64,000 bases of DNA from Fibrobacter sp. UWB16 (GTDB lineage: Bacteria > Fibrobacterota > Fibrobacteria > Fibrobacterales > Fibrobacteraceae): positions 1,178,001 through 1,242,000 of the forward strand of contig NZ_OCMS01000001.1 of the NCBI RefSeq assembly GCF_900215325.1, given 5' to 3'. This document shows positions 1 through 64,000 of the stretch, piece by piece (positions within the stretch are counted from its first letter, which is position 1; each line of letters begins with the position of its first letter). The position numbers and the translations under genes were made by a program. The notes below the pieces were generated by a model, which was given only the letters and a program-made list of their open reading frames with translations, did not search any database and was not told where the DNA came from.

Positions 1-834
1 AAATTCTTCGTACATGCTACCATATATTTCATGGTATTTCTTCATTGCATATTTCTGCAACTGTTCAGACTCACCAATGTCATTTAACCTTACATGTACG
101 CGCAACTGTTGCAGGTTTCTTTTAGGAGTCAAGATGAAGTTCATAGGGCAGGTTAGGCGGAGGAAATGCGCTTTAAGCAATTCTTTCCCATATTCGTCAA
201 CTTCAATATCTCTAGCATAAAAGCTTCCGGAAGGATCCTCGTGAAGTGTCCAATCTTCATATTCATCCCGCGGGAAATAATCCTCGCAGATATCTGAGAT
301 TTTAGCCAATCTTTCTCCATCCCATATATCAGTTCCCGCGTTCATGATATGGGAAATTTTATACCCCGCATTGGCAATATACGGATCTTTCCCAGCCAAT
401 GATATCGCCGCCTTATCCCGTTCAGATCGTTGGCTCCGTCCAAAACGGGCAGGGAAATTTCGGGAAATCATCGTTTCTTTAAAGTCTTCATAACTGGGAA
501 CGTAGCGGTCATAAGCCATCTTGAAGAAATAAGCGGTAAAGAAATTGTCCGTATAGAAGAACCTATACGTATCGTTGGTGACGATATTGTAAAAACCTCT
601 TCGCAAGTCGCGGTCCCAGTCGCGGCCGTTCCCGAACGTTCTTATTGCAAAAAGAGCATTAGGTTCTTCAACGTATCTTTTCAGAAGGTCCCACCATGCT
701 CTAACATATTCTACCGGGATAAGCTTAGGCGCGACGAAAGCATCCCAAAATTCAGCAATGGTTTCTGAGGAACCTACTTCAATATCTGGAATTCTAGGTT
801 CACGAATTGCGTTGAGTTTTTCTTGTAAAGTCAT
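1..834 (-). CDS. Unrecognised protein, C-terminus cut by window edge
   Basis: The minus strand stays open from an ATG at 834 through base 1, giving at least 278 codons with no stop, so the gene continues outside the window. The protein begins MTLQEKLNAIREPRIPDIEV and is rich in aromatic and acidic residues, with no signal peptide or membrane segment. It has a segment YKISHIMNAG at about residues 157-166 and CPMNFILTPK at about 230-239. A histidine strand followed by an N-P-like strand loosely recalls HNH-type nucleases, but I do not recognise the family and claim no function. It lies divergently from a PIN/ASCH module at the edge of a defence island. A plausible promoter lies about 20-50 bp upstream of the start. 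Confidence 0.75.
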   Translation of the reverse strand, partial: MTLQEKLNAIREPRIPDIEVGSSETIAEFWDAFVAPKLIPVEYVRAWWDLLKRYVEEPNALFAIRTFGNGRDWDRDLRRGFYNIVTNDTYRFFYTDNFFTAYFFKMAYDRYVPSYEDFKETMISRNFPARFGRSQRSERDKAAISLAGKDPYIANAGYKISHIMNAGTDIWDGERLAKISDICEDYFPRDEYEDWTLHEDPSGSFYARDIEVDEYGKELLKAHFLRLTCPMNFILTPKRNLQQLRVHVRLNDIGESEQLQKYAMKKYHEIYGSMYEEF

Positions 835-855
835 AAGGTAGGTTTCTTTTTTTTA

Positions 856-884
856 TTTATCGTATCAATTGGGAATTATGTAAA
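856..884 (-). promoter_or_regulatory. Putative sigma70 promoter for the left-edge gene
   Basis: Read on the minus strand, TTTACA (879-884) and GATAAA (856-861) are separated by 17 bp and lie just upstream of the ATG at 834. This is a match by eye to the -35/-10 consensus in AT-rich DNA. Confidence 0.4.
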
Positions 885-1267
885 GGAAATTGTATTAAGC
901 GCTATACCGCTGAAGTACCTCTGCACATTCGCACACCAACAATATAGATTACCGAAAGTTTATCGTCAAAAAGCTCCAATCATCCAAAGCTCAATTTCAT
1001 CACAATACACCTTGCAACTTACTACCATTGCATCTCAAATCCAAAGAATCTAAATTCTTCTACAAGAAAAAATGAACATGTTCAATGCATCACTTTCATG
1101 GATCAAGAGCAAACATACAAGAAGGGAATATTATTGTTTTAATAGAAAAATCCAGTTAAATAAAAAAGACCCAAGCAATTATTAGATCAAAAATAGCGAT
1201 TCCTCAAAAATGTCAAAATACGTCATTTTTAATATGTATATTTGATTTTACAGGAAATTCAGCCCTA

Positions 1268-1296
1268 TTGCGCATTATATAGGAATAGGATATTTT
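1268..1296 (+). promoter_or_regulatory. Putative promoter for the PIN-GNAT/ASCH module
   Basis: TTGCGC (1268-1273), a 17-bp spacer and TATTTT (1291-1296) lie about 65 bp before the ATG at 1359. The start itself has a strong Shine-Dalgarno AAGGAGG about 1348-1354. Confidence 0.35.
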
Positions 1297-1358
1297 AAAA
1301 AAGAACAGTAAAAAGAATAAGAAAACAATGCGTAAAAAAAAAAGAACAAGGAGGAAGT

Positions 1359-2861
1359 ATGAAGGTCTTGCTAGATACAAACATCATCATTCACAGAGAA
1401 GCTAGTCATGTAGAGAACCAGGATATCGGCACTCTCTTCAAATGGCTAGATCGCACCCACTGCGAAAAAATCGTCCATTCTAAATCAATCGAAAAAATTC
1501 TCAAGAACAAAAACGCCACAACCGTTAAGTCATTCAAGGCAAAAATTCAGAACTACGAAATTCTGCAAAATCCTTCGCCTATTGCAGAAGAGGTCCTCGT
1601 CGTGTCCAAAAAGATGGACACAACCGAAAATGACTCCGTAGACACCATTTTGCTTAACGAAGTCTTCTGCGATCGTGTTGACTTGCTAATTACCGAAGAC
1701 AAAAAGATTCATGCAAAAGCTGCCGCTCTAAATATTTCAGATAAAGTCTTCAACATAGACCGCTTCCTAGAAAAGGTTTTCTCCGAGAATCCGGAATTGG
1801 TCAACTACAAGGTCTTGAATGTTCAAAAGGTTCCTTTTGGAAAGATTGATTTGAACGACCCCTTCTTTCAGTCCTTAAAAGATGATTATGAGGGTTTCGA
1901 TAAATGGTTTCTGCGGAAATATGACGAAGCCGCTTATATTACCATAAATTCGAACAACGGAAAATTGCTCTCATTCCTTTATGTCAAGAAAGAAGATGAA
2001 TCGGAAAACTACGCCGACATCACGCCTCCGTTGCCGCCCAAGAAGCGCTTAAAGGTCGGGACTTTCAAAGTTATTAGTAACGGTTTTAGACTTGGCGAAA
2101 GATTTTTGAAGATAATCTTTGACAACGCCTTAAAAAACAAGGTCGAAGAAATCTATGTAACGATTTTCGATAGGACCGACGAGCAGAAGCGGTTAATTGC
2201 CCTTATGGAAAAGTGGGGCTTTGTCTATTGGGAGAAGAAGGGCGGCGAGAGAGTATATGTTCGTGACTTCAACCCGAATTTTTTCATAGAAGATGTTTGC
2301 AAGACCTATCCCTACATTTCAAAAAATCGCGATACATTTATAGTCCCCATTTATCCCGACTACCATACGGAACTGCTACCCGACTCCATTCTCAATACGG
2401 AATCGCCGAGCGATTTTGTGGAAGATTCGCCCCATCGGAATAGTATTTCGAAGGTGTATGTATCGCGAGCCTATGAACCGCACCCCAAGATTGGGGACCT
2501 TCTTGTGTTCTATCGAACGGGTGGATTATACAAAAGCGTCATTACCACAATCGGTATTGTAACTGAAATTAAGGAAAATTTCAGCAATAAAGAAGAATTT
2601 GTTACTTACTGCAGCAAGGGTAGCGTATTCCCAGAGAAAGAACTCGAGAAAATGTGGGATTATCGCCATCAAAGACCTTTTGTGGTGAGCTTTCTTTATG
2701 TATATTCTTTCCCAAATAGAATAAACATGAGCAAGTTGATTGACATGGGCATCTTTAACGGAGTCAATGACGCACCCCGCGGTTTTAGGTTAATTTCTAA
2801 AAACCAGTTTGAAAGCATTTTAAAGGAGACCGCCAGTGAAGGCCGTTTTATTGTCGATTAA
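1359..2861 (+). CDS. PIN - GNAT - PUA/EVE-like fusion protein
   Basis: A 500-residue cytoplasmic protein with three recognisable parts. Residues 1-150 read as a PIN-type ribonuclease: LLDTNIIIH at the start, DSVDTILL and LLITEDKKIHA later, which supply the usual acidic residues. About residues 185-300 read as a GNAT acetyltransferase-like fold, with FRLGERFLKIIFDNA as the probable acetyl-CoA loop and an EKWGF strand near its end. About residues 320-500 contain GDLLVFYRTGG and resemble PUA/EVE-type modified-nucleic-acid binding domains. A strong AAGGAGG fixes the start. It overlaps the ASCH gene by 26 bp, so the two are co-translated. The best guess is a toxin or defence effector with its partner. 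Domain calls are by pattern; the GNAT and EVE-like parts are less certain than the PIN domain. Confidence 0.75.
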   Translation: MKVLLDTNIIIHREASHVENQDIGTLFKWLDRTHCEKIVHSKSIEKILKNKNATTVKSFKAKIQNYEILQNPSPIAEEVLVVSKKMDTTENDSVDTILLNEVFCDRVDLLITEDKKIHAKAAALNISDKVFNIDRFLEKVFSENPELVNYKVLNVQKVPFGKIDLNDPFFQSLKDDYEGFDKWFLRKYDEAAYITINSNNGKLLSFLYVKKEDESENYADITPPLPPKKRLKVGTFKVISNGFRLGERFLKIIFDNALKNKVEEIYVTIFDRTDEQKRLIALMEKWGFVYWEKKGGERVYVRDFNPNFFIEDVCKTYPYISKNRDTFIVPIYPDYHTELLPDSILNTESPSDFVEDSPHRNSISKVYVSRAYEPHPKIGDLLVFYRTGGLYKSVITTIGIVTEIKENFSNKEEFVTYCSKGSVFPEKELEKMWDYRHQRPFVVSFLYVYSFPNRINMSKLIDMGIFNGVNDAPRGFRLISKNQFESILKETASEGRFIVD

Positions 2862-3213
2862 GCCTGAATTCGCTCACAAGATTTTTGAGGGCTCAAAAAA
2901 GTATGAGTTCCGCAAGCAGGTCTTCAAGGATTTGTCCATAAAGAAGGTCATCGTGTATTCTTCATCACCAGAACAGAAGGTTATCGGAGAATTTGAAATC
3001 GAGACAATCTTGGATGGTACGCCCGACAAAATCTGGATTCAAACTAGACTATATTCAGGGATTTCTCAAGAGTTCTTCGAGAGTTACTTTGAAGGTCGAG
3101 ACAAGGCTTATGCAATCAAGGTGGCCTCAACCAAAAGATACTCCAAGCACAAATCCCTTGCCGATTTCAACATTCATACTGCACCGCAATCTTTTGCGTA
3201 TGTGAATGTGTGA
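2836..3213 (+). CDS. ASCH domain protein
   Basis: A 125-residue protein that is essentially one ASCH domain (PUA-like fold, predicted RNA or modified-base binding): LLSIKPEFAHKIFEGSKKYE near the N-terminus, the FRKQVF that follows, and VIGEFEIETIL in the middle are typical of the family. It starts at a GTG preceded by AAGGAG (2823-2828), inside the 3' end of the PIN-GNAT gene, so expression is tightly coupled. It is likely the sensor or antidote partner of that fusion. The ASCH call is firm; the role as partner is inferred from the overlap. Confidence 0.8.
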   Translation: MKAVLLSIKPEFAHKIFEGSKKYEFRKQVFKDLSIKKVIVYSSSPEQKVIGEFEIETILDGTPDKIWIQTRLYSGISQEFFESYFEGRDKAYAIKVASTKRYSKHKSLADFNIHTAPQSFAYVNV

Positions 3214-3247
3214 TTTTACAAATATTTTGCCGGACACTTAGAGAAAC

Positions 3248-4252
3248 ATGCCTAAAAAAAAATTGCATATTACAATTGGAACTAGTTTTAGTGGAATTGG
3301 AGCACCTGAACAAGCGCTAAAGAAATTGGGTGTAAACGAAAAAATTTTATTCGCAGGAGATATTGATCCTTTTTGTAAACAAGCCTTTTTTGCCAATTAT
3401 CAAATAAGTGAATCTGATTGGCATTCTGATGTTCGTAATTTTTCAGCAACACGTTTTGCAGGTCAATTGGATTTATTTGTTGGAGGGAGTCCATGTCAAT
3501 CCTTTTCTGTAATGGGAAAAAGAAAAGGGTTAGAAGAAGCTCGAGGTACACTTTTTTATGAGTACGCAAGAATTGTATCAGAAGCAAAGCCAAAAGTTTT
3601 TATATATGAAAATGTCACAGGGATGTTAAATCATGATCATGGACAAACATGGAATGTAATTTCAGGAATATTTGACAGTCTTGGATATGATTGGAAACTT
3701 TGGGTTTTGAATGCTAAAGATTTCGGTCTTCCGCAGAATCGTAGGCGCATTTTTGTAATCGGATTTGAAAAAAAATACAAAGAATGGTTTAATAAGTTAA
3801 AGGAACCTGAAAAAATAAACTTAAATGAGGATATGAAATTTTTTTTGGATAAATCGGTACCTAATAAGTACTATTTACCAGAAAAAGGCTTTAACCGTGT
3901 TATTGATCCAAATCAATCTAAACATGTTGCTTTAAATGGCAAAATTGCACGGTGTCAAGTAGCCTGTCAACAATACAATTGGTTTGGCGATATGCGTTTT
4001 GAATCCCAAATTCCCAAACGTATTGAAGACGATCCAAGAATTTACAAAGGGGTTTATCAGGGAACACGAGGCATAGCGAGGACGTTAACGCCACGAGAAT
4101 GTTTACGATTAATGGGTTTTCCTGAAGATTTCAAAATTGTAGTAAACGACATGCAGACATACCGACAAGCTGGAAATTCAATGGCTGTAAATGTTATGGA
4201 AAATGTTATAAAAAGTATCCTAAAGACCGGAATATTTGGAGATTTTAGATGA
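3248..4252 (+). CDS. DNA (cytosine-5) methyltransferase 1, LlaJI-type system
   Basis: C5-cytosine methyltransferase of 334 residues. Motif I is SFSGIGAPE (about 13-21), the catalytic loop is GGSPCQSFS with Cys83, ENV is at 121-123, QNRRR at 163-167 and GNSM at about 309-312. The target-recognition part between motifs VIII and IX is short. Its ATG-side neighbour is the ASCH gene 34 bp upstream. Its stop overlaps the start of a second, related methyltransferase by 4 bp. Two m5C enzymes in tandem fit an asymmetric recognition site in which each strand needs its own enzyme, as known for LlaJI. The gene is clearly more AT-rich than the window average, which suggests transfer. The recognition sequence cannot be read from the protein. 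Confidence 0.93.
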   Translation: MPKKKLHITIGTSFSGIGAPEQALKKLGVNEKILFAGDIDPFCKQAFFANYQISESDWHSDVRNFSATRFAGQLDLFVGGSPCQSFSVMGKRKGLEEARGTLFYEYARIVSEAKPKVFIYENVTGMLNHDHGQTWNVISGIFDSLGYDWKLWVLNAKDFGLPQNRRRIFVIGFEKKYKEWFNKLKEPEKINLNEDMKFFLDKSVPNKYYLPEKGFNRVIDPNQSKHVALNGKIARCQVACQQYNWFGDMRFESQIPKRIEDDPRIYKGVYQGTRGIARTLTPRECLRLMGFPEDFKIVVNDMQTYRQAGNSMAVNVMENVIKSILKTGIFGDFR

Positions 4253-5343
4253 AAAACATATTGAAGGTCGCATCAGTTTTTAGTGGAATTGGAGCTCCAG
4301 AGTTTGCTCTTAAAAGAAGCGGTATTCCGCATAAACTTGTATTTGCATGTGATAACGGAGAAATTGATTTATTAAAGTCTGATGAAGAAATTCTTGAAAA
4401 CCTAAAGGGATTATCGTTCTCAGAAAGGCGAACTTACATAGCTTCCCTTTTACCCAAAAGAACAAATCATGTAAAAAAATCTTTCTTAGCAAATTATGAT
4501 CTCGACGAAAAGCATTTTCATCATAATGTAAAGTTACTTGACGGAACTGAATACAAAAATAAAGTTGATTTATTTATTGGAGGGAGTCCTTGTCAAAGTT
4601 TCACACTATTAGGATACCAAAAAGGATTAGAAGAAGCTCGCGGAACTTTATTTTATGAATTTGCAAGATTGATTAAAGAAATAGAACCTAAAGCCTTTAT
4701 ATATGAAAATGTTCAGGGACTTGTAAAACATGATGGTGGCAAAACTTGGGATGTTGTCCAACGAGTATTCGCATCTTTGGGCTATACAATCCATTATCAA
4801 ATTATGGACGCTGTAAACTATGGAATTCCTCAAAAAAGACGTCGTATTTTTGTAGTAGGTTTTAAAAGAGGTGGGGAAAATTTCGAATTTCCCCCAATTA
4901 AGGAATTAAATTACACTCTTCAAGACTTTTTGCTGGAAAACACACCTGAAGGAAATTTCACATCAAATAATGGCGAAATTTGTATTAAGCATGCAAAAGG
5001 TGAAATTCCAGAAAAATATTATTTATCAGAAAAAATTTTACCCGGAATTTTAAGTGAAGGTTCTGGAGGATTTTCTATGAAGCCAGAAATCGACCTAAAA
5101 ATAGCCCGCCCATTGATGCGCACGATGCATAAAATGCATCGTGCGGGAGAAGATAATTACGTAACAACAAACGGTAGAATTCGGCGGCTTATACCAAGAG
5201 AATGTCTGCGACTGATGGGATTCACAGACGATTTCAAGCAAGTCGTATCAGATTGTCAAATGTATCAACAAGCAGGTAATTCTATGGTAGTCGACGTTAT
5301 GATGGCTCTAATAAAGGAAGTTAAAAGGAATATCAAAATATGA
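4249..5343 (+). CDS. DNA (cytosine-5) methyltransferase 2, LlaJI-type system
   Basis: A second C5-cytosine methyltransferase, 364 residues, paralogous to its upstream neighbour: FSGIGAPE (11-18), GGSPCQSF with Cys115, ENV at 153-155, QKRRRIFVVG in the middle and AGNSM near the C-terminus. It differs by an insertion of about 30 residues after motif I (residues 36-75). The 4-bp ATGA overlaps at both ends tie it to the first methyltransferase and to the NTPase. The coding sequence contains a perfect 12-bp inverted repeat with a 3-nt loop (5119-5145). It presumably protects the strand not modified by the first enzyme. Confidence 0.93.
   Translation: MKNILKVASVFSGIGAPEFALKRSGIPHKLVFACDNGEIDLLKSDEEILENLKGLSFSERRTYIASLLPKRTNHVKKSFLANYDLDEKHFHHNVKLLDGTEYKNKVDLFIGGSPCQSFTLLGYQKGLEEARGTLFYEFARLIKEIEPKAFIYENVQGLVKHDGGKTWDVVQRVFASLGYTIHYQIMDAVNYGIPQKRRRIFVVGFKRGGENFEFPPIKELNYTLQDFLLENTPEGNFTSNNGEICIKHAKGEIPEKYYLSEKILPGILSEGSGGFSMKPEIDLKIARPLMRTMHKMHRAGEDNYVTTNGRIRRLIPRECLRLMGFTDDFKQVVSDCQMYQQAGNSMVVDVMMALIKEVKRNIKI
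5119..5145. repeat. Perfect 12-bp inverted repeat inside methyltransferase 2
   Basis: CGCACGATGCAT (5119-5130), loop AAA, ATGCATCGTGCG (5134-5145). It is in frame and encodes part of the region before motif IX. It is one of two such 12-bp, 3-nt-loop palindromes inside genes of this island. Confidence 0.9.
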
Positions 5344-6857
5344 GTGAACAATTTGATCTAAATATTGCAGGACATAGCGCAACATTAAAAATAGAACCAA
5401 CTGGTTCTAAGGATACAGGCATTTTCTTTCCACCAGAATTAATAGATTTTTTGGGAGGAATGGAAAACTTGTCTTTTATCATTTACAAGGATGATTGTAT
5501 AGCAGCAATGGCAAGCATTATTGCATCCTTGCCATTATATTCGAATAAAGGCGGAGAAAAGATAAGTCATGATTCTCCATCTGAAGTTTGTTCATCTTAT
5601 ATGAAAATGATAAATGAATTCTTTGGTCAGAATAAAACAACCATATACAAAGATTTCAAGCCATCAGAAACTACACAGTCCCGTAGATATCTTTACGGAC
5701 TTGACAAGGGTAATTTTTCCATACGAAAATTTTTAATTGCAAACTATTCAACACTTTCTTTTTTAAAGGATGATAAGAATCAATTTCATTTAAGAATAAA
5801 AACAAATGTAGTTCAATTCAAGCAAAATCCGTTGCCAGAAGGGAACGCCGCTATCGATATTGATGACGTTAGAGTAAATTTCCAAGCACCGCAAAATCAG
5901 TTGATTAAGCAAAAAATTATTTTTGGCGCACCCGGAACGGGAAAATCTCATCAGCTAGAGGAATATTGTAAAACCTATTTCTGCGACAGTGAGATATCTA
6001 ATAGTGCTGAGGAAATTGGGAAACGTTATGAACGTGCTACTTTTTACCCCAATTATAGCTTCGCTCAGTTCGTCGGAACATATAAGCCTGTTCAAAATAC
6101 TGAAAAAGGAAAGGAATCTGAGATTCTGTATAAGTATATCCCGGGGCCGTTCTTGCGAATCCTAGTAAAGGCACTGCAAAATCCTGAACAAAATTTTCTT
6201 CTCATTATTGAAGAAATCAATCGAGCTAACGTTGCTGCTGTTTTTGGAGATGTATTCCAACTTCTTGACCGTAAAAATGGCGTCAGTGAATACCCTATTG
6301 CCGCAAGTGAAGATATCAAGAAATACTTAAAAGACAACGGAATTGACCATTGTGATGAGTTGAGAATCCCCAACAACATGTATATCTGGGCAACAATGAA
6401 CAGTGCCGACCAGGGAGTATTCCCTATGGATACTGCATTCAAACGCCGTTGGGAATTCGAGTACATTGGTATCAACGAGAAAGAAGACGATATGAAGAAT
6501 TACGAAATACCAATGCAAAAAAAAGAAGAAAGTTCTCGTGAATGGATGAACTGGAATGAACTCCGTCATAAAATAAATGATAGGTTGACAGATCTAAAAA
6601 TCAACGAAGACAAATTGCTTGGTCCCTATTTTATTTCTGAAGAAAAACTGAAGTTAGTTGAAGGTAGAAAAGTAGAAAATGCTGAAGAATTTGTAAAATT
6701 CTTCAAGAGCAAGGTGCTGATGTACCTCTTTGAAGATGCTGTAAAGATGCGTCCTAGAGACCTTTTTGATGAAAATACAATTAGCAGGTTACGATTCTCG
6801 GATATCTGCGAAAAGTTCGATGAAATCGGTCAAAGAATTTTCAATTTTACCAAATGA
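5340..6857 (+). CDS. McrB-like NTPase subunit of LlaJI-type restriction enzyme (R1)
   Basis: A 505-residue protein with an N-terminal part of about 190 residues that I do not recognise, possibly DNA-binding, followed by an AAA+ module of the McrB class. Walker A is GAPGTGKS (196-203), Walker B LLIIEEINR (287-295), the McrB-type signature TMNSAD is at 352-357 and an arginine-rich FKRRWEF at 367-373. In McrBC and LlaJI this subunit uses NTP hydrolysis to translocate DNA and activate the partner nuclease. It overlaps methyltransferase 2 by 4 bp and the nuclease subunit by 4 bp, so all four genes form one translationally coupled operon. Confidence 0.88.
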   Translation: MSEQFDLNIAGHSATLKIEPTGSKDTGIFFPPELIDFLGGMENLSFIIYKDDCIAAMASIIASLPLYSNKGGEKISHDSPSEVCSSYMKMINEFFGQNKTTIYKDFKPSETTQSRRYLYGLDKGNFSIRKFLIANYSTLSFLKDDKNQFHLRIKTNVVQFKQNPLPEGNAAIDIDDVRVNFQAPQNQLIKQKIIFGAPGTGKSHQLEEYCKTYFCDSEISNSAEEIGKRYERATFYPNYSFAQFVGTYKPVQNTEKGKESEILYKYIPGPFLRILVKALQNPEQNFLLIIEEINRANVAAVFGDVFQLLDRKNGVSEYPIAASEDIKKYLKDNGIDHCDELRIPNNMYIWATMNSADQGVFPMDTAFKRRWEFEYIGINEKEDDMKNYEIPMQKKEESSREWMNWNELRHKINDRLTDLKINEDKLLGPYFISEEKLKLVEGRKVENAEEFVKFFKSKVLMYLFEDAVKMRPRDLFDENTISRLRFSDICEKFDEIGQRIFNFTK

Positions 6858-8332
6858 CAGAAGAAAAACCATCCCTATTTCAAGAATTGAAACGGTACAC
6901 CCCAAGAGAGATTAGGGAACTTTTGGGATGTACCTCTGAAAATGTAAAAGCTTACATAAACACACTACGAAAATACGGAATCGTAAAGATTGTCAAGAAC
7001 GAAAGTCTAGATTTTGCAGACTTGAATAATGACGACCTTGTTATAGCGGATTCTGCAGAAGAGGTGTTGGGAGCATGCTACAAATTTGATTTTGTAGGCG
7101 TAGTTGCTGTAAAAAATAAGGTGATTCTCTGCTATCCTAAATACACCTCAAGTACTGATGAAAAAAAAATTCGAGATGAATTGAAATTGGCAATAAAAGC
7201 CATTCGCAAATATGATTCTAAAGGCGAATTGGTTCATTTGCATAATAGAGACGATAAAGGCGAGTATAACAAATTGGCCTTGTCATTGCATATTTTGCAG
7301 GATTATTTCGAGAATGGCGTTTATACGAATATTCAAGAAATTATAGAAACTAATGGCGAAGGAGAAATCGATTGGGATCGAACGATTAACGAAACATTCG
7401 CCTACATCAAGAACAATCGTCCTTATTATCTTGAACTAAAAACACGCTTATCACAAAACGATGATTTAGATTATTTCAAGCGATTGCATGAATGTATCGT
7501 TACGCAATGCTCCAAATATCTCAAAGAATTAGATGTATTAGATTTCTTTGACATACCGGAAGTTCTTTTAAGCGAATCGGATTTGAAAGACTTTGGCGAT
7601 ACGGACTATATTCTTTACCGTTTGGAACGAGAAATAGCAAATCAGTTTGTCACAAAGAAACAGAACCTACTAAAAACGCTATATACATTTGTCGCCACAT
7701 CTGGAACGAGTTCGCAGGAAAATTCTTATAGTCTTTATGGCACTAACTGCATGAACTTGATTTGGGAAAAAGCCTGCGGACAGATATTTGGGAACATTCA
7801 TGATCAAGTCGAATCAGAAATAAAGAAACCTCAATGGTACTTGAACGGCGGTCATTATGAAACAAAATCTCTAATTCCGGATATCATAACCAAATGTGAA
7901 ATTAATGACAGGAATGTATTTTGCATACTAGATGGGAAATATTATCTGGTTAAAACGTCCGAGAATATTTCAGGAAATCCCGGCGTCCAAGATGTTGTAA
8001 AGCAATTCGCCTACCATGAATCTTTCCACGATTACCTTTGCGAACAGAATTGCAAATGTGTTTTTAATGCTTTCTTATTTCCACTTTTTGATGCAGATGG
8101 TTCTCCAGAAAAGGAAATTCTTATCCGCGGTTTTGTGACTATGCTAAAATGGGGCGTTGAACAACTTGTCCCAATATATCTTGTTTTCTTAAAGCCTGAG
8201 TTCGTGTGGATGAATTATATTAACGGATCCATTCAGAAGCCGGCGCTGATCGAAGCGATGAAACGCATTCGATTAGAAGATGTTTTTAGAAATGTGTTGA
8301 AATATCCAGATACCTTGCAGTATATGGAATAA
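6854..8332 (+). CDS. LlaJI-like restriction endonuclease subunit (R2)
   Basis: A 492-residue protein that matches the overall plan of the LlaJI restriction subunit (RE_LlaJI family, McrC-like role). The N-terminus (about 12-60) is a winged-helix-like segment with YTPREIRELLGCTSENVKAY. The C-terminal third has a PD-(D/E)xK nuclease signature: IPD at 341-343 and LDGKYY with Asp360 and Lys362. Gln-rich helix VVKQFAYH follows, as usual in these folds. It is the last gene of the four-gene operon and ends 15 bp before a convergent gene. With the McrB-like subunit it should cut unmodified DNA. The family assignment rests on gene order plus motifs. Confidence 0.82.
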   Translation: MTEEKPSLFQELKRYTPREIRELLGCTSENVKAYINTLRKYGIVKIVKNESLDFADLNNDDLVIADSAEEVLGACYKFDFVGVVAVKNKVILCYPKYTSSTDEKKIRDELKLAIKAIRKYDSKGELVHLHNRDDKGEYNKLALSLHILQDYFENGVYTNIQEIIETNGEGEIDWDRTINETFAYIKNNRPYYLELKTRLSQNDDLDYFKRLHECIVTQCSKYLKELDVLDFFDIPEVLLSESDLKDFGDTDYILYRLEREIANQFVTKKQNLLKTLYTFVATSGTSSQENSYSLYGTNCMNLIWEKACGQIFGNIHDQVESEIKKPQWYLNGGHYETKSLIPDIITKCEINDRNVFCILDGKYYLVKTSENISGNPGVQDVVKQFAYHESFHDYLCEQNCKCVFNAFLFPLFDADGSPEKEILIRGFVTMLKWGVEQLVPIYLVFLKPEFVWMNYINGSIQKPALIEAMKRIRLEDVFRNVLKYPDTLQYME

Positions 8333-8346
8333 AATTAAATCAAAAA

Positions 8347-10023
8347 CTAGGGCTTGCTAGATATCTTTAATAGATTTTTGATCCTTGCTTTTATATTCTC
8401 AAAACATACGTTCAACCGTAGTTTTGCCACATCAGTTAATCTAGATGTGTGGGCAACGGCGTCGCGAATAGGGGTGTACTCAATGCAGTCTCGTAGTAAA
8501 GTTGACTTTTTTTGTTTGTCTTTTTCGGTGTCAGCTATATAAGCTAGCTGTTCCATTCCGCAATACGATAAATCGTTGTCGTCATGTCGAATTTGTATGC
8601 TTAAATTCGCTTTATCTTTCTTTGCTTGATAGCCTTCCTTCCAATTTTTTATGTCATTTTTTAAACTATCTGGATATGCAATCTTTTGGGTAGTAATATA
8701 CTTTCGCAGTAGATTTTCCGCTAGAAAACAATCTCCATATGATTCGTAATTATAGACGGCATCGGGTTTTAACTCATTAATCCAAGAATTGACCCTATCT
8801 TTATCTTCGGTAGACGTTGTTTTGTCGAAATGAACGTAATCATCAGTAATGGCGTCATATAGCTCCTCAGACTTTCGCTGTCTTGGAGGTATTTTTTTAT
8901 TGTCGGAATCACCTGTTTTTCGATTGGCTCGACGTAAATCATCCCATTCTTCAATTATCTTCGCCATGATATCTTTTTTCAATACATCTAAAAGTGAATT
9001 GAATTTAGGATCGTCTGGAACAACTCCTTCTCGACTACTAGTAAAACGATCTGTATCATCGTCAAGTTCGTTGAAATGGATTTGACCATAAAGGTAACTT
9101 TCTACAATTCGAGTTGATGGAATATGACTCAAAATATTCTTTTCACGAAGTCTTCCATTAACAAAAAGGTCAACTGTTGCCTTTTCGTCTGAAGTTCTAA
9201 TTTTTAGTTTCGAAGGCGTATCAACAGAAGCGATAAACCCGGACACAGTCACGGATTCTGTGTATATTAAACGATGAGTGATTAAGCTTTTTGACTTTCG
9301 AATCGCTTTTTCAAAAGCATCATTATCATTATCATGGTTTATCAACCATAAGAACTGAGTATCATTTATTAATGGCTCCAAATCAACCATTGAAATTTCT
9401 TTTCCATTAACGCTTATATTAAAAGAAGGATCAAACAATGAAAATCTGAAGTCAAGAGCAATAAGTTGACGTAAATAATCAATGCGATTTTTTATGCCGT
9501 CATTCATCCCATTGAAAATAATTATAGTCCCATGAGAGAGTTTTTTGTTTTCTTTTAGCAAATCGGAATTTAACGGCGTAAGATTGTAATCATTGGGAGT
9601 TATGTCATCTTTAATTGCCTGATCTAGACGAGCATTGTCTATTGTTCCTCCCGTCAAGCTTGACTTTTGTGTTTTGGTAACGATGGAGATGCTTTTTGCG
9701 CAAGAAAGCAATGCCAACTTGCCAATACCCTTTCGTCCGATAAATGGACGTCTTGTTGGAGAGCAACTTTTTCCATCTTTTCTTTTAGAATATCCGATTT
9801 TTAGGAACTTATTTTGAAAATCGTCTGGCGTCATTCCAACACCATCATCTTGAACGACTAATTGGTTCTTTTCTCTGTCTATGTATATGTGGACATTTTT
9901 TGCGTCCGCATCCCATGAGTTAGATATAGCCTCGCCTATAACGGTTATAAGGCTTCGGTACAAATTTCTTCCTAAATGATTTAGAACACTTAAGGAAATG
10001 TTGAATTTATAGTTTTCCATCAT
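8347..10023 (-). CDS. MutL/MORC-like GHKL ATPase with C-terminal HEPN-like motif
   Basis: A 558-residue protein starting with a GHKL ATPase domain: the N box has Glu31, Asn35 and Asp38-Asp40 (EAISNSWDAD), DDGVGM is at 59-64 and GRKGIGKLA at 96-104. ATPases of this kind next to a cytosine methylase are known from the MutL/MORC-type restriction-modification systems described by Iyer, Abhiman and Aravind. Past about residue 380 no nuclease of a known restriction class is evident. The last 50 residues contain YTPIRDAVAH (R520-x4-H525) in a helical context, which fits the HEPN active-site pattern. It overlaps the upstream methyltransferase by 17 bp. The ATPase call is firm, the HEPN reading is tentative. 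Confidence 0.85.
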   Translation of the reverse strand: MMENYKFNISLSVLNHLGRNLYRSLITVIGEAISNSWDADAKNVHIYIDREKNQLVVQDDGVGMTPDDFQNKFLKIGYSKRKDGKSCSPTRRPFIGRKGIGKLALLSCAKSISIVTKTQKSSLTGGTIDNARLDQAIKDDITPNDYNLTPLNSDLLKENKKLSHGTIIIFNGMNDGIKNRIDYLRQLIALDFRFSLFDPSFNISVNGKEISMVDLEPLINDTQFLWLINHDNDNDAFEKAIRKSKSLITHRLIYTESVTVSGFIASVDTPSKLKIRTSDEKATVDLFVNGRLREKNILSHIPSTRIVESYLYGQIHFNELDDDTDRFTSSREGVVPDDPKFNSLLDVLKKDIMAKIIEEWDDLRRANRKTGDSDNKKIPPRQRKSEELYDAITDDYVHFDKTTSTEDKDRVNSWINELKPDAVYNYESYGDCFLAENLLRKYITTQKIAYPDSLKNDIKNWKEGYQAKKDKANLSIQIRHDDNDLSYCGMEQLAYIADTEKDKQKKSTLLRDCIEYTPIRDAVAHTSRLTDVAKLRLNVCFENIKARIKNLLKISSKP

Positions 10024-11110
10024 GAGCCTCGCATTGTTTTAAATGCTGCTTTATACTTTTCCCAATAATTTCCCCTAATTTTGGGGGGACAGCGTTCCCT
10101 ATATATCTGGACGCTAAAGTCGTTGATACAGATTTTTCATCTACAAAAAATTGATAATTTCTTGGGAACGTCTGTATCAAAGCGGCTTCCCGAAGAGATA
10201 TTGCTCTATCTTGTTCGGGATGTCCAAATCGTCCATTTCCTAAACCAGTACACTGTGTAGTCATTGTTGGAGCAGGTTTATTCCAATCCATACGACCATA
10301 TACACTACCGAAGGTTTTTCCACTATTCTTTTTATGACATTTTAGCTGAAGTTCTTTAGGCCAATCAGACCAACTTCCATTTGTAGGAGTTGCTTTTATT
10401 CGTTGAATATTCAAAGGTGTTAATGCTCGTGCTTTGTGTAAAGCATCATTTGGGTCCCTTTCTCCAGCTTCGATTGGCGGCAAATTTCCAATCACATCCT
10501 TTACGGTTACATAATTTTCTGCAGTGTGTGTTGGGGGGATTAATTCAATTTTTCCTTTTTTTGATGCTAATAAAACCAAACGTTTTCTTGTTTGAGGAAT
10601 ACCATAATCGGGACAAAAGACAACCTTATAGCTTACATTATACTCGTTACGTTCCAAGGTTTCGATAAAACGTTGAAAAACATGTTCCAATTTGAATTTC
10701 AAAATTTGCGGAACATTTTCCATAGTGACAATGTCGGGTTGAACTTCTTCCACTAGTCGTCCGAATTCATCTAGTAAACTGTACTTATTTGGGTCTTTAT
10801 TTTTGTTTTTAAATGCATATGAAGAAAATGGCTGGCAAGGAGCACACCCCGCAAGAACTCGAATTGCACCTTTACTATAAGTATTGTTTATTTCTTCGGC
10901 TGTTACTTTGCGAATATCTTCATATCGAAATTCAGCATTGTTGTTGTGATGATATGCATATTGGCAAGTATAGTCTAGATCATACCCGGCTTTAATTTTA
11001 AAGCCTTGGCTTTTTAATCCAAAACTTAGGCCTCCTATCCCGCAAAACAGATCAACAACTTCTATAGGAGGGGATTTCTTTTTTGCAGAACTCTTGCGTG
11101 ATTTAGCCAT
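10007..11110 (-). CDS. DNA (cytosine-5) methyltransferase, Dcm type
   Basis: A 367-residue m5C methyltransferase with a lysine/serine-rich start, then DLFCGIGGLSFG (20-31), catalytic APCQPFSSYAF with Cys92, MENVP at about 130-134, IPQTRKRLVL for motif VIII and GNAVPP at about 338-343. It is more canonical (Dcm/HaeIII-like) than the two enzymes of the LlaJI-type operon and is not their close paralogue. It is the first gene of a two-gene minus-strand unit with the GHKL ATPase, overlapping it by 17 bp, so the pair probably forms a separate restriction or restriction-like system. The start ATG is at 11110; upstream DNA is very AT-rich. Confidence 0.93.
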   Translation of the reverse strand: MAKSRKSSAKKKSPPIEVVDLFCGIGGLSFGLKSQGFKIKAGYDLDYTCQYAYHHNNNAEFRYEDIRKVTAEEINNTYSKGAIRVLAGCAPCQPFSSYAFKNKNKDPNKYSLLDEFGRLVEEVQPDIVTMENVPQILKFKLEHVFQRFIETLERNEYNVSYKVVFCPDYGIPQTRKRLVLLASKKGKIELIPPTHTAENYVTVKDVIGNLPPIEAGERDPNDALHKARALTPLNIQRIKATPTNGSWSDWPKELQLKCHKKNSGKTFGSVYGRMDWNKPAPTMTTQCTGLGNGRFGHPEQDRAISLREAALIQTFPRNYQFFVDEKSVSTTLASRYIGNAVPPKLGEIIGKSIKQHLKQCEAHDGKL

Positions 11111-11190
11111 ATAAATAAAAATACCAAAATAAATTTATGCACATTCAATATTGGAGTGAAAAAAAGCATAAATATAGTTAATTTTTTTCG

Positions 11191-11330
11191 CATTCGCGTT
11201 AGGGATAGTGACCCCTTGGGGCGGAGACGCGCCATGCGTGACGCCGTTGCAAGAGCGGCACGAGGGTACCGCAGGTGCACACGGGCTGCCTTGCAATATA
11301 GCCCGACCCGGCGAGAAGCCGGGGAACGCT
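11191..11330. repeat. GC-rich structured intergenic element
   Basis: A block of about 140 bp that is far richer in GC than its AT-rich surroundings. It contains several stems: ACCCC/GGGGC near 11210-11222, TTGCAAG (11247-11253) with CTTGCAA (11290-11296), and CCCGGC (11307-11312) - GAGAA - GCCGGG (11318-11323). No protein on either strand looks real. The abrupt composition, the layered hairpins and its position between genes fit a dispersed repeat or a non-coding RNA. It reminds me of dispersed GC-rich repeats of gut bacteria, but I could not check copy number. Confidence 0.55.
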
Positions 11331-11335
11331 CATGT

Positions 11336-11719
11336 TTAATCTGAACTTTCCCAATATATTCTTGGCAACTCATAGCCTTCATGACTGATTTCGCATCCAT
11401 CAATGTTTTCCAGCCCCGATTTCATTTCTTTATCCAGTTTTTCGAGTTGCATATTGACATTCGATAAAAAGTCCTCGTCGCCGTAGTCACCAGCCTCTAG
11501 ATAGTCAACAGCCTTTGCGTAGATATGCGCCACACGCAGGGCCTTGTAGGCTTTTTTGTACACGGCTAGGACTCCCTTTGAATGTGGGGCGAAATACATG
11601 TCTTCGTTCCGCGCCCATGCAACCCACTTTTTGTTTTTCTGTTTTACGTATATGTTCCTGATGCACTCTGCGATTTCTTCAATATACATTTCGTGGTATT
11701 CAAAAGCCCCGCCGGACAT
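11336..11719 (-). CDS. Small MSGGAFEY-type conserved hypothetical protein
   Basis: A 127-residue soluble protein beginning MSGGAFEYHEMYIEEIAECI. This opening is shared by a family of small proteins of unknown function often seen on phages and mobile elements. I chose the ATG at 11719 because it carries the family's N-terminus and has a good GGAGGT ribosome site (11723-11728); the frame stays open upstream but that part has no family-like sequence. The protein has a long helical middle and an acidic C-terminus. It probably marks a mobile-element remnant between two defence units. Confidence 0.75.
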   Translation of the reverse strand: MSGGAFEYHEMYIEEIAECIRNIYVKQKNKKWVAWARNEDMYFAPHSKGVLAVYKKAYKALRVAHIYAKAVDYLEAGDYGDEDFLSNVNMQLEKLDKEMKSGLENIDGCEISHEGYELPRIYWESSD

Positions 11720-11770
11720 ATTACCTCCATGTTGAAAATTTGTTCCATTTTGATGGTTCCTTGTGTACAA

Positions 11771-11797
11771 TTTATACGCCCGAAATATGTCGGTCAA
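11771..11797 (-). promoter_or_regulatory. Putative promoter of the MSGGAFEY gene
   Basis: On the minus strand TTGACC (11792-11797) and TATAAA (11771-11776) are separated by 15 bp, slightly short, about 50 bp upstream of the chosen start. Confidence 0.4.
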
Positions 11798-11830
11798 GCC
11801 CCCTCTCTGCGTGAGGCCTACTACCCGTAT

Positions 11831-11914
11831 ATAAACGGGAGCATTGAGTCCGAAAAAACGGGATACGCTCTTCAAAAAACGGGAATTGCTCTCCAAAAAA
11901 TGGAAATCGCATCT
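11831..11914. repeat. Three to four 21-nt tandem repeats
   Basis: Units at 11852-11872, 11873-11893 and 11894-11914 share the core AAAAAACGGGA followed by a variable GCTCT part. A more diverged unit precedes them at 11831-11851. The period is seven codons, and on the plus strand it reads as repeated (E/Q)K-TG-x-AL. It sits directly before a winged-helix fragment in the same frame. Confidence 0.7.
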
Positions 11915-12160
11915 ATTGTATTAAATTCAGGTTTTGGGAAGACAATAAAAGAAAAAATGAAAAAAATCATTGATGAAATAGATGAAAATCAAGTAATTGC
12001 AGCAAAGGATATTATGAAAATTTTAGCGTGTAAGCCAACAGCCGCAACAGAGATGATTAAACGAATGCGCTCGCTGAATCTTTTAAAGAAAATAGAAGGA
12101 GTAGGACCAGGTCGTTATTCCTTAAATTTTCTCTCAATAACCACACCGAAGGACTTGTAA
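11900..12160 (+). pseudogene. Winged-helix C-terminal fragment or small regulator
   Basis: An open frame of 86 codons from the ATG at 11900 encodes a compact winged-helix-like domain: IIDEIDENQVIAAKDIMKIL, a recognition-helix-like PTAATEMIKRMRSL and a wing with GVGPGRYSL. There is no ribosome site before the ATG and the frame continues upstream through the 21-nt repeats into sequence that overlaps the opposite-strand gene. This looks like the 3' end of a larger gene, for example an AlbA_2/AAA-type regulator whose C-terminus often is such a domain. It could also be a small functional regulator. A terminator follows at 12215. Confidence 0.45.
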
Positions 12161-12214
12161 AATTTTCTTACTCCCCTAGCCAACATTTTTGATTTTAGGT
12201 ACATTAATGCAGTA

Positions 12215-12252
12215 CGTGATTCTCTGTCAAATGGAGAATCGCGTCTTTTTTT
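12215..12252 (+). terminator. Rho-independent terminator
   Basis: CGTGATTCTC (12215-12224), loop of 9, GAGAATCGCG (12234-12243), followed by TC and seven T. The stem is 10 bp with one G-U pair. Confidence 0.85.
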
Positions 12253-12325
12253 ATTCCGAAAATTCTGAATAAGGGGACGCCTCTAACATCAACCGGCCGC
12301 AAATTGTGACCACATGGAGGCTAAT

Positions 12326-13408
12326 ATGGCTAAAAATAAAGAGAATGTCCCTGCAAAAGCGGTGGAATCGTTGTTCAATAAAATATCCCCTCTTATTACG
12401 CAATCTCGTAAAATGATTGCAACGACCATCAATACTGCTGAAGTCTGCACCAAATTCAAGATAGGCCAATATATAGTCGAAGATGAACAAAAAGGCAAAA
12501 GCCGAGCGGCATATGGGAAACAAGTACTCATTCATCTATCTGCCAGACTGATAGAAAAACATGGGGAAGGTTGGTCCGTTGAAACATTAACGCTCTGTAG
12601 AAAATTTTTCAATGTATATTCGAATTTCGTAAACGGTGTTTACGAAATTGAGGGCGAATATAAATTCACACTTTCTTGGTCGCATTACCTAGTGCTCATG
12701 CGCATCAAGAATGATGATGAACGCCGTTTTTACGAGATAGAGGCTACTTCCGGGAACTGGTCTGTTCGCGAGTTGCAGCGGCAGTATGGTTCAAGTCTGT
12801 ATGAACGCCTTGCGTTGAGCCGGGACAAGGAACAGGTTGCCCGCTTATCGCGAGTCGGCAACATGGTGGAGAAGCCGGAGGATATCATCAAGAACCCGGT
12901 GACGCTTGAGTTTGTCGGTTTGAAACCGGATGCATCGTATTCGGAATCGAACTTGGAATCCGCTATCATTAACAAGCTGCAAGAATTCCTGCTCGAACTG
13001 GGGAAAGGATTCCTGTTCGAAGCACGACAAAAACGATTCTCATTTGATGAGGATGACTACTATGTAGACTTGGTTTTGTACAATCGCCTGCTGCAATGCT
13101 ATGTACTCGTTGACTTAAAAGTCGACAAATTGACCCATCAAGATCTTGGCCAAATGCAGATGTACGTAAACTACTATGATCGTTATGTAAAGCAGAATTT
13201 CGAAAAGCCGACTATCGGCATTTTACTTTGCAAAGAGAAGAAGGATACCCTTGTGAGGTTGACGTTACCCGAAAATGCAAATATTTATGCATCCGCTTAT
13301 GAGTTGTATCTGCCGGACAAGAAACTTTTGCAAGCGAAGGTCAAAGAATGGGTAAATGAATTCGAAACGCAAGATGGTAGGACACCCCAATTGTCAGCCA
13401 ACGGATGA
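12326..13408 (+). CDS. yhcG: YhcG/DUF1016 family PD-(D/E)xK nuclease
   Basis: A 360-residue protein of the YhcG family. The N-terminal half (about 30-170) is the DUF1016 N-terminal domain: SWSHYLVLMRIKNDDERRFY and the WSVRELQRQYGSSLYERL segment are family hallmarks. The C-terminal half holds the PD-(D/E)xK nuclease with FLFEARQKRF, DDYYVDLVLYNRLL and VLVDLKVDKLTHQDLGQMQMY, giving the Asp and Asp-x-Lys residues. GGAGG at 12315-12319 places the start at the ATG 12326 rather than the in-frame ATG at 12314. Members are common in defence islands, though their substrate is unsettled. The gene carries a perfect 12-bp inverted repeat at 12623-12649. Confidence 0.9.
   Translation: MAKNKENVPAKAVESLFNKISPLITQSRKMIATTINTAEVCTKFKIGQYIVEDEQKGKSRAAYGKQVLIHLSARLIEKHGEGWSVETLTLCRKFFNVYSNFVNGVYEIEGEYKFTLSWSHYLVLMRIKNDDERRFYEIEATSGNWSVRELQRQYGSSLYERLALSRDKEQVARLSRVGNMVEKPEDIIKNPVTLEFVGLKPDASYSESNLESAIINKLQEFLLELGKGFLFEARQKRFSFDEDDYYVDLVLYNRLLQCYVLVDLKVDKLTHQDLGQMQMYVNYYDRYVKQNFEKPTIGILLCKEKKDTLVRLTLPENANIYASAYELYLPDKKLLQAKVKEWVNEFETQDGRTPQLSANG
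12623..12649. repeat. Perfect 12-bp inverted repeat inside yhcG
   Basis: AATTTCGTAAAC (12623-12634), loop GGT, GTTTACGAAATT (12638-12649), in frame, encoding the variable segment just before the SWSHY motif. It has the same arm and loop length as the palindrome at 5119-5145. Confidence 0.9.
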
Positions 13409-13460
13409 CAAATTGAAACATATCGAAATCGAAAAAAAACATATTGTATATACAGTTGTA

Positions 13461-13490
13461 TTGACACTAGCATATACATTTTTCTATAAT
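13461..13490 (+). promoter_or_regulatory. Consensus-like sigma70 promoter of the toxin-antitoxin pair
   Basis: TTGACA (13461-13466), an 18-bp spacer and TATAAT (13485-13490), both exact consensus, immediately before the AGAGGA ribosome site of the gene at 13505. It is the best promoter match in the window. Confidence 0.85.
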
Positions 13491-13504
13491 AAAGAGGACT
13501 TTAG

Positions 13505-13747
13505 ATGAATATTACGAAACACGCTTTTGAGAGAATGCGTGAAAGAGGCTTTAATGTAGAAATGCTTGCGAAAGTTCTACGGAAAAAGAACTTGGTACGG
13601 ATTTCATCAGATAGAGAAGGTGTATCTAAAATCGTTTCTGAAGTAGACAATCGTTTTTGGACATTGTTTGTATCCGACGACCTAAAAACTTTAATAACCG
13701 TAAGGAGAGCACATGAAGACGAAGAAAGAAAAGCACGAGAAGATTAA
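13505..13747 (+). CDS. DUF4258/RelE-like toxin candidate
   Basis: An 80-residue basic protein opening NITKHAFERMRERGF, with SKIVSEVDNRFWTLFVSDD in the middle and LITVRRAH near the end. This is the small alpha/beta plan of DUF4258-type proteins, relatives of the RelE/BrnT ribonuclease toxins. It is first in a two-gene unit behind a near-perfect promoter and overlaps the next gene by 35 bp. The size, the pairing and the charge support a toxin role; the fold call is moderate. Confidence 0.7.
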   Translation: MNITKHAFERMRERGFNVEMLAKVLRKKNLVRISSDREGVSKIVSEVDNRFWTLFVSDDLKTLITVRRAHEDEERKARED

Positions 13748-14048
13748 ATTACCTAAGGGTTTCAAACTAGTTGACGATTTTCTTTCCAAAGAAGAAATAG
13801 ATAGACTAGAGAACGACACAACCATAAAAGATCCAATAATTATTACCGGCGGACACGAGTCGGAAACTCTCGAAGAATCCATCGCCCGCATTAGCCGTGC
13901 CATTGCAGAGGCAAAAGAAGAAAAAAAGATGTATTCCATAAGACTCAAGGTCAAGACTGTTGACGCGATCAAGCGCAAAGCTGCAGCCGCAGGGATTCCG
14001 TATCAGACCTACGTGAATGTTCTGCTTGACAAGGCGGCTTTCGCTTAA
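13713..14048 (+). CDS. Antitoxin candidate with C-terminal CopG/BrnA-like DNA-binding region
   Basis: A 111-residue protein with an acidic middle (DDFLSKEEIDRLEND) and a C-terminal segment SIRLKVKTVDAIKRKAAAAG followed by YQTYVNVLLDKA. That is the beta-helix-helix plan of ribbon-helix-helix antitoxins such as BrnA. AAGGAGAG (about 13704-13711) lies inside the toxin gene and sets the ATG at 13713. The acidic part would bind the basic partner and the C-terminus an operator at the shared promoter. Confidence 0.72.
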   Translation: MKTKKEKHEKIKLPKGFKLVDDFLSKEEIDRLENDTTIKDPIIITGGHESETLEESIARISRAIAEAKEEKKMYSIRLKVKTVDAIKRKAAAAGIPYQTYVNVLLDKAAFA

Positions 14049-14094
14049 AGCTTTATAGCCTCCCTCCTCCCCCCACTTTTCTATCTTTCACGTC

Positions 14095-15438
14095 ATGCAA
14101 AACGAAAACTCTCAAGAAAAGATCAAGGGCAACCCGATTGCCCTTTTGCCTATCGCCGTGTTCCTGGTACTTTATCTGGGTCTCGGCATCACGTTTGAAT
14201 ATGTCCTCAAGATCCCGATGGGATTTTACAACATCCCGATTGTCGCAGCATTCCTGGTGGCAATTTTCGTGGCTTGTGTGCAAAACCGCAAGCTGAATTT
14301 CGACCATAAGATGAACGTGATGGCAGGCGCACTTGGCGACCGCAACATTTTCTTGATGATCCTGATTTTCCTTTGCGCGGGCATTTTCGCGGGGATTCTC
14401 GGGCGCTCAAGCGCCTCAGCGGCGGCATACTTACTCTTGGATTTCATTCCGGCGCAATTCGCGGTGGTAGTGCTGTTCGTTGTCGCGGCGTTTGTCTCTA
14501 CGGCGATGGGTACGTCTGTTGGCACAATTGCAGTGGTCTCCCCGATTGCGGTCGAAGTCGCACAGATGGCGGGCTTTGGCGTTCCATTCTGCGTAGCGAC
14601 GGTGATTGGCGGCGCGATGTTTGGCGACAACTTGAGCTTTATTTCGGATACGACGATTGCGGCAACATCTACGCAGGGTTGCAAGATGAAGGATAAGTTC
14701 CGTGTGAACTTTCTGGTGGCTGCCCCGGCGGCACTTCTCGCGATTATCATTATCACGGCAATTTCGTTTGTGACCAAGGCAAATACGGTTGCCGAAAACT
14801 CCTACAATCTCGTACAACTTATTCCGTATGTTCTCGTATTGGTACTTGCGCTCACGGGCATCAATGTTTTTGCGGTTTTGCTCATCGGCATTGTTGCAGC
14901 GTCCATCATCATGGTAGGTTCCGGCACGCTCGACATGATCGGCCTTTTGCAGAACATCGGTAACGGCATTTCGGGAATGTACGAGACGATTCTCGTGGCG
15001 GTTTTGGTGAGCGCTTTGTGCGGGCTCATTCGCATTCATGGTGGGTTCGCGGCCCTGTTGGACTTTATCCATAAAGTGTTCAAGGGACACCGCAGCGGTC
15101 AAGTGGGCGTTGGCCTCTTGGTGAGCGCACTCGACATTGCTACAGCAAACAACACAGTCGCCATCGTGATGGCAGGCCCCATCGCAAAGCAGATGGGCGA
15201 CGAATACAGAATCTCGCCGAAAAAGACAGCTTCGCTTCTGGACATATTCAGCTGCGTGGTGCAAGGAATTTTGCCTTACGGCGCACAGATGCTCGTAGCG
15301 CTTGCCGCCATTTCGACAGCTATCCCAAACGCAAACATCAGCGCGTTTGACCTCATTCCCTACATGTTCTATCCATTCTTGTTACTTGTCAGCGTACTCA
15401 TATTCATTGCAATTTCTCCGCGCAAGAACAAGCACTAA
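14095..15438 (+). CDS. nhaC: NhaC-type Na+/H+ antiporter
   Basis: A 447-residue inner-membrane protein with about 11-12 hydrophobic segments. STAMGTSVGTIAVVSPIAVE (about 140-159) and GGAMFGDNLSFISDTTIAAT (about 178-197) are typical of the NhaC family and contain polar residues inside helices that are likely ion ligands. TANNTVAIVMAG in the second half mirrors the first motif. It stands alone: about 47 bp separate it from the antitoxin and a strong terminator follows. GC content rises sharply here compared with the defence island, so this is probably the start of the native chromosome. Substrate could instead be lactate/malate-type exchange, as in some NhaC relatives. Confidence 0.85.
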   Translation: MQNENSQEKIKGNPIALLPIAVFLVLYLGLGITFEYVLKIPMGFYNIPIVAAFLVAIFVACVQNRKLNFDHKMNVMAGALGDRNIFLMILIFLCAGIFAGILGRSSASAAAYLLLDFIPAQFAVVVLFVVAAFVSTAMGTSVGTIAVVSPIAVEVAQMAGFGVPFCVATVIGGAMFGDNLSFISDTTIAATSTQGCKMKDKFRVNFLVAAPAALLAIIIITAISFVTKANTVAENSYNLVQLIPYVLVLVLALTGINVFAVLLIGIVAASIIMVGSGTLDMIGLLQNIGNGISGMYETILVAVLVSALCGLIRIHGGFAALLDFIHKVFKGHRSGQVGVGLLVSALDIATANNTVAIVMAGPIAKQMGDEYRISPKKTASLLDIFSCVVQGILPYGAQMLVALAAISTAIPNANISAFDLIPYMFYPFLLLVSVLIFIAISPRKNKH

Positions 15439-15462
15439 CTTTAACAAAGTTTTGCGCCAACG

Positions 15463-15487
15463 ATCCCCGCTTTCGCGGGGATTTTTT
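15463..15487 (+). terminator. Rho-independent terminator after the antiporter
   Basis: ATCCCCGC, loop TTTC, GCGGGGAT, then a run of T to 15487. Confidence 0.95.
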
Positions 15488-15594
15488 GTTTCCATATTCC
15501 AATTTAGACCACATCTCAACTACTCCTCGTTTATGTTACTTTGTAGTTTACAATTGAGGCGGTAAAACGTCTCAGAATAAACTAGGAGGCAATC

Positions 15595-16035
15595 ATGAAA
15601 AACTTTAAAATTATGGCAGCAGTCATGCTCGCATTGATGGTTACAACATCGTTCGCAGCACGAATAGTCAAATCGAAACTGGGCGATATCGAAATCACCA
15701 ACGCAAAGGACGGTGGGAAAGTTTTCTGCACAGCAGAATTCAATGACGAACTGACAATTGTCAAAGAAGCCGAAACTAAAGTCCTCGTCAAAGGGCGATG
15801 CGGAATGGGCTGGGTCGATAAATCAAAAGTTGAATATGTCGCCAAGGCGCAGGACAAGGTCATTATTTTTGACGAAATCCCGTTATTAGATTGGCACGAC
15901 AATCCAATGGGTACTGGTATTTTGATCGACGACATTGAAGATTTTGACATCGCACAGATTGATCGCGATTTCAAAGAATACCTGACATACACTATGGATC
16001 GTGAGCAAACAGAAATACGAAATGGAGAGAACTGA
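15595..16035 (+). CDS. Small exported protein of unknown function
   Basis: A 146-residue protein with a clean signal peptide (KNFKIMAAVMLALMVTTSFA, cleavage after about residue 21). The mature part has a beta-rich stretch with two cysteines (FCTAEF and GRCGMGWVDKSKV), a pattern like a small bacterial SH3-type domain, followed by an acidic tail. AGGAGG lies 8 bp before the ATG. A short hairpin GAGGCG/CGTCTC lies in the leader. The gene is monocistronic, bounded by terminators on both sides. No function is assigned. Confidence 0.75.
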   Translation: MKNFKIMAAVMLALMVTTSFAARIVKSKLGDIEITNAKDGGKVFCTAEFNDELTIVKEAETKVLVKGRCGMGWVDKSKVEYVAKAQDKVIIFDEIPLLDWHDNPMGTGILIDDIEDFDIAQIDRDFKEYLTYTMDREQTEIRNGEN

Positions 16036-16048
16036 GCTCACGCATCAG

Positions 16049-16075
16049 CGCTGCCCTGCGGGGCAGCGTTTTTTT
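16049..16075 (+). terminator. Rho-independent terminator
   Basis: CGCTGCCC (16049-16056), loop TGCG, GGGCAGCG (16061-16068), then seven T. Confidence 0.95.
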
Positions 16076-16154
16076 GTTCTTCCTCAAACGCAGTCTTACG
16101 ATTTTATTACTTTTTCTTTTGATAAACAGAAGAGAATTTCACAAGGATTTATTT

Positions 16155-17474
16155 ATGAATATTGCTATTGTCGGTACCGGTTACGTTGGTCTTGTTAGCG
16201 GCACGTGCTTTGCCGAAATGGGTGTCAACGTGACTTGCGTTGATGTGAACCAGGCCAAGATCGAATCTCTCCAGAAGGGAGAAATCCCTATATACGAACC
16301 AGGTCTCGATGAAATGGTGCTCAGGAACCAGCGCGAAGGCCGCCTCAACTTCACGACCGATCTCGCAAGCGTTCTCGACAATGTCGAAATGGTATTCAGC
16401 GCCGTGGGTACGCCCCCCGACGAAGACGGTTCCGCCGACTTGCAGTATGTGCTCGCTGTGGCCCGCACGTTCGGCCAGAACATCAAGAAGTACACCGTTC
16501 TCGTGACCAAGTCTACAGTCCCTGTCGGCACAGCCAAGAAGGTCAAGGCAGCCATCCAGGAAGAACTCGACAAGCGTGGCGTGAACGTCCCGTTCGACGT
16601 GGCCAGCAACCCGGAATTTTTGAAAGAAGGCTCCGCCATTACGGACTTCATGAAACCGGACCGCGTTGTCGTGGGTGTCGAAAGCGAACAGGCCAAGGAA
16701 CTCATGACCCGCCTCTACCGCCCGATGATGCTCAACAACTTCCGCGTGATTTTCACGGACATCCCGAGCGCCGAAATGATCAAGTACGCCGCGAACTCCA
16801 TGCTCGCGACCCGCATCAGTTTCATGAACGACATCGCAAACCTTTGCGAACTCGTAGGCGCCGACGTGAACATGGTCCGTAAGGGCATCGGCAGTGACAC
16901 CCGTATCGGCTCAAAGTTCCTCTACCCGGGCTGCGGATACGGTGGAAGCTGCTTCCCGAAGGACGTGAAGGCACTCATCAAGACCGCCGAAAAGAACGGC
17001 TACAAGATGGGCGTTCTCAAGGCTGTCGAAGAAGTCAATGAATACCAGAAGACAGTCCTTTTCAACAAACTCGCAAAGCGTTTCGGCGGCGAAGCCAACC
17101 TCAAGGGCAAGACGATTGCCATGTGGGGCCTCGCCTTCAAGCCGGAAACGGACGACATGCGCGAAGCGACCGCACTCGTACTTATCGACAAGCTCACAAA
17201 GGCTGGCGCTATAGTTAGAGCCTATGACCCGGTTGCCATGAACGAATGCAAGCGCCGCGTGGGCGACATCGTCACCTACTGCAACGACATGTACGAAGCA
17301 TTGCTCGACGCAGACGCCCTCCTCCTCGTGACCGAATGGAAGCAGTTCCGCATGCCGAGCTTCGGCGTGATGAAGAAGTCGATGAAGAACGCCCTCATCA
17401 TCGACGGCCGTAACATCTACGACGCTAAGGAACTCGCCGACGCCGGTTTTGAATACAGCGCTATCGGTTGCTAA
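16155..17474 (+). CDS. ugd: UDP-glucose 6-dehydrogenase
   Basis: A 439-residue enzyme that oxidises UDP-glucose to UDP-glucuronate with two NAD+. It begins MNIAIVGTGYVGLVSG, the Rossmann GxGxxG. The family core YGGSCFPKD carries the catalytic Cys266, and the C-terminal domain has WGLAFKPETDDMREA. The frame is open upstream of 16155 but that part is not family-like; AAGGA just before the ATG supports this start. It is followed 9 bp later by the UDP-glucuronate 4-epimerase gene, so the pair makes UDP-GlcA and UDP-GalA for surface polysaccharide. High GC and regular codon use contrast with the glycosyltransferase run downstream. Confidence 0.96.
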   Translation: MNIAIVGTGYVGLVSGTCFAEMGVNVTCVDVNQAKIESLQKGEIPIYEPGLDEMVLRNQREGRLNFTTDLASVLDNVEMVFSAVGTPPDEDGSADLQYVLAVARTFGQNIKKYTVLVTKSTVPVGTAKKVKAAIQEELDKRGVNVPFDVASNPEFLKEGSAITDFMKPDRVVVGVESEQAKELMTRLYRPMMLNNFRVIFTDIPSAEMIKYAANSMLATRISFMNDIANLCELVGADVNMVRKGIGSDTRIGSKFLYPGCGYGGSCFPKDVKALIKTAEKNGYKMGVLKAVEEVNEYQKTVLFNKLAKRFGGEANLKGKTIAMWGLAFKPETDDMREATALVLIDKLTKAGAIVRAYDPVAMNECKRRVGDIVTYCNDMYEALLDADALLLVTEWKQFRMPSFGVMKKSMKNALIIDGRNIYDAKELADAGFEYSAIGC

Positions 17475-17483
17475 GGAATAGCC

Positions 17484-18572
17484 ATGCTTGATAAAAACGT
17501 TATTCTCAATGGAAAGGCCGTCCTTGTTACGGGTGCGGCAGGATTTATCGGTTGCAACCTCTGCAAGAAGTTGCTCAACGACTATAACTGCTCCGAACTC
17601 GTCGGGCTCGATTCCATCACAGACTACTACGACGTAAACATCAAGCACGAGCGTCTCAAGGAAATCGAGGCTCTCGCGACAACAACTGGCAAAAAGTGGA
17701 CATTTATCAAGGCGAACCTCGCCGACAAGGCTGCAATCGACAGCCTGTTCGAGAAGTACCACTTCGCCGTCGTCGTGAACCTCGCCGCCCAGGCAGGCGT
17801 CCGCTATTCCATCACAAACCCGGATGCCTACATCCAGAGCAACCTCATCGGATTCTACAACATCCTGGAAGCATGCCGCAAGGGCGCCGAAAAAGGCGAA
17901 GTCGAGCACCTCGTGTACGCGAGCTCCTCCAGCGTGTACGGCAGCAACAAGAAGATCCCGTACTCCACCGACGACAAAGTCGATAACCCGGTCTCGCTGT
18001 ATGCCGCCACCAAGAAGAGCAACGAGCTCATGGCGCACGCCTACAGCAAGCTCTACAACATTCCGAGCACGGGGCTGCGCTTCTTTACCGTTTACGGCCC
18101 CGCTGGCCGCCCTGACATGGCCTACTTCGGATTCACCAACAAGCTCAAGGCCGGCAAGACCATCCAGATTTTCAACTACGGCAAGTGCAAGCGCGACTTC
18201 ACGTTCGTCGATGACATTGTCGAAGGCGTCGTGCGCGTGATGCAGCACGCCCCCGAAAAGCAAAACGGCGAAGACGGCCTCCCCCTCCCGCCGTACAAGG
18301 TCTACAACATCGGCAACAACCACCCAGAAAACCTGCTCGACTTCGTGACGATTCTCCAAGAAGAGCTCGTCCGCGCGAAGGTTCTCCCCGCCGATTACGA
18401 CTTCGAGGCCCACAAGGAACTCGTGCCCATGCAGCCCGGTGACGTGCCCGTAACCTACGCAGACACGACCGCCCTGGAGAATGATTTCGGATTCAAGCCC
18501 GCAACACCTCTCCGCGAAGGTCTGAGAAAGTTTGCAGAGTGGTACGCAACGTATTACGGGAAGGGAGAGTAA
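17484..18572 (+). CDS. UDP-glucuronate 4-epimerase
   Basis: A 362-residue extended short-chain dehydrogenase. VTGAAGFIG gives the NAD-binding loop, YASSSSVYG the substrate serine region and SLYAATKKSNE the catalytic Tyr173-x3-Lys177. RFFTVYGPAGRPDMAYFGFT is the segment typical of the UDP-glucuronate 4-epimerase branch (CapI/LspL/GAE). Its position 9 bp behind ugd makes conversion of UDP-GlcA to UDP-GalA the natural reading. A related 4-epimerase acting on UDP-Glc is a less likely alternative. Confidence 0.9.
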   Translation: MLDKNVILNGKAVLVTGAAGFIGCNLCKKLLNDYNCSELVGLDSITDYYDVNIKHERLKEIEALATTTGKKWTFIKANLADKAAIDSLFEKYHFAVVVNLAAQAGVRYSITNPDAYIQSNLIGFYNILEACRKGAEKGEVEHLVYASSSSVYGSNKKIPYSTDDKVDNPVSLYAATKKSNELMAHAYSKLYNIPSTGLRFFTVYGPAGRPDMAYFGFTNKLKAGKTIQIFNYGKCKRDFTFVDDIVEGVVRVMQHAPEKQNGEDGLPLPPYKVYNIGNNHPENLLDFVTILQEELVRAKVLPADYDFEAHKELVPMQPGDVPVTYADTTALENDFGFKPATPLREGLRKFAEWYATYYGKGE

Positions 18573-18737
18573 CGGATATAGTAGCGGACAAACCGATAAT
18601 AAAATTGAATATCGCGGTAGCAAAAAGACCGTCGGTTACTATATTGTGTTACTAATAATAACCCGGAATGAGTGTAAACGATGAAAATTTCTAAGTTTAC
18701 AGTCTCGATTGAGATTTGACCTATTGGAATTTTGCAC
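18573..18737 (+). other. Structured leader before the glycosyltransferase run
   Basis: This 165-bp gap holds nested inverted repeats: ATATAGTA (18576-18583) with TACTATAT (18637-18644), ACCGATA (18592-18598) with TATCGCGGT (18610-18618, two-base bulge), and TGTAAAC (18673-18679) with GTTTACA (18695-18701). No run of T follows, so a plain terminator is unlikely. It could be an RNA leader that controls the following long operon. No clear promoter was seen. Confidence 0.45.
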
Positions 18738-19859
18738 GTGAAAAAAGTATTGCATATATCGAAGTACTACTATCCCTTTACAGGTGGCATAGAACAGGTC
18801 GCCAGAGACGCCGTTCGCGCCTTGCAGGGAAAATTCGAGCAAAAAATTCTTTGTTTTGAACACGACAATAGCGAAAACCAGAATGTCGTTGATGAAGTCG
18901 AAGTCATTCGCTGTAAATGCCAGTGCAAAATTTTTTCGCAATCCATTTCTCTAGAGATGGGTCGTAAGTTCAAGGACCTGCTGAAGACGTTCAAGCCGGA
19001 TTACATTGTATTCCATTATCCGAACCCCTTCTTTGCAAGCATTCTTTTAAGAAATATCCCCAAAGAAACCAAGCTGATCCTCTACTGGCATCTGGACATC
19101 ACCCGCCAAAAGATCCTTGGCAAAATTTTCCATCTGCAAAACCTGGCCCTACTTAAAAGGGCGGATAAAATTATTGCGACAAGCCCCAATTACATCGAGG
19201 GCAGCAAATACTTGTCACAATACAGATCTAAATGCCAAGTCATTCCGAACTGCATTGACGAGAACCGTCTTGCGAAGACACCCAAAGCAGTCGAACTTGC
19301 AGAAAAAATCAAGCAAGAGAACAAGGGCAAGACGATTTGCCTGTCTGTTGGACGACTCGTGCCATACAAGGGATACAGCGATCTCATAAAGTCCGCAAAG
19401 AAACTGGACGAAAACTTCGTTTTCTACATCATAGGCGATGGAGAAAAGAGAAAAGCCCTGTTAAGCCAAAGCAAAAACTGCCCTACGGTCAAGTTCCTAG
19501 GGAAACTCACAGACGACGAGCTTAAGGCATACTATTTGGCCGCCGACATTTTCTGCTTCCCGTCAATCACCAAGAACGAAGCATTCGGAATCGCTCTTGC
19601 CGAAGCCATGTACTTTGGTCTGCCCTCCATTACATACACAATTCCTGGAAGTGGCGTAAACTACGTGTCATTGAATGGCGAAACAGGACTGGAAGTGCCA
19701 AACAGAGATGTCGACGCATACGCAAATGCAGTCAAGGAACTTGCGGCTAACAAGAACAAGAGAAAGCAACTTGGAGATAAAGCATTTAACCGTGTTATAG
19801 ACAAATTTTTATACAAAGAATTTAAAAGCAATTTCGTTAATATAATGGAAATAAAATAG
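18738..19859 (+). CDS. Glycosyltransferase family 4
   Basis: A GT-B fold transferase of 373 residues. The N-terminus VLHISKYYYPFTGGIEQVAR is the usual acceptor-side opening of this family; the C-terminal half has SVGRLVPYKGYSDLI and the donor-binding E-x7-E pattern in NEAFGIALAEAM. I place the start at GTG 18738; a TTG two codons earlier (18732) is the alternative, and neither has a good ribosome site. First gene of the glycosyltransferase run; it probably adds a sugar to the lipid-linked repeat unit at the inner face of the membrane. Donor unknown. Confidence 0.88.
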   Translation: MKKVLHISKYYYPFTGGIEQVARDAVRALQGKFEQKILCFEHDNSENQNVVDEVEVIRCKCQCKIFSQSISLEMGRKFKDLLKTFKPDYIVFHYPNPFFASILLRNIPKETKLILYWHLDITRQKILGKIFHLQNLALLKRADKIIATSPNYIEGSKYLSQYRSKCQVIPNCIDENRLAKTPKAVELAEKIKQENKGKTICLSVGRLVPYKGYSDLIKSAKKLDENFVFYIIGDGEKRKALLSQSKNCPTVKFLGKLTDDELKAYYLAADIFCFPSITKNEAFGIALAEAMYFGLPSITYTIPGSGVNYVSLNGETGLEVPNRDVDAYANAVKELAANKNKRKQLGDKAFNRVIDKFLYKEFKSNFVNIMEIK

Positions 19860-19860
19860 G

Positions 19861-20913
19861 ATGACACGTTATTGTATTAACGGCACATTTCTTAGTGAAA
19901 AAAGAACGGGGATTTTTCGATTTGCAGAAGAAATAATCAAAGCCCTCGATTCTTTAGTAGGCGATAATCTTGATATAGTTTTAATAGTCCCCAAACACAC
20001 ATTAATTCCTTTTTCGCTCAAGAATATACGTATTCTTGAATATGGTTTTTTAAAGGGGATTCCATGGGAGCAAACTTTTTTCGCCTTCTACGCATTAATT
20101 CATAGAAGAATTCCCATCAACTTGTGTAATGTCACACCATTGTTGGTTCCAAGAGGATATTCAGTCATTCATGACATCAGTTACAAAGTTAACCCTCAGT
20201 ATTTTTCGCACTGGTACGGGTTGTTGTCAAGAAAGTGGCATTGTTTGAATTATTGGATCATAACACACTTTGCTAGACATATTTTCACAGTATCAGGCTA
20301 TTCAAAAAAAGAAATAGAAAAAATATATAAGACCAAACCAAGCCAAACTACAGTCATTCCCAATGGATGGCAACATATGCTTTATGTTGAGCCAGCCAAC
20401 GACGATGTTTTTTCAAAATACCAACTCGAAAAGAATAACTATTTTCTTAGTCTTTCAACCATTGCTCCAAACAAAAATTTAGGTTGGGTTCTACAAACCG
20501 CCAAAAATAATCCCCATCAAAATTTTGCCATAGCCGGATCATTAAATCCCACACGTTTTGGTTCAAATTTAAATCTAAATGAACTCCGCAATGTAAAGTT
20601 TTTGGGATACATCAGCGATAATGAATTTGTCTCTTTAGCAAAAAATAGCAAAGCATTCATTTTTCCCTCTTTCTACGAAGGCTTCGGTTTACCACCATTG
20701 GAAGCTATGGCCGTTGGAGCCAAAGTCATTGTATCAAACATTGAAGTTTTGAAAGACATTTTTGAAGATTCCGCACATTATATCGAGCCCCATATAACAA
20801 ATACCAACTTGAACGACATTTTAAGCAAAGACGTATCTTCCCCAAGCAACACACTAAAGAAATTCAATTGGATTGAAAGCGCTAGGAAAATGAAAGAATG
20901 CTTCCGTACTTGA
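19861..20913 (+). CDS. Glycosyltransferase family 4
   Basis: A 350-residue GT-B transferase. INGTFLSEKRTGIFRFAEEI at the N-terminus, LSTIAPNKNLGWVL for the nucleotide-sugar domain and YEGFGLPPLEAMAVG with the E-x7-E pattern are GT4 traits. It begins 1 bp after the previous stop and overlaps the polymerase gene by 16 bp, so the set is one operon. GC content drops from here, in line with horizontally exchanged polysaccharide genes. Confidence 0.88.
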   Translation: MTRYCINGTFLSEKRTGIFRFAEEIIKALDSLVGDNLDIVLIVPKHTLIPFSLKNIRILEYGFLKGIPWEQTFFAFYALIHRRIPINLCNVTPLLVPRGYSVIHDISYKVNPQYFSHWYGLLSRKWHCLNYWIITHFARHIFTVSGYSKKEIEKIYKTKPSQTTVIPNGWQHMLYVEPANDDVFSKYQLEKNNYFLSLSTIAPNKNLGWVLQTAKNNPHQNFAIAGSLNPTRFGSNLNLNELRNVKFLGYISDNEFVSLAKNSKAFIFPSFYEGFGLPPLEAMAVGAKVIVSNIEVLKDIFEDSAHYIEPHITNTNLNDILSKDVSSPSNTLKKFNWIESARKMKECFRT

Positions 20914-21989
20914 TAACCTTTACACTATCTCTGGTTGCATATAGCTTTGCTATTAGGTCTCTCAATCGAAGACTGCGTTTATTACTTATTGTTATTTCTA
21001 TTTTATTGCCAGCAACGCTAGCGGGCTTACACGATCCATCTTTGGGGCTGGACTGGTATGGCTATGGGATTGACATTTGGGAAATAGCAACGAACATACA
21101 CAGCTTTAATTCATTTTTGCAGTATTACCCGGCTATAGAACCTGGCTACAAGTTGCTGAATTATGCGATTTCATTCATATCATCAGATTATCACGTTTTC
21201 TTTTTCTTCCACCAACTTATATTAGCTTCAATCGCCGTATTTGTAGCTTATTTCAATAGGAATCATAAATATTCAGAAATAATACTGATTTTCTATTTTC
21301 TCTACATGTACAATACATCAATCAATATCATAAGACAATCATTGGCACTTATGATGTTTTTGTTGGCATACACACTGTGGGATTCACACTATCGGAAAAG
21401 CTCATATTCAATATTTGGCATTTCCCTATTTTTTCACACATCAGCCGTTTTCGCATTTCCGATATACATAGTATCAGCGTTCAAGCACGTCCTAAGAAAA
21501 TATCGAGTATTCATTATAACAGCAATTATTTGGACTGCTTACTACACAATAAATTCGTACACTTACATTCTTACCCAACTAATAGATTTGAATATTTTTT
21601 CTGGGCACTATATTGGGTATGCAGATCAAGTTGGAGAAGTTTCAATCCACAAAACCGATATTGCATTTCAAGCAGGAATTATAATACTGTTATTTTGCCT
21701 GCCCTCAAAAGCAAAAAACAAGGAAATATGTTTTCAGATATCTATATTGGCCTTAATGGCTATTACTCTAAATCTTTTTGGCAATATTACTGATATCGCA
21801 TTCCGAGTAGCACATTATTTTATTCTTCCCATTGCTATTCTTATGCCAAGAGTTTCACGTTCTCTCAAAGTCAACCAAATTGCGTGTATAATTTTTGCAA
21901 TTTTATTGGCATCAAGATTTCTATACTTCGTATTCTCTGGGGGCGCGGAAAATACCGTACCCTACAAATCGATGCTTTTAGGCATATAA
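20898..21989 (+). CDS. EpsG/Wzy-like polysaccharide polymerase
   Basis: A 363-residue membrane protein with about 10 hydrophobic segments. After the first two helices it has HDPSLGLDWYGYG and EPGYKLLNYAISF, the pattern of the EpsG family (D-x-x-x-Y ... EPGY). NIIRQSLALMMFLLAY is also typical. It likely joins lipid-linked repeat units on the outer face of the inner membrane. Overlap with the upstream GT4 gene shows coupled translation. Confidence 0.82.
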   Translation: MLPYLITFTLSLVAYSFAIRSLNRRLRLLLIVISILLPATLAGLHDPSLGLDWYGYGIDIWEIATNIHSFNSFLQYYPAIEPGYKLLNYAISFISSDYHVFFFFHQLILASIAVFVAYFNRNHKYSEIILIFYFLYMYNTSINIIRQSLALMMFLLAYTLWDSHYRKSSYSIFGISLFFHTSAVFAFPIYIVSAFKHVLRKYRVFIITAIIWTAYYTINSYTYILTQLIDLNIFSGHYIGYADQVGEVSIHKTDIAFQAGIIILLFCLPSKAKNKEICFQISILALMAITLNLFGNITDIAFRVAHYFILPIAILMPRVSRSLKVNQIACIIFAILLASRFLYFVFSGGAENTVPYKSMLLGI

Positions 21990-22022
21990 ATTCAAGCAAC
22001 ACTTCACATTGGGAATTGTTCT

Positions 22023-23006
22023 ATGTATAAAATTGTATATGTTCTAGTATGCTCAGACAAGGACTTATATTGCGAGCAATGCATATTGTCTATCATGAGT
22101 GTAAAAAAAAATTCCCCTGAATCGCCAATAACTCTATTAATTGATGATCTCACAAAAAATTGTATAGAACATCATACATCCAAAAAACAAATTTTCGAAC
22201 TTGTCGATGAACTTATTTCTGTTCCGCGTCCTCAAAATTTTTCAGGAATGGAAACTAGCCGTTACTTGAAAACCAAAATGAGAGAATTCGTCCAAGGAGA
22301 TTTTCTCTACATAGACAGTGACACCATCATATGTAGTCCGCTATACGAAATCGAAGACATAGCAATCGAACTTGGAGCAGTCCTTGATCAACATACAAGT
22401 CTTTCACAAAGCACCCATGCCATAATTTCAAAACAACACATAAAAAAGGTATCCTCATTAAATGAATTAGCCCAATATGAAAAATACTTTAATGGAGGAG
22501 TTCTATGGGTTCGCGACACAGAATCTAATCATAAGTTTTTTAACGACTGGCACAACAATTGGTTACATTCACGCTCCAAAGGAATTAAAACCGACATGCC
22601 AGCCCTAGCCTTAGCAAATTATCAAAATAATTTTTCCATACAAGAATTAGATGGTGTATGGAACTGTCAAATTTGGTTTGGAGCAAATTATCTACCCAAA
22701 GCAAAAATAATCCATTATTTCACTAGCATAGACACGTTCTCAGGAGGATACGGTGTATTCTCTGTTGATTTACCAAAAAAAATCAATTCAGGTGAAAAAT
22801 TAGACAAACACGATTGGGAATTAATTCAAAATGCCCGCAATGCATTCCCAACCCCAAATGCGATTATAGTAGGTTCCGATTACGAAATATACCGGTCTTC
22901 TCTATGTGGTGTTCTACGAGCTCTATACAGAAAAAAAAGACTATTTAATCTATTTGAGAAAATTCTTTATCTAATAAGAATACTACGAGCTAAATTCATT
23001 ATCTAA
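22023..23006 (+). CDS. GT8-like glycosyltransferase
   Basis: A 327-residue GT-A type protein. It begins YKIVYVLVCSDKDLYCEQCI and has a metal-binding DSD triad in FLYIDSDTIICSPL at about residues 96-109. KYFNGGVLWVRD and a late HYF segment correspond to the GT8 pattern of acceptor and metal-binding residues. The C-terminus is basic and aromatic and could rest on the membrane. Donor and acceptor are not predictable. Low GC like its neighbours. Confidence 0.75.
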   Translation: MYKIVYVLVCSDKDLYCEQCILSIMSVKKNSPESPITLLIDDLTKNCIEHHTSKKQIFELVDELISVPRPQNFSGMETSRYLKTKMREFVQGDFLYIDSDTIICSPLYEIEDIAIELGAVLDQHTSLSQSTHAIISKQHIKKVSSLNELAQYEKYFNGGVLWVRDTESNHKFFNDWHNNWLHSRSKGIKTDMPALALANYQNNFSIQELDGVWNCQIWFGANYLPKAKIIHYFTSIDTFSGGYGVFSVDLPKKINSGEKLDKHDWELIQNARNAFPTPNAIIVGSDYEIYRSSLCGVLRALYRKKRLFNLFEKILYLIRILRAKFII

Positions 23007-23050
23007 GCAATAAATCATTAAAATACCACTTTTACAAACTGATCAAGAAT

Positions 23051-23968
23051 ATGAAAATTACAACATTTATCAGAAAAGTTTATCGTCGTTTGCACCTATA
23101 TGGATGGTTTAACTTTTTACCAGACGCTCTAGACATAAAGCTTCTTTATTTAGCTCATATGGGTAAATTGCCCAATCTTAAAAAGCCACAAACTTTTAAT
23201 GAAAAATTGAACTGGCTCAAATTAAATGACCATAATCCGCTTTATACAACTTTGGTGGATAAATACGCTGTAAAAGAATGGGTCGCAAAAAAAATTGGAG
23301 AACAATATGTTATTCCAACTCTTGGCGTTTGGAATAATTTTGATGATATAGATTTCAGCAAACTGCCTAATCAATTTGTGTTAAAATGCACCCATGATTC
23401 TGCAGGGCTAATTATATGCAAAGACAAATCCCAGCTTGATAAAAAAAAGGTGCGAAATAAATTAAGTAAATGCTTAAAGCGAAATTTCTACTATATAGCT
23501 CGTGAGTGGCCTTACAAACACGTACCACCACGCATTATTGCCGAGCAATATATGGAAGACATCCAAGATGGCGAACTACGGGATTACAAATTTCACACAT
23601 TCAATGGTGAGCCCAAATTTATCCTAATCGCATCAAACCGCCACATAAAAGAAAAGAAACGATTTGATTATTTTGACATGGATTTCAATCATATCAATCT
23701 ACAAGATATAAGTACACCAAATTCAGCTATTAACTATCCTCATAAGCCAAAAAATTTTGAATTGATGAAGAAATTTTGCCGAATATTAGCAAAAGACATT
23801 CCCGCTGTTAGAGTCGATTTTTACGAAGTAAATGGTCAACTTTATTTTGGAGAAATGACATTCTTTGATGACGGCGGCTTTATGCAAGCAAAGCCCACAA
23901 CATGGGAAAAAGAATGGGGTGATTTAATAGACCTTTCCACAATCAAAAAAGATAATTCAGATTATTAA
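23051..23968 (+). CDS. TupA-like ATP-grasp protein
   Basis: A 305-residue protein of the TupA-like ATP-grasp family. Landmarks are TFNEKLNWLKLND, VDKYAVKEWVAKKIG, QFVLKCTHDSAG for ATP binding, ELRDYKFHTFNGEPKFI and VDFYEVNGQLYFGEMTFFDDGGF near the end. Family members occur in capsule and teichuronopeptide loci and are thought to form an amide link between an acid (for example uronate) and an amine. Upstream enzymes here supply glucuronate and galacturonate, so amidation of an uronic acid residue is a reasonable role. Confidence 0.85.
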   Translation: MKITTFIRKVYRRLHLYGWFNFLPDALDIKLLYLAHMGKLPNLKKPQTFNEKLNWLKLNDHNPLYTTLVDKYAVKEWVAKKIGEQYVIPTLGVWNNFDDIDFSKLPNQFVLKCTHDSAGLIICKDKSQLDKKKVRNKLSKCLKRNFYYIAREWPYKHVPPRIIAEQYMEDIQDGELRDYKFHTFNGEPKFILIASNRHIKEKKRFDYFDMDFNHINLQDISTPNSAINYPHKPKNFELMKKFCRILAKDIPAVRVDFYEVNGQLYFGEMTFFDDGGFMQAKPTTWEKEWGDLIDLSTIKKDNSDY

Positions 23969-23969
23969 T

Positions 23970-25139
23970 ATGAAAATCGTCATTTACGCATGGTCTTTAG
24001 ATAATGGCGGAGCAGAAAGAGTCGCATCATTGTGGGCAAACGGATTTGCTGAACAAGGACACAAAGTCAGCATAGTTCTAGACTCCTTATTCACACCTAT
24101 CAAATACAAGGTGTCCCCAAATGTCGCAATAATTCGACAATACCACCCCCAAAAAGCAATACCATCCAAACTGTTCAAATTCATTCTCAAAAAACATTTC
24201 CTAAGCAATTTACTAGAAAAAATTTGGTACCGAGTTCCTCAAAATATCAGAAAAATATTTCTTGCAAACACACTACAAAAAGAGAATCCTGATGTTATAA
24301 TAACCGTTTTGCCAGCATATTACAAAAGAATAAAAGATGCGTTAAACGCAATTGGCAAAAACACCCCAATTATTGTAACAGATCACAACCCTTACGAACG
24401 TCCTGAATACGCACCTTTATCCGTCGAACGGATAAAGGAAAAATTTACAGATAGTTACAATTATGATTTCTTGACAGTTTTAACAGAAGCAGACAAACTC
24501 GTTCTACAAAAAAGAATGGATTCGTCATTCATGAAGAAAGTTTACGTTCTTCCAAATCCACTAACATACACGCCACAAGTAAAGATTCCCCCAAAAGAAA
24601 AAACAATACTCGCAGCAGGAAGATTAGACGACTGGCATTACAAAGGATTTGATTTACTATTACAAGCATGGTCGAACATTCATCGTAGCTTTCCTGATTG
24701 GAAATTAAAAATAGCAGGCGGTAACGACAAATCGACTCTATTAAAAATTTGCAAAAAATTAAAAATAGAAGATAGAGTTGATTTTCTAGGTTTTGTTGAT
24801 ATAAAAAAGGAATACGAAAAAGCCGAGATATTTGTATTAAGTAGCCGATATGAAGGTTTCGGAATGGTCCTTACAGAAGCAATGAGCCAAGGTTGCGCAT
24901 GCATAGCCTGTGACTACAAAGGACGACAGCGAGAAATCATCGAAAACGACAATCAAGGCGTAATTTGCCCAACGGACAACGAAGAAGAAATAGCAAAAGC
25001 AATCTCTAACATTATCTCCAACCGCCAATATCGACAAAAGTTGCAAGAAAACGCAATTCTACGATCTAAATATTATGAGCTGCCCAATATTATGGCTCGC
25101 TGGAACGATATTTTTGAAAGAATGGGGTTGATTAATTAA
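23970..25139 (+). CDS. Glycosyltransferase family 4
   Basis: A 389-residue GT-B protein. SLDNGGAERVASLWANGFAE is the standard opening of GalNAc/Glc-type GT4 enzymes and SRYEGFGMVLTEAMSQG gives the E-x7-E motif. AAGRLDDWHYKGFDLLLQAW marks the second Rossmann domain. Only 1 bp separates it from the TupA-like gene. Confidence 0.9.
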   Translation: MKIVIYAWSLDNGGAERVASLWANGFAEQGHKVSIVLDSLFTPIKYKVSPNVAIIRQYHPQKAIPSKLFKFILKKHFLSNLLEKIWYRVPQNIRKIFLANTLQKENPDVIITVLPAYYKRIKDALNAIGKNTPIIVTDHNPYERPEYAPLSVERIKEKFTDSYNYDFLTVLTEADKLVLQKRMDSSFMKKVYVLPNPLTYTPQVKIPPKEKTILAAGRLDDWHYKGFDLLLQAWSNIHRSFPDWKLKIAGGNDKSTLLKICKKLKIEDRVDFLGFVDIKKEYEKAEIFVLSSRYEGFGMVLTEAMSQGCACIACDYKGRQREIIENDNQGVICPTDNEEEIAKAISNIISNRQYRQKLQENAILRSKYYELPNIMARWNDIFERMGLIN

Positions 25140-25193
25140 TAAAAACTATATTTAAACTTATTATAGATCCTCCCAAAACATCCATCATCAAAA

Positions 25194-26153
25194 ATGAACC
25201 AAAGCAAAATAAAAGTCAGCGTTATAGTAGCAGTCTACCAAGTCGAGAAATACATCCACAAATGCCTTGACAGTATTCAAAAGCAAACTCTTAACGGTTT
25301 TGAAGTTTTGCTTATTGATGATGGAAGCAAGGATAATTCAGGAAACATCTGTGATGAATACGCCCAAAAAGATGGTCGTTTTCGTGTAATACATAAAGAG
25401 AATGGCGGAGTCAGCACAGCTAGACAAGTTGGGCTCAACAATGCAATCGGGGAATATGTAATACATGTCGACCCTGATGATTGGATTGAAAAGAACATGT
25501 TGGAGGACTTGTATAACGAAGCCACAGCAAGCAACTCAGACATGGTTGTATGCGATTATTATCAAGAAATCAACGGAAAAAGTTCTTATATAAAGCAAGT
25601 TCCTAATTTACAATCAAACAAATACTATTTCTACGATTTAATAAATAAACTTCACGGCAGTTGTTGGAATAAACTCACTAGACGTTCATGCTTTTCAAAA
25701 TACAATATTTCCTTCTTTCCACAAATGATCATGTGGGAAGACTTATTTATTAATTTACAGTTAATAGAGCAACCTATCAAAATTTCATATTTACCGCACG
25801 CTTATTATCATTACGATGAATCAACAAATGCAAGCAGTGCAGTTCGTTCATGGTCAAGAAAAAAGCTAACATCCCAAATAATTTTAATCGATTGGCTTGA
25901 AAAAAAGAACGATCCTGTTATAGCAAAAGAAAATTTTGAACTAAAGAAGAGCGCAAAAAAAACAGCCTTTTTCGTAAAGGAAATTGGTAGTAAGGAATTT
26001 CGCAGTCTCTATCCAGAAACAAACGACTCATACACATTCAGAATTAAAGAAATTGGCCATTTTGATTTTTTCATGTACTTGGCAATACACTTTTCGCTTA
26101 GATTAGCAAGAAGTCTAAACACAATAAAAGATAAGTTTAAACATTGGATTTAG
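25194..26153 (+). CDS. Glycosyltransferase family 2
   Basis: A 319-residue GT-A protein with the classic opening VSVIVAVYQVEKYIHKCLDS, LLIDDGSKDNS and the metal-binding DPDD in HVDPDDWIE at about residues 95-103. The C-terminal third is basic and lacks long membrane helices. It belongs to the WaaB/EpsE-like branch common in polysaccharide loci. Confidence 0.9.
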   Translation: MNQSKIKVSVIVAVYQVEKYIHKCLDSIQKQTLNGFEVLLIDDGSKDNSGNICDEYAQKDGRFRVIHKENGGVSTARQVGLNNAIGEYVIHVDPDDWIEKNMLEDLYNEATASNSDMVVCDYYQEINGKSSYIKQVPNLQSNKYYFYDLINKLHGSCWNKLTRRSCFSKYNISFFPQMIMWEDLFINLQLIEQPIKISYLPHAYYHYDESTNASSAVRSWSRKKLTSQIILIDWLEKKNDPVIAKENFELKKSAKKTAFFVKEIGSKEFRSLYPETNDSYTFRIKEIGHFDFFMYLAIHFSLRLARSLNTIKDKFKHWI

Positions 26154-26158
26154 TATCG

Positions 26159-27172
26159 ATGAAAATTGGAATTCTAACACTACCGTTACAAGACAACTAT
26201 GGAGGCCTGTTGCAAAACTTTGCTTTACAAAAAGCTTTGCTGCAGATGGGACATGACGTTACAACCATTGACTATATGAAGACGCCCATTCCTCCTCTTT
26301 GGAGATATATAAAATCCTGGATAAAGACCATACTCCTTCTGTGCATTGGGAAACGTAGAAAATTTATAAAATACACCCATGTAGGAACACGAAATCCGCA
26401 AAATGAAAAATTCGTCTCATTACATATAAATAAAACTAAGACCTACTTCACATACAATACTGAAATTCTTAAGCAAAACGAAATTGACACAATCATCGTC
26501 GGTTCAGATCAAGTTTGGCGTCCCAAATACAATTATCGAATAGAAAACGCATTCCTAGACTTTTGTAAGGATCAAAGCAACCTAAAGCGAATTGCTTACG
26601 CAGCATCTTTCGGGGTTGATGAATGGGAATTCACGGCATGGCAAACAAAAAAATGCGCTATGCTTGCAAAAAAATTTGACGCTATAAGCGTTCGTGAAGA
26701 ATCAGGCAAAGCACTTTGTAATAAGTACCTTGAAATTGAAGCAACAACCGTATTGGATCCCACACTATTGCTCAGCAAAGAAACCTATTGCGAATTATGT
26801 AAAAACGTTCCTATCAAAAAAGAAAAATTTCTTGCCGCTTACGTTTTAGACAAAAACGAAGCAACATACAAAGAATGTGAATCCATTGCAAAAGAAAGCA
26901 ATCTAACACTAAAATTTTTCGAGGCAGATACAAAAGCCTCGTTAAGCGTCCCAGAGTGGTTATCTATGTTCCGTGATGCGTCTTATGTAGTCACAGACTC
27001 GTTCCATGGAACCGTTTTTTCTATAATCTTTGGCAAAAAATTCAAATGTTTATATAACAAAAGCCGAGGTTCCGCTCGATTCGAGTCCTTGCTCAAAATA
27101 TATGAATCTGGCAGGCTAGACGAAATGCGCGAATTCTCGTTAAATTGGCTAAAAAAAGTATTGGAGAAATAA
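26159..27172 (+). CDS. Polysaccharide pyruvyl transferase
   Basis: A 337-residue protein of the CsaB/WcaK family, which adds a pyruvate ketal to a sugar using phosphoenolpyruvate. It begins KIGILTLPLQDNYGGLLQNF, has IIVGSDQVWRPKYN in the middle and YVVTDSFHGTVFSIIF near the end, the conserved His segment of the family. I start at ATG 26159; a TTG five codons upstream is less likely because it overlaps the previous gene. Pyruvylation adds charge to the polymer. Confidence 0.88.
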   Translation: MKIGILTLPLQDNYGGLLQNFALQKALLQMGHDVTTIDYMKTPIPPLWRYIKSWIKTILLLCIGKRRKFIKYTHVGTRNPQNEKFVSLHINKTKTYFTYNTEILKQNEIDTIIVGSDQVWRPKYNYRIENAFLDFCKDQSNLKRIAYAASFGVDEWEFTAWQTKKCAMLAKKFDAISVREESGKALCNKYLEIEATTVLDPTLLLSKETYCELCKNVPIKKEKFLAAYVLDKNEATYKECESIAKESNLTLKFFEADTKASLSVPEWLSMFRDASYVVTDSFHGTVFSIIFGKKFKCLYNKSRGSARFESLLKIYESGRLDEMREFSLNWLKKVLEK

Positions 27173-27178
27173 TCCATA

Positions 27179-28735
27179 ATGACATCTTCTAATTCAAATA
27201 GCAAACGTGTGGCAAAAAACACTCTCCTTTTGTACATGCGGATGTTTTTCACAATGGGTGTTAGCTTATTTACAAGCCGCATCGTGCTAAACACATTAGG
27301 TGTAGAAGATTATGGTTTGTACAATGTCGTTGGCGGCATTGTCGTTTTACTCGCTTTTTTAAACGGGGCAATGAGTAGTGCAACACAACGTTATTTAAAT
27401 GTTGCATTAGGAAAAAATGACCAAAATGAACTGAATAAAATTATCAGAAATGCCTTATGTTTACATCTAGTTGTTGCACTTATAATCATCTTTGTTGCAG
27501 AAACATTTGGCTTATATTTTGTAAACACATTCATGAATATTCCTGAACCACGTATGGAAATTGCAAACTGGGTTTATCAGTTTTCAATTTTTTCATTTGT
27601 TGCGTCTGTAATTTCAGTACCCTTTACAGCAAGCATCATCGCCCATGAAAAAATGTCTGCATTTGCTTGGATGGCTATTTTTGATGTATCTGCAAAATTA
27701 GCTATTGTCTTTTCCTTAACATTCATTGAATATGACAAATTATTCATTTATGCATTGCTGCTCTTTATTCAATCATGCATCACCCAGTATATCTATTTTA
27801 TGTATTGCCGACGAAATTTTGAGGAATGTAGAATAAAAGAGTTTTCTATAGACAAAAGTCTTTTAAAAAAAATGACATCATTTTCATCGTGGTCCATTGT
27901 AGGTAGTCTTGGATATCTAATTCATACACAAGGAATAGCTATTGTAATCAATGTCTTTTTTGGAGTAAGCGTTAATGCCGCTCAAGGAATATCAAATCAA
28001 GTTAATGGGATTGTTAAGCAGTTTGTCTCTAACTTTTTAATGGCATTCAATCCCCAAGTTGTAAAAACATATGCTGCAGGTGAACTCACAGAAATGCACA
28101 AGCTCATTTTAAGAGGCTGTAAAGTTGCATGTTTAATGGTCGCCTTTTTTGTTGTGCCCTTGATTTTAGAGGCTCCAACAATATTAAAGTTATGGTTAGG
28201 TTTTGTCCCAAATTACGCTGTTATTTTCGTCCGTTTAATTTTACTTTTGACCCTTTTCGATGCGTTCACAGGCCTTTTAGCATCAGCAAAAGGAGCTACT
28301 GGAGATATAAAAAGTTACCAAATCGTATTGACAACAATTGGATTAACCCACTTACCCTTGGTATGGATCTGTTTTAAGCTGGGATGGGAACCTTATTGGG
28401 CCCAAATAGTCTATTTATTCATCATTATTGCTCTGCAAATTGTTAGAATTTGGTTTGTTTGCAATGCTGTAAAGCTGTCAATAATTTATTTTTACAAAGA
28501 GGTAATTTTGCGTTGCTCAATTGTAATATTATCAGCGACGATTTTGCCTTTATATATGCATTTTGCATTACCAAATTGCACATTAAGCAGTATGGCAGTA
28601 TGCGCTACAAGCGTCATATTGCTAATACTATTTTCCTTGGGTATTGGATTCAATAAAAACGAACGAGAGCATCTCATAAAAATCATCACTAACAAAATTA
28701 AACGGAAACACAATGGATCTCAAATCAATTGCTAA
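27179..28735 (+). CDS. Polysaccharide flippase (Wzx/MOP superfamily)
   Basis: A 518-residue protein with 12-14 hydrophobic segments. VAKNTLLLYMRMFFTMGVSLFTSRIVLNTLG-type opening and GVEDYGLYNVVGGIVVLLAF identify the MOP superfamily branch common in Bacteroidota-like loci. It would move the lipid-linked repeat unit across the inner membrane for the EpsG-like polymerase. The 3' end overlaps the SDR gene by 23 bp. It is only distantly like the second flippase at 44284. Confidence 0.9.
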   Translation: MTSSNSNSKRVAKNTLLLYMRMFFTMGVSLFTSRIVLNTLGVEDYGLYNVVGGIVVLLAFLNGAMSSATQRYLNVALGKNDQNELNKIIRNALCLHLVVALIIIFVAETFGLYFVNTFMNIPEPRMEIANWVYQFSIFSFVASVISVPFTASIIAHEKMSAFAWMAIFDVSAKLAIVFSLTFIEYDKLFIYALLLFIQSCITQYIYFMYCRRNFEECRIKEFSIDKSLLKKMTSFSSWSIVGSLGYLIHTQGIAIVINVFFGVSVNAAQGISNQVNGIVKQFVSNFLMAFNPQVVKTYAAGELTEMHKLILRGCKVACLMVAFFVVPLILEAPTILKLWLGFVPNYAVIFVRLILLLTLFDAFTGLLASAKGATGDIKSYQIVLTTIGLTHLPLVWICFKLGWEPYWAQIVYLFIIIALQIVRIWFVCNAVKLSIIYFYKEVILRCSIVILSATILPLYMHFALPNCTLSSMAVCATSVILLILFSLGIGFNKNEREHLIKIITNKIKRKHNGSQINC

Positions 28736-29576
28736 GAAAACTCTGAACTATATGCGAGGCAAACGCATTGTTTATGTAGAGAAGGTCTGTCGTCCATACG
28801 AAATACAAGTAAAGTCGAATGACCGATTCAAGGGACAGGTAGCCATTGTCACAGGTGCGTCTGGAGTCATTGGTCGAGCAATCGCTTATAGACTTGCTGC
28901 AGAAGGATCCCTAGTTTATGTATGCGGTACAAAAATTGAAAAAGTAAATTCAATTGTCAATGAGATTTCCAAAGATGGTTTTGCAGCAAAAGCTTTAACA
29001 TTTAGTTTACTAGATGAGCAAGCCATTATTAATTCGTTTAAATCTGTAATAGAAGAAAGCGGTAAGATAGACCTACTTGTCTGCTGTGCCGGAGGAGGTG
29101 CAAGAGACGAAATGCATCCGTTAATAGATCAAAGCTCCGCTGTAATCGATTCTGTACTTAACGTAAATCTTCGTGGTTCGATTCTTTGCAGCCGTGAAGC
29201 CCTAAAATATATGTCCCAAGCTCAATCGGGTAACATAATTTTGGTATCCTCCACCGTTGGTGTGCGCGGTATGAAATATTATTCAGAATATGCAGCCGCA
29301 AAAGCCGGAATAATTGCATTTATGCAGTCCATCGCTATGGAATATGGGCAAAATCATATTAGGGTAAATTGCGTAACCCCAGGAATTGTCGAAAGAGGGA
29401 CAATTGACGATATAAAGTTAGAACGTATCCATAGGACAAACTGGCTTAATGACTACGGAAAACCCGAAGATATTGCAGGAATGGTTGCTTACCTCAACTC
29501 AGATGAGGCCTCTTTTATTACAGGGCAGAATTTCATTGTAGATGGTGGTAGAAGTCTCGGCCTCAAAGGAGCATAA
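28713..29576 (+). CDS. Short-chain dehydrogenase/reductase
   Basis: A 287-residue classical SDR. A 40-residue N-terminal extension precedes the Rossmann opening VAIVTGASGVIGRAIAYRLA. CCAGGG, a serine at ILVSSTVG and the catalytic YSEYAAAKAG (Tyr-x3-Lys) follow, and it ends with FIVDGGRSLG. It overlaps the flippase gene by 23 bp and lies 2 bp before the MenD-like gene. The tight pairing suggests that it reduces a product, or makes a keto substrate, for that thiamine enzyme. The exact substrate cannot be predicted. Confidence 0.88.
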   Translation: MDLKSIAKKTLNYMRGKRIVYVEKVCRPYEIQVKSNDRFKGQVAIVTGASGVIGRAIAYRLAAEGSLVYVCGTKIEKVNSIVNEISKDGFAAKALTFSLLDEQAIINSFKSVIEESGKIDLLVCCAGGGARDEMHPLIDQSSAVIDSVLNVNLRGSILCSREALKYMSQAQSGNIILVSSTVGVRGMKYYSEYAAAKAGIIAFMQSIAMEYGQNHIRVNCVTPGIVERGTIDDIKLERIHRTNWLNDYGKPEDIAGMVAYLNSDEASFITGQNFIVDGGRSLGLKGA

Positions 29577-29578
29577 TT

Positions 29579-31363
29579 ATGTTTTCAGAAAAAAGAAATG
29601 TTTTACAGTTACTTTCGTTATTGAAAGCGCACAACATATCTAAATTCGTTGTTTCTCCTGGAAGCAGACACATTCCCATTGTAATTTCAATGGAATGTGA
29701 TCCGTTTTTCAAGTTATATTCTGTCGTAGACGAACGTAGTGCCTCTTTTTTTGCAATTGGTTTGATGCAAAGTACTAAAGAGCCTGTCGGCATTATCTGC
29801 ACATCAGGGACCGCATCTGCTAACTACTGTTCAGCAATCAATGAATGTTTATATCAGGAACTGCCTCTGCTTATAATAACAGCTGATAGAGAAGAGGCTC
29901 TTAGGGATCAACACGAAGACCAAATGATCCGTCAATCCAATATGTATGTAAACATAGCTAAGATGGTCGCCAATTTACCATTAGTCAATACAGAACGAGA
30001 CGCCTGGTTCAACAATAGGTTGATCAACGAAGCTCTATTGGAGTTAAATCATCATGGGTGCGGTCCTGTACAAATAAATATTCCCATTCCAGAGCACATG
30101 GATTCGTTTACAACACAAGCTCTTCCGCAAGAACGGAAAATATCTCGATTCGATTTAGATTCAATTAATTGGCAAAATATATCGCAACGGCTAACAAATA
30201 AGAAGGTCGTTATTGTTTGTGGTGAAGGTTTTGTTCCAACAAAAAATCAATTGAATGATTTGGAATTATTTGCAAAAAAATATGATTCCGTTATCCTTTC
30301 AGATAAAATGAGCAACTGTCATACCGCAAACAGCATTGAGAATGCATTTGCCATATTGCAGGCGCTCTCAGGAAAAGATTTAACAGAAATTGCACCCGAC
30401 ATCATTATTTCCATTCGTGCAAATTTTTCATTCAACCCGGAGCTAAAAGGTCTTGTCAAAAATCTTCGTACAAAAGGTTTTAAAATACAGAACTGGTTTG
30501 TTCATCAAAGTGGACGCGTTGTTGATCCCTATCAAGGTTTGCTGACTGATATCTTTGAAATGGATGAATTCACATTCTTCAGAAATGTTGCTTTACAAAA
30601 AAATGATGAAAAAGAAGAATCCGACTATTCTGAATCTTGGAAAGTTATTTCCGAATCCATTGAAGAGCCTAAATTTGAATTTGGACATTTGAAAAGTGTC
30701 GGGGAATTTCTAAAAAGGATTCCTAAAAACAGCGTACTACACCTAGCTAATAGCAATTCCGTCAGAATGGCGCAATTATACAACGTAGATTCCTCTGTAG
30801 AAATTCATTGTAACAGAGGAACTGATGGTATAGATGGTTGTATGTCTTCTGCAGTGGGTTTTGCAAGTAATTCAGCAAAGTTGAATTACTTGATGATTGG
30901 AGATTTAACATTTTTCTATGATATGAACGCTCTGTGGAATCCGCAATTGAGAAAGAACCTAAGAATATTATTGGACAACAATGGTGGCGGAGCAATTATG
31001 CATATGCCCCAAAGACCACAATTTGCGCTAGATTTGTTGCCTAATTATATATCAGCATGTCACAACGCAAGTGCCAAAGCCTGGGCCGAAGATCGAGGCT
31101 TTAAATACTACTCTGCAAGGAATGCTGAGGAATTGCAAAATGGGGTGGATGCACTTACCGATGTTAATGTAGAAGGTCCGATACTTCTTGAGGTATTTAC
31201 CAACCTTTTTGACGATGTAAAATGTTTAAAAGAATATTACGCTCAAATCGACAGAAATAAGCTTGATAAAAGCCTTACAACTCGTTCTAAACAAGTTATA
31301 AGAAAGGTCTGTTCGATCTTAGGAATAGACCCTCAAAAAATAAAGAACGCAATACACAAATAA
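29579..31363 (+). CDS. MenD-like thiamine diphosphate enzyme
   Basis: A 594-residue protein that aligns by motif with MenD (SEPHCHC synthase) from end to end. It has SPGSRHIPIV, the ThDP-activating glutamate in DERSASFFAIGL, CTSGTASANYCSA, ITADREEALRD, NRGTDGIDG and the ThDP-binding GDLTFFYDMNAL ... DNNGGG. MenD joins a decarboxylated 2-oxoglutarate to isochorismate in menaquinone synthesis. Here it is the last gene of a polysaccharide operon beside an SDR, with no other men gene in view. A role in making a branched or acyl-extended sugar or an unusual polymer substituent is therefore possible. It may also be the cell's menaquinone enzyme relocated. Confidence 0.82.
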   Translation: MFSEKRNVLQLLSLLKAHNISKFVVSPGSRHIPIVISMECDPFFKLYSVVDERSASFFAIGLMQSTKEPVGIICTSGTASANYCSAINECLYQELPLLIITADREEALRDQHEDQMIRQSNMYVNIAKMVANLPLVNTERDAWFNNRLINEALLELNHHGCGPVQINIPIPEHMDSFTTQALPQERKISRFDLDSINWQNISQRLTNKKVVIVCGEGFVPTKNQLNDLELFAKKYDSVILSDKMSNCHTANSIENAFAILQALSGKDLTEIAPDIIISIRANFSFNPELKGLVKNLRTKGFKIQNWFVHQSGRVVDPYQGLLTDIFEMDEFTFFRNVALQKNDEKEESDYSESWKVISESIEEPKFEFGHLKSVGEFLKRIPKNSVLHLANSNSVRMAQLYNVDSSVEIHCNRGTDGIDGCMSSAVGFASNSAKLNYLMIGDLTFFYDMNALWNPQLRKNLRILLDNNGGGAIMHMPQRPQFALDLLPNYISACHNASAKAWAEDRGFKYYSARNAEELQNGVDALTDVNVEGPILLEVFTNLFDDVKCLKEYYAQIDRNKLDKSLTTRSKQVIRKVCSILGIDPQKIKNAIHK

Positions 31364-31367
31364 AGAG

Positions 31368-31450
31368 GAAAACACCAGCATACCGAGGCTCTTCTAGGGG
31401 AATATACGACCCTAGAATCCTAACCACGCGGGCCTTTAGTTGGTGTTTTC
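31368..31450. other. Long imperfect hairpin between convergent genes
   Basis: Three nested stems: GAAAACACCA (31368-31377) with TGGTGTTTTC (31441-31450), extended inward by G-U and C-G pairs; GAGGC (31385-31389) with GCCTT (31432-31436); and TTCTAGGG (31392-31399) with CCCTAGAA (31410-31417). It sits between the 3' ends of convergent genes and may be a two-way terminator, although its arms are not followed by a T run, or a structured RNA. Confidence 0.6.
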
Positions 31451-31495
31451 ACTTTATACAATAGCGGGAAAATATTCGACCACGTCAAGATCTTA

Positions 31496-32869
31496 TTACC
31501 TTAAATTAAGGTCAATCCATTCCATTCTTTTTATAATCCATTCTTTCAAGTCATCAACAACTTCTTTATAAGACGAATATGATTTGGAAAAAATTTCATC
31601 ATCAACTTTCTTTAGAATGTTCCATCGCTTAAAATTATTTGATGAAACTTTTTCTAATCTAGCATAGGCGGCGTCAATAGAATCAGCAACGGATTCAATC
31701 ACAGCATAACTATCCTTCCATCTTTTTTTTATTTGCGCTCGAGCTTTTGAATCTTGATATAAATAATAATGCCAATAATTTCGAACACGCCACCCTTCTA
31801 TCAAGTTAACACTTTCATCATCATAATTTCCATAAGCCAAATCAAAATCCCATACAGGTCCCATTTTTATTTTTTCACCTTTACACCAAGTAAAATACAC
31901 ACTTGTATAAAAATTCGCATCAGGATTTTTTGCTAATTCCTGAACCCAATAATGTTTAGCCACCTCATCAACATCAATCCACGCTTCAACGTTATTATCC
32001 ACTCCAGACTCAAGCGTCTTCAAAAACATTTCAAAGTCTTCAATATGCTTCTGCACAGTATCCAAAATTTCATCAGATGCATTTTTCGGCTCATGCACCC
32101 TAAAAGCTTTACCCTTACCATTTTCAGTTAAAACATCCGAAAAAACGACCTGTTCCCCTGTTTTATACTTTCCATCAACTTCTACTATATACGAATAATC
32201 ATCATTTGGAATATTTACTCTGTTCTTTCCAATCTTTATTGTCTCCGTCAACAAATACACACCCAAATACTTTCCGTTTAAATACAACTCAGCAAATTCG
32301 CACCGCGGTGCATAATAAGCCCCAAGAGCAGCAGACAAACGATACGAAATAAAATTCCGCATCAAAGACTTGTCATAATAATTTGCAATAAGCGCCCAGT
32401 CCTTGTCTTTGGGCATACCCAGTACCGACTGTTTCTTTTCAAATTCTATTTTATAGCTTTTCTTGGGAACATCGGTCCAACTTGTATTCCCTCTTCCCCT
32501 TATCGTCAAATCCATTATTTCACTTTCGGATTCGTTCTCTCCCCAGATTTGTAGCTTAGCAGGGATTTCGGTTTCGCGATCGTTGATCGCTTGGCGATAT
32601 TCAGTTTCAATCACAACGCGCGGAACGCCTGCATAGGGGTATTCCTTGTCATCAGGCTTAAACGAACTCGGATAGGTGCTCTTTGAAGAGCCCTCGCTTA
32701 CCAAAGAGGTTCTCACGCTCAAAGAAAGATCATCATCTGCAAGTTCCGCTTGACCTTCGGCTTCTACATCTAGGACTTTATTGCTACAGGCGCAAAAAGA
32801 AGCTATCCACAAAAAGGTACTTAGAAAAACAAAAAGCGAAACAAGCCTGTTATGGAATCCCCTATTCAT
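31496..32869 (-). CDS. CotH-family lipoprotein
   Basis: A 457-residue protein with a lipoprotein signal: SLFVFLSTFLWIASFCACSN, lipid Cys near residue 28-30. The rest is a CotH kinase-like domain: DLTIRGRGNTSW, KKSYKIEFEKK (ATP-site lysine region), NGKYLGVYLLTETIK and the metal-binding WDFDLAYGN. CotH proteins are atypical protein kinases; many in gut bacteria are secreted and sit with polysaccharide or spore-coat genes. I prefer ATG 32869 to a TTG five codons earlier. The gene converges on the first polysaccharide locus. It may act on cell-surface proteins. Confidence 0.88.
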   Translation of the reverse strand: MNRGFHNRLVSLFVFLSTFLWIASFCACSNKVLDVEAEGQAELADDDLSLSVRTSLVSEGSSKSTYPSSFKPDDKEYPYAGVPRVVIETEYRQAINDRETEIPAKLQIWGENESESEIMDLTIRGRGNTSWTDVPKKSYKIEFEKKQSVLGMPKDKDWALIANYYDKSLMRNFISYRLSAALGAYYAPRCEFAELYLNGKYLGVYLLTETIKIGKNRVNIPNDDYSYIVEVDGKYKTGEQVVFSDVLTENGKGKAFRVHEPKNASDEILDTVQKHIEDFEMFLKTLESGVDNNVEAWIDVDEVAKHYWVQELAKNPDANFYTSVYFTWCKGEKIKMGPVWDFDLAYGNYDDESVNLIEGWRVRNYWHYYLYQDSKARAQIKKRWKDSYAVIESVADSIDAAYARLEKVSSNNFKRWNILKKVDDEIFSKSYSSYKEVVDDLKEWIIKRMEWIDLNLR

Positions 32870-33022
32870 ATCCAACCTTACCAAGCATACCCAAAATTAG
32901 CTTTTTAGTAGGGAATTTCAAAGGTATCAAATTAAAAAGGTTATTGTAATACATCAAACATTCAACCAGAATCACACAAGTAGTGGAACAATCCCCTCCA
33001 CAATTTTTCTAAATTTGCGCGC

Positions 33023-33778
33023 ATGGCAGAAAAAAAGAAAATTCTCGTAATGGTCGCTAGCCCGAAAAGGGAACGCAGTGGAACCCTCATCCCGACGAAG
33101 GCTTTTGTCGAGGGACTGGAACAAAACGGCGACTACGAGACGGAATACATTTTCATTGACAAGATGAACATCAAGCCGTGCCGCGGTTGTCTCAGCTGCT
33201 GGGGGCGCGAAGACGGTTCGTGTTTCATGAAAGACGACGATGTTCCGATGATCCGCGAAAAGCTCATCAATTCGGATATTGTCATTTGGAGTTTTCCGCT
33301 GTTCCTGTTTGGCGTCCCGGGCCAGATGAAGGTCTTGATGGACCGCATCGTGGGCATGGTCCATCCGTACATGGGCCAGAAGCTCAAAGAAGGGGCTAAC
33401 GCCATGAGCACCCCGCTACACGGGCTGCAGTTCCAGAAAGAAGGTCAAAAGATCATTCTGCTTTCGAGTTGCGCCTGGATGGACTTGGACGTGGTTTACG
33501 AGCCGGTCCGCAAGCAGTTCGACATCATTCTCGGGCACGAGGGCTACACGCTTATCGCCTGTCCGCAAATGCGTGCGCTCGACCACCGTGGCGGGCCGCG
33601 CCGCTTGAACATGCTCCGTGAAAAGTACCGCAAGGGCGGCGCCGAACTTGCCAAAACGGGGACACTCTCGCAGGAAGCGATTGACCTGATGCAGAAGCCG
33701 ATCTTTAGTGACGACGCCTACGAGACGCTCGTCGTGGAATTCGTGACGCACATGTTCGATAGAGACGATAATTTCTAG
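33023..33778 (+). CDS. Flavodoxin-like NAD(P)H-dependent oxidoreductase
   Basis: A 251-residue cytoplasmic flavoprotein. ILVMVASPKRERSGTLIPTK is the FMN phosphate loop, IKPCRGCLSCW a cysteine-rich segment seen in iron-sulfur-flavoprotein relatives, and DIVIWSFPLFLFGVPGQMKV the core of the NADPH-dependent FMN reductase family. It stands alone and ends in a strong terminator. The substrate is unknown. Confidence 0.85.
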   Translation: MAEKKKILVMVASPKRERSGTLIPTKAFVEGLEQNGDYETEYIFIDKMNIKPCRGCLSCWGREDGSCFMKDDDVPMIREKLINSDIVIWSFPLFLFGVPGQMKVLMDRIVGMVHPYMGQKLKEGANAMSTPLHGLQFQKEGQKIILLSSCAWMDLDVVYEPVRKQFDIILGHEGYTLIACPQMRALDHRGGPRRLNMLREKYRKGGAELAKTGTLSQEAIDLMQKPIFSDDAYETLVVEFVTHMFDRDDNF

Positions 33779-33786
33779 TAGGAAGG

Positions 33787-33814
33787 GCTCCCGCAAAGCG
33801 GGAGCGTTTTTTTT
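33787..33814 (+). terminator. Rho-independent terminator
   Basis: GCTCCCGC, loop AAA, GCGGGAGC, then G and eight T. Confidence 0.96.
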
Positions 33815-33908
33815 GCAAAAATAACTGGATTGGGCTGAAGCCCCAACTCTTTGGCTCGGTTATAAAAATGAGCAAACTCATTTTTGCAACGCTCGCCTTC
33901 TGAGTTGT

Positions 33909-33929
33909 CTTCGCTACGCTTAGGATGAC
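33909..33929. repeat. Dispersed intergenic repeat, copy 1
   Basis: CTTCGCTACGCTTAGGATGAC, one base different from the copy at 36548. It lies in the gap between the reductase and rpsI. Confidence 0.7.
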
Positions 33930-33949
33930 GTATTGGGAGCAAATACAGA

Positions 33950-33975
33950 AAAACCCTGGCAGATGCCAGGGTTTT
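33950..33975 (-). terminator. Terminator of the rplM-rpsI operon
   Basis: Near-perfect palindrome AAAACCCTGGCA/TGCCAGGGTTTT with T runs on both strands, about 22 bp after the rpsI stop on the minus strand. Confidence 0.9.
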
Positions 33976-33996
33976 CCGTAAAAGCAAAATCGCAGA

Positions 33997-34401
33997 TTAG
34001 CGCTTGCTGAACTGGAAGTGCTTACGAGCCTTCTTGCGGCCGAACTTCTTACGTTCAACGGCACGTGCGTCACGAGTCATGAGGCCTTCCTTCTTGAGAG
34101 CCGGCTTCACTTCTGCATCGTTAGCAACGAGTGCGCGAGAGATGCCGAGACGGACAGCGCCCATCTGGCCAGCGATGCCACCGCCACGAGCGGTAACTTC
34201 GACGTCCCATTCTTCAGCGTTGCCAAGGATGGCGAACGGAAGATTTGCAATCATGTCCTGCACTTCAGAATGGAAGTATTCCTTGAAATCACGACCATTG
34301 ATAGTGCGCTTGCCGGAACCCGGCTTCAGAATCACAGCGGCGATGGCGTTCTTGCGACGGCCAGTGCCGCGGTAGATCTTCTTATTCTTTGCTGTAGCCA
34401 T
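33997..34401 (-). CDS. rpsI: 30S ribosomal protein S9
   Basis: A 134-residue protein with the S9 landmarks: YRGTGRRKNAIAAV at the start, TINGRDFKEYF, GGGIAGQMGAVRLGISRAL and the invariant C-terminal tail ending in SKR, which reaches the P-site tRNA. It is the second gene of the rplM-rpsI operon, 18 bp after rplM, and is followed by a strong terminator. Confidence 0.98.
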   Translation of the reverse strand: MATAKNKKIYRGTGRRKNAIAAVILKPGSGKRTINGRDFKEYFHSEVQDMIANLPFAILGNAEEWDVEVTARGGGIAGQMGAVRLGISRALVANDAEVKPALKKEGLMTRDARAVERKKFGRKKARKHFQFSKR

Positions 34402-34419
34402 AGTTTTCTCCGTTCTAAA

Positions 34420-34848
34420 TTAAAGTTCTACGACTTCGGGTTTCTGGGCAGCGAACGGATGTTCGGCACCTGCAAAAATCTTGAGCTTCTTGATCATCTT
34501 GTGGCCAAGAGCGCTGTGCGGGAGCATGCCCCAAATGGCAGCTTCGAGCGGAGCAGTCGGGTTCTTTGCCAAGAGGTCAGCAAAGTTGATCCAACGTTCA
34601 CCGGCGATGTGGCCAGTGTGGTGGAAATACTGCTTCTGGAGAGCCTTGTTGCCAGAAACGGCAACCTTTTCAGCGTTAATGACAACCACGAAGTCGCCAG
34701 TGTCGACGTTCGGGGAATAGATGGCCTTGTGCTTGCCCATGAGGAGACGAGCAACTTCGCTTGCAACGCGTCCCATCGGCTTGTCAGCTGCGTCCACAAG
34801 CTTCCACTTGCGGGAGACAGTCTTCGGGTTTACCGTAATGGTCTTCAT
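34420..34848 (-). CDS. rplM: 50S ribosomal protein L13
   Basis: A 142-residue protein with WKLVDAADKPMGRVASEVAR, GDFVVVINAEKVAVSGNK and GMLPHSALGHKMIKKLKIF, as in all bacterial L13 proteins. AGAGGA stands just before the ATG. The transcript appears to start about 50 bp upstream and to contain a GC-rich hairpin. Confidence 0.98.
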   Translation of the reverse strand: MKTITVNPKTVSRKWKLVDAADKPMGRVASEVARLLMGKHKAIYSPNVDTGDFVVVINAEKVAVSGNKALQKQYFHHTGHIAGERWINFADLLAKNPTAPLEAAIWGMLPHSALGHKMIKKLKIFAGAEHPFAAQKPEVVEL

Positions 34849-34873
34849 GTAAATCCTCTAGTGAGTGAAATTC

Positions 34874-34891
34874 CGGGGCACAGGCGCCCCG
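34874..34891 (-). promoter_or_regulatory. GC-rich hairpin in the rplM leader
   Basis: CGGGGC / GCCCCG with a 6-nt loop, about 26 nt before the rplM start and within the predicted 5' UTR. It may be a binding site for autoregulation by a ribosomal protein; this is an inference. Confidence 0.5.
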
Positions 34892-34905
34892 AGAAAAGCA
34901 GAGTA

Positions 34906-34934
34906 AATTTAGATGATTTTCTGCAAGGGTTCAA
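34906..34934 (-). promoter_or_regulatory. Promoter of rplM-rpsI
   Basis: On the minus strand TTGAAC (34929-34934), a 17-bp spacer and TAAATT (34906-34911). Confidence 0.6.
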
Positions 34935-34988
34935 GGGTAAAAAGGTGTAATTTTTGAAAAAAGTAGTATTTTAGCGGTTTAAGCATTC

Positions 34989-35000
34989 TATCAATTGATA
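34989..35000. promoter_or_regulatory. 12-bp palindrome upstream of the rplM promoter
   Basis: TATCAATTGATA, a perfect palindrome in AT-rich DNA about 55 bp upstream of the -35 box. It may be an operator or chance. Confidence 0.3.
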
Positions 35001-35124
35001 CAATTACATCAATTAGTATAGTAATTTTTAGTTATTAGTCAATGGTCACAAACGCAAGCAACGTCATTCTGACCCGCAGGGGAAGAATCCAGGGCACTCC
35101 GTTTTTGCAGTTCCAAGACTTCAC

Positions 35125-35153
35125 TGGATCCTTCGACTCCGCTCAGGATGACA
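35125..35153. repeat. Dispersed intergenic repeat, copy 2
   Basis: TGGATCCTTCGACTCCGCTC followed by AGGATGACA. It is the same sequence as copy 4 apart from the middle (GACTCCG for GCTACG). Confidence 0.7.
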
Positions 35154-35374
35154 CGTCCCTACCTTAGAACGAATGTATTAATGGCGACCCCGTCCCCATA
35201 CGCGGACCATGCTCACATAAGTGCTAGTTGCATTCAAGGCGAGTGTCGCGACAGGCTGCTTGCAGACTGTCATGATTGAGCCGAAGATGCTGACGCAAAG
35301 CGTCAAAGCACTAAGTGATCAAAGAAAATAAATCCGGGGTGACAATCGGGCATGACACCGCAACAATTCCTAAT

Positions 35375-35405
35375 TGGATTATCGCTTCGCTCCTCAGGAT
35401 GACAC
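35375..35405. repeat. Dispersed intergenic repeat, copy 3
   Basis: TGGATTATCGCTTCGCTCCT followed by CAGGATGACAC. A diverged copy. Confidence 0.6.
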
Positions 35406-35462
35406 ATTCCGCACCTTTCGTCTCTCGTCTGTAGCCGAAAGGCGTTCTCTCGTCTAAGTCCC

Positions 35463-36521
35463 CTACTGTCTACTTTTTTCTTTGCGCATGGAGGCGAGCG
35501 CCTTGGACTTGCGGCGGGCGGTTTCCTGGAGGTTCACAGCCACATCAAATTCATCGACGATTTCGCGCCCGAGGATTTCTTCGAGCACGTCTTCGAGACT
35601 CACGATGCCCGCAATCGCGCCCCATTCATCGACAACGCCCACGATATGCCCACGCTGCTTGAGGAATCGCAACAACAACTTGTCGGTCATAAGGCTGTCG
35701 GGCACGAGTTGCATCGGGCGCATGAGCTGGCGGAGTTTCACATCGCGGTGGCCCTCGGCAAGCTGGTTGTACGCATCGCGGCGGAGCACAATCCCAATCC
35801 AATTGTCCTTTTTACCATCGTAAAGCGGCACACGCGAGAACGGCCAGTTGCCGCGCTCGTCAAGAGTCTCGCCAATCGTACTGTCGGCAGAGAGCGTAAA
35901 CACAACCTGTCGCGGCGTCATCACGCGGCGCACTGGGAGCGACTTGAGCGAAAGGATGTTCTTGATGACAAGCGCCTGCTGGCGGTCAATTACATCTTCG
36001 CGAAGCCCGAGACTCACGAGGCTGTTGATGTCCTCGATGCTCACGTCCTTCTTTTCTTTGTCCTCGTGCGTCCAGTGCTTGGTAAGCGTGAGGCAAAGCC
36101 AGATGATTCCCGTCCAGCTGAGGATTTTCGTGATGTAGTAAAACGGTACAGCCACGAGCGGTGCGCAGACTTTCGCCTGTTTAACGCCGAGCGTCTTGGG
36201 AGTGATTTCGCCAAAAAGCAAAATGAGAATCGTGAGTATCACCGGCAAGAGCATCGCCGCCGAAGGCGACAAGCGCTTCACGGCCAAGGCCGTCGCCAAG
36301 GACGCGCCCACCGTATTCGCAACCGTATTCACCACAAGCACCGAAGCAATATAGCGGTCGATGTTATCCTTCACGTGTTTCAGGTAACGCGCGGTAAACT
36401 TCTTCTGGCGCTCCAGGACTTCCACCGTCGAAGGCGGGACGCTATAGAACGAGGCTTCGGTCACAGAGCAAAATGCCGAAGCAGCAAGACAACAAAAAAC
36501 AGTTAATGCAATTTCAAACAT
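35463..36521 (-). CDS. CNNM/CBS-domain membrane protein (CorC/HlyC-like)
   Basis: A 352-residue inner-membrane protein. The first 140 residues are a DUF21/CNNM domain with four hydrophobic segments and the family motif FGEITPKTLGV. Two CBS motifs follow: RRVMTPRQVVFTLSADSTIG and GHIVGVVDEWGAIAGIVSLE with EDVLEEILGREIVDE, ending the regulatory part at about residue 325. The C-terminal transporter-associated domain of longer members is missing; a short basic tail replaces it. Members are linked to Mg2+/Co2+ export. It stands alone on the minus strand. Confidence 0.9.
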   Translation of the reverse strand: MFEIALTVFCCLAASAFCSVTEASFYSVPPSTVEVLERQKKFTARYLKHVKDNIDRYIASVLVVNTVANTVGASLATALAVKRLSPSAAMLLPVILTILILLFGEITPKTLGVKQAKVCAPLVAVPFYYITKILSWTGIIWLCLTLTKHWTHEDKEKKDVSIEDINSLVSLGLREDVIDRQQALVIKNILSLKSLPVRRVMTPRQVVFTLSADSTIGETLDERGNWPFSRVPLYDGKKDNWIGIVLRRDAYNQLAEGHRDVKLRQLMRPMQLVPDSLMTDKLLLRFLKQRGHIVGVVDEWGAIAGIVSLEDVLEEILGREIVDEFDVAVNLQETARRKSKALASMRKEKSRQ

Positions 36522-36540
36522 ATAATCCTCAAGACTTAAC

Positions 36541-36569
36541 TGGATCCTTCGCTACGCTCAGGATGACGC
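36541..36569. repeat. Dispersed intergenic repeat, copy 4
   Basis: TGGATCCTTCGCTACGCTCA followed by GGATGACGC, between the CNNM gene and sppA. Confidence 0.7.
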
Positions 36570-36578
36570 GCGAGGGGG

Positions 36579-38888
36579 TTATTCAACCAGCATCGGTTCA
36601 ATGGCCCAGAACTGTGTGCGTTCCATGTCACGGATAAAGTCTCCAAACGATTTCGTATTCATAAACGGCACCACAAAAGAATCCTCCGTATTCAATTGCA
36701 ACAGTTCAATTTCAGTAGACTTCGGGATATCGGCAAGATTGCGGACTTCGTCAAGGGCGTCGTCAAATCCCCCCAAGCCATGCACAAGCCCAGCCTCTTT
36801 TGCCTTCCAGCCAACCATTACACGGCCACCGCCGTACACAGAATCCACCACGGCCTGGTCAATTCCAGTCGCCTGCGAAACAACACCCGTAAAGCGATTG
36901 TAGAAGTCATCCATGTATTCCTGGAGCGCCGCCTTTTCGGTATCCGTCCACGGGCGTGCAAAAGAACGTGCATCCGAATAATCATTCGTCTTGACCGGTT
37001 CATTGCGCAACCCGACTTTCTGCATCAAGCCAGACGCATCGACCTTACCGCCATAAATTCCAATGCTACCCACGATGGCAAAAGGTTCTGCAATTATCTT
37101 ATCTGCACCACAAGCAATGTAATAGGCGCCCGACGTTCCAGAACTTCCGATGCTTGCCACAATAGGAATATCAAAGCGCTTCAAATTCTTGAGAGCGCCC
37201 CAGATTTTATCGGACGCAATTGCGCTCCCGCCCGGCGAAGAAATCCGCAAAAGCAAAGCCTTCGCTCCAGAACTGGGCAGTCTGCGCAAGTTATCCAGCA
37301 CAGCATCTTCCATGCGGGAATCAATCGTGCCGTTGATATTCAGCAGTGCCACTTTCGTGCGGTGATTCCAGCGTTCATCAAAAATCTTGGAATTCGACGG
37401 AGTCCACGTTCTGAAATTCGCATAAGGAGCATCGAGATCAAAGAACGTCTTCAACGCATACGCAGGCACCTGATCAATATAAAGCAGCGTATCGGCAAGA
37501 CCCGCCTTCTTGGCGCCAAGAGCTGTAATTACGGGCTTTTGAGCCAAAGAATCCAATCTTTCCGTATTGAGAGAAGCCGGTCCCTTTTTCATGCGAGCGG
37601 CAACGCGCATGCGGACAAGTTCCCAAACATCCTTGTAAAGCGTTTCAATGTTTTTGCGGGCGTTCACCGACATTGAATCAGCCGTATAAGGTTCCACAGC
37701 CGACTTGTACGCACCATGGCGCAAGAATTCCACCTTGACGCCTAATTTATCCAAAAGCCCCTTGTAGAACGTGATTCCGCCACCAAGCCCAAGCCACGTA
37801 AAATGTGCCGAAGGCTCCACGACAACGCGGTCCACATTGGCAGCCGCCATAAGAACCGCCGGACGCACGTCATCCATGTACGCAATCACGAGGCCACCAC
37901 GCGCCTTGAGTTTTTTTACGTAACGGTTGATTTCTTCGGATATCGCCAAGTTGCCACTATAGCCCGAGAAATCAAGCACCACAAGGCCTGCCGCCGGATC
38001 GCGCAATAGATGTTCAAACAAATTACGCACCTTCATGAGTCCAATGGACGAAGGACCTAAAAAGAGCATTTTCTTTTCGACTTCGGTCACATCCATATTG
38101 AGCGGCACACGCACAATCTGCGCCGAGCGCGAGGCATACGGGTTGCGAGAGGTATGGAAGCCGATGCTACCGCCTTTAGGCAAAAAGTCATCAAAAATTT
38201 TCAGCGAGGCATCGACATGCCCGCCAAACGAAGCAGAAAGCGTCAGCGAGTATTCATTGTCATCGCCATAAATCGGCATCTTGAATCCAAAGCGATACCC
38301 GTAAAGCGAAAGTTCCAGAAGCAGGCGGTGTTCTTTCCAGTCCTCGACATCGTAACTTGCACTAAAGAAATCGCCAAAGCGAAGTGTCGCACCAGCGTTG
38401 TGCACGCGCTCCATCGAAGACGGCCCGAGATACAGCAAGTTATCGCAAGAATAGCCTAGCGAAAGCATGCTGAACGGGCGAATCAAAATGCCCGGAGAAT
38501 AAGTCCATTCCGTCCCCTTGAAATCGGCACTGCGGAACGCCGTAACGCGACCGCCCCAAAACACGCTGCGGTCAAAAAGCGGAAAGCCATGCGTCAAGTT
38601 CCAGCGGGATTCATCCATTCCCTTATCGTTGAAGCGGTATTCAAACCCTGCCCCGATGCGGTCCAAGTTACCGCCCACGCGAAATTCCGTAATGCCATCG
38701 TCAAACTGGTACGAAGCTAGAGCCCCCTTGGAATCTAAAGCCGAGAGCCCAGCCGGGTTCCCGAAAACACCGTGCGCCCCGTCGAGCGAAACAAAGCGCG
38801 ATTCACCCGGAAGGTAGGCGTAGGCCATTGCAGAAAAAGCGACAAACGCGGCAGCAAATGCTGAACATGGGAATTTTTCTTTCTTCAT
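36579..38888 (-). CDS. sppA: SppA-type signal peptide peptidase with an N-terminal outer-membrane-like domain
   Basis: A 769-residue exported protein. After a signal peptide ([20 protein letters not shown]) come about 240 residues of alternating amphipathic strands with [12 protein letters not shown] and [12 protein letters not shown], similar to outer-membrane beta-barrel or PorV-like proteins. The rest is a double SppA (67K) protease: [10 protein letters not shown] supplies the catalytic Lys395 and [15 protein letters not shown] the nucleophile Ser586. SppA normally clears cut signal peptides from the inner membrane; a barrel-like fusion would put the protease at the outer membrane. Start ATG 38888 gives the cleanest signal peptide. 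The barrel assignment is tentative. Confidence 0.88.
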
Positions 38889-38942
38889 CGTAAATATTTT
38901 AGTAATTTTATAAGAAGACAAAAATTCCGAAAGGGGTAAATC

Positions 38943-40169
38943 ATGAAAATCACAGCCATTCTCTCAATCCTCCTTTCTATTTTCATTATTTCCTGCAGCG
39001 ACGATTCCGGCAGTTCTGCAAGCCAATCCAGTACAGAACCCGCAAAAGAGGAAAGCCCAACGGACACCCTCCTTTCATTTGCAAGTCTAGGCTTAGATGC
39101 ATGCACCCAAAAAATAGAAAGAAAAATTGAAAAAGCTTACGATGCACAAATAGATGAAATTTGCACGCCTTTAGCAGATGGATATGGTGAGAGTTGCTCC
39201 AATAAAATCACCTCCATAGATAGTTCCAAAAAAGTCCATTACATTTGCAGAAATCATGAAGGCTATGAATTATCAGGCAAAACGGAGTATGATTATAAAT
39301 TGTATTTTGGAGGCTGGTGGTGGGACAAAGCGAACGACAACGACATGGAAACATCGGATCTGGAATGTTACAAAGAAGGCAAGATTGTTTCTAAGAAAGA
39401 CGACCCTTCAAAGCAATATGTCTGTGACTTCGATACCAGCACCCACACATTTGGAGTTTTAAGATTAGCGGATTCGTTGGAAATAAAAATTGGCACAGGC
39501 TGCACATATTACACAAACGGCGGATACAGAATTGCAAACGATAGCAAAACATATTTCTATTGCAAAAAAGAATTCGATCCGAATGATATAGAAGAGCGCT
39601 ATTATCGCCATTGGATTTATTCGGTCAAGGAAAACCTAGACACCATCAGGGATCCCCGAAACGGACGCCCCTACAAAACACTCCATCTTGGTAAAAAGAC
39701 CTGGATGACCACAAATCTATGCTATGAAGACAGCACAAAATATCCAAGCATGCTTGGACGAAATAAGGTCGACCCCTACGGAAGACTTTACACATGGAGC
39801 GCGATCATCGATTCCGTCTATTGGGCTCACAAAGGGAAAACATGCGGCAACCTACCGAGCAGCGCAAAGACATGCGAATTGCCCGACGTGGTGCAAGGAA
39901 TTTGTCCTGAAGGCTGGCATGTGCCAAGTATTGCCGAATGGGAAGAAATGGTCGCATGGACAAAAGCCAACAATGTCTATTTTGACAGCATTGGATTTGT
40001 ACCGCCATCGACTTATCAGGAATTTCCTTTTTGGAGTTCCACAGAAACAAGCGGAGACTCGTCCCGCATTCACGTGATTGACCAAATTGAGCCAGAATCC
40101 GGCACGAGCTTTAGCTTAAATAAAGCAAAAGACTCCTTACTCCCAATCCGCTGCGTCAAAGATGACTAA
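38943..40169 (+). CDS. FISUMP-domain lipoprotein
   Basis: A 408-residue lipoprotein: [20 protein letters not shown] gives a lipobox with Cys18. A Ser-rich linker and a cysteine-rich middle of about 200 residues follow. From about residue 235 to the end it is a Fib_succ_major domain: [20 protein letters not shown], the NLCYED after it, [27 protein letters not shown] and a final LPIRCVKD. Dozens of paralogues are typical of Fibrobacter succinogenes genomes; function is unknown. It is divergent from sppA with only 54 bp between them. Ribosome site AAGGGG lies 7 bp before the ATG. Confidence 0.92.
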
Positions 40170-40239
40170 TGCCCAATGTAAAAATTTCTATTTTAAAGCA
40201 TTGAGTGTAGGAAATAATATTTAAAACAATGGTGGTTAC

Positions 40240-42336
40240 ATGTCTGCATCTTCTAAAAAAGAAGAAACCGATCTTTTTGACATACTGAAAGATCTTGCAA
40301 AAAACTGGAGAATCATGATTCCATGCATCATCGTCGCTGGAATCGTTGGTGTTTTTGTCGCCATGTGGATCCGCCCCATTTATAAGGTGGATGCATTACT
40401 CCAAATAGAAACCAAGAGCAACAAAAGCGTCGGTCTCATGGGCGGACTCCCGAGCCTGTTTGCAAGTTCAAGCCCAGCCGAAACCGAAATTGAGCTCATC
40501 AACAGCCGTCAGATTATCGGAGACGCTGTTGAAAAGATGCATTTGCAATACGAAGCAAACCCCATCAACGTCATGGACCGCCTGCTGCACCGCGAAGGCC
40601 GCATGGAACTGAACCAGTACGAAATTCCATGGGACAAGATTCCGGAAGACGAAAAAATCAAGCCATGGATTGCCGAAGCAACGGACAGCACATCGTTCAA
40701 GCTCATCGACCACAACGATAAAGAAGTCTTGAGCGGAACGGTCGGAAAAACATACCATTTCATCTACGCCGGCGATACGGCAACGTTCAGCGTTTTCAAC
40801 ATGAAGGCAAGGGCCGGGCAAAGATTCGAACTTTTCAAAAGGACCCGTCTTGACGCCATCGCAAAATTCAAGAGTGCATTTGACGTTGGCGAAAAGGGCA
40901 AAAAGACTGGCATCCTGGAATTCAGCTATCAGGACATCTATCCGGACCGCGCCACCAAAATCCTGAACGAAATTGCAACATCTTACTTGAGACAGAACGT
41001 CGAACAGCGCAATGCCGAAGCTCAAAAAACGCTTGAATTTTTGGAAAAGCAATTGCCCGATGTCAAAGCCCAGATGGACAGTTCGCTCCTCAAGTTCAAC
41101 ACCTACAGAAACAAGGTCGGCTCTGTCGATATCGATGCCGAAACAAGACTTATCCTGGAAAAGCGTAACAGGCTCCAGCAAAACCTTCTGGACCTCCAGC
41201 AAAAGAAGCAAAGCGCCATCCGTTTGTTCCAGCCGGAACACCCGACAATCAAAACTCTCGAAGAACAGGAAAACAACCTGAAGCGAGAACTTGCAAGCAC
41301 GTCAATTGCAACGAAGAAACTCCCGAACACGCAACAGGAAGTGTTGAAGCTCACCAACGAAGTGGACATGAGCAAGATCATGTACACGACGATGCTCAAC
41401 AACATTCAGCAGCTTAAGCTTGTTTCCGCAGGTGAAGTCGGTTCTGTCCGCATCATCGACTTTGCCGAAGAAGTGACGCGCCCCGCAAAGCCAAAGAAAA
41501 GCTTGATCATCTGCGTAGCCTTGTTCCTCGGATTCCTTTTGGGCGCATGCATTGCAACGCTCAAGAGCAAGCTCAGTAACGGCGTCCGTGACGCACACTT
41601 CATCGAACGCGAAACTGGCTACAGCGTTTACGCCAAGGTCCCCAAGGGCAACCCCAAGGGCACAAAGGGCACACGTCCGCTCGCCGTTGTCGAACCGGAC
41701 GATGTCGCTGTCGAGTCGCTCCGTACATTGCGCAGTTCCCTGGAATTCAGCATGGACGACGGAAGCAGTCCGATTATCGGCATCAGCGGTCTCATTCCTG
41801 GCGTCGGCAAGAGCTTCATCTCTGTAAACCTCGCCGCCCTTTACGCAGGCTTGGGCAAGAAGGTCCTGTTGATCGACGCCGACCTCCGCAAGGGCCGTCT
41901 GCACAAAGAATTCGGCATCAAGCGCGGCAAGGGCCTCTCGCAGATTCTTCTGCACTCAGCCACATTTGAAGAAGTTGTAAGCAAGACGGAAGTCGAAAAT
42001 CTCGAAATCATTCCATGCGGAATGGTCCCTAGCAATCCTTCTGAACTGCTCGGCTCCAAGCGCTACTTAGACCTCATCGATGAACTCAAGAGCAAATACG
42101 ACTTGATCATCATCGACACCCCGCCTATCATGCTCGTCACCGACGCAGCCCTCGCCTGCCGCGTCGCCGCCCAGATTGTCATGGTCATCGAATACAACAA
42201 GCACAGCATCGACGCCATCCAGGACGGTATGAAGCAGCTTCTGAAGGGCAATAATACGGCCCATGCAAGCTTTGTCATCAACAAGTACGAGCACGGTCAC
42301 AGCGACGGCTATGGTTACAAATACGGGAAGTATTAA
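40240..42336 (+). CDS. Wzc-like tyrosine autokinase / chain-length regulator
   Basis: A 698-residue protein. Residues 1-60 hold the first membrane helix and the Wzz domain opening (ILKDLAKNWRIMIPCIIVAG). A long coiled-coil region follows (about 250-390), then a second helix around 425-445 with the Pro-rich motif ARPAKPKKSLII-like ahead of it. The cytoplasmic kinase has Walker A GLIPGVGKS (about 515-523), Walker A' VLLIDADLRKGR (about 542) and Walker B LIIIDTPPI. The tail YGYKYGKY is the autophosphorylated tyrosine cluster. It controls export and length of the polymer made by the downstream genes. Confidence 0.93.
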   Translation: MSASSKKEETDLFDILKDLAKNWRIMIPCIIVAGIVGVFVAMWIRPIYKVDALLQIETKSNKSVGLMGGLPSLFASSSPAETEIELINSRQIIGDAVEKMHLQYEANPINVMDRLLHREGRMELNQYEIPWDKIPEDEKIKPWIAEATDSTSFKLIDHNDKEVLSGTVGKTYHFIYAGDTATFSVFNMKARAGQRFELFKRTRLDAIAKFKSAFDVGEKGKKTGILEFSYQDIYPDRATKILNEIATSYLRQNVEQRNAEAQKTLEFLEKQLPDVKAQMDSSLLKFNTYRNKVGSVDIDAETRLILEKRNRLQQNLLDLQQKKQSAIRLFQPEHPTIKTLEEQENNLKRELASTSIATKKLPNTQQEVLKLTNEVDMSKIMYTTMLNNIQQLKLVSAGEVGSVRIIDFAEEVTRPAKPKKSLIICVALFLGFLLGACIATLKSKLSNGVRDAHFIERETGYSVYAKVPKGNPKGTKGTRPLAVVEPDDVAVESLRTLRSSLEFSMDDGSSPIIGISGLIPGVGKSFISVNLAALYAGLGKKVLLIDADLRKGRLHKEFGIKRGKGLSQILLHSATFEEVVSKTEVENLEIIPCGMVPSNPSELLGSKRYLDLIDELKSKYDLIIIDTPPIMLVTDAALACRVAAQIVMVIEYNKHSIDAIQDGMKQLLKGNNTAHASFVINKYEHGHSDGYGYKYGKY

Positions 42337-44236
42337 GGGATTCATCAAGAAATTCCAAGCCCATCCGGCTTGGCATTTCTTTTTAATCGTTTTCATTGCA
42401 AGAACAGTCCAGCTCGGACAGCTTTACTTCTTCAAGACGCCTTCGGGCGGCGCATTTGTCGAACGTGCCGCACTTGGATTTTTTTGCGCCCTGATTGCAG
42501 ACTTTGCAGCCATAGCCATTCTCACATCAATCTTTGCGCTGAGCACGCTCGCCAAAGGCAGGCTAAGAACCGTCTTTTGCAGCGCCACCGCAGTAATCAC
42601 ATGGGTTTACCTCGCCGCCTGCGCCTCCAATGACCAGATTTTGCGCTGGATGGGGCAGCACCTGACATTTTCGTTCTTGTCGACATATTCTGTTTCAAGA
42701 ATGGATTCGACGCTTGCATTCAATGTCATTTACGATGGGCTTTTTAGTTTTGGCTTGACCGCCGTCATTTTACTACTGGTCCTCTTCTTCTTTTTCCGAG
42801 TCCTCAAAAAAGAGAAATCCGTAGACGTTCCTAAAATCACAACCGCAGGAATTGCAACGGTTCTTATCGCAATCGCATGCGTATGCGGTAACGCCCACAA
42901 TTTCTTCAAGCCCTGCCACATTCGCTGGCAGCTAATCCAGCCGCCCTACATTACGCTTGCCGACGAACTGGAATACATCAGGGAACACAGTCAAAAGCCC
43001 GAAAATTTCGATACCGGGATTGCTCTTCTCGGAGGCAATGCACAAAAGGATTTTCCGTTTTTCCACGCGGTAAGCAACGAAGATTCCCTCGCCGAAGCGT
43101 TCAAGCAGAAGCCCATGGCCGAAAAGAAAGACGTCATATTGCTCTCTCTGGAAAGTTTCCGCGGATGGGCTGGCGACTTTAGAATCGGGAAAAACTGCGA
43201 ACGCATGCCGAACCTTTGCAGGCTCAGCAAAGCAGGAACGACATTTCCATACACCTATAGCGTAGGCTACCCCTCCACCGAAGGGATGCTCGGCCTACAG
43301 CTAGGCATCTGGAGCCACCCGAACAAAGTATTTCTCACAAGCCTCATGAATACAAGATCAAGGGCACTGCCCGAGATTCTTGGAAAATTCGGCTACCACA
43401 GGATCGTCATCACCGCCGCAGAACCCAGTTTTGACAACTTTACGCCCTGGTTTGAAAAATGGTTTGACAGAAGCGAGTACAATTCCAAAATCAATACGGA
43501 CATTCCGCTCGCCGAACGATTCAAGGAAATATACACGAACAGGCCTGATGACAAGCCCCTTTATTTTGAATGGATCAACTTTGTCACACATACCCCATTT
43601 AATGTTCCAAGTTCATACGCAGAACCTGCCGCCACCTCCGATGAACGTTACGCGCAGGCCACAGCATATCTGGATAGCGCCATCGGCATCATTCTCGATG
43701 CAATCGAAAAGAGCCCAAGATCGAACGAAACGATTATTGTCGTCACGGGCGACCACTCCATAGCAGGCGCAAAGTCCCAAGAAAAACTGAGTGAGCTCGG
43801 AGAGGCAAACAGCGCCTACACATGGACATCATTTATCTGGAAAGGTCCAGGCATTGCCGACAGTTTATCGATAATAAAGCCGGTATCGCACGTAGATTAC
43901 GCGCCAACCATTCTCCATCTTCTCGGGATTGAAGCCTCCAACCATTTCGTAGGACACAACATCTTTAGCGAAGAGACGCATAACGTCATATCGTTCCGGC
44001 ACAAAGACGCCATTCTCCGAAACGATTCCATTGCAGAATTCGTGAAAGTCGGTAGCCCTTCATTTACGCACGCCCGAATACAGAGCAAAACTCCCGACTG
44101 GGACACAACGGATGTCATCGGCGGATTTATCGCCGAAAAGAAAATCGATAGAAATATCGATTTGCAATCAAAAGCCCTCCTGGACGCCATGGATTCGTGG
44201 GTCTGGGTGCTGGACAAAAACCTGCTGATGCCATAA
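42311..44236 (+). CDS. LtaS/MdoB-like phosphotransferase
   Basis: A 641-residue membrane protein with about five N-terminal helices (to about residue 200) and an outward alkaline-phosphatase-fold domain. Metal and catalytic sites are LLSLESFRGWAGD, the nucleophile region GYPSTEGMLG (about 318-327) and VTGDHSIAGA (about 477-486). FVTHTPF is the substrate strand. Proteins of this family transfer glycerol phosphate or phosphoethanolamine from a phospholipid to a glycan. The start at 42311 lies inside the 3' end of the kinase gene; an earlier ATG at 42263 is possible. The clear coupling to the kinase gene links it to polymer decoration. Confidence 0.82.
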   Translation: MVTNTGSIKGFIKKFQAHPAWHFFLIVFIARTVQLGQLYFFKTPSGGAFVERAALGFFCALIADFAAIAILTSIFALSTLAKGRLRTVFCSATAVITWVYLAACASNDQILRWMGQHLTFSFLSTYSVSRMDSTLAFNVIYDGLFSFGLTAVILLLVLFFFFRVLKKEKSVDVPKITTAGIATVLIAIACVCGNAHNFFKPCHIRWQLIQPPYITLADELEYIREHSQKPENFDTGIALLGGNAQKDFPFFHAVSNEDSLAEAFKQKPMAEKKDVILLSLESFRGWAGDFRIGKNCERMPNLCRLSKAGTTFPYTYSVGYPSTEGMLGLQLGIWSHPNKVFLTSLMNTRSRALPEILGKFGYHRIVITAAEPSFDNFTPWFEKWFDRSEYNSKINTDIPLAERFKEIYTNRPDDKPLYFEWINFVTHTPFNVPSSYAEPAATSDERYAQATAYLDSAIGIILDAIEKSPRSNETIIVVTGDHSIAGAKSQEKLSELGEANSAYTWTSFIWKGPGIADSLSIIKPVSHVDYAPTILHLLGIEASNHFVGHNIFSEETHNVISFRHKDAILRNDSIAEFVKVGSPSFTHARIQSKTPDWDTTDVIGGFIAEKKIDRNIDLQSKALLDAMDSWVWVLDKNLLMP

Positions 44237-44283
44237 GCCATGGCATTTTCTAAATTGCAAACCATATACGTATAGCGAGTAAA

Positions 44284-45726
44284 ATGGCAGACAGTCTAAA
44301 AAAGAAAACAGCAAAAGGCGTTGTATGGAGCGCCGTAGAAAGATTTTCGACTCAAGGAATCCAGTTTCTCTTTGGAATCGTCCTTGCTCGATTGCTGACA
44401 CCCAATGATTACGGCGTTATCGCCATGCTCACCATATTCCTCGCCGTGAGCCAGACTTTTATCGATAGCGGGTTCAGCAACGCCATTATCCGCAAAATAA
44501 ACCGTACCGAAGAAGACATGGCAACCATGTTCTTTTTCAACATCGGCATGTCACTGGCCTGCTATGCGGTCATTTTCCTTGCGGCGCCATTTATCGCAGA
44601 CTTTTACGAGATGCCCGAACTCACGTTGATCCTCAGAGTTCTCGCCATTAAAATAATCTTGCAGTCCTTCAACGCCGTGCAGACGACAATGCTGGTGATC
44701 AAGCTTGACTTCAAGAAACAGGCAAAGATTTCCTTATGCTGCGCCATCTTTTCTGGAATCGTGGGAATCGTCTTTGCTTACCTAGGCTATGGCGTGTGGG
44801 CTCTCGTCATCCAGGCGCTTCTCGGGACACTCCTCCTTTCCATTTTGTACTGGATGATTGTACGCTGGCGACCGACATGTTTCTTTTCCAAAAAATCCTT
44901 CGGTTACCTCTTTTCGTTTGGCTCCAAGCTTTTAATCTCTGGGCTTCTCGATACCGTCTACAACAATATTTACCCGCTCGTCATCGGAAAGTTTTACACG
45001 CCGGCGCAACTGGGAAGTTATTCAAAGGCAGAACATTTTGCTCAATTTCCGTCCCAGAACATCATGCGAATTTTGCAGCGCGTTTCTTACCCGGTTTTAA
45101 GTTCACTGCAAGAAGAACCTGAACGCCTCAAAAAGAATTTCCTGAAATTTCTGGATTATTCAACATTGCTTATTTTCCCACTCATGATTGGGCTCCTTGC
45201 ACTGTCCAAGCCTTTGACATTGTTTATGCTAACTGACCGTTGGGCAGACATGATTCTCCCACTGCAACTGTTATGCATTGCCATGATGTGGTATCCGGCC
45301 CATGCCATCAACCTGAATCTTTTACAGGTTCTCGGGCGCTCGGATTTGTTCCTCAAGCTTGAAATTATCAAAAAAATCGTAGGCATCGCCATCCTTTGCG
45401 GAACATTGCCTTTTGGAATAACGGCTCTTTGCCTTGGGAAAATTGCCGACGCATGGATTTCCCTAATCATCAATACTTACTATTCCGGTTCGCTAATGAA
45501 AGCAGGATTTTTTGTCCAAATGAAATTCATGATGCCGACATTTTTGAATTCATTGGCCATGGGAGCTATCATTTTAGGCGTAATCCACCTTTTACCGGAA
45601 AATCTATACTCTCTTCAAATAGGGGTAGGCTTTGTCGTCGGCACCACCTATTACCTGCTAATCAACTGGCTGTTCAATAAAGAAAAAATGTCAGAAATGC
45701 TAGACTTGCTGAAACGGAAAAAATAA
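44284..45726 (+). CDS. WzxC-like flippase
   Basis: A 480-residue membrane protein with 12-14 helices of the MOP superfamily, in the WzxC/TuaB branch. KKTAKGVVWSAVERFSTQGI, ARLLTPNDYGVIAMLTIF and the loop SKAEHFAQFPSQNIMRILQR are typical. It should flip the repeat unit of the second locus. It is distinct from the flippase at 27179. Confidence 0.92.
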   Translation: MADSLKKKTAKGVVWSAVERFSTQGIQFLFGIVLARLLTPNDYGVIAMLTIFLAVSQTFIDSGFSNAIIRKINRTEEDMATMFFFNIGMSLACYAVIFLAAPFIADFYEMPELTLILRVLAIKIILQSFNAVQTTMLVIKLDFKKQAKISLCCAIFSGIVGIVFAYLGYGVWALVIQALLGTLLLSILYWMIVRWRPTCFFSKKSFGYLFSFGSKLLISGLLDTVYNNIYPLVIGKFYTPAQLGSYSKAEHFAQFPSQNIMRILQRVSYPVLSSLQEEPERLKKNFLKFLDYSTLLIFPLMIGLLALSKPLTLFMLTDRWADMILPLQLLCIAMMWYPAHAINLNLLQVLGRSDLFLKLEIIKKIVGIAILCGTLPFGITALCLGKIADAWISLIINTYYSGSLMKAGFFVQMKFMMPTFLNSLAMGAIILGVIHLLPENLYSLQIGVGFVVGTTYYLLINWLFNKEKMSEMLDLLKRKK

Positions 45727-45735
45727 GGATTGAAC

Positions 45736-47571
45736 ATGTTCCATCAGGAGAAAATAACATATTGGAAGCGCTCGCTTAAAAAGGCAGTCCTAAGCACGCC
45801 CTTTCTTATTTTTGTCATTTTTGCATTCGCCCTTTTTCTAAAATGTTACCTATTCAACGCCTTCGCCTTTGAAAGCTTTATACCGGCTCACAAAAAATTG
45901 CGGTACCTGGCAGCAGCCTTCTGCGGCATGATTTCAGCCTCAACTTTTATCGCCGCATTCACAATCTTATTCAAAAAGAACATCTGGTCCATTGTCGTCT
46001 CGGCCTTGTTTGACATTTGGTGTATCGCAAACCTCATTTACCTCCGCTGCAACGGTTTTTTCATAAACTACGACGCCATCAAGCTCGTAGACCAGTTAAA
46101 TGGGTTTGAATCGTCCATCTTGTCGGCCGTCAATTTTCAATTATTCCTATTCCCCATCATCACCATCATCTATTCCATCTTACTTTGGAAACTGAACAAA
46201 GAGAAATCTGTCGCTAGCAACTTCAAATGGAGACTCGTTTCTTTTATCACAGTCCTTGCGCTCACATTCCTTTTCGTGGCCCCGCTATCGCATATCACTA
46301 AGTCACACGAAGTAAAACGCGTTTGCAAGACACACGATATCATTTTGACGACCGCGCATAAAGCGTGCCTGTACTTTATGCCATTCTGCACCATACATGC
46401 AGAAACCCAATGGACCCCGACGGGCCTACAAGTATTCGATGAAGAAGGATACATTCGCAACCAAAGCATTCTCGCCTATTTGCCAGCCATTTTCGTCGCA
46501 CAGATGAACCGCGAATATATCACCCTTACCGACAATGACATAAAGGATCCTGATTTTCAGCATGTTTTTTCAAAATCTACAAGCACGAAAAAAGCAAGTC
46601 GAAATCTCATTATCATCCTTGTAGAGAGTTTCGAAAGTTGGTTAATCACGAACAACGACAAACTATCTTCGCCAATACCCAACATTGTTAAATTCATTCA
46701 AAGCAACAATGTGCTTTTTGCGTCAAAGGTGAAATCCCAAATACGGTACGGGAGCTCTGGAGACGGACAAATGATACTGAATACAGGACTGCTTCCCATT
46801 TCTACAGGAGTCGCTTGCATTTCGTATGGCAGCAACGCTTACCCGAACATCGCCAGTTTCTACGAGCATTCAGCAATAATCAATCCATGTCAAAACAATG
46901 TGTGGAACCAGAACCAGGTAACCAGAAGTTACGGGTACATGCAGCAAATTAGGGCAAAAACCGAAACCGACACGGCATCCATAGCAACGCTTATCCGCTA
47001 CACCGATACGGCAACAGTACCCTTCCTTGCCCACGCCATCACAATCGACACCCATCTGCCATTCCGCAAGGGCGAGAACAACAAGCTGGGCCTATCAGAA
47101 AAAACACCCAAGATTCTGAGCAACTACATCAACGGCTTTGCCTACACCGATTCCATACTTGGAATATTCCTAGATAAATTCAAACAAGATTCGGTCCTGC
47201 AAAATTCCATCATCCTCATTACCGGAGACCATACCATATTAAATAACGAGAACTTAACTTCCCTCAGAAATTATGCTAAGGAAAACGAGCTCGAGTTTGA
47301 CGGTCAAAACTACGTTCCGCTCATCATCTATTCCCCGGATTTCAAGAAAAGCACTTTCATAGACGAAGTCACTTACCAGATGGACATTTTCCCGACTATA
47401 CTTCCGCTAATCAACGGGGAGGATTATTTCTTCAAGGGATTCGGTGTCAATCTGTTGGACAGCGCCGCAAGACATTCCAGATACTATTCCGAAAATACAG
47501 CCTATACCATTTCCGAGAAAATCATCAGGAACGACTATATTTCGCAAATCAACGGAAGCGACGACGACTAA
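45736..47571 (+). CDS. Second LtaS/MdoB-like phosphotransferase
   Basis: A 611-residue protein with five N-terminal helices and a C-terminal sulfatase-fold domain. LIIILVESFESWL opens the domain, RYGSSGDGQM (about 336-345) holds the nucleophile, and TGDHTIL (about 496-502) and THLPF supply metal and substrate residues. It differs from the first copy and may use another donor or acceptor. I start at ATG 45736, preceded by AAGGA, rather than TTG 45730. Ten bases separate it from the flippase gene. Confidence 0.82.
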   Translation: MFHQEKITYWKRSLKKAVLSTPFLIFVIFAFALFLKCYLFNAFAFESFIPAHKKLRYLAAAFCGMISASTFIAAFTILFKKNIWSIVVSALFDIWCIANLIYLRCNGFFINYDAIKLVDQLNGFESSILSAVNFQLFLFPIITIIYSILLWKLNKEKSVASNFKWRLVSFITVLALTFLFVAPLSHITKSHEVKRVCKTHDIILTTAHKACLYFMPFCTIHAETQWTPTGLQVFDEEGYIRNQSILAYLPAIFVAQMNREYITLTDNDIKDPDFQHVFSKSTSTKKASRNLIIILVESFESWLITNNDKLSSPIPNIVKFIQSNNVLFASKVKSQIRYGSSGDGQMILNTGLLPISTGVACISYGSNAYPNIASFYEHSAIINPCQNNVWNQNQVTRSYGYMQQIRAKTETDTASIATLIRYTDTATVPFLAHAITIDTHLPFRKGENNKLGLSEKTPKILSNYINGFAYTDSILGIFLDKFKQDSVLQNSIILITGDHTILNNENLTSLRNYAKENELEFDGQNYVPLIIYSPDFKKSTFIDEVTYQMDIFPTILPLINGEDYFFKGFGVNLLDSAARHSRYYSENTAYTISEKIIRNDYISQINGSDDD

Positions 47572-47622
47572 AAAGAAACAATTACTAGATTTGATTTGAA
47601 TAATTTCCCAGGAACCTGAGCC

Positions 47623-48738
47623 ATGAACGAAGAAAAATTAATCACCGTAACCTCGCCACTTCTACCGGACTTGAATGATTTCAAGACCATGTTGGAGGAC
47701 ATCTGGAAACGCAAATGGCTCACCAACAATGGCCACTACCACGAAGAACTTGAAAAGGCCTTAGCAAACTACCTTGGTGTAAAGTATATCAGCCTGTTCA
47801 CAAACGGAACGCTCCCGCTCATCACGGCACTCCAGGCCATGCGAATCACGGGTGAAGTCATTACGACACCATACAGCTTTGTCGCTACGACGCATTCCAT
47901 CTGGTGGAATGGCCTCAAGCCCGTTTTTGTCGATATCGACGAAGCAACCGGCAATATCGACCCAGAAAAGATTGAAGCCGCCATTACGCCGCACACGACA
48001 GCCATCATGCCTGTCCATGTTTACGGCACGCCCTGCAACATGAAGCGCATCCAGGAAATCGCAGACATTTACGGTCTAAAGATTATCTATGACGCCGCAC
48101 ACGCCTTTGGAGTACGCGTCAACGGAGAATCCGTGTTGAAAGCAGGCGATATGAGCACCCTCAGCTTCCACGCCACAAAGGTCTACAACACGATCGAAGG
48201 CGGCGCCCTGATCTGCCACGACGAAGCCACCAAGAAGCGCATTGACTATCTCAAGAACTTCGGTTTTGCCGACGAAACGACCGTCGTTGCGCCAGGTATC
48301 AACAGCAAGATGGATGAAATCCGCTCGGCATACGGGCTTTTGAACTTAAAGCAAGTCGATTGCGCCATCGAAAAGCGAAAGGCCATTGCAAACAAGTACA
48401 GGGCTGCGCTAAAGGACATCGCCGGAATCCGATTCCTCCCCGACATCGAAGGAGTTCGCCACAACTACGCCTACTTCCCAATTTTCATTAGCGAAGAATA
48501 TGGCGTTAGCCGCGACGATCTTTACACATTGCTGCAAAAGCACAACATTTACGGACGCCGCTATTTCTACCCGCTCATCAGTACGTTCAGCGCCTACAAG
48601 GGTCTGGATTCAGCAAATCCGGCGAACTTGCCTGTCGCCCACAAGTTGGCAAACCAGGTCCTTTGCCTCCCCATGTTTGCAACGCTCGATGACGAAGGCG
48701 TAAATAGAGTAATCGAAGTCATTACCAATAAGAAATAA
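47623..48738 (+). CDS. DegT/DnrJ/EryC1/StrS aminotransferase
   Basis: A 371-residue PLP enzyme that aminates a keto-sugar nucleotide. KRKWLTNNGHYHEELEKALA is the family N-terminus, ISLFTNGTLPLITALQAM the cofactor phosphate loop, YDAAHAFGV the Asp that holds the pyridine and SFHATKVYNTIEGGAL contains the PLP lysine (Lys186). It probably makes a 4-amino sugar such as Fuc4N. No 4,6-dehydratase is in the window, so the keto-sugar would come from elsewhere in the chromosome. Confidence 0.9.
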   Translation: MNEEKLITVTSPLLPDLNDFKTMLEDIWKRKWLTNNGHYHEELEKALANYLGVKYISLFTNGTLPLITALQAMRITGEVITTPYSFVATTHSIWWNGLKPVFVDIDEATGNIDPEKIEAAITPHTTAIMPVHVYGTPCNMKRIQEIADIYGLKIIYDAAHAFGVRVNGESVLKAGDMSTLSFHATKVYNTIEGGALICHDEATKKRIDYLKNFGFADETTVVAPGINSKMDEIRSAYGLLNLKQVDCAIEKRKAIANKYRAALKDIAGIRFLPDIEGVRHNYAYFPIFISEEYGVSRDDLYTLLQKHNIYGRRYFYPLISTFSAYKGLDSANPANLPVAHKLANQVLCLPMFATLDDEGVNRVIEVITNKK

Positions 48739-48743
48739 TTGCA

Positions 48744-49982
48744 ATGTTTGAACTCATTAAAAAAGTCGACCATGAATGCGGCACCCCGTTTTACTTTGTG
48801 TACCCAGAGCGATTCGTCAATAACTTGCAATCGTTCCGCAAGGCATTTACGGATATATACCCAAACTTCATTCTTTCTTATTCATTCAAGACGAATTACA
48901 CACCGCCCCTTTTAACGCTAGCCAAGGCAAACAATGTTTATGCCGAAGTTGTATCCACCATGGAATACAACATGGCTATCCAGCTGGGGTATCCGACAGA
49001 TCACATCATTTTTAACGGACCTGTCAAAACTATAAATGACATAGACACGGCGACCCGGAACAATTCCATATTGCAACTAGATAGCGCTTATGAAGTTGCT
49101 CTTCTATTGGAATTACAGCAAAAGAACCCCGGTCACACCATTAGCGTTGGGCTCCGAATCAACATGGAAATCAAGAATGATTCGGGAGAATCCTCAATTC
49201 AAGCCGGGCTACACGAAAGTCGCTTTGGTTTCACAAGCGATCTTTTAAAAGACATCATACCCGTCCTGAAAAAAAACAACATAAAGATTATATCGCTCCA
49301 CGGACACACTACATCATCTGACAGGACGGTCAAAAACTACCAGACCATAGCAAACAGGCTCCTTTCGGTCTGCAAGGAATTTGACTTAGACGATGTCCAG
49401 TACCTAGATGTAGGCGGCAGCTTTTTTGGGGCAGCACCTGAAGAAATTGACGTATCGCGCAAGCCCCAGTACAAAGACTACGCGCAAGGCATTTGCGATA
49501 TCATGCTAAGTGACTCCTGGTTCCAGGCGCACAAGCCATACATTGTCATAGAGCCGGGTTCAGCCGTAGTTGCCAATGTTTTTGAACTGGTGACAAAGAT
49601 TGTCCAGCACAAGCAGGTATGTGGCAAAAATTTTGTCGTCGCAGACGCAAGCCAATTCCAGGTGCGAACGTTCTTGAGCAACAACTGTCCTTTCTGTACA
49701 TTCAGCGAAAACGCCGATGAAGAAACGATTACGGCAGACATCGTCGGATCGACGTGCATGGAAGTGGACAAAATCGCAACTGAAGTAAAGCTCAACCACT
49801 ATTCCCATGGTGACTATATCGTCTTCAAGGGCGTAGGTGCCTACAGGCAAAATCTCACCCCGCTTTTTATCAATCCCCAATGTCCAATTATAAAGCAGGA
49901 CTCACAAGGGAATCCTGTCATCATCCGGAAAAGACAAAACTTAAATACAATTCTTAAACACCTCGGATACGAAGGTTTTTAA
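48744..49982 (+). CDS. LysA-like PLP decarboxylase (alanine-racemase fold)
   Basis: A 412-residue fold type III PLP enzyme. CGTPFYFVYPERFVNN opens as in diaminopimelate decarboxylases; SYSFKTNYTP carries the PLP lysine (Lys49), HESRFGF is the substrate region, YLDVGGSFFG the phosphate loop and GSTCMEVDKI the conserved cysteine (Cys338). Relatives decarboxylate amino acids or act on acyl-carrier-linked substrates. Sitting between a sugar aminotransferase and an ATP-grasp ligase with gaps of only 5 and 2 bp, it probably prepares an amino acid or amine that is joined to the polymer. Confidence 0.85.
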   Translation: MFELIKKVDHECGTPFYFVYPERFVNNLQSFRKAFTDIYPNFILSYSFKTNYTPPLLTLAKANNVYAEVVSTMEYNMAIQLGYPTDHIIFNGPVKTINDIDTATRNNSILQLDSAYEVALLLELQQKNPGHTISVGLRINMEIKNDSGESSIQAGLHESRFGFTSDLLKDIIPVLKKNNIKIISLHGHTTSSDRTVKNYQTIANRLLSVCKEFDLDDVQYLDVGGSFFGAAPEEIDVSRKPQYKDYAQGICDIMLSDSWFQAHKPYIVIEPGSAVVANVFELVTKIVQHKQVCGKNFVVADASQFQVRTFLSNNCPFCTFSENADEETITADIVGSTCMEVDKIATEVKLNHYSHGDYIVFKGVGAYRQNLTPLFINPQCPIIKQDSQGNPVIIRKRQNLNTILKHLGYEGF

Positions 49983-49984
49983 CT

Positions 49985-50923
49985 ATGAACATCCTAATTA
50001 CTGCAATTGGCTCCATGTCTGCAGCCTGCGCCATTTCCAAGCTCAAGGAAAAGGGGCACTTTATTGTCGGTTGTGACATATATCCAGGCGAGTGGCATCA
50101 CGAAACCAAGCTCTGTGACGTATTCATCCAGGCTCCATTCGCAACAAAAGAAGACGTATATTGTCAATTCCTTGTAGACACCTGCAAAAAACATAACTTG
50201 CAATACATCATTCCACTTACGGACCTAGAAATCGACGTCATCAACAGGAACAGGTCTTATTTCAAGGATACCGGAATCCATCTCTGCATGCAAAGTGCGG
50301 ATGTACTTGTCCTTGCCCGAGACAAGTACGCCCTCTACAATTTTTTCAAAGACGATCCATTCGTTCCCTCAATCAGGACATTCAAATTCAGCAACCTCCC
50401 GGAAACCATTGATTTCCACTGCGTTGCCAAACCGTTTAACGGAAGAAGTAGCGAAGGCCTGCTCCTTGATGCGACAAGAGAACAACTGAACGCCATCAAG
50501 AACAAGGATGTCTACATCATCCAGGAAATGATTGACGGCGAAGTCTTTACAGTGGACTACTGCCGTTCATCAAAATTTAGTACGGATGTCGCCATTCCGC
50601 GTCAGGAACTTCTAAGGACAAAGAACGGAGCAGGCACATCCGTAGAAATCACGCCGGATGATTCCTTGATTGAGCTCACACGCCACATCGGCAGTAAGCT
50701 CAACATCAATGGATGCGTGAACATGGAATTCGTCGAGAATAACGGGAAGTATTACCTTATCGACATCAATCCCAGGTTTTCAGCAGGAGTCGCCTTCTCA
50801 GTGCTCTGCGGCTATGACATGATCAACAGTCACATGGCTTGCATGGAAGGGAAGGAAATTCAAGGCCAGATAAAACTTACCAAACAAATTATCATCAAAA
50901 AATATATTGAAGTCATCCAATGA
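49985..50923 (+). CDS. ATP-grasp ligase
   Basis: A 312-residue ATP-grasp protein of the carbamoyl-phosphate-synthase/PylC-like kind. NILITAIGSMSAACAISKLK is a Rossmann-like N-terminal domain, CVAKPFNGRSSEGLLL the ATP lysine and loop, IIQEMIDGEVFTVDYC the adenine strand and YLIDINPRFSAGVAF the Mg2+ binding strand. Such enzymes form an amide or peptide bond between a carboxylate and an amine. The substrates here may be the product of the LysA-like enzyme and an amino sugar. Confidence 0.85.
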   Translation: MNILITAIGSMSAACAISKLKEKGHFIVGCDIYPGEWHHETKLCDVFIQAPFATKEDVYCQFLVDTCKKHNLQYIIPLTDLEIDVINRNRSYFKDTGIHLCMQSADVLVLARDKYALYNFFKDDPFVPSIRTFKFSNLPETIDFHCVAKPFNGRSSEGLLLDATREQLNAIKNKDVYIIQEMIDGEVFTVDYCRSSKFSTDVAIPRQELLRTKNGAGTSVEITPDDSLIELTRHIGSKLNINGCVNMEFVENNGKYYLIDINPRFSAGVAFSVLCGYDMINSHMACMEGKEIQGQIKLTKQIIIKKYIEVIQ

Positions 50924-50980
50924 CAACAAATACAAAGCCACGAGAGTCCATTCTTTGCACAACATTCAAATAGAAAATTT

Positions 50981-52108
50981 ATGAGAATCGCCCACATAAG
51001 CCTTGACGAAAAATTTATCGATTGCGCCATCAATCAGTTCAGCCTCCTGAAAGGCGTCGACTCCGTTTTTTGCGTAAAGACTGAAAATAGCACTCTCAAG
51101 TACATCAAAAGTCCAGACGTCAAGTTGTTCCAGACTTTCGATGAAATTGTTGAATTTATAAACAACGATCATTTCGACTACGTCGTTTTACACTCTTTCT
51201 GCATCCCGCAATACAAGGTTGAATCTTTAAACGTTCCTATTCTCTGGAACTCTTGGGGATACGACATTTACTCCGACGAAAGCAACGTCTTGGCAAAACC
51301 GATAACGCTCTCCTTGTATAAGCCTAAAACGAGAGCCGCGGCTAACATCAAGCCAAAAACATTGCACGACCGCATTGTAATTTTAGCCCGCAAATTCGGG
51401 ATTGTTTCAAAACGCCAGAAAAAATACGATGCGCTGATAAGTAAAATTCCTTACTTGTCCGTTGTTCTCCCGATTGAATTCGACTACATCCATAAAAAAT
51501 ACCCGCACTTTAAATTTTTCCCGTTCCGCTATATCGATCCCTCTGACTCGATCGCCTTCACGCCATACACAAAAGCAACGACATCCATTCTTCTTGGAAA
51601 TAGCGTAGACCCAACAAACAACCACATTGATATTTTATCGATTCTCGAAAAGAGGAATATCCAATGCACGGTCTACATTCCCATCAGCTACCCAAGCAAT
51701 CAGGAAACGTACAAAAAAGCGCTGAAGTCGTTTGCAGCAACATTAAAGACCGTCAAAGTTCGCTTTTTAGAAGACTTTATTCCAAAAGAAGAATACTTTA
51801 AAATCATTGACGAATGCAGTGTCGCCATATTCGGGCATATCCGCCAGCAAGCAGTCGGGAATATATTCAGGATGCTCTACACCGGAAAGAAAATCTTGAT
51901 GTACAAGGACTCCGTTGGCTATAATTACTTTAAGCAGCACAATGTAAAAATTTTCAATATCGAAGACGACCTACATCAAGCCTTTTTCGAAAAACCTCTC
52001 GATATTGAGTCTCAAAAAGCAAATTACACTTTTGTTCTTAATGATGAAAATTTCGAAACCTATATAAAATCGTTGCAAGGATTTTTCGACAACATCACCA
52101 AGGTTTAA
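50981..52108 (+). CDS. GT56-like (WecF) glycosyltransferase candidate
   Basis: A 375-residue protein with features of the TDP-Fuc4NAc transferase WecF family: ILLGNSVDPTNNHIDIL at about residues 206-222, LEDFIPKEEYFKIIDECS and FGHIRQQAVGNIFRML in the donor domain. WecF adds 4-acetamido-4,6-dideoxygalactose to a lipid-linked sugar. This suits the aminotransferase three genes upstream. The identity is by motif recall and moderately sure. Confidence 0.72.
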   Translation: MRIAHISLDEKFIDCAINQFSLLKGVDSVFCVKTENSTLKYIKSPDVKLFQTFDEIVEFINNDHFDYVVLHSFCIPQYKVESLNVPILWNSWGYDIYSDESNVLAKPITLSLYKPKTRAAANIKPKTLHDRIVILARKFGIVSKRQKKYDALISKIPYLSVVLPIEFDYIHKKYPHFKFFPFRYIDPSDSIAFTPYTKATTSILLGNSVDPTNNHIDILSILEKRNIQCTVYIPISYPSNQETYKKALKSFAATLKTVKVRFLEDFIPKEEYFKIIDECSVAIFGHIRQQAVGNIFRMLYTGKKILMYKDSVGYNYFKQHNVKIFNIEDDLHQAFFEKPLDIESQKANYTFVLNDENFETYIKSLQGFFDNITKV

Positions 52109-52117
52109 ACAGAGCTT

Positions 52118-53050
52118 ATGCAATATAATTTTTCCATTATTATCCCGCACTACAACATCCCGCAGTTGCTAATGCGCTGTATAAGCTCCATTCCACAGCA
52201 AAACGATATACAGGTTCTCGTCGTTGACGATTGCAGCAATTCCGATTCTGTCGCAAAGCTTAAAGAAATGGAATCGCAATTTTCGTGGATCCAGTTCATT
52301 TACCAAAACAAAAATCTTGGCGGGGGCGCCGTAAGAAACAAAGGGCTTTCTTTAGCCACAGGCAAGTACATTCTTTTTATTGACGCCGACGATTATTTCA
52401 ACTACTGCATCCGTGATGTTTTCCAGCAGTATAAAGACAGCGATAACGATATTATTTTCTTCAACGCCATTTCGATAGACTCTGATTTGTACACACAAAC
52501 CTATCGGTGCAGCCACATCAACAAAATTTTCGAGCTCTACAAAAAAGACCCCGCCAAAGCAGAATTCCAAATGCGCTATGCATACGGGGAACCCTGGGGA
52601 AAACTGATCCGCCGAGATTTCATTGAAGAGCACGACATCAGATTTGAAGAAACAAAAATCCATAACGACACCCAGTTCTCGTACATGGCCGGCTATTACG
52701 CAAAGAAAATCGCCGTAGACATGCGAGCACTCAACTGCATTACAAGCCGCGAAGGAAGCGTTTCCAAACAAATTTCCAATGACCGCCTCGAAACAAGAGT
52801 TCAGGTTTTCGCAAAGCAATTCCAGTTCTTGCACCAGAACCATATTGAATATTTGGACGATCGCATATTCCTCACCTTCGATTACTGTGAACAAAACCAC
52901 TTGAAAGACGAAGAACAGGCATGTTACAAGATTGCAGAGGAGTTCGGATTAAGCAAGAGCATTCTGCAAAAAAAGCACCGTCGCATAAAGCTCAAAAGGA
53001 AAATCAAATCCCTGAAAAAGCGACTGTCCAAAATAAAGAAAATCATTTAA
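52118..53050 (+). CDS. Glycosyltransferase family 2
   Basis: A 310-residue GT-A protein. FSIIIPHYNIPQLLMRCISS, VLVVDDCSNSDS and the metal site IDADDYF at about residues 88-94 are standard. RNKGLSLATGKYILF is the conserved acceptor-proximal stretch. The tail is very basic (lysine and arginine rich), fitting contact with the membrane. Confidence 0.9.
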   Translation: MQYNFSIIIPHYNIPQLLMRCISSIPQQNDIQVLVVDDCSNSDSVAKLKEMESQFSWIQFIYQNKNLGGGAVRNKGLSLATGKYILFIDADDYFNYCIRDVFQQYKDSDNDIIFFNAISIDSDLYTQTYRCSHINKIFELYKKDPAKAEFQMRYAYGEPWGKLIRRDFIEEHDIRFEETKIHNDTQFSYMAGYYAKKIAVDMRALNCITSREGSVSKQISNDRLETRVQVFAKQFQFLHQNHIEYLDDRIFLTFDYCEQNHLKDEEQACYKIAEEFGLSKSILQKKHRRIKLKRKIKSLKKRLSKIKKII

Positions 53051-53068
53051 AAAGCTATATTGCCTATT

Positions 53069-54193
53069 ATGAATCATTTCGACTACCTCATTGTCGGTTC
53101 CGGTCTTTATGGCGCGACATTCGCCTACCGTGCCGCCAAAGCCGGGAAAAAAAGCCTTGTCATCGACAAACGCCCGCATTTGGGTGGGAATGTTTACTGC
53201 GAAAATATTGAAGGAATCAACGTACACAAGTACGGAGCCCACATTTTCCATACTTCAAATAAGCGCGTATGGGACTTCGTAAATTCCATTGTCGAGTTCA
53301 ATCGATATACAAACAGCCCCGTCGCCAATTACAAAGGCAAGCTTTATAATCTGCCGTTCAACATGAACACGTTCTACCAGATGTGGGGTGTCACGACACC
53401 GGCAGAAGCTTTGGCAAAAATCGAGGAACAGAAAGCAGATGCCCTCGCCGCACTGAACGGCCGCGAGCCCGCCAATCTCGAAGAACAGGCGCTCACGCTT
53501 GTCGGCAAGGACATTTTTGAAAAGCTCATCAAGGAATATACCGAAAAACAGTGGGGCCGCAAATGCACGGACCTGCCCGCATTCATCATCAAGCGCCTTC
53601 CGGTCCGTTTAACATTCGACAACAATTACTTTAACGACAAATACCAGGGAATTCCCATTGGGGGCTACAACAAGCTCATTGACGGGATGCTCCAGGGAAT
53701 CGAGACTCGTACTAGCGTAGACTTTTTCAAGGAATACAAGGACAACTGGCGAAACACCGCAGACAAGCTCGTCTTTACAGGAGCCATTGACGAATTCTTT
53801 GATTACAGATTCGGCAAGCTCGACTGGCGAACCGTCAGTTTCAAGACTCGCATCGAAGACACTCCGAATTTCCAGGGGAACGCGGTCGTCAACTACACTT
53901 CGCATGACCAGCCCTACACACGCATCATCGAACACAAGCATTTCGAAATGTTCGGTAACGACGTCTACGCTTGCCCCAAGACCGTCGTATCGGAAGAATA
54001 TTCCACGGAATACAAAGAAGGCATGGAGCCATACTATCCCGTGAATGACGAGCGCAATAACAAGCTGGCTGAGGAATACCGCAAGCTTGCCGAAAAAGAA
54101 CCGGATATCATTTTCGGTGGACGCCTCGGGCAATACAAATACTTTGACATGGCGCCCGTCATTGAACAGGTGCTGAATATCGAAAACATTTAA
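53069..54193 (+). CDS. glf: UDP-galactopyranose mutase
   Basis: A 374-residue FAD enzyme that turns UDP-galactopyranose into UDP-galactofuranose. It starts NHFDYLIVGSGLYGATFAYR, then LVIDKRPHLGGNVYCE, YGAHIFHTSNKRVWDF and EKQWGRKCTDLPAFIIKRLP, with the C-terminal GRLGQYKYFDMAPVIEQ. All are invariant in the family. I use ATG 53069; an upstream TTG at 53060 is less likely. The polymer should therefore contain galactofuranose. Confidence 0.96.
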   Translation: MNHFDYLIVGSGLYGATFAYRAAKAGKKSLVIDKRPHLGGNVYCENIEGINVHKYGAHIFHTSNKRVWDFVNSIVEFNRYTNSPVANYKGKLYNLPFNMNTFYQMWGVTTPAEALAKIEEQKADALAALNGREPANLEEQALTLVGKDIFEKLIKEYTEKQWGRKCTDLPAFIIKRLPVRLTFDNNYFNDKYQGIPIGGYNKLIDGMLQGIETRTSVDFFKEYKDNWRNTADKLVFTGAIDEFFDYRFGKLDWRTVSFKTRIEDTPNFQGNAVVNYTSHDQPYTRIIEHKHFEMFGNDVYACPKTVVSEEYSTEYKEGMEPYYPVNDERNNKLAEEYRKLAEKEPDIIFGGRLGQYKYFDMAPVIEQVLNIENI

Positions 54194-54210
54194 TAATTGC
54201 AGAAAACCAC

Positions 54211-55083
54211 ATGACCCACGCAAATGTCAAAATTCTTGTCTGTTGCCACAAAAAAGATATCATGGCAACCGAAGCGCCCTATTTCCCGATCCACGTTGGA
54301 AAAGCTCTTTCTGACAAGGATTTAAGCATACAGCCCGACAATGAAGGCGAAAACATTAGCCACAAGAACCAAAGCTATTGCGAACTGACCGGGATGTACT
54401 GGGCTTGGAAAAATCTCAAGAATGTAGACGTCATTGGTCTTTGCCATTACCGTCGCTATTTCGACTTCCATAATCAATGTCGAAAAGGCTTTCCACAAAC
54501 AAATTTCCCGACCGAAAAGTTTGAATCCCTGAACTTGTCAATTCCTCAAAAATACATCGACAAGGTAAGCGAAGGGAAAGTCATCGTTGCAAAGCCAAAG
54601 CTTTACACCAGGACGCTTGTCGACGACTACTGTTTCAATCACATCAGTGAAGACTTGCGAACGCTAGAAAAAATAATCGTCGAAACGCAACCTGAAAATA
54701 TCCGAAGAGCCTATTTCAATGTCATGATTCAAGGCCATAAGCTAAGGCACTTCAACATGTTCATTATGAAATGGCAGGATTTCGATCAGTACTGTTCCTG
54801 GCTCTTTCCGCTTTTAAAATCCATCGAAGAAAAAACGGACATCAGCCATTACGACAGCGTTCAAAAAAGAATTTACGGCTACATTGCAGAAAGGCTTTTC
54901 AACGTATGGCTGGAAGCCCAGAAAAAAGATCTCGTTGAACAGCCCGTCATCTGGTTTACCGAAGCAAAAGACAATTTGCTCCACTACAATATCATCTCTT
55001 ATAAGTTAAAGGAGTTGAAGAATTCCTTGGCATTCAAGTTGCTGTTGCCAAGGTTTCCGCCCAAATCCTTTAACCTAAAGTGA
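54211..55083 (+). CDS. DUF4422 family glycosyltransferase
   Basis: A 290-residue protein of the DUF4422 family found in capsule loci: VKILVCCHKKDIM at the start, CELTGMYWAWKNL, IGLCHYRRYFD and a later FNMFIMKWQDFDQYCSWLF. Members are considered sugar transferases; at least one family relative is thought to use UDP-galactofuranose. That fits its position 17 bp after glf. It is the last gene of the plus-strand run and converges on the PL8 gene. Confidence 0.85.
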   Translation: MTHANVKILVCCHKKDIMATEAPYFPIHVGKALSDKDLSIQPDNEGENISHKNQSYCELTGMYWAWKNLKNVDVIGLCHYRRYFDFHNQCRKGFPQTNFPTEKFESLNLSIPQKYIDKVSEGKVIVAKPKLYTRTLVDDYCFNHISEDLRTLEKIIVETQPENIRRAYFNVMIQGHKLRHFNMFIMKWQDFDQYCSWLFPLLKSIEEKTDISHYDSVQKRIYGYIAERLFNVWLEAQKKDLVEQPVIWFTEAKDNLLHYNIISYKLKELKNSLAFKLLLPRFPPKSFNLK

Positions 55084-55101
55084 TTTTCGTTCCGTCAAAA
55101 A

Positions 55102-57141
55102 TTACAGTTCAAACCAAGCGTTTACACTTTTCCCGGCCTCAAGATTTTGCGGGAAATTCACGATAACAGAGTAAGCCAAAGAAGGCTTGCTCTTTGTTAT
55201 TTTTTCAACGGTAATCTTCATATTCTGCAAGTTCTTTGTCGGATCGGCCAATACAAAATGCATTTCCGAACCGCTCTGTCTCATCAAGAATGTGCAAGGA
55301 GCCGAGAAGCTGATACGATGCGATTTCAGTTCAATCGTCTGCGGTTCATACAAGGTGCCTGCGACATAAGATTTCGGAATATAGCGAATCACTTGCGCTT
55401 TTGAATCATTGGCAAGAACTTCGATATCTTTCTTATTTATCCATTTCGGGAACTGCTTGCTTCCGACATTCATTTCGATGGCATAAGCGTAGCTCTCGTC
55501 CTTGGGCGTTACACCATGCACACGCACAATAGTAATAAGAGAATCGCTTTCATCACCCTTTTGCGTGCCAATGTTTTTCCAAGAGCCCTTTCGATTCTGA
55601 GTCTTTACGTAGATGGGCTTTCCATCCAAGCTCTTATAGCCAATGCTATCGTGCCACACCGCATTAAAACTATAGACAGAATCCGTGACCTTGGTCAATT
55701 TTTTATCGCCCAGGACCGCCGTTCTAAAATAGCGCTGGTCCAAGGTCGTCAAGACTTCATTGTCTAAATTGCTTTTGATGTCTGCACCAAGAGCCACGAC
55801 TTTATTGTCCAAAAAGATCCAGCTTTTGCGCCCTTCCAGTCCCGACCTTTTGCTTTCCATCGATGCAACGCCAATGTTTTCATCGCCAAGACCGCCAACA
55901 AATTCAGACTTGTTCGTCAGCTGTTTATCTTTCTGCGCCGATACACCGTAGCTAGTCACTCCAGGAATTTTCGTCCAGTCCCAAAGCGGGTAGATATTAT
56001 CAAAATCATAGCCATGACGGTACAGGGAAAGAACACCCATTCCAAGCCAGAATCCCTGGCTATTTTCACGGTTGACAAATTCACTACCTACAGTTCTTCT
56101 CGAAGACATTTTAAGGGAGATATAATATCCATTCGAGCGGCAAACCATAAATTCACTGCGCCAAAAATATCGGCATCCGTTCAAAGAATTTGCGCCAGAA
56201 ATTTCACGGTTCCAAGCATCATATTCCTTTTTATGGAGAGTATCTGCAGCGCTCAGGTTTTCGATAATCGGCAAGAATCCAGACGCAATCTTGTTTTCGC
56301 CCTTACGAGAAATTTCACGACCCATCGTCATCGGGTCTACCATTCCCTTCCACATCATCCAGCGAGTCCCATCAAGAGCCAACGCCGACAACGCATTCAT
56401 TGATTCGCCGTTAAATGCAAACTTTGTTCCGCGGCATACAGAGGCCCAATGGGAGGCAATAGAAAGCGTCACCTTTCCATAACCACCGCTATACAAAAGG
56501 TTGCCATGCATATAATAAGAATGGTCAACTTGATGACCTTCTCGACCGGTCTCCTGAATCGTAGATACAATCTCGTTCACGCCCAATTCGATGAGAGAAT
56601 CACGCTTTTCAAAGATGCCACGGATAGCCACCAATTCCGCAAGCCAGGTTCTATTAGTTCCATTGCCGCTCGGAGCTTCCGGGAACTGCGAAATCATCTG
56701 TTTTTTCAAGGATTCCGAAAGTTCATTCCACATCATAAAGAGTATCGGAGCTAATTCCTGCTGGATGCCGATTTCGTTTGACCACCAGTTGTCACTGACA
56801 TAGTCCTTGTTATTCGAGAACCAGTATTGCAGCGAGTTGACAACAGAACCTTTCAGATTATCGCAAAAGTCCTTTCGGCTTGCTTCTGGACAATAGCGGT
56901 TAAAGCCCTGCGACAAGTATCGCGTTTTTTTCAAGTGGTTTATAGGGACGCTCCCCTTCTTGTACTTCACATCGGGCCACGTGCCATCCTTACGCTGTTC
57001 CTGCATCAGTTCCTTTACGGACTCCATCGATTCTGTAAAAGCGTAACCGTTTTTCAATCGCTGGAACAGGGTATCCGTTTCATTAGCCATGGAACCGGCG
57101 ACAGCCAAGAGAGTAATGAAAATAACCTTGCAATACTTCAT
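55102..57141 (-). CDS. Polysaccharide lyase family 8-like enzyme
   Basis: A 679-residue secreted protein with signal peptide (residues 1-19). The alpha/alpha barrel has SDNWWSNEIG (117-125), GTNRTW with catalytic Asn163 and DHSYYMHGNLLYSGGYGKV with His212 and Tyr221, followed by the beta-sandwich C-terminal half. These are the hallmarks of PL8 enzymes, which cleave uronic-acid polymers such as hyaluronan, chondroitin or xanthan by beta-elimination. It is encoded head to tail with biosynthesis genes, so it may trim or release the cell's own polymer. Substrate not determined. Confidence 0.88.
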   Translation of the reverse strand: MKYCKVIFITLLAVAGSMANETDTLFQRLKNGYAFTESMESVKELMQEQRKDGTWPDVKYKKGSVPINHLKKTRYLSQGFNRYCPEASRKDFCDNLKGSVVNSLQYWFSNNKDYVSDNWWSNEIGIQQELAPILFMMWNELSESLKKQMISQFPEAPSGNGTNRTWLAELVAIRGIFEKRDSLIELGVNEIVSTIQETGREGHQVDHSYYMHGNLLYSGGYGKVTLSIASHWASVCRGTKFAFNGESMNALSALALDGTRWMMWKGMVDPMTMGREISRKGENKIASGFLPIIENLSAADTLHKKEYDAWNREISGANSLNGCRYFWRSEFMVCRSNGYYISLKMSSRRTVGSEFVNRENSQGFWLGMGVLSLYRHGYDFDNIYPLWDWTKIPGVTSYGVSAQKDKQLTNKSEFVGGLGDENIGVASMESKRSGLEGRKSWIFLDNKVVALGADIKSNLDNEVLTTLDQRYFRTAVLGDKKLTKVTDSVYSFNAVWHDSIGYKSLDGKPIYVKTQNRKGSWKNIGTQKGDESDSLITIVRVHGVTPKDESYAYAIEMNVGSKQFPKWINKKDIEVLANDSKAQVIRYIPKSYVAGTLYEPQTIELKSHRISFSAPCTFLMRQSGSEMHFVLADPTKNLQNMKITVEKITKSKPSLAYSVIVNFPQNLEAGKSVNAWFEL

Positions 57142-57171
57142 ATAACCCCTTTTAATTTTTTTGTCTGAATT

Positions 57172-58110
57172 TTACTTAAGCAGCGATTTGATCTGCTTGA
57201 CGATATTCTTTCGTAAAATATAAGATTTCACAATCATGCGGACAAGTGCAATGCGCCAAGAAGCAATGCCAACATAGTTCCTATAATAATACGCTTCCGA
57301 TTCAAAGCGCAGCATAAGCCTCCGGCCATAATTATAGTTCTTGCCGATAATTTCGGAGTGGTTATGCAGCATGTGCACAGAGGGCAAATAATGCGTTTCG
57401 TAACCCCGGTCATGGAGTTTTCGCGACAAGATTAGTTCTTCAGCAAACAAGAATGTATGCGGATCAAAGCCATCGACTTCTTCGAACTTGCTCCTAGAAA
57501 TAATAAAGAAGGACCCCATAACCCGAAATACTGGATTTTCAACAAATTTTTCAACGAGGTCACTCGAGCTCCATTTTTTCGGCAGTAACCTAGCAAATGG
57601 ATAACAGAGGTTTTCTAGCCCCCAACGCAAGAAGAATGACTTTTCGAAATAGGGATTTTGCGGTTTGGAATCCTTCCCGACAATGGACGGCCCGACAATC
57701 GCCACATTCGAAATATTCGCTTCCGCGATTAATTTTTCTACGGAAAGTTCCTCGTCCAGCACAACGATATCATTGTTGGAAAAAATAAAATAGTCGCTGT
57801 TCAAAAATTTGGCACCTATTTTTGCACCATCATTATTGCCCTTGGCATAGCCCGCATTGCATGTGTTTTTCCACAAAAAAAGGCGATACCCGTCAGCAAC
57901 CTTTTCTTCTAGGACGGAATCGTCATACTCGCAGCAAGATACAGAAGGCCATGCAGCAGAAAGCTTTTCAAAGTTTTCAATGTCATCACTATTGTCAACG
58001 ACAACAAACGAAATCGGTTCCTTTGAGCTCTTGCATTTCAAAGCATAATGAGAGACACAGTTGATGGTGGCCTCAGCAGATTTGTAATCCAGCAAAACAA
58101 ACGTCAGCAT
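57172..58110 (-). CDS. Glycosyltransferase family 2
   Basis: A 312-residue rhamnosyltransferase-like GT2 protein. LTFVLLDYKSAEATINCVSH, VVVDNSDD, the NNDIVVLDEE metal site and DGFDPHTFLFAEELILSRKL are landmarks of the WbbL-type branch, as is GNNDGAKIGAKF. It overlaps the next upstream minus-strand gene by 7 bp. Confidence 0.9.
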   Translation of the reverse strand: MLTFVLLDYKSAEATINCVSHYALKCKSSKEPISFVVVDNSDDIENFEKLSAAWPSVSCCEYDDSVLEEKVADGYRLFLWKNTCNAGYAKGNNDGAKIGAKFLNSDYFIFSNNDIVVLDEELSVEKLIAEANISNVAIVGPSIVGKDSKPQNPYFEKSFFLRWGLENLCYPFARLLPKKWSSSDLVEKFVENPVFRVMGSFFIISRSKFEEVDGFDPHTFLFAEELILSRKLHDRGYETHYLPSVHMLHNHSEIIGKNYNYGRRLMLRFESEAYYYRNYVGIASWRIALVRMIVKSYILRKNIVKQIKSLLK

Positions 58111-59177
58111 GATTCGCCCTCATACAAAGAAATCCATTCATCCTTATGGGTTTTCCAGGAATTGCGTTCCATATAAATCTTTGCATCGTGCTGTTTTTCC
58201 AAAAGTTTTCCCGACTTATAATCCGCATAAACCAGCATCAGCATTTCAGAAAGTTTCTCTATATGTTGATCTTCTGAACTGTAATGGTAACTGTACAAGC
58301 AATCGTTCTCTTTAACAATATCCTTCACACACGGGATATCAGGACAAACAATCGTCTTTCCATACGAGAACGCCAGCGGAATCGTCCCGGAATTAAGAGA
58401 AGAACGATAGCTGTAAGGAGCCACTAAAACTGTAGCCGCCTTTATATAGGCCGCCAATTTTTCATCCGGGATAAATTGCGGATCAAAAATCACATCCTTT
58501 TCATCGTCTAATAATTTCTGAATAGAATCCTTATACGAAGATGGTTCGACCTTGCCGCAAATCAACAGGACCGGTTTGCATTCTATTGCACTTTCGGAGT
58601 TCCAGTCTTTCTTGAAAGACTTTATCAGAACTTCGATATTTTTATAAGGCTGAATTGCACCCGAAAATAAGAATATAGGCCTACTTCTTTCTATGCTATA
58701 ATGGCCATAGACATCGAAATCGCTTTCGGGATACGAGCCATAATAATCTCCATGAGGAATGCGCTTTATCTTTTCCGCATACTTTTCCAGATGCGCAATT
58801 TGGACCGTATCCTTGCACATGATATGTATGGCATCAGAAAAACGGGCAAGCATCTTGAACAAAATCTTATTGTAAAAAGGAGTCTTCTCGTGCGACGTTA
58901 TATTGTGAATCGTCCAGACAATCCTTTTGTGCTTCAACTTAAGCGCTACCAAAAAATACAGACGCTTGAGAAATGAAACCACATCTTTGCTTTGATCAAA
59001 CCAGTTGATATGATAAACATCTGCAGAAAAAATCTTTCCCGGAGATTGTTTTTTTACATCCTTGTAGCCAACGCAATTGAACTTGCCAGAAGATTCCAAA
59101 AGCGTCGAAAGATTGAACAGAAAATGATTCGTTCTTTTTTGATTCGTCGGATAAAAGCAAACGGTTTTCACACTCAT
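58104..59177 (-). CDS. GT-B glycosyltransferase (GT4-like)
   Basis: A 357-residue transferase. VCFYPTNQKRTNHFLFNLST opens the protein, RIVWTIHNITSH marks the acceptor domain and IFLFSGAIQPYKNIEVLIKS the donor domain. The usual E-x7-E is replaced by LNSGTIPLAFSYGKTIVCPD, as in some mannosyl- and glucuronosyltransferases related to GumK or AceA. Its start lies 10 bp after the upstream GT2 gene's stop. Donor unknown. Confidence 0.82.
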   Translation of the reverse strand: MSVKTVCFYPTNQKRTNHFLFNLSTLLESSGKFNCVGYKDVKKQSPGKIFSADVYHINWFDQSKDVVSFLKRLYFLVALKLKHKRIVWTIHNITSHEKTPFYNKILFKMLARFSDAIHIMCKDTVQIAHLEKYAEKIKRIPHGDYYGSYPESDFDVYGHYSIERSRPIFLFSGAIQPYKNIEVLIKSFKKDWNSESAIECKPVLLICGKVEPSSYKDSIQKLLDDEKDVIFDPQFIPDEKLAAYIKAATVLVAPYSYRSSLNSGTIPLAFSYGKTIVCPDIPCVKDIVKENDCLYSYHYSSEDQHIEKLSEMLMLVYADYKSGKLLEKQHDAKIYMERNSWKTHKDEWISLYEGESC

Positions 59178-59186
59178 TTTTCAACC

Positions 59187-60050
59187 TCAAAAAAGATGCA
59201 AAATTCGGGAAGGAATAAATTCAACCACCAAGCGCATAAATCCGTAATAAAGCATCTTTAGTTTTTTTCCGGCACGCATATGGCGGCGGAAAGCATCCTT
59301 CATCAAGGTCGCATGATAAGCCCAATTTTCCATAAAGGTCAAATCATCATATAACGCTTTATGCTTATTCCTAATATACGATACGTTCTCTTTCCAGTTC
59401 AAAACTTTATTCGAGACGCGCGACTTGACGCCGACTTCATCAAGGCAGACGACGAGCGGTTTCTCAACGCAATGGAATTCTGCAACTTGCGCCAAACGGA
59501 TGCAAAGTTCATATTCCTGCCAAAAGGTCAAGCGTTCATCAAAATTTCCGACCTTTTCAAGCAATGCCCGTGGGAAAAACAAGCACGATGTCGACGTGAC
59601 ATAAGTCATTCGGATCAATCGCGAAATATCGCCCGTAAACTTTTTCGGCGGAATCACCGTATGCAGTTGGACATTTCCATCGATAACTTTTCTGAAAGTC
59701 CTTCCGCAAAAAATAACGGAACCGGGATGTTTTTGATACAGCGCCAGCTGTTTTTCTAGCTTATCGGAAGCCCAGGTATCATCGTCATCCAAAAACGTAA
59801 GGAATTCACCTGTTGCATGGGCAATTCCCTGATTGCGTGCATAATTGCCACCACGAGAATCCTTAGCATCAATGCGGACATAGACAATGCGCGGGTCCTT
59901 CTCGTAAGTTTCCTTAGTTCCGTCTTCAGATGCATCATCAACGACAACACATTCCACATCCTTCACCGTTTGCGATAGGACGCTTTCGATAGCTTTTTCC
60001 AAAAGCTCTTTGCGATTCCGAGTCGTTATAATGGCAGAAAAAAGACTCAT
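59187..60050 (-). CDS. Glycosyltransferase family 2
   Basis: A 287-residue GT-A protein. SAIITTRNRKELLEKAIESV, CVVVDDASEDGTKET and LDDDDTWASDKLE (metal-binding Asp cluster at about residues 88-92) are clear; RNQGIAHATGEFLTFL lies between. It overlaps the polymerase gene by 4 bp, and so is translated with it. Confidence 0.92.
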   Translation of the reverse strand: MSLFSAIITTRNRKELLEKAIESVLSQTVKDVECVVVDDASEDGTKETYEKDPRIVYVRIDAKDSRGGNYARNQGIAHATGEFLTFLDDDDTWASDKLEKQLALYQKHPGSVIFCGRTFRKVIDGNVQLHTVIPPKKFTGDISRLIRMTYVTSTSCLFFPRALLEKVGNFDERLTFWQEYELCIRLAQVAEFHCVEKPLVVCLDEVGVKSRVSNKVLNWKENVSYIRNKHKALYDDLTFMENWAYHATLMKDAFRRHMRAGKKLKMLYYGFMRLVVEFIPSRILHLF

Positions 60051-61405
60051 GCGCCCAAGGCCTCCGTTTCAGAATCTTCATCATCCGGAGACTTTTCGGT
60101 TTCACGGGTTCCATCGCTTTCGTCTTCTTCTTCCCGACGAGATGCCCCCATGCAGTAGCCCATTAGCATATACGCAAAGGAGTTGTTGCCCCCGATTTCA
60201 CCCGAAAGGCAAGCGAAGACAAAGAAACAGCACGTAATAAGCAGCCCCGCTTGGGCATGCGTAAACCGCCTGCGCCTAAAGAAGTAGATAAAGGCAAACA
60301 GGAACAAGAGAATATAAGAAACAAGACCGATCAGGCCGTAATCAATCAGCTGGAAGAAAATAACCGATTCCAAACCGCCAATTGACGAATCGACCACGCG
60401 ATCATTATAAGTATCTCGCTCCATCACATACTTACTGATATAGCGGACACCATTGCCATAGATAGGGCTTTTCACAAAGTGCAAATAAGAGAACAGAAGC
60501 TGTTCTTCTCGCATGCTCATGGAGCTTCCCTGCCCTTCTACAGAAAACTCCTCTATGGCCCTAGGTAAAATAGCCGCCATCATAAACCCGACAAGGACCA
60601 GAATCATAATCCTAGCGCGGATACCGACCTTCATAAAGACATAAAGCCCCAAGCCCATCATGGCACAGACAACAGCCGTTCTAGACCCAGAAAGGCAAAT
60701 AAGCAAGCAGAGCGAACCCCAGATAAGCCACATCTTATTTCGCGGAAGAGACAAGGACTTCATCCGGCAAGTGAAAAACATCAGGGCGCAGCACAAGATA
60801 CTCCCAAAAGCCGTAGGATGTGTCGTCGTGAGAAAAATTCTGGAGCGATAAGTTCTGGAAGCCGTGACGGCATTCGTCAAGTCGTAGTACCCATCATAAT
60901 AGGGGAACGCCTTGCAAATCAACGGGAAAACGATATTGGACTTCGAAATAAATTCAAGGATTCCCAAAATGCAAACGACAACAACCGGATAAAACCAGTG
61001 CTTGTCCAAATTGATCTTTTTATAATTCAGGCCACCCACAAAGGCAACAATAAGATAAGCGTAATTTTCCATGTAATAGCGGAATGCATTATAACCGCCC
61101 TTGATCCCTTCCCCATTCAAAAAGGCCGAGGCCATCAACGACATGGCAAGCATCGCTAAAGGAATCCGCAAGGGATGCTTAAAAATAGCTTCGACAAGGT
61201 CCTTGCGATTCCACAAAAAACAAACAATAAAGAACGTATAAAGAAGAAGTTGCTGAGGAGATACCTGCGGACTTTTAGTAAAATAAATACATGGAGGGAA
61301 AATCAAAAGGCTCAGAAAAACCCATATGTAGGATTGGTCCTTACGGCCCAACAGCATTCCGCCTAAAAGTGCAAAAAAGATCAAGTAGATAACAGCACTA
61401 AGCAT
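60047..61405 (-). CDS. O-antigen ligase/polymerase-like membrane protein (Wzy)
   Basis: A 452-residue protein with about 11 hydrophobic segments and a large periplasmic loop (about 285-330) with the RSRIFLTTTHPTAFGS and SGSRTAVVCAMMGLGLYVFM motifs of the Wzy_C/O-antigen ligase family ahead of it. The C-terminal 35 residues are strongly acidic (EEDESDGTRETEKSPDDEDS) and cytoplasmic. Likely the polymerase of the second locus. Overlaps both neighbouring genes by 4-8 bp. Confidence 0.85.
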   Translation of the reverse strand: MLSAVIYLIFFALLGGMLLGRKDQSYIWVFLSLLIFPPCIYFTKSPQVSPQQLLLYTFFIVCFLWNRKDLVEAIFKHPLRIPLAMLAMSLMASAFLNGEGIKGGYNAFRYYMENYAYLIVAFVGGLNYKKINLDKHWFYPVVVVCILGILEFISKSNIVFPLICKAFPYYDGYYDLTNAVTASRTYRSRIFLTTTHPTAFGSILCCALMFFTCRMKSLSLPRNKMWLIWGSLCLLICLSGSRTAVVCAMMGLGLYVFMKVGIRARIMILVLVGFMMAAILPRAIEEFSVEGQGSSMSMREEQLLFSYLHFVKSPIYGNGVRYISKYVMERDTYNDRVVDSSIGGLESVIFFQLIDYGLIGLVSYILLFLFAFIYFFRRRRFTHAQAGLLITCCFFVFACLSGEIGGNNSFAYMLMGYCMGASRREEEDESDGTRETEKSPDDEDSETEALGA

Positions 61406-62462
61406 TTTTCAATTCCAATCTATCGTAACAATCTCTCAGCAATTTTAAAACAGTCACACCAGAAAAACGGTCTTTGCATCCATTCCAAGCATCACGCCCC
61501 ATCTGGACGCGCATTTTTTCATCATCCACGAGACATTGCAATTTTTGGGACAAAGCCTGCACATCACCCGCATCGATCAAGTAGCCGTCTACACCATCGC
61601 GCACCACAAAAGGAACGCCTCCCGAACGCGCCGCAACAACAGGGAGCCCAATCCCCATCGCTTCGACAAGGCTCATGCCAAAAGTTTCGGCATACGAGGG
61701 CAAGGCCAGCAAATCAAAGTTTGACAATTGTTTCAGATAGTCCCCATGCTTCAGCCAATCAGAAACATGAATGTGAGTCGCTTTAGGAGAGGCAGCCGCT
61801 TTCGCCTTAACTTGTTCCACCTCGCCGTCGCCAAACAAATAGAGTTCCACAGGAGTCTTGAAAGTCGCTTTAGAGAAAGCCTCAATCAAATCGTACACGC
61901 CCTTTCGATGCCCATAGCGGCCAGAAAAAACAATCTTGACAGGCAAGCCATGCGATATCAAATCAACAGGCGCAGCTGCGATAGTCGGGCTCGGGTTTGG
62001 AATAACGACATAGCGGCAAGCGCCCTTCCCGACAAAATTATCCAGGAATTCCTGCATATCGGGCGTAATGCAGATGACCATCGCTGAATGTTTAAAGTAA
62101 CTGCGAATAAAGCATTTCACCAGAGCAGGCGATGTCGTACACATTCTTTTAAACTGGCTACCGTGAATATGGGCGATATATTTTTTCCCGCGCAAACGGA
62201 GACAGAGGCTTATCAGGAACTTACGAAAGAAGCTGCCGTTAAAAGAGGTGTGGATCTGAAAATAAGGAGCCTTGGGCGGATTCAGCAAAAGCTTTAAGCA
62301 CAAGCAAAAAAACAAAGGCAAGGATTTGATAAACGAGCCGTTATAGCTAGAAATAAAGTTCTTTTCAGGAAGATCAAACAAATCCCTATAACTTACAAGT
62401 ACAGAGCTAATGCCCCCCTGAACATTTAACGCAGGGCCAATGTGACAAACCTTTTCAAACAT
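61398..62462 (-). CDS. Glycosyltransferase family 4
   Basis: A 354-residue GT-B protein. HIGPALNVQGGISSVLVSYR opens the acceptor domain; VFSGRYGHRKGVYDLIEAFS and YAETFGMSLVEAMGIGLPVV with E-x7-E form the donor domain. It overlaps the polymerase gene by 8 bp. Confidence 0.92.
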   Translation of the reverse strand: MFEKVCHIGPALNVQGGISSVLVSYRDLFDLPEKNFISSYNGSFIKSLPLFFCLCLKLLLNPPKAPYFQIHTSFNGSFFRKFLISLCLRLRGKKYIAHIHGSQFKRMCTTSPALVKCFIRSYFKHSAMVICITPDMQEFLDNFVGKGACRYVVIPNPSPTIAAAPVDLISHGLPVKIVFSGRYGHRKGVYDLIEAFSKATFKTPVELYLFGDGEVEQVKAKAAASPKATHIHVSDWLKHGDYLKQLSNFDLLALPSYAETFGMSLVEAMGIGLPVVAARSGGVPFVVRDGVDGYLIDAGDVQALSQKLQCLVDDEKMRVQMGRDAWNGCKDRFSGVTVLKLLRDCYDRLELKNA

Positions 62463-62487
62463 GCATGAAATCTAGAAAAATAAAAGA

Positions 62488-64000
62488 CTACAGCACGCTT
62501 ATCTTCGTCACGATTTCTACAGAATCCCTGCATTCAATTTTTGCATATAGGTATCGCGCCGGTTCCTTATCGCCAAAGTGCTCAGAATACCAGCCGTCTT
62601 CACGAATGGAATACGAAAGTTTCTCGTCAAGAGCAATCTGAACGCGACGGGCCCCAGGCACCTCAACCGTAGCCAAAGACCCCTTCAGCAGCACATCCGC
62701 AGTCGGATATAAATGGAACGGGATTTCCGCCGTAAACGGCGCGCGCCCATACAATGTATCCGTAATCGTGAATTCATCCTTTTCACGATTGTATTCGATT
62801 TTGCGGACATGCTTCACGCCATCCTTGCGGTAGCCATCGTGCGTCGCTTCGACAAAGTCCTCGACAACATTCAACGTTTTGCAATGGTAGTGCGAAAGCC
62901 ACATGGTAGGGCCCGCCTGCAAAGCCTGATTTTTACCGTTCACGCAAACCGTATTGTGCGCAAGCGTACTTACAAAGTAACTACGTAAATCCTTATGCGT
63001 ATGGTACGTAAACGTACCCGGGTCGACAATCACGGGGTTGCCATCGACATGCAGAATAAAGCTAAGCGCATCGGCATGGCCATGAGCGGCAATGCTTAAA
63101 AAGCCAAGCGGGGCCGCATCAAAATGCAGATACGTCTCGCGCACACCCGTAAAATCGCCTGCGCGTTTCACATCGTCACAAGATTTTACGGCCTTGCGGA
63201 AAATAAAATGTCCGCTTTCCGGGCAAAAATGATTGCGGCCAAGCGATTCTTGTTCATCCGCAACCATGAGCGATTTAAACTTTTCGCGACCTGTAGCACC
63301 GAACAGCAATTCATTCTTTTCATCCCAATCATTATTTGCGCGTTTGAGCGAAGCATCTTCAAAGTAAGTTGCAAACGAAACAAGCAACGACTTGAAGTTG
63401 TTGAAATGCCCCCCAACATCAGGGCGGAGTACAAAGCCGTCATCGCCATCACCGTACATCGGGTAATTGAAATTGCAATCTAAAAACGCATTCATGTAAC
63501 GCGCCATTTCATGCAAACGCTCATTGTAAGCTTTCGAAAATTCAGCACCAGCATGGCGCCCTGCGACAGCGGCAATCAAGAAGAAATCGTCTATAAACTG
63601 GATGTACTCGGCAGCCTCTTCGCGATTTACACCTTCTGTGGTATTCTGCAAAAGAATTTCGCGTTCAAGCCCAGCCTGCGCATACTTCAAGCGAGCATCC
63701 CGATTCGGGATGTTCCATTTGCAAGCAGCCACAAACAAGCCTGCATATTCCGAAATCAAATGGTTATTAGCCGAAGAGCAAAGCGACGGATGATTATACG
63801 AATATTCCGCATGTTCAAAAATGAGCGGCTGCCAGACAGAATCAACAAAATGCGAAAACACCGTATTCGATGCACAGAGATTTTCGACATCAAAAACTTG
63901 CCAGCAAAAATACCAGCAGATCAACCGCAGATTGACTTCGATATTGCTATACCAGTTGACCCCCACCATGTACGGGTTTGCGTTTTTCCAGCTCAACAAA
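62488..64000 (-). CDS. Heparinase II/III-like protein, N-terminus outside the window
   Basis: At least 503 residues ending at the stop at 62488; the frame is open to the right edge, so the true start is not visible. The N-terminal half is an alpha-helical toroid with EYSYNHPSLCSSANNHLISE (catalytic-site Asn-His) and the second half is a beta-sandwich with AHGHADALSFILHVDGNPVI and the next motif DPGTFTY, typical of Heparinase II/III (PL12/PL15-like). Such proteins accompany polysaccharide loci and cleave or process uronic-acid polymers. No signal peptide can be judged. Confidence 0.88.
   Translation of the reverse strand, partial: LLSWKNANPYMVGVNWYSNIEVNLRLICWYFCWQVFDVENLCASNTVFSHFVDSVWQPLIFEHAEYSYNHPSLCSSANNHLISEYAGLFVAACKWNIPNRDARLKYAQAGLEREILLQNTTEGVNREEAAEYIQFIDDFFLIAAVAGRHAGAEFSKAYNERLHEMARYMNAFLDCNFNYPMYGDGDDGFVLRPDVGGHFNNFKSLLVSFATYFEDASLKRANNDWDEKNELLFGATGREKFKSLMVADEQESLGRNHFCPESGHFIFRKAVKSCDDVKRAGDFTGVRETYLHFDAAPLGFLSIAAHGHADALSFILHVDGNPVIVDPGTFTYHTHKDLRSYFVSTLAHNTVCVNGKNQALQAGPTMWLSHYHCKTLNVVEDFVEATHDGYRKDGVKHVRKIEYNREKDEFTITDTLYGRAPFTAEIPFHLYPTADVLLKGSLATVEVPGARRVQIALDEKLSYSIREDGWYSEHFGDKEPARYLYAKIECRDSVEIVTKISVL

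Follow-up and report, generated by a model that had tools for sequence, protein, structure and literature searches.

A candidate toxin-antitoxin-like cassette of the PDC-M11 class preceding a LlaJI-type restriction-modification system in Fibrobacter sp. UWB16

The gene pair and its setting

The window, by which we mean the whole 64,000-nt stretch of Fibrobacter sp. UWB16 DNA analysed here (contig NZ_OCMS01000001.1, positions 1,178,001 to 1,242,000), carries two overlapping forward-strand genes encoding a predicted three-domain protein of 500 residues and an ASCH protein of 125 residues. The genes are referred to as gevT-like and gevA-like after the GevT toxin and GevA antitoxin named in GenBank record PV340567 (Escherichia phage PhiR47_2); no paper behind these names was found in the open-licence literature, and they stand in the record only. 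The features of the locus are as follows.

1204..1358, + strand: upstream region carried with both genes; left cassette edge at -155 from the start codon (blastn, G000 against G105)
1211..1225, + strand: putative operator TGTCAAAATACGTCA, an imperfect copy of the palindromic motif TGTCA-5-TGACA, which recurs close to this edge in other Fibrobacter copies
1359..2861, + strand: gevT-like / PDC-M11A gene, ATG start, 500 aa, PIN-GNAT-ASCH/EVE; PADLOC PDLC04422, E 1.6e-215
1359..1760, + strand: PIN domain, residues 1-134, acidic residues D6, D92, D95 and D114; VapC folds, Z 13.5
1809..2276, + strand: GNAT-like domain, residues 151-306; NGFRLGE in the motif-A region, where another residue stands in for the customary central Gly; Naa60 folds, Z 13.5
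2322..2843, + strand: predicted C-terminal ASCH/EVE/PUA-type nucleic-acid-reader domain, residues ~322-495; ZmASCH, Z 15.3; Pfam EVE, E 0.08
2836..3213, + strand: gevA-like / PDC-M11B gene, GTG start, 125-aa ASCH protein; PADLOC PDLC04425, E 5.5e-49
3248..8332, + strand: LlaJI-type restriction-modification (RM) system, a neighbour outside the cassette, 35 nt 3' of the gevA-like gene and on the same strand; two C5 methylases, McrB-like, LlaJI nuclease

The PADLOC matches to M11A (residues 1-499 of the GevT-like protein) and M11B are nearly full length, adjacent and in order, and the 3.56-Mb genome holds one copy of the cassette. In the library PDC-M11 stands as a candidate label with no description attached, and a literature search for the term found no paper. 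The architecture, which the first-pass annotation had implied to be novel, was published in 2020: PIN-GNAT-EVE proteins with an ASCH partner were described as putative toxin-antitoxin (TA) systems with defence genes nearby (Bell, Wolf and Koonin 2020, PMC7641849), a paper that also credits the architecture to Iyer et al., states an association of the class with type I RM and gives none of these modules as experimentally characterised. The window pair has the domain order, the ASCH partner and the kind of defence neighbourhood of this class, but its adjacent RM system is a LlaJI-type type II rather than a type I system, and its C-terminal domain is structurally closest to the Zymomonas ASCH protein (ZmASCH). 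Compared to the window proteins, PhiR47_2 GevT is 39% identical over the GNAT-EVE part and its ASCH partner 44% identical, with an overlap of the same kind (23 nt versus 26 nt in the window); unlike the window protein, however, it has no PIN domain. The novelty of the present work is therefore one of context and detail, not of architecture: the near-inseparability of the pair, the near-constant 23-nt overlap, a sharp Fibrobacter cassette in front of different cytosine-methylase genes, an hsdS-hsdR position in three relatives, the replaced GNAT motif-A glycine, and separate GNAT and EVE cistrons in some phages.

The gevA-like start lies inside the gevT-like gene, giving an overlap of 26 nt, and is preceded by a Shine-Dalgarno-like aaaggaga; the gevA-like codons for the conserved Ile8-Lys9 contain the gevT-like stop. 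As the genes overlap, their translation is probably coupled. The 26-nt length results from one extra codon (MKAVLLSIK versus MKVLLSIK). A stand-alone ASCH protein translated from inside the 3' end of the larger gene, as read in the first-pass annotation, is thus what the locus encodes, and the module does stand first in a run of defence genes. The LlaJI-type system (two C5 methylases, McrB-like and RE_LlaJI; 3248-8332) is followed on the other strand by a HATPase gene (BbrUII/HgiDII N-part) and a C5 methylase gene (8347-11110), and then by genes for a YhcG-type nuclease (12314-13408) and a CopG-type antitoxin (13713-14048).

Predicted folds and conserved residues

Pfam gave a weak EVE match only for the 500-residue protein (E 0.08), with no match for PIN or GNAT, and an ASCH match for the 125-residue protein (E 0.0026); because of these weak EVE/ASCH signals and the lack of PIN and GNAT hits, the domain calls were checked by structure. 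Single chains were modelled with AlphaFold2 from alignments of 45 and 33 sequences, respectively, yielding a mean pLDDT of 86.8 (pTM 0.67) for the GevT-like protein and 96.4 for the GevA-like protein. In structural comparisons of the former model, residues 1-134 matched VapC PIN toxins (3zvk_B, Z 13.5, 2.5 Å, 123 aligned), residues 151-306 matched GNAT N-acetyltransferases (5icv_A, Z 13.5, 2.8 Å, 148 aligned) and residues 324-492 matched ZmASCH (5y6b_D, Z 15.3, 2.3 Å, 139 aligned), with the four ZmASCH rows together spanning 321-495. The single chain of PIN, acetyltransferase-like and reader-like domains proposed from the letters alone was thereby borne out, both the PIN and the GNAT-like fold being found in the model. 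Sequence profiles agreed for the GNAT part (Naa50, E 1.6e-4; PaiA, E 2.7e-4), and in a fused relative (L117) they detected GNAT (E 0.002), EVE (E 0.00058) and ASCH (E 0.00069), all below Pfam cut-offs.

Conservation was assessed, and a tree built, on 92 relatives (35 with and 57 without a PIN domain) after sequences more than 80% identical had been dropped. Among the 35 PIN-bearing relatives the acidic residues were retained at D6 in 35, D92 in 30, D95 in 33 and D114 in 33, and since these residues are kept the domain looks, by its residues, like a catalytically competent RNase. The PIN fold and its acidic active site (D6/D92/D95/D114) are common to VapC and GevT, but in contrast to VapBC systems the window has no adjacent VapB-type antitoxin, the downstream neighbour being the ASCH gene; upstream, no ORF of at least 60 aa starts in 835-1358, and the next gene, for which Pfam gave no match, is encoded on the opposite strand.

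The canonical GNAT acyl-CoA loop reads (Q/R)xxGx(G/A). Although the GNAT core is kept (K232, G246 and G287, each 92/92), the central glycine of motif A is Arg244 in the window protein, the register being set by the Naa50 alignment, and this position is occupied by Gly in 1/92 relatives and by Lys or Arg in 71/92. Because the loop departs from the canonical motif, acetyl transfer by this domain is uncertain; with the glycine replaced in 91/92 relatives, either CoA would be bound unusually or the domain would serve another role. No remark on the replacement was found in the parts of the literature consulted. In fold the domain comes closest to N-terminal protein acetyltransferases rather than to tRNA acetylators, and the Foldseek matches include GNAT toxins (9ilr GmvT, 7byy, E 4.3e-4); toxins of the TacT/AtaT type, however, have the canonical acyl-CoA loop that GevT does not keep (Arg244). 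No Mom-like or other base-modifying GNAT was among the structural matches listed, an absence from which nothing is argued here.

The closest solved relative of the GevA-like protein was found to be ZmASCH (5guq, 5gus, 5y6b, 5y6c; profile E 5.9e-24), to which the model aligned with Z 17.4 and 1.9 Å over 125 residues, at 26% identity. As the C-terminal domain of GevT and GevA both match ZmASCH structurally, the two share a common fold by their models, and their profiles are weakly but specifically similar (hhalign probability 88.8, E 2.5e-6, for the C-terminal GevT profile against the GevA family, the PIN and GNAT profiles, used as controls, reaching probabilities of 0.2-0.3). On these predicted structures, a PDC-M11-type pair thus holds two readers of one kind. 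ZmASCH is reported to bind nucleic acid and to cut ssRNA in vitro (PMC5615036). When its cleft residues Tyr47, Lys53 and Ser128 were compared to GevA as a possible RNase of the same sort, one of the three differed: Y41 and S119 are kept, and Lys53 aligns with Gln47.

Co-conservation, cassette edges and distribution

Across 57 bacterial, archaeal and phage loci (duplicates L003, L097, L099, L106, L121 and L124 were dropped, and near-identical loci may remain), the ASCH gene was adjacent to gevT in 50, fused to it in one (638 aa), apart in two (L104 and L119, with an HTH-ASCH gene just upstream) and absent from four. All four ASCH-less loci carry a partial or decayed gevT: the contig of L101 ends 19 nt past a partial gevT, L102 and L103 have decayed copies and L132 a partial one. 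On viral contigs found by gevT the ASCH gene adjoins in 58/62, the misses being L168 and L169 (where ASCH lies 5' of an AAA_17 gene), L194 and L196; on contigs found by ASCH alone, gevT adjoins in 75/80, with L200, L212, L222, L234 and L247 as misses, L212 and L222 lying at the contig start. The two genes, whose lack of co-conservation would have counted against the first-pass reading, are hence nearly inseparable. Their overlap is almost constant: counted back from the last base of the gevT stop codon, the ASCH start lies at exactly 23 nt in 50/55 and 69/75 viral pairs with a readable start, and in the 57-locus set the overlap was 23 nt in 21 loci and 26 nt in 11, with gaps of 2 to 3 nt instead in one Fibrobacter group and one Bacteroidota-type group.

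Decay of toxin versus antitoxin was also considered as possible support for a TA pair. Over all viral rows, gevT was broken or partial beside an intact ASCH gene in 10 cases and the reverse was seen in one (L155), or 5 versus 1 in the gevT-found set alone. The asymmetry was not counted, since gevT is about three times longer, the sets share contigs and the ASCH-found set is biased to intact ASCH; the frequency of a broken gevT beside an intact ASCH gene does not exceed what gene length would predict.

In Fibrobacter the pair forms a sharply bounded cassette. By blastn, G000 and G105 share a block of 90% identity running from -155 to exactly the gevA stop (+1854), and in 12/12 Fibrobacter pairs homologous DNA ends at most 7 nt from that stop. 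The left edge falls 79-155 nt upstream of gevT in 8/12 pairs; of the remainder, G064/G073 share more (to -856), G064/G128 are cut by a contig end, and in G000/G062 and G000/G060 the 5' end is too diverged for an edge to be placed. Similarity is absent directly beyond the edges, with separate similar stretches farther off in several pairs. Because a stretch of about 80-155 nt upstream travels with the two genes, the arrangement argues for a control region belonging to the cassette. This much of the proposal that the module has its own promoter was retained; a recognisable promoter was not, as a scan for the sigma-70 consensus found nothing on the + strand ahead of 1359 (835-3400 contains 6 sites versus 6.5 expected). 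No inverted repeat with arms of at least 8 was found in 835-1400, the palindrome at 1211-1225 having 5-base arms and so falling below this limit, and TGTCAWWWWWYGWCA is enriched genus-wide in Fibrobacter.

What follows the cassette varies. In the two Fibrobacter groups nearest the window, a C5 methylase gene lies directly or one gene 3' of the cassette in 5/6 copies; these methylase genes differ, while the cassette is ~90-95% identical within each group. In G105 a C5 methylase gene overlaps gevA by 4 nt, and there are a second C5-like gene, another gene, and distant McrB-like and LlaJI-like genes. The G060 cassette is followed by an Mrr gene and two C5 genes that do not resemble those of the window, then by McrB-like and LlaJI genes that are relatives of the window's, with 82% DNA identity across 2.1 kb. 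G062 has a C5 methylase, and G065 an 849-aa C5/Eco57I fusion. With the window's own RM proteins as the only phmmer queries, a search that other RM types escape, no nearby homologue was found in G141, in four genomes of a more distant Fibrobacter group or in G099.

The 128 neighbours of PIN-bearing copies (26 loci) included seven C5 methylases (two of them the window's), five HsdS-domain and four N6 methylase-domain proteins, and most of the 128 were not RM proteins by the listed families. Methylases were called by Pfam and phmmer; a regular-expression motif search was dropped after missing 5/7 of the C5 methylases found by Pfam. The neighbours matched 311 PADLOC families, many of them redundant methylase models, compared to 35 for a control of 119 proteins from 24 hand-picked stretches (of 27, three being non-existent); 23 of these 24 genomes belong to the 26 of the test set, an imperfect matching. 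No methylase or restriction enzyme was among the 25 of these 35 control families that were listed; of 175 control Pfam families 25 were listed, so single RM matches in the control are possible.

Type I RM genes beside the cassette are frequent in the class without defining it; they are absent at the window, where the neighbour is LlaJI-type, and present in three relatives. The order in L112 is HsdM, HsdM, HsdS, GevT, ASCH-AAA_17, HsdR, and in L113 and L118 the GevT/ASCH pair has HsdS before it and HsdR after it, with two other genes before HsdR in L118; the ASCH part of these proteins was assigned by phmmer rather than Pfam.

Representatives of the class were found in bacteria, archaea and phages, and the PhiR47_2 allele is present in 274/5426 complete E. 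coli genomes. Within the phylum the distribution is patchy, with matches in 21/167 genomes, a figure that includes the window's own genome, partial matches and weak PIN-only matches. The PIN domain is absent from 57/92 non-redundant relatives, including L111, where the lack is merely due to a contig start, and the partial L132; it can therefore not be the universal effector. Phage forms mostly lack it, the match beginning only at residue 124 or later in 14/16 phage records and 55/62 viral contigs. In a tree of the GNAT-EVE core (92 rows) the PIN label needs four changes, two of which come from the contig-cut L111 and the partial L132, and with a midpoint root drawn for display the domain looks ancestral and lost once or twice toward a mostly viral clade. 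A further variant, with GNAT and EVE as separate in-frame cistrons, was found in 17 viral rows (15 contigs, two found twice), where a Shine-Dalgarno-like stretch and a stop close the GNAT cistron, and an ATG follows after 0 or 3 nt. As DNA divergence among these rows reaches 33% with both cistrons still open, the split is old and kept, and the reader domain is probably able to act in trans.

A latent effector and its ASCH partner, weighed against alternatives

Starting from the predicted folds, the conserved PIN active site, the co-conservation and overlap of the genes, the behaviour of the cassette and its defence neighbourhood, we consider it probable, with considerable room for doubt, that the pair is a self-contained two-gene TA-like defence cassette of the PDC-M11/(PIN)-GNAT-EVE-ASCH class that imposes a latent RNA-directed growth arrest held in check by the ASCH partner; the toxicity, its neutralisation, the RNA target and the trigger are what we infer. 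GevT would be the latent effector, its C-terminal ASCH/EVE-type domain binding a particular nucleic acid, possibly a modified base or a tRNA-like RNA. The intact-looking PIN domain would act as a metal-dependent RNase, and the GNAT-like domain might modify the same RNA or an aminoacyl-tRNA, or serve as a binding scaffold. GevA would bind GevT or its nucleic-acid ligand and keep GevT silent; given that ZmASCH, its nearest solved relative, binds nucleic acids and cuts ssRNA, it may do so by competing for RNA or by docking on GevT. This silencing would be upset when a phage attacks or a neighbouring defence function is lost, and the released PIN/GNAT activity would stop translation and phage growth. 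The first-pass annotation had suggested that the ASCH/EVE parts sense nucleic acid and release a PIN or GNAT toxin, a plausible mechanism close to the proposal in PMC7641849.

Many type II TA pairs have the reverse of a toxin-first arrangement, and the order gevT, gevA counts against a TA reading.

The recurrence of RM genes beside the cassette raises the alternative that GevT guards an RM system in the manner of PrrC, being silenced by the neighbouring system or reading its methylation, and released as an RNase when a phage disables it. The place of GevT and ASCH between hsdS and hsdR in L112, L113 and L118 is that of prrC in EcoprrI (hsdM-hsdS-prrC-hsdR; PMC3014915), the nearby C5 methylase genes in the two closest Fibrobacter groups agree with such a role, and THYN1 EVE domains are reported to read 5mC (PMC7641849). 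We nevertheless regard this as unlikely: the methylase genes change behind a conserved cassette, most neighbours of PIN-bearing copies are not RM proteins, no homologues of the window's RM proteins were found near the cassette in G141, G099 and the distant Fibrobacter group, no RM gene is annotated within 5 kb in PhiR47_2, and a dedicated partner, GevA, already exists. PrrC itself has an NTPase part and another nuclease in place of the PIN, GNAT-like and ASCH/EVE domains of GevT, and the window cassette precedes a type II system rather than standing between hsdS and hsdR. A more specific proposal, which we hold to be a somewhat longer shot, is that GevTA is a portable guard in which two readers of the same fold compare modified nucleic acid, so that disabling or evading the RM system would release PIN-GNAT and stop translation; such a unit would plug in before type II 5mC systems in Fibrobacter or between hsdS and hsdR elsewhere, following PrrC-like logic with unrelated parts.

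The prevalence of PIN-less forms in phages and the position of the pair beside cI in PhiR47_2 would suit a prophage-type regulatory or anti-restriction function. Under this view, which PMC7641849 raises as speculation, the GNAT-EVE-ASCH core would protect mobile DNA, for instance through marks on nucleic acid, the PIN form being a host adaptation. On the midpoint-rooted tree, however, the mostly viral clade appears to have lost the PIN domain at its base, which speaks against a later addition, and we judge this function improbable. Slimmer still is the chance of a writer-eraser pair, in which the GNAT domain would acetylate a base or aminoacyl-tRNA and GevA would remove the acetyl group as YqfB does from N4-acetylcytidine. 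GevT does have a GNAT fold, and YqfB, an ASCH-family ac4C amidohydrolase (PMC6972931), matches the GevA model (9kyf_B, Z 9.3, 2.3 Å, 94 aligned), but the motif-A glycine is missing, and of the YqfB triad Thr24-Lys21-Glu74 the nucleophile is replaced: in a register set by the shared GxKxxxxR pattern GevA has K21 and R26, and E24, invariant as Glu in both alignments, stands for Thr24. The YqfB-like reading of GevA was demoted to a weak rival because of this absent nucleophile.

Although the class extends over bacteria, archaea and phages, no experimental study of it was found in the open-licence literature. The cassette edges, the PrrC-like hsd position and the phage variants with separate cistrons open the system to direct tests of which domain acts as effector, of neutralisation by the ASCH partner, and of the neighbouring restriction system's state as a possible trigger. 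Base-reading by an ASCH fold in defence has a precedent, since a role in phage defence, with action on 5hmC DNA, is reported for BapA, another ASCH-like protein (PMC13160076).

A palindromic motif close to the cassette's left edge

The gevT-like gene (PIN-GNAT-ASCH/EVE) and the gevA-like ASCH gene form a cassette. Not far from its left boundary lies a short motif, which is for the most part a 15-bp palindrome (TGTCA-5-TGACA):

Window 1211-1225, also L304-L316: motif TGTCAWWWWWYGWCA

The motif was found to be enriched in Fibrobacter, with 251 matches to the forward pattern across 61 genomes versus 12 to the reversed pattern. Within the genome of Fibrobacter sp. UWB16 itself, a RhuM-family gene has another such site at a distance of 80 nt, and a gene encoding a HicB-like antitoxin has a further one approximately 280 nt away. 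Judging from site positions, the TGTCAWWWWWYGWCA sites perhaps constitute a regulon with defence genes among its members.

Alternative architectures among relatives

In some phage variants, GNAT and EVE are encoded by two separate cistrons that meet at a Shine-Dalgarno-stop-ATG junction, an arrangement kept among these variants down to 67% DNA identity:

L152, L155, L157-L159, L161, L166, L167, L171, L179, L180, L186, L192, L267, L269, L270, L274: split GNAT/EVE

GevT and its ASCH partner also occur naturally fused into a single protein of 638 aa (L117:1234-3150). Two phage contigs (L168 and L169, 4541-7029) carry the rearranged order ASCH - AAA_17 - GevT, the AAA_17 assignment having been verified for L168. 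A GevA-type ASCH domain was additionally found as a C-terminal fusion to a MORN-repeat protein (viral contig L200, 4564-6360), with no gevT adjoining this gene.

A neighbouring HATPase gene

Elsewhere in the window (8347-11110), a HATPase gene is paired with a C5 methylase. The HATPase protein covers only positions 1-367 of the 659-position model for BbrUII/HgiDII-type restriction enzymes, its C-terminal third lying outside the match.

Follow-up and report, generated by a model that had tools for sequence, protein, structure and literature searches.

Background

The closest described relatives of the locus reported here are the type II restriction-modification (R-M) systems BbrUII and HgiDII, in which a C-5 cytosine (m5C) methylase adjoins a GHKL+S5 ATPase of the paraMORC3 type carrying a C-terminal PD-(D/E)xK DNase (PMC2292703). 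This restriction-endonuclease-fold domain, with its E-D-ExK motifs, belongs to the definition of paraMORC3 (Iyer et al. 2008, PMC2292703); the target of the methylase M.HgiDII is GTCGAC (PMC5867850). In the paraMORC4-type ATPases the same chassis bears a TIR-like effector (Iyer 2008). A GHKL ATPase also controls a C-terminal nuclease of phage defence in the Shedu protein VcSduA, where both activities are required; the effector there is a DUF4263 DNase, and the system is described with neither a methylase nor a HEPN domain (PMC12137116).

Fusion proteins in which a GHKL paraMORC ends in a HEPN domain of the Ymh family (PF09509) were predicted from sequence in R-M loci and proposed to be PrrC/RloC-like (Anantharaman et al. 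2013, PMC3710099). In the literature searched, this is the only work in which HEPN and paraMORC come together, and no experimental test was found. PrrC and RloC likewise have a HEPN RNase that is tied to R-M and coupled to an ATPase; however, this ATPase is of the ABC type, the guard/sensor logic is another one, and the anticodon nuclease is proven. HEPN domains are recognised by an Rx4-6H motif whose arginine is followed by a polar residue (N/D/H) and by an upstream acidic residue, usually within Ex3[KR]; the canonical layout consists of two helical hairpins, an insert separates helix 2 from helix 3, and helix 3 ends in the Rx4-6H motif (Anantharaman et al. 2013, PMC3710099).

Here we describe a methylase-ATPase pair of Fibrobacter sp. 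UWB16 which, as far as could be searched, is a variant of the kind predicted in 2013 with a different predicted HEPN family. It lies in a stretch of 64,000 nucleotides (GCF_900215325.1, NZ_OCMS01000001.1:1178001-1242000), called the window below; all coordinates are counted from its first letter unless another sequence is named.

Results

The gene pair and its neighbours

The pair is located on the chromosome among other defence genes. A first-pass annotation, made from the sequence alone, had read positions 8347-11110 as a cytosine methylase with a GHKL ATPase, and this reading is borne out by two intact open reading frames, by Pfam matches and by the motifs present in both proteins. The features are as follows.

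10007-11110, minus strand: m5C (C-5 cytosine DNA) methyltransferase, 367 aa (PF00145, E=4.6e-65; TIGR00675).
8347-10023, minus strand: paraMORC3-type GHKL+S5 ATPase with a C-terminal HEPN-like domain, 558 aa, intact reading frame.
10007-10023, minus strand: overlap of the methylase stop and the ATPase start, 17 bp, from the reading frame coordinates.

Motifs I, IV (PCQ), VI (ENV), VIII and X of the methylase were all found, which makes a complete catalytic set. The ATPase matches HATPase_c_3 (E=3e-22) and contains an N-box (EAISNSWDA) and the boxes G1 (DDGVGM) and G2 (GRKGIG). Overlaps of the two genes by 4 to 47 bp are also found in five homologous loci (L001, L013, L023, L027 and L029), and translational coupling of methylase and ATPase through the overlap is likely. 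A scan of the locus for promoters and terminators gave nothing above the shuffled expectation.

The first-pass annotation had seen no separate nuclease gene beside the pair. For the window this does not hold, considering the following operon and a YhcG-type gene on the other side of the pair.

3248-8332, plus strand: LlaJI-like R-M operon with two m5C methylases, a McrB-like AAA+ protein and an RE_LlaJI nuclease (Pfam/PADLOC).

The operon, of a McrBC-like R-M type, is transcribed convergently to the pair, and 14 bp separate its end from the stop codon of the ATPase; its nuclease matches PF09563 with E=1e-58. Directly upstream of it, at 1359-3213 (plus strand), there are a PIN-like protein (assigned by eye) that has a weak EVE match and then an ASCH-domain protein. 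The YhcG/DUF1016 PD-(D/E)xK gene (12314-13408) is followed by a toxin-antitoxin pair of DUF4258 and BrnA/CopG-like proteins, and this whole segment (12314-14048, plus strand) represents a defence-island context. Farther away, at 29579-31363 (plus strand), a MenD-like thiamine-diphosphate enzyme (by eye) lies beside an SDR reductase in a glycosyltransferase/polysaccharide cluster.

The ATPase module

The proposal of the first-pass annotation that the pair is a MutL/MORC-type restriction system stands as far as membership in an R-M ATPase family is concerned, and can be narrowed to the BbrUII/HgiDII-paraMORC3 type.

8914-10011, minus strand: GHKL+S5 ATPase module, residues 5-370 (NF050001 and PADLOC REase_II matches).

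It is over these residues only that the protein is homologous to the BbrUII/HgiDII restriction enzymes and matches their family profile NF050001 (E=1.7e-91); the score of 308 bits falls far short of the cut-off, which is 550, with profile positions 1-367 of 659 covered and positions 368-659 unmatched. The model of residues 21-222 has the GHKL fold, with Z of 12-13 to SMCHD1, Hsp90 and MORC. Nuclease-type relatives that adjoin methylases on plasmids and in one phage are about 650-680 aa long, and one of them bears the annotation ParaMORC3; the two that were scanned (P0004 and P0006) match NF050001 over its full length with 751 and 779 bits. The E..D..(D/E)xK site is conserved in the alignment of the nuclease types (A9). 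The PD-(D/E)xK nuclease domain typical of NF050001 and paraMORC3 is missing from the window ATPase by both profile and alignment. Judged by sequence, the chassis is that of the BbrUII/HgiDII-paraMORC3 family without the nuclease domain of this family. The DUF4263 PD-(D/E)xK domain of Shedu and VcSduA-like proteins gave no Pfam match in the window ATPase either, and membership in PrrC/RloC was rejected, the ATPase being GHKL and not ABC-type.

Homologues and their neighbourhoods

The homologue set comprises eight loci, about six of them independent: the window, F. succinogenes RUG13674 (L001), a third Fibrobacter (L011/L004), two plasmids (L013 and L014) and three phage-like contigs (L023, L027 and L029). 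A search of 168 genomes of the phylum gave three matches, all in Fibrobacter; the homologue of RUG13674 is 92% identical to that of the window. The plasmids, from Paracoccus and Celeribacter, are small (19-20 kb), and the L014 homologue is interrupted by an IS. The viral homologues are found beside integrase or tail genes, and the viral scans saturate at a few distinct contigs. In the third Fibrobacter genome (L004/L011) the methylase is frameshifted and the ATPase-HEPN gene is split across two contig ends; possibly, this is an inactivated copy.

Every homologous locus has the methylase immediately upstream of the ATPase, and no other partner is constant. No nuclease gene is shared across these loci, so that the expectation of a system without an obligatory nuclease partner agrees with the neighbourhoods. 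Those nucleases that do occur nearby vary, LlaJI being found in the window and L001, and Vsr+Dcm or MvaI/BcnI elements a few genes off on the plasmids and in L027; near the pairs of L023 and L029 there is none. The LlaJI nuclease and McrB adjoin the pair only in Fibrobacter (window and L001), and the LlaJI nuclease as an obligatory partner was ruled out by its absence beside the plasmid and viral homologues, for which the first-pass remark on the missing nuclease is correct as regards LlaJI. The LlaJI-like operon is probably a system separate from the methylase-ATPase pair. L001 has kept the McrB and LlaJI nuclease homologues, and the methylase adjoining them differs from that of the window. 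On the phage-like contig L023, a separate Ymh HEPN gene (9594-10394; PF09509, E=6e-41) is found two genes downstream of the pair.

The C-terminal domain

The same annotation had pointed to RDAVAH at residues 520-525, in a helical setting, as a HEPN ribonuclease signature. We located the motif as described, close to where a predicted helix ends, together with a second motif upstream.

8365-8826, minus strand: predicted HEPN-like helical domain, residues about 400-553 (~155 aa; domain-only model, VIA-align).
8704-8718, minus strand: E436-N-L-L-R440, HEPN Ex3[KR] motif.
8449-8466, minus strand: R520-D-A-V-A-H525, HEPN Rx4H motif, the R being followed by a polar residue.

A bare Rx4H is weak evidence, being present in 45% of shuffles of the whole ATPase, and R[ND]xxxH arises in 1.5% of shuffles of the C-terminus; RDAVAH has its weight because R520 and H525 are conserved, not because the motif is there. 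None of the eight homologues departs from R520, H525, E436 or R440, position 521 is D or N in the alignment, and both motifs that define HEPN (PMC3710099) are present in 8/8. H525 alone is invariant among the three histidines of the domain. The pairwise identity of the domain is mostly 36-60% among the eight, the window-L001 and L013-L014 pairs being closer. Between the window and L001 the segment with the Rx4H motif (residues 506-558) has a dN/dS of 0.03. The ATPase gene is a mosaic in this comparison (8347-10023 of the window against 7115-8788 of L001), with a dS of 0.14 over residues 1-370 and 1.9 over residues 400-505, which suggests recombination or local reshuffling of the effector half between the two genes.

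The domain was folded alone because the full-length model is poor (pLDDT 56) outside the C-terminus and the GHKL core. The domain-only AlphaFold2 model, built from five sequences, has a pLDDT of 80 and four helices (33-73, 80-100, 137-154 and 159-183 in domain numbering) forming two helical hairpins with a long insert between helices 2 and 3; Rx4H is at 148-153, at the end of helix 3. The model is thus predicted to have the HEPN helix layout, in line with the fold expected by the first-pass annotation. The top VIA-align match is the HEPN protein 1wwp (Z 8.4, rmsd 3.0 over 98 residues), a Z that is modest for helical folds, and the next dozen include the HEPNs MntA-HepT (6m6u and 7bxo), SO_3166 (5yep), HI0074 (1jog), Csm6 (6tug) and 4nqf. 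Helical bundles can reach Z values of 6.5-8.4, as observed here, by chance, and some non-HEPN bundles score alike; we regard the structural neighbours as evidence supporting HEPN, not as proof. Csm6 takes ranks 1 and 4 in Foldseek with non-significant E-values; a BFVD structure search with the domain gave no significant match, and a sequence-profile search of solved structures gave none at E<=10.

The curated Pfam HEPN families do not match the domain. PF09509 (Ymh) gave no match up to E=10 in three members and up to E=1 in three more, and hhalign of the domain with a Ymh protein returned a probability of 1.7%; membership in the Ymh family was rejected on this profile search and hhalign comparison. 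A search for Ymh in 61 Fibrobacter genomes found none; a control likewise matched nothing, so this absence is not firm. The paraMORC-Ymh fusions share with the window protein a GHKL paraMORC and a C-terminal HEPN in an R-M locus, but differ in the HEPN family. In Neisseria (L068, 2578-4221) we observed a Ymh (HEPN) domain behind the remnant of a paraMORC, in an interrupted reading frame, consistent with the fusion predicted in 2013; the Neisseria ATPase is only about 25% identical to that of the window. Because of this low identity of the Ymh-type ATPase and the missing PF09509 match, the window domain looks like a recruitment separate from Ymh.

The L027 domain (one member) matches PADLOC PDC-M34B weakly, with E=0.0018. 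A relative of PDC-M34B from another Fibrobacter (L036, 733-1998) also matches this profile, reaches HEPN_Swt1 at 0.0016, which is below the curated cut-off, and carries LENSIRK and YRCDVAH, the same motif pair as in the window domain. It is probable that PDC-M34B, a candidate defence family, belongs to the Swt1-like HEPNs.

Proposed exchange of the effector

When 25 ATPase modules are placed in one tree, the HEPN-type proteins fall into a single clade (100/100) that branches from within the nuclease-type paraMORC3s; a node of 100/100 holds six HEPN-type and six nuclease-type proteins, with remoter nuclease types outside. Among the methylases, sequences of both types are intermingled within a single starred group (98/99). 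This nesting and this intermingling indicate a single swap on the same chassis, and the simplest reading of the sequences is that a BbrUII/HgiDII-type system exchanged its DNase domain for a HEPN domain in a single event, with the methylase and the ATPase kept. Kinship of the two C-termini was considered and rejected: hhalign aligns only a linker stretch of 22 columns, and the domains look unrelated. Among 24 further viral paraMORC-like proteins, the nuclease-domain profile matches 18 and the HEPN-type profile none. Most effectors seen on this chassis are DNases. In Listeria (L069) a methylase (2416-3471) is followed by a paraMORC (3477-5411) with a TIR-like C-terminus of the paraMORC4 type, assigned by eye without Pfam confirmation.

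Discussion

The suggestion that the system has a HEPN effector instead of a DNA nuclease is supported by the missing paraMORC3 nuclease domain and by the replacement seen in the tree, the RNase itself being predicted from sequence. Three outcomes had been named in advance as refuting it, namely variation at Arg520 or His525, a different predicted fold of the C-terminus and a partner nuclease in all homologous loci; none of them occurred. We consider it fairly probable that the pair is an R-M-derived defence or addiction module with a HEPN ribonuclease in place of the DNase. GHKL ATPases undergo ATP-dependent dimer closure, and the active site of HEPN RNases is built by two HEPN domains; on these grounds we infer the steps of clamp closure and RNase activation. 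The methylase would modify its target site in the host genome. Like MutL, MORC and Hsp90, the ATPase would be a dimer that ATP closes into a clamp, and it would engage DNA with unmethylated sites; such DNA could enter with a phage or plasmid, or could be that of the host itself once the methylase is lost. Closure driven by ATP may then join the two C-terminal HEPN domains into a composite metal-independent RNase site around R520, H525 and E436, and cleavage of tRNA, mRNA or rRNA would arrest growth or block phage production, with DNA methylation as the antidote to the RNase. The RNase activity, its target and its trigger are here proposed, and a methylation-guarded RNase working by abortive infection or addiction appears most likely. 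Weighing against it are the lack of a match to curated HEPN families, Z values that helical bundles can attain by chance and the small set of homologues; the HEPN-type systems may also respond to something else than unmethylated DNA.

It is tempting to suppose that addiction comes first and defence second: after loss of a plasmid or prophage the host DNA would become unmethylated and trigger the HEPN RNase, so that segregants are killed, the methylase being the antidote and ATPase-HEPN the toxin. Addiction behaviour is established for type II R-M systems, and the homologues on small plasmids of Paracoccus and Celeribacter and on phage-like contigs near integrase and tail genes are in favour of such a role; the Fibrobacter pair, however, is chromosomal and surrounded by other defence genes. 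Addiction as the primary function is rather unlikely in our opinion, although it is compatible with the methylation-guarded RNase and the mechanism is common to both.

A less probable possibility is that the C-terminal domain is a non-catalytic HEPN-like binder of RNA, DNA or protein and that another nuclease, e.g., a LlaJI-type complex or a host nuclease, cuts in trans. Certain HEPN domains are indeed non-catalytic (PMC3710099), and a LlaJI-type nuclease lies at 14 bp in the window and adjoins the pair in L001; but the predicted catalytic residues are invariant, which is unexpected for a domain that only binds, and none of the plasmid and viral homologues has a LlaJI operon next to it. We also doubt strongly that the fold is not HEPN and that Rx4H is a coincidence in an unrelated helical dimerisation domain. 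Such a view could rely on the curated HEPN families, which give no significant profile match, and on the spurious structural matches of helical bundles, but it leaves aside two independent HEPN motifs that are invariant at the expected places, a best structural match that is HEPN, and the invariance of H525 alone among the histidines of the domain. That ATPase-HEPN guards a neighbouring R-M system as PrrC does, being released when a phage inhibits the adjacent restriction complex, is very improbable: the HEPN RNases of PrrC and RloC do come together with R-M systems (PMC3710099) and LlaJI does adjoin the pair in Fibrobacter, but the constant partner everywhere is a dedicated overlapping methylase and not a second R-M system.

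Returning to the methylation-guarded RNase, the wider proposal is that a type II R-M system became an RNase gated by DNA methylation, its DNase swapped once for an undescribed HEPN family, and that the methylase-GHKL chassis accepts exchangeable effectors (DNase, TIR, Ymh-HEPN and the present HEPN). We hold this to be an evenly balanced proposition.

Conclusions

If the proposal is true, an RNase is under the control of a DNA modification mark, R-M is not confined to DNA cutting, and a domain swap rewires the recognition and methylation machinery to abortive infection. Since the DNase and HEPN relatives share the methylase and ATPase families, the effectors are swappable and the catalytic residues mutable. 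The way in which a GHKL clamp recognises DNA as unmodified and relays this to its effector, a long-standing gap for MORC and paraMORC proteins, would become directly testable, because the effectors are exchangeable among close relatives.
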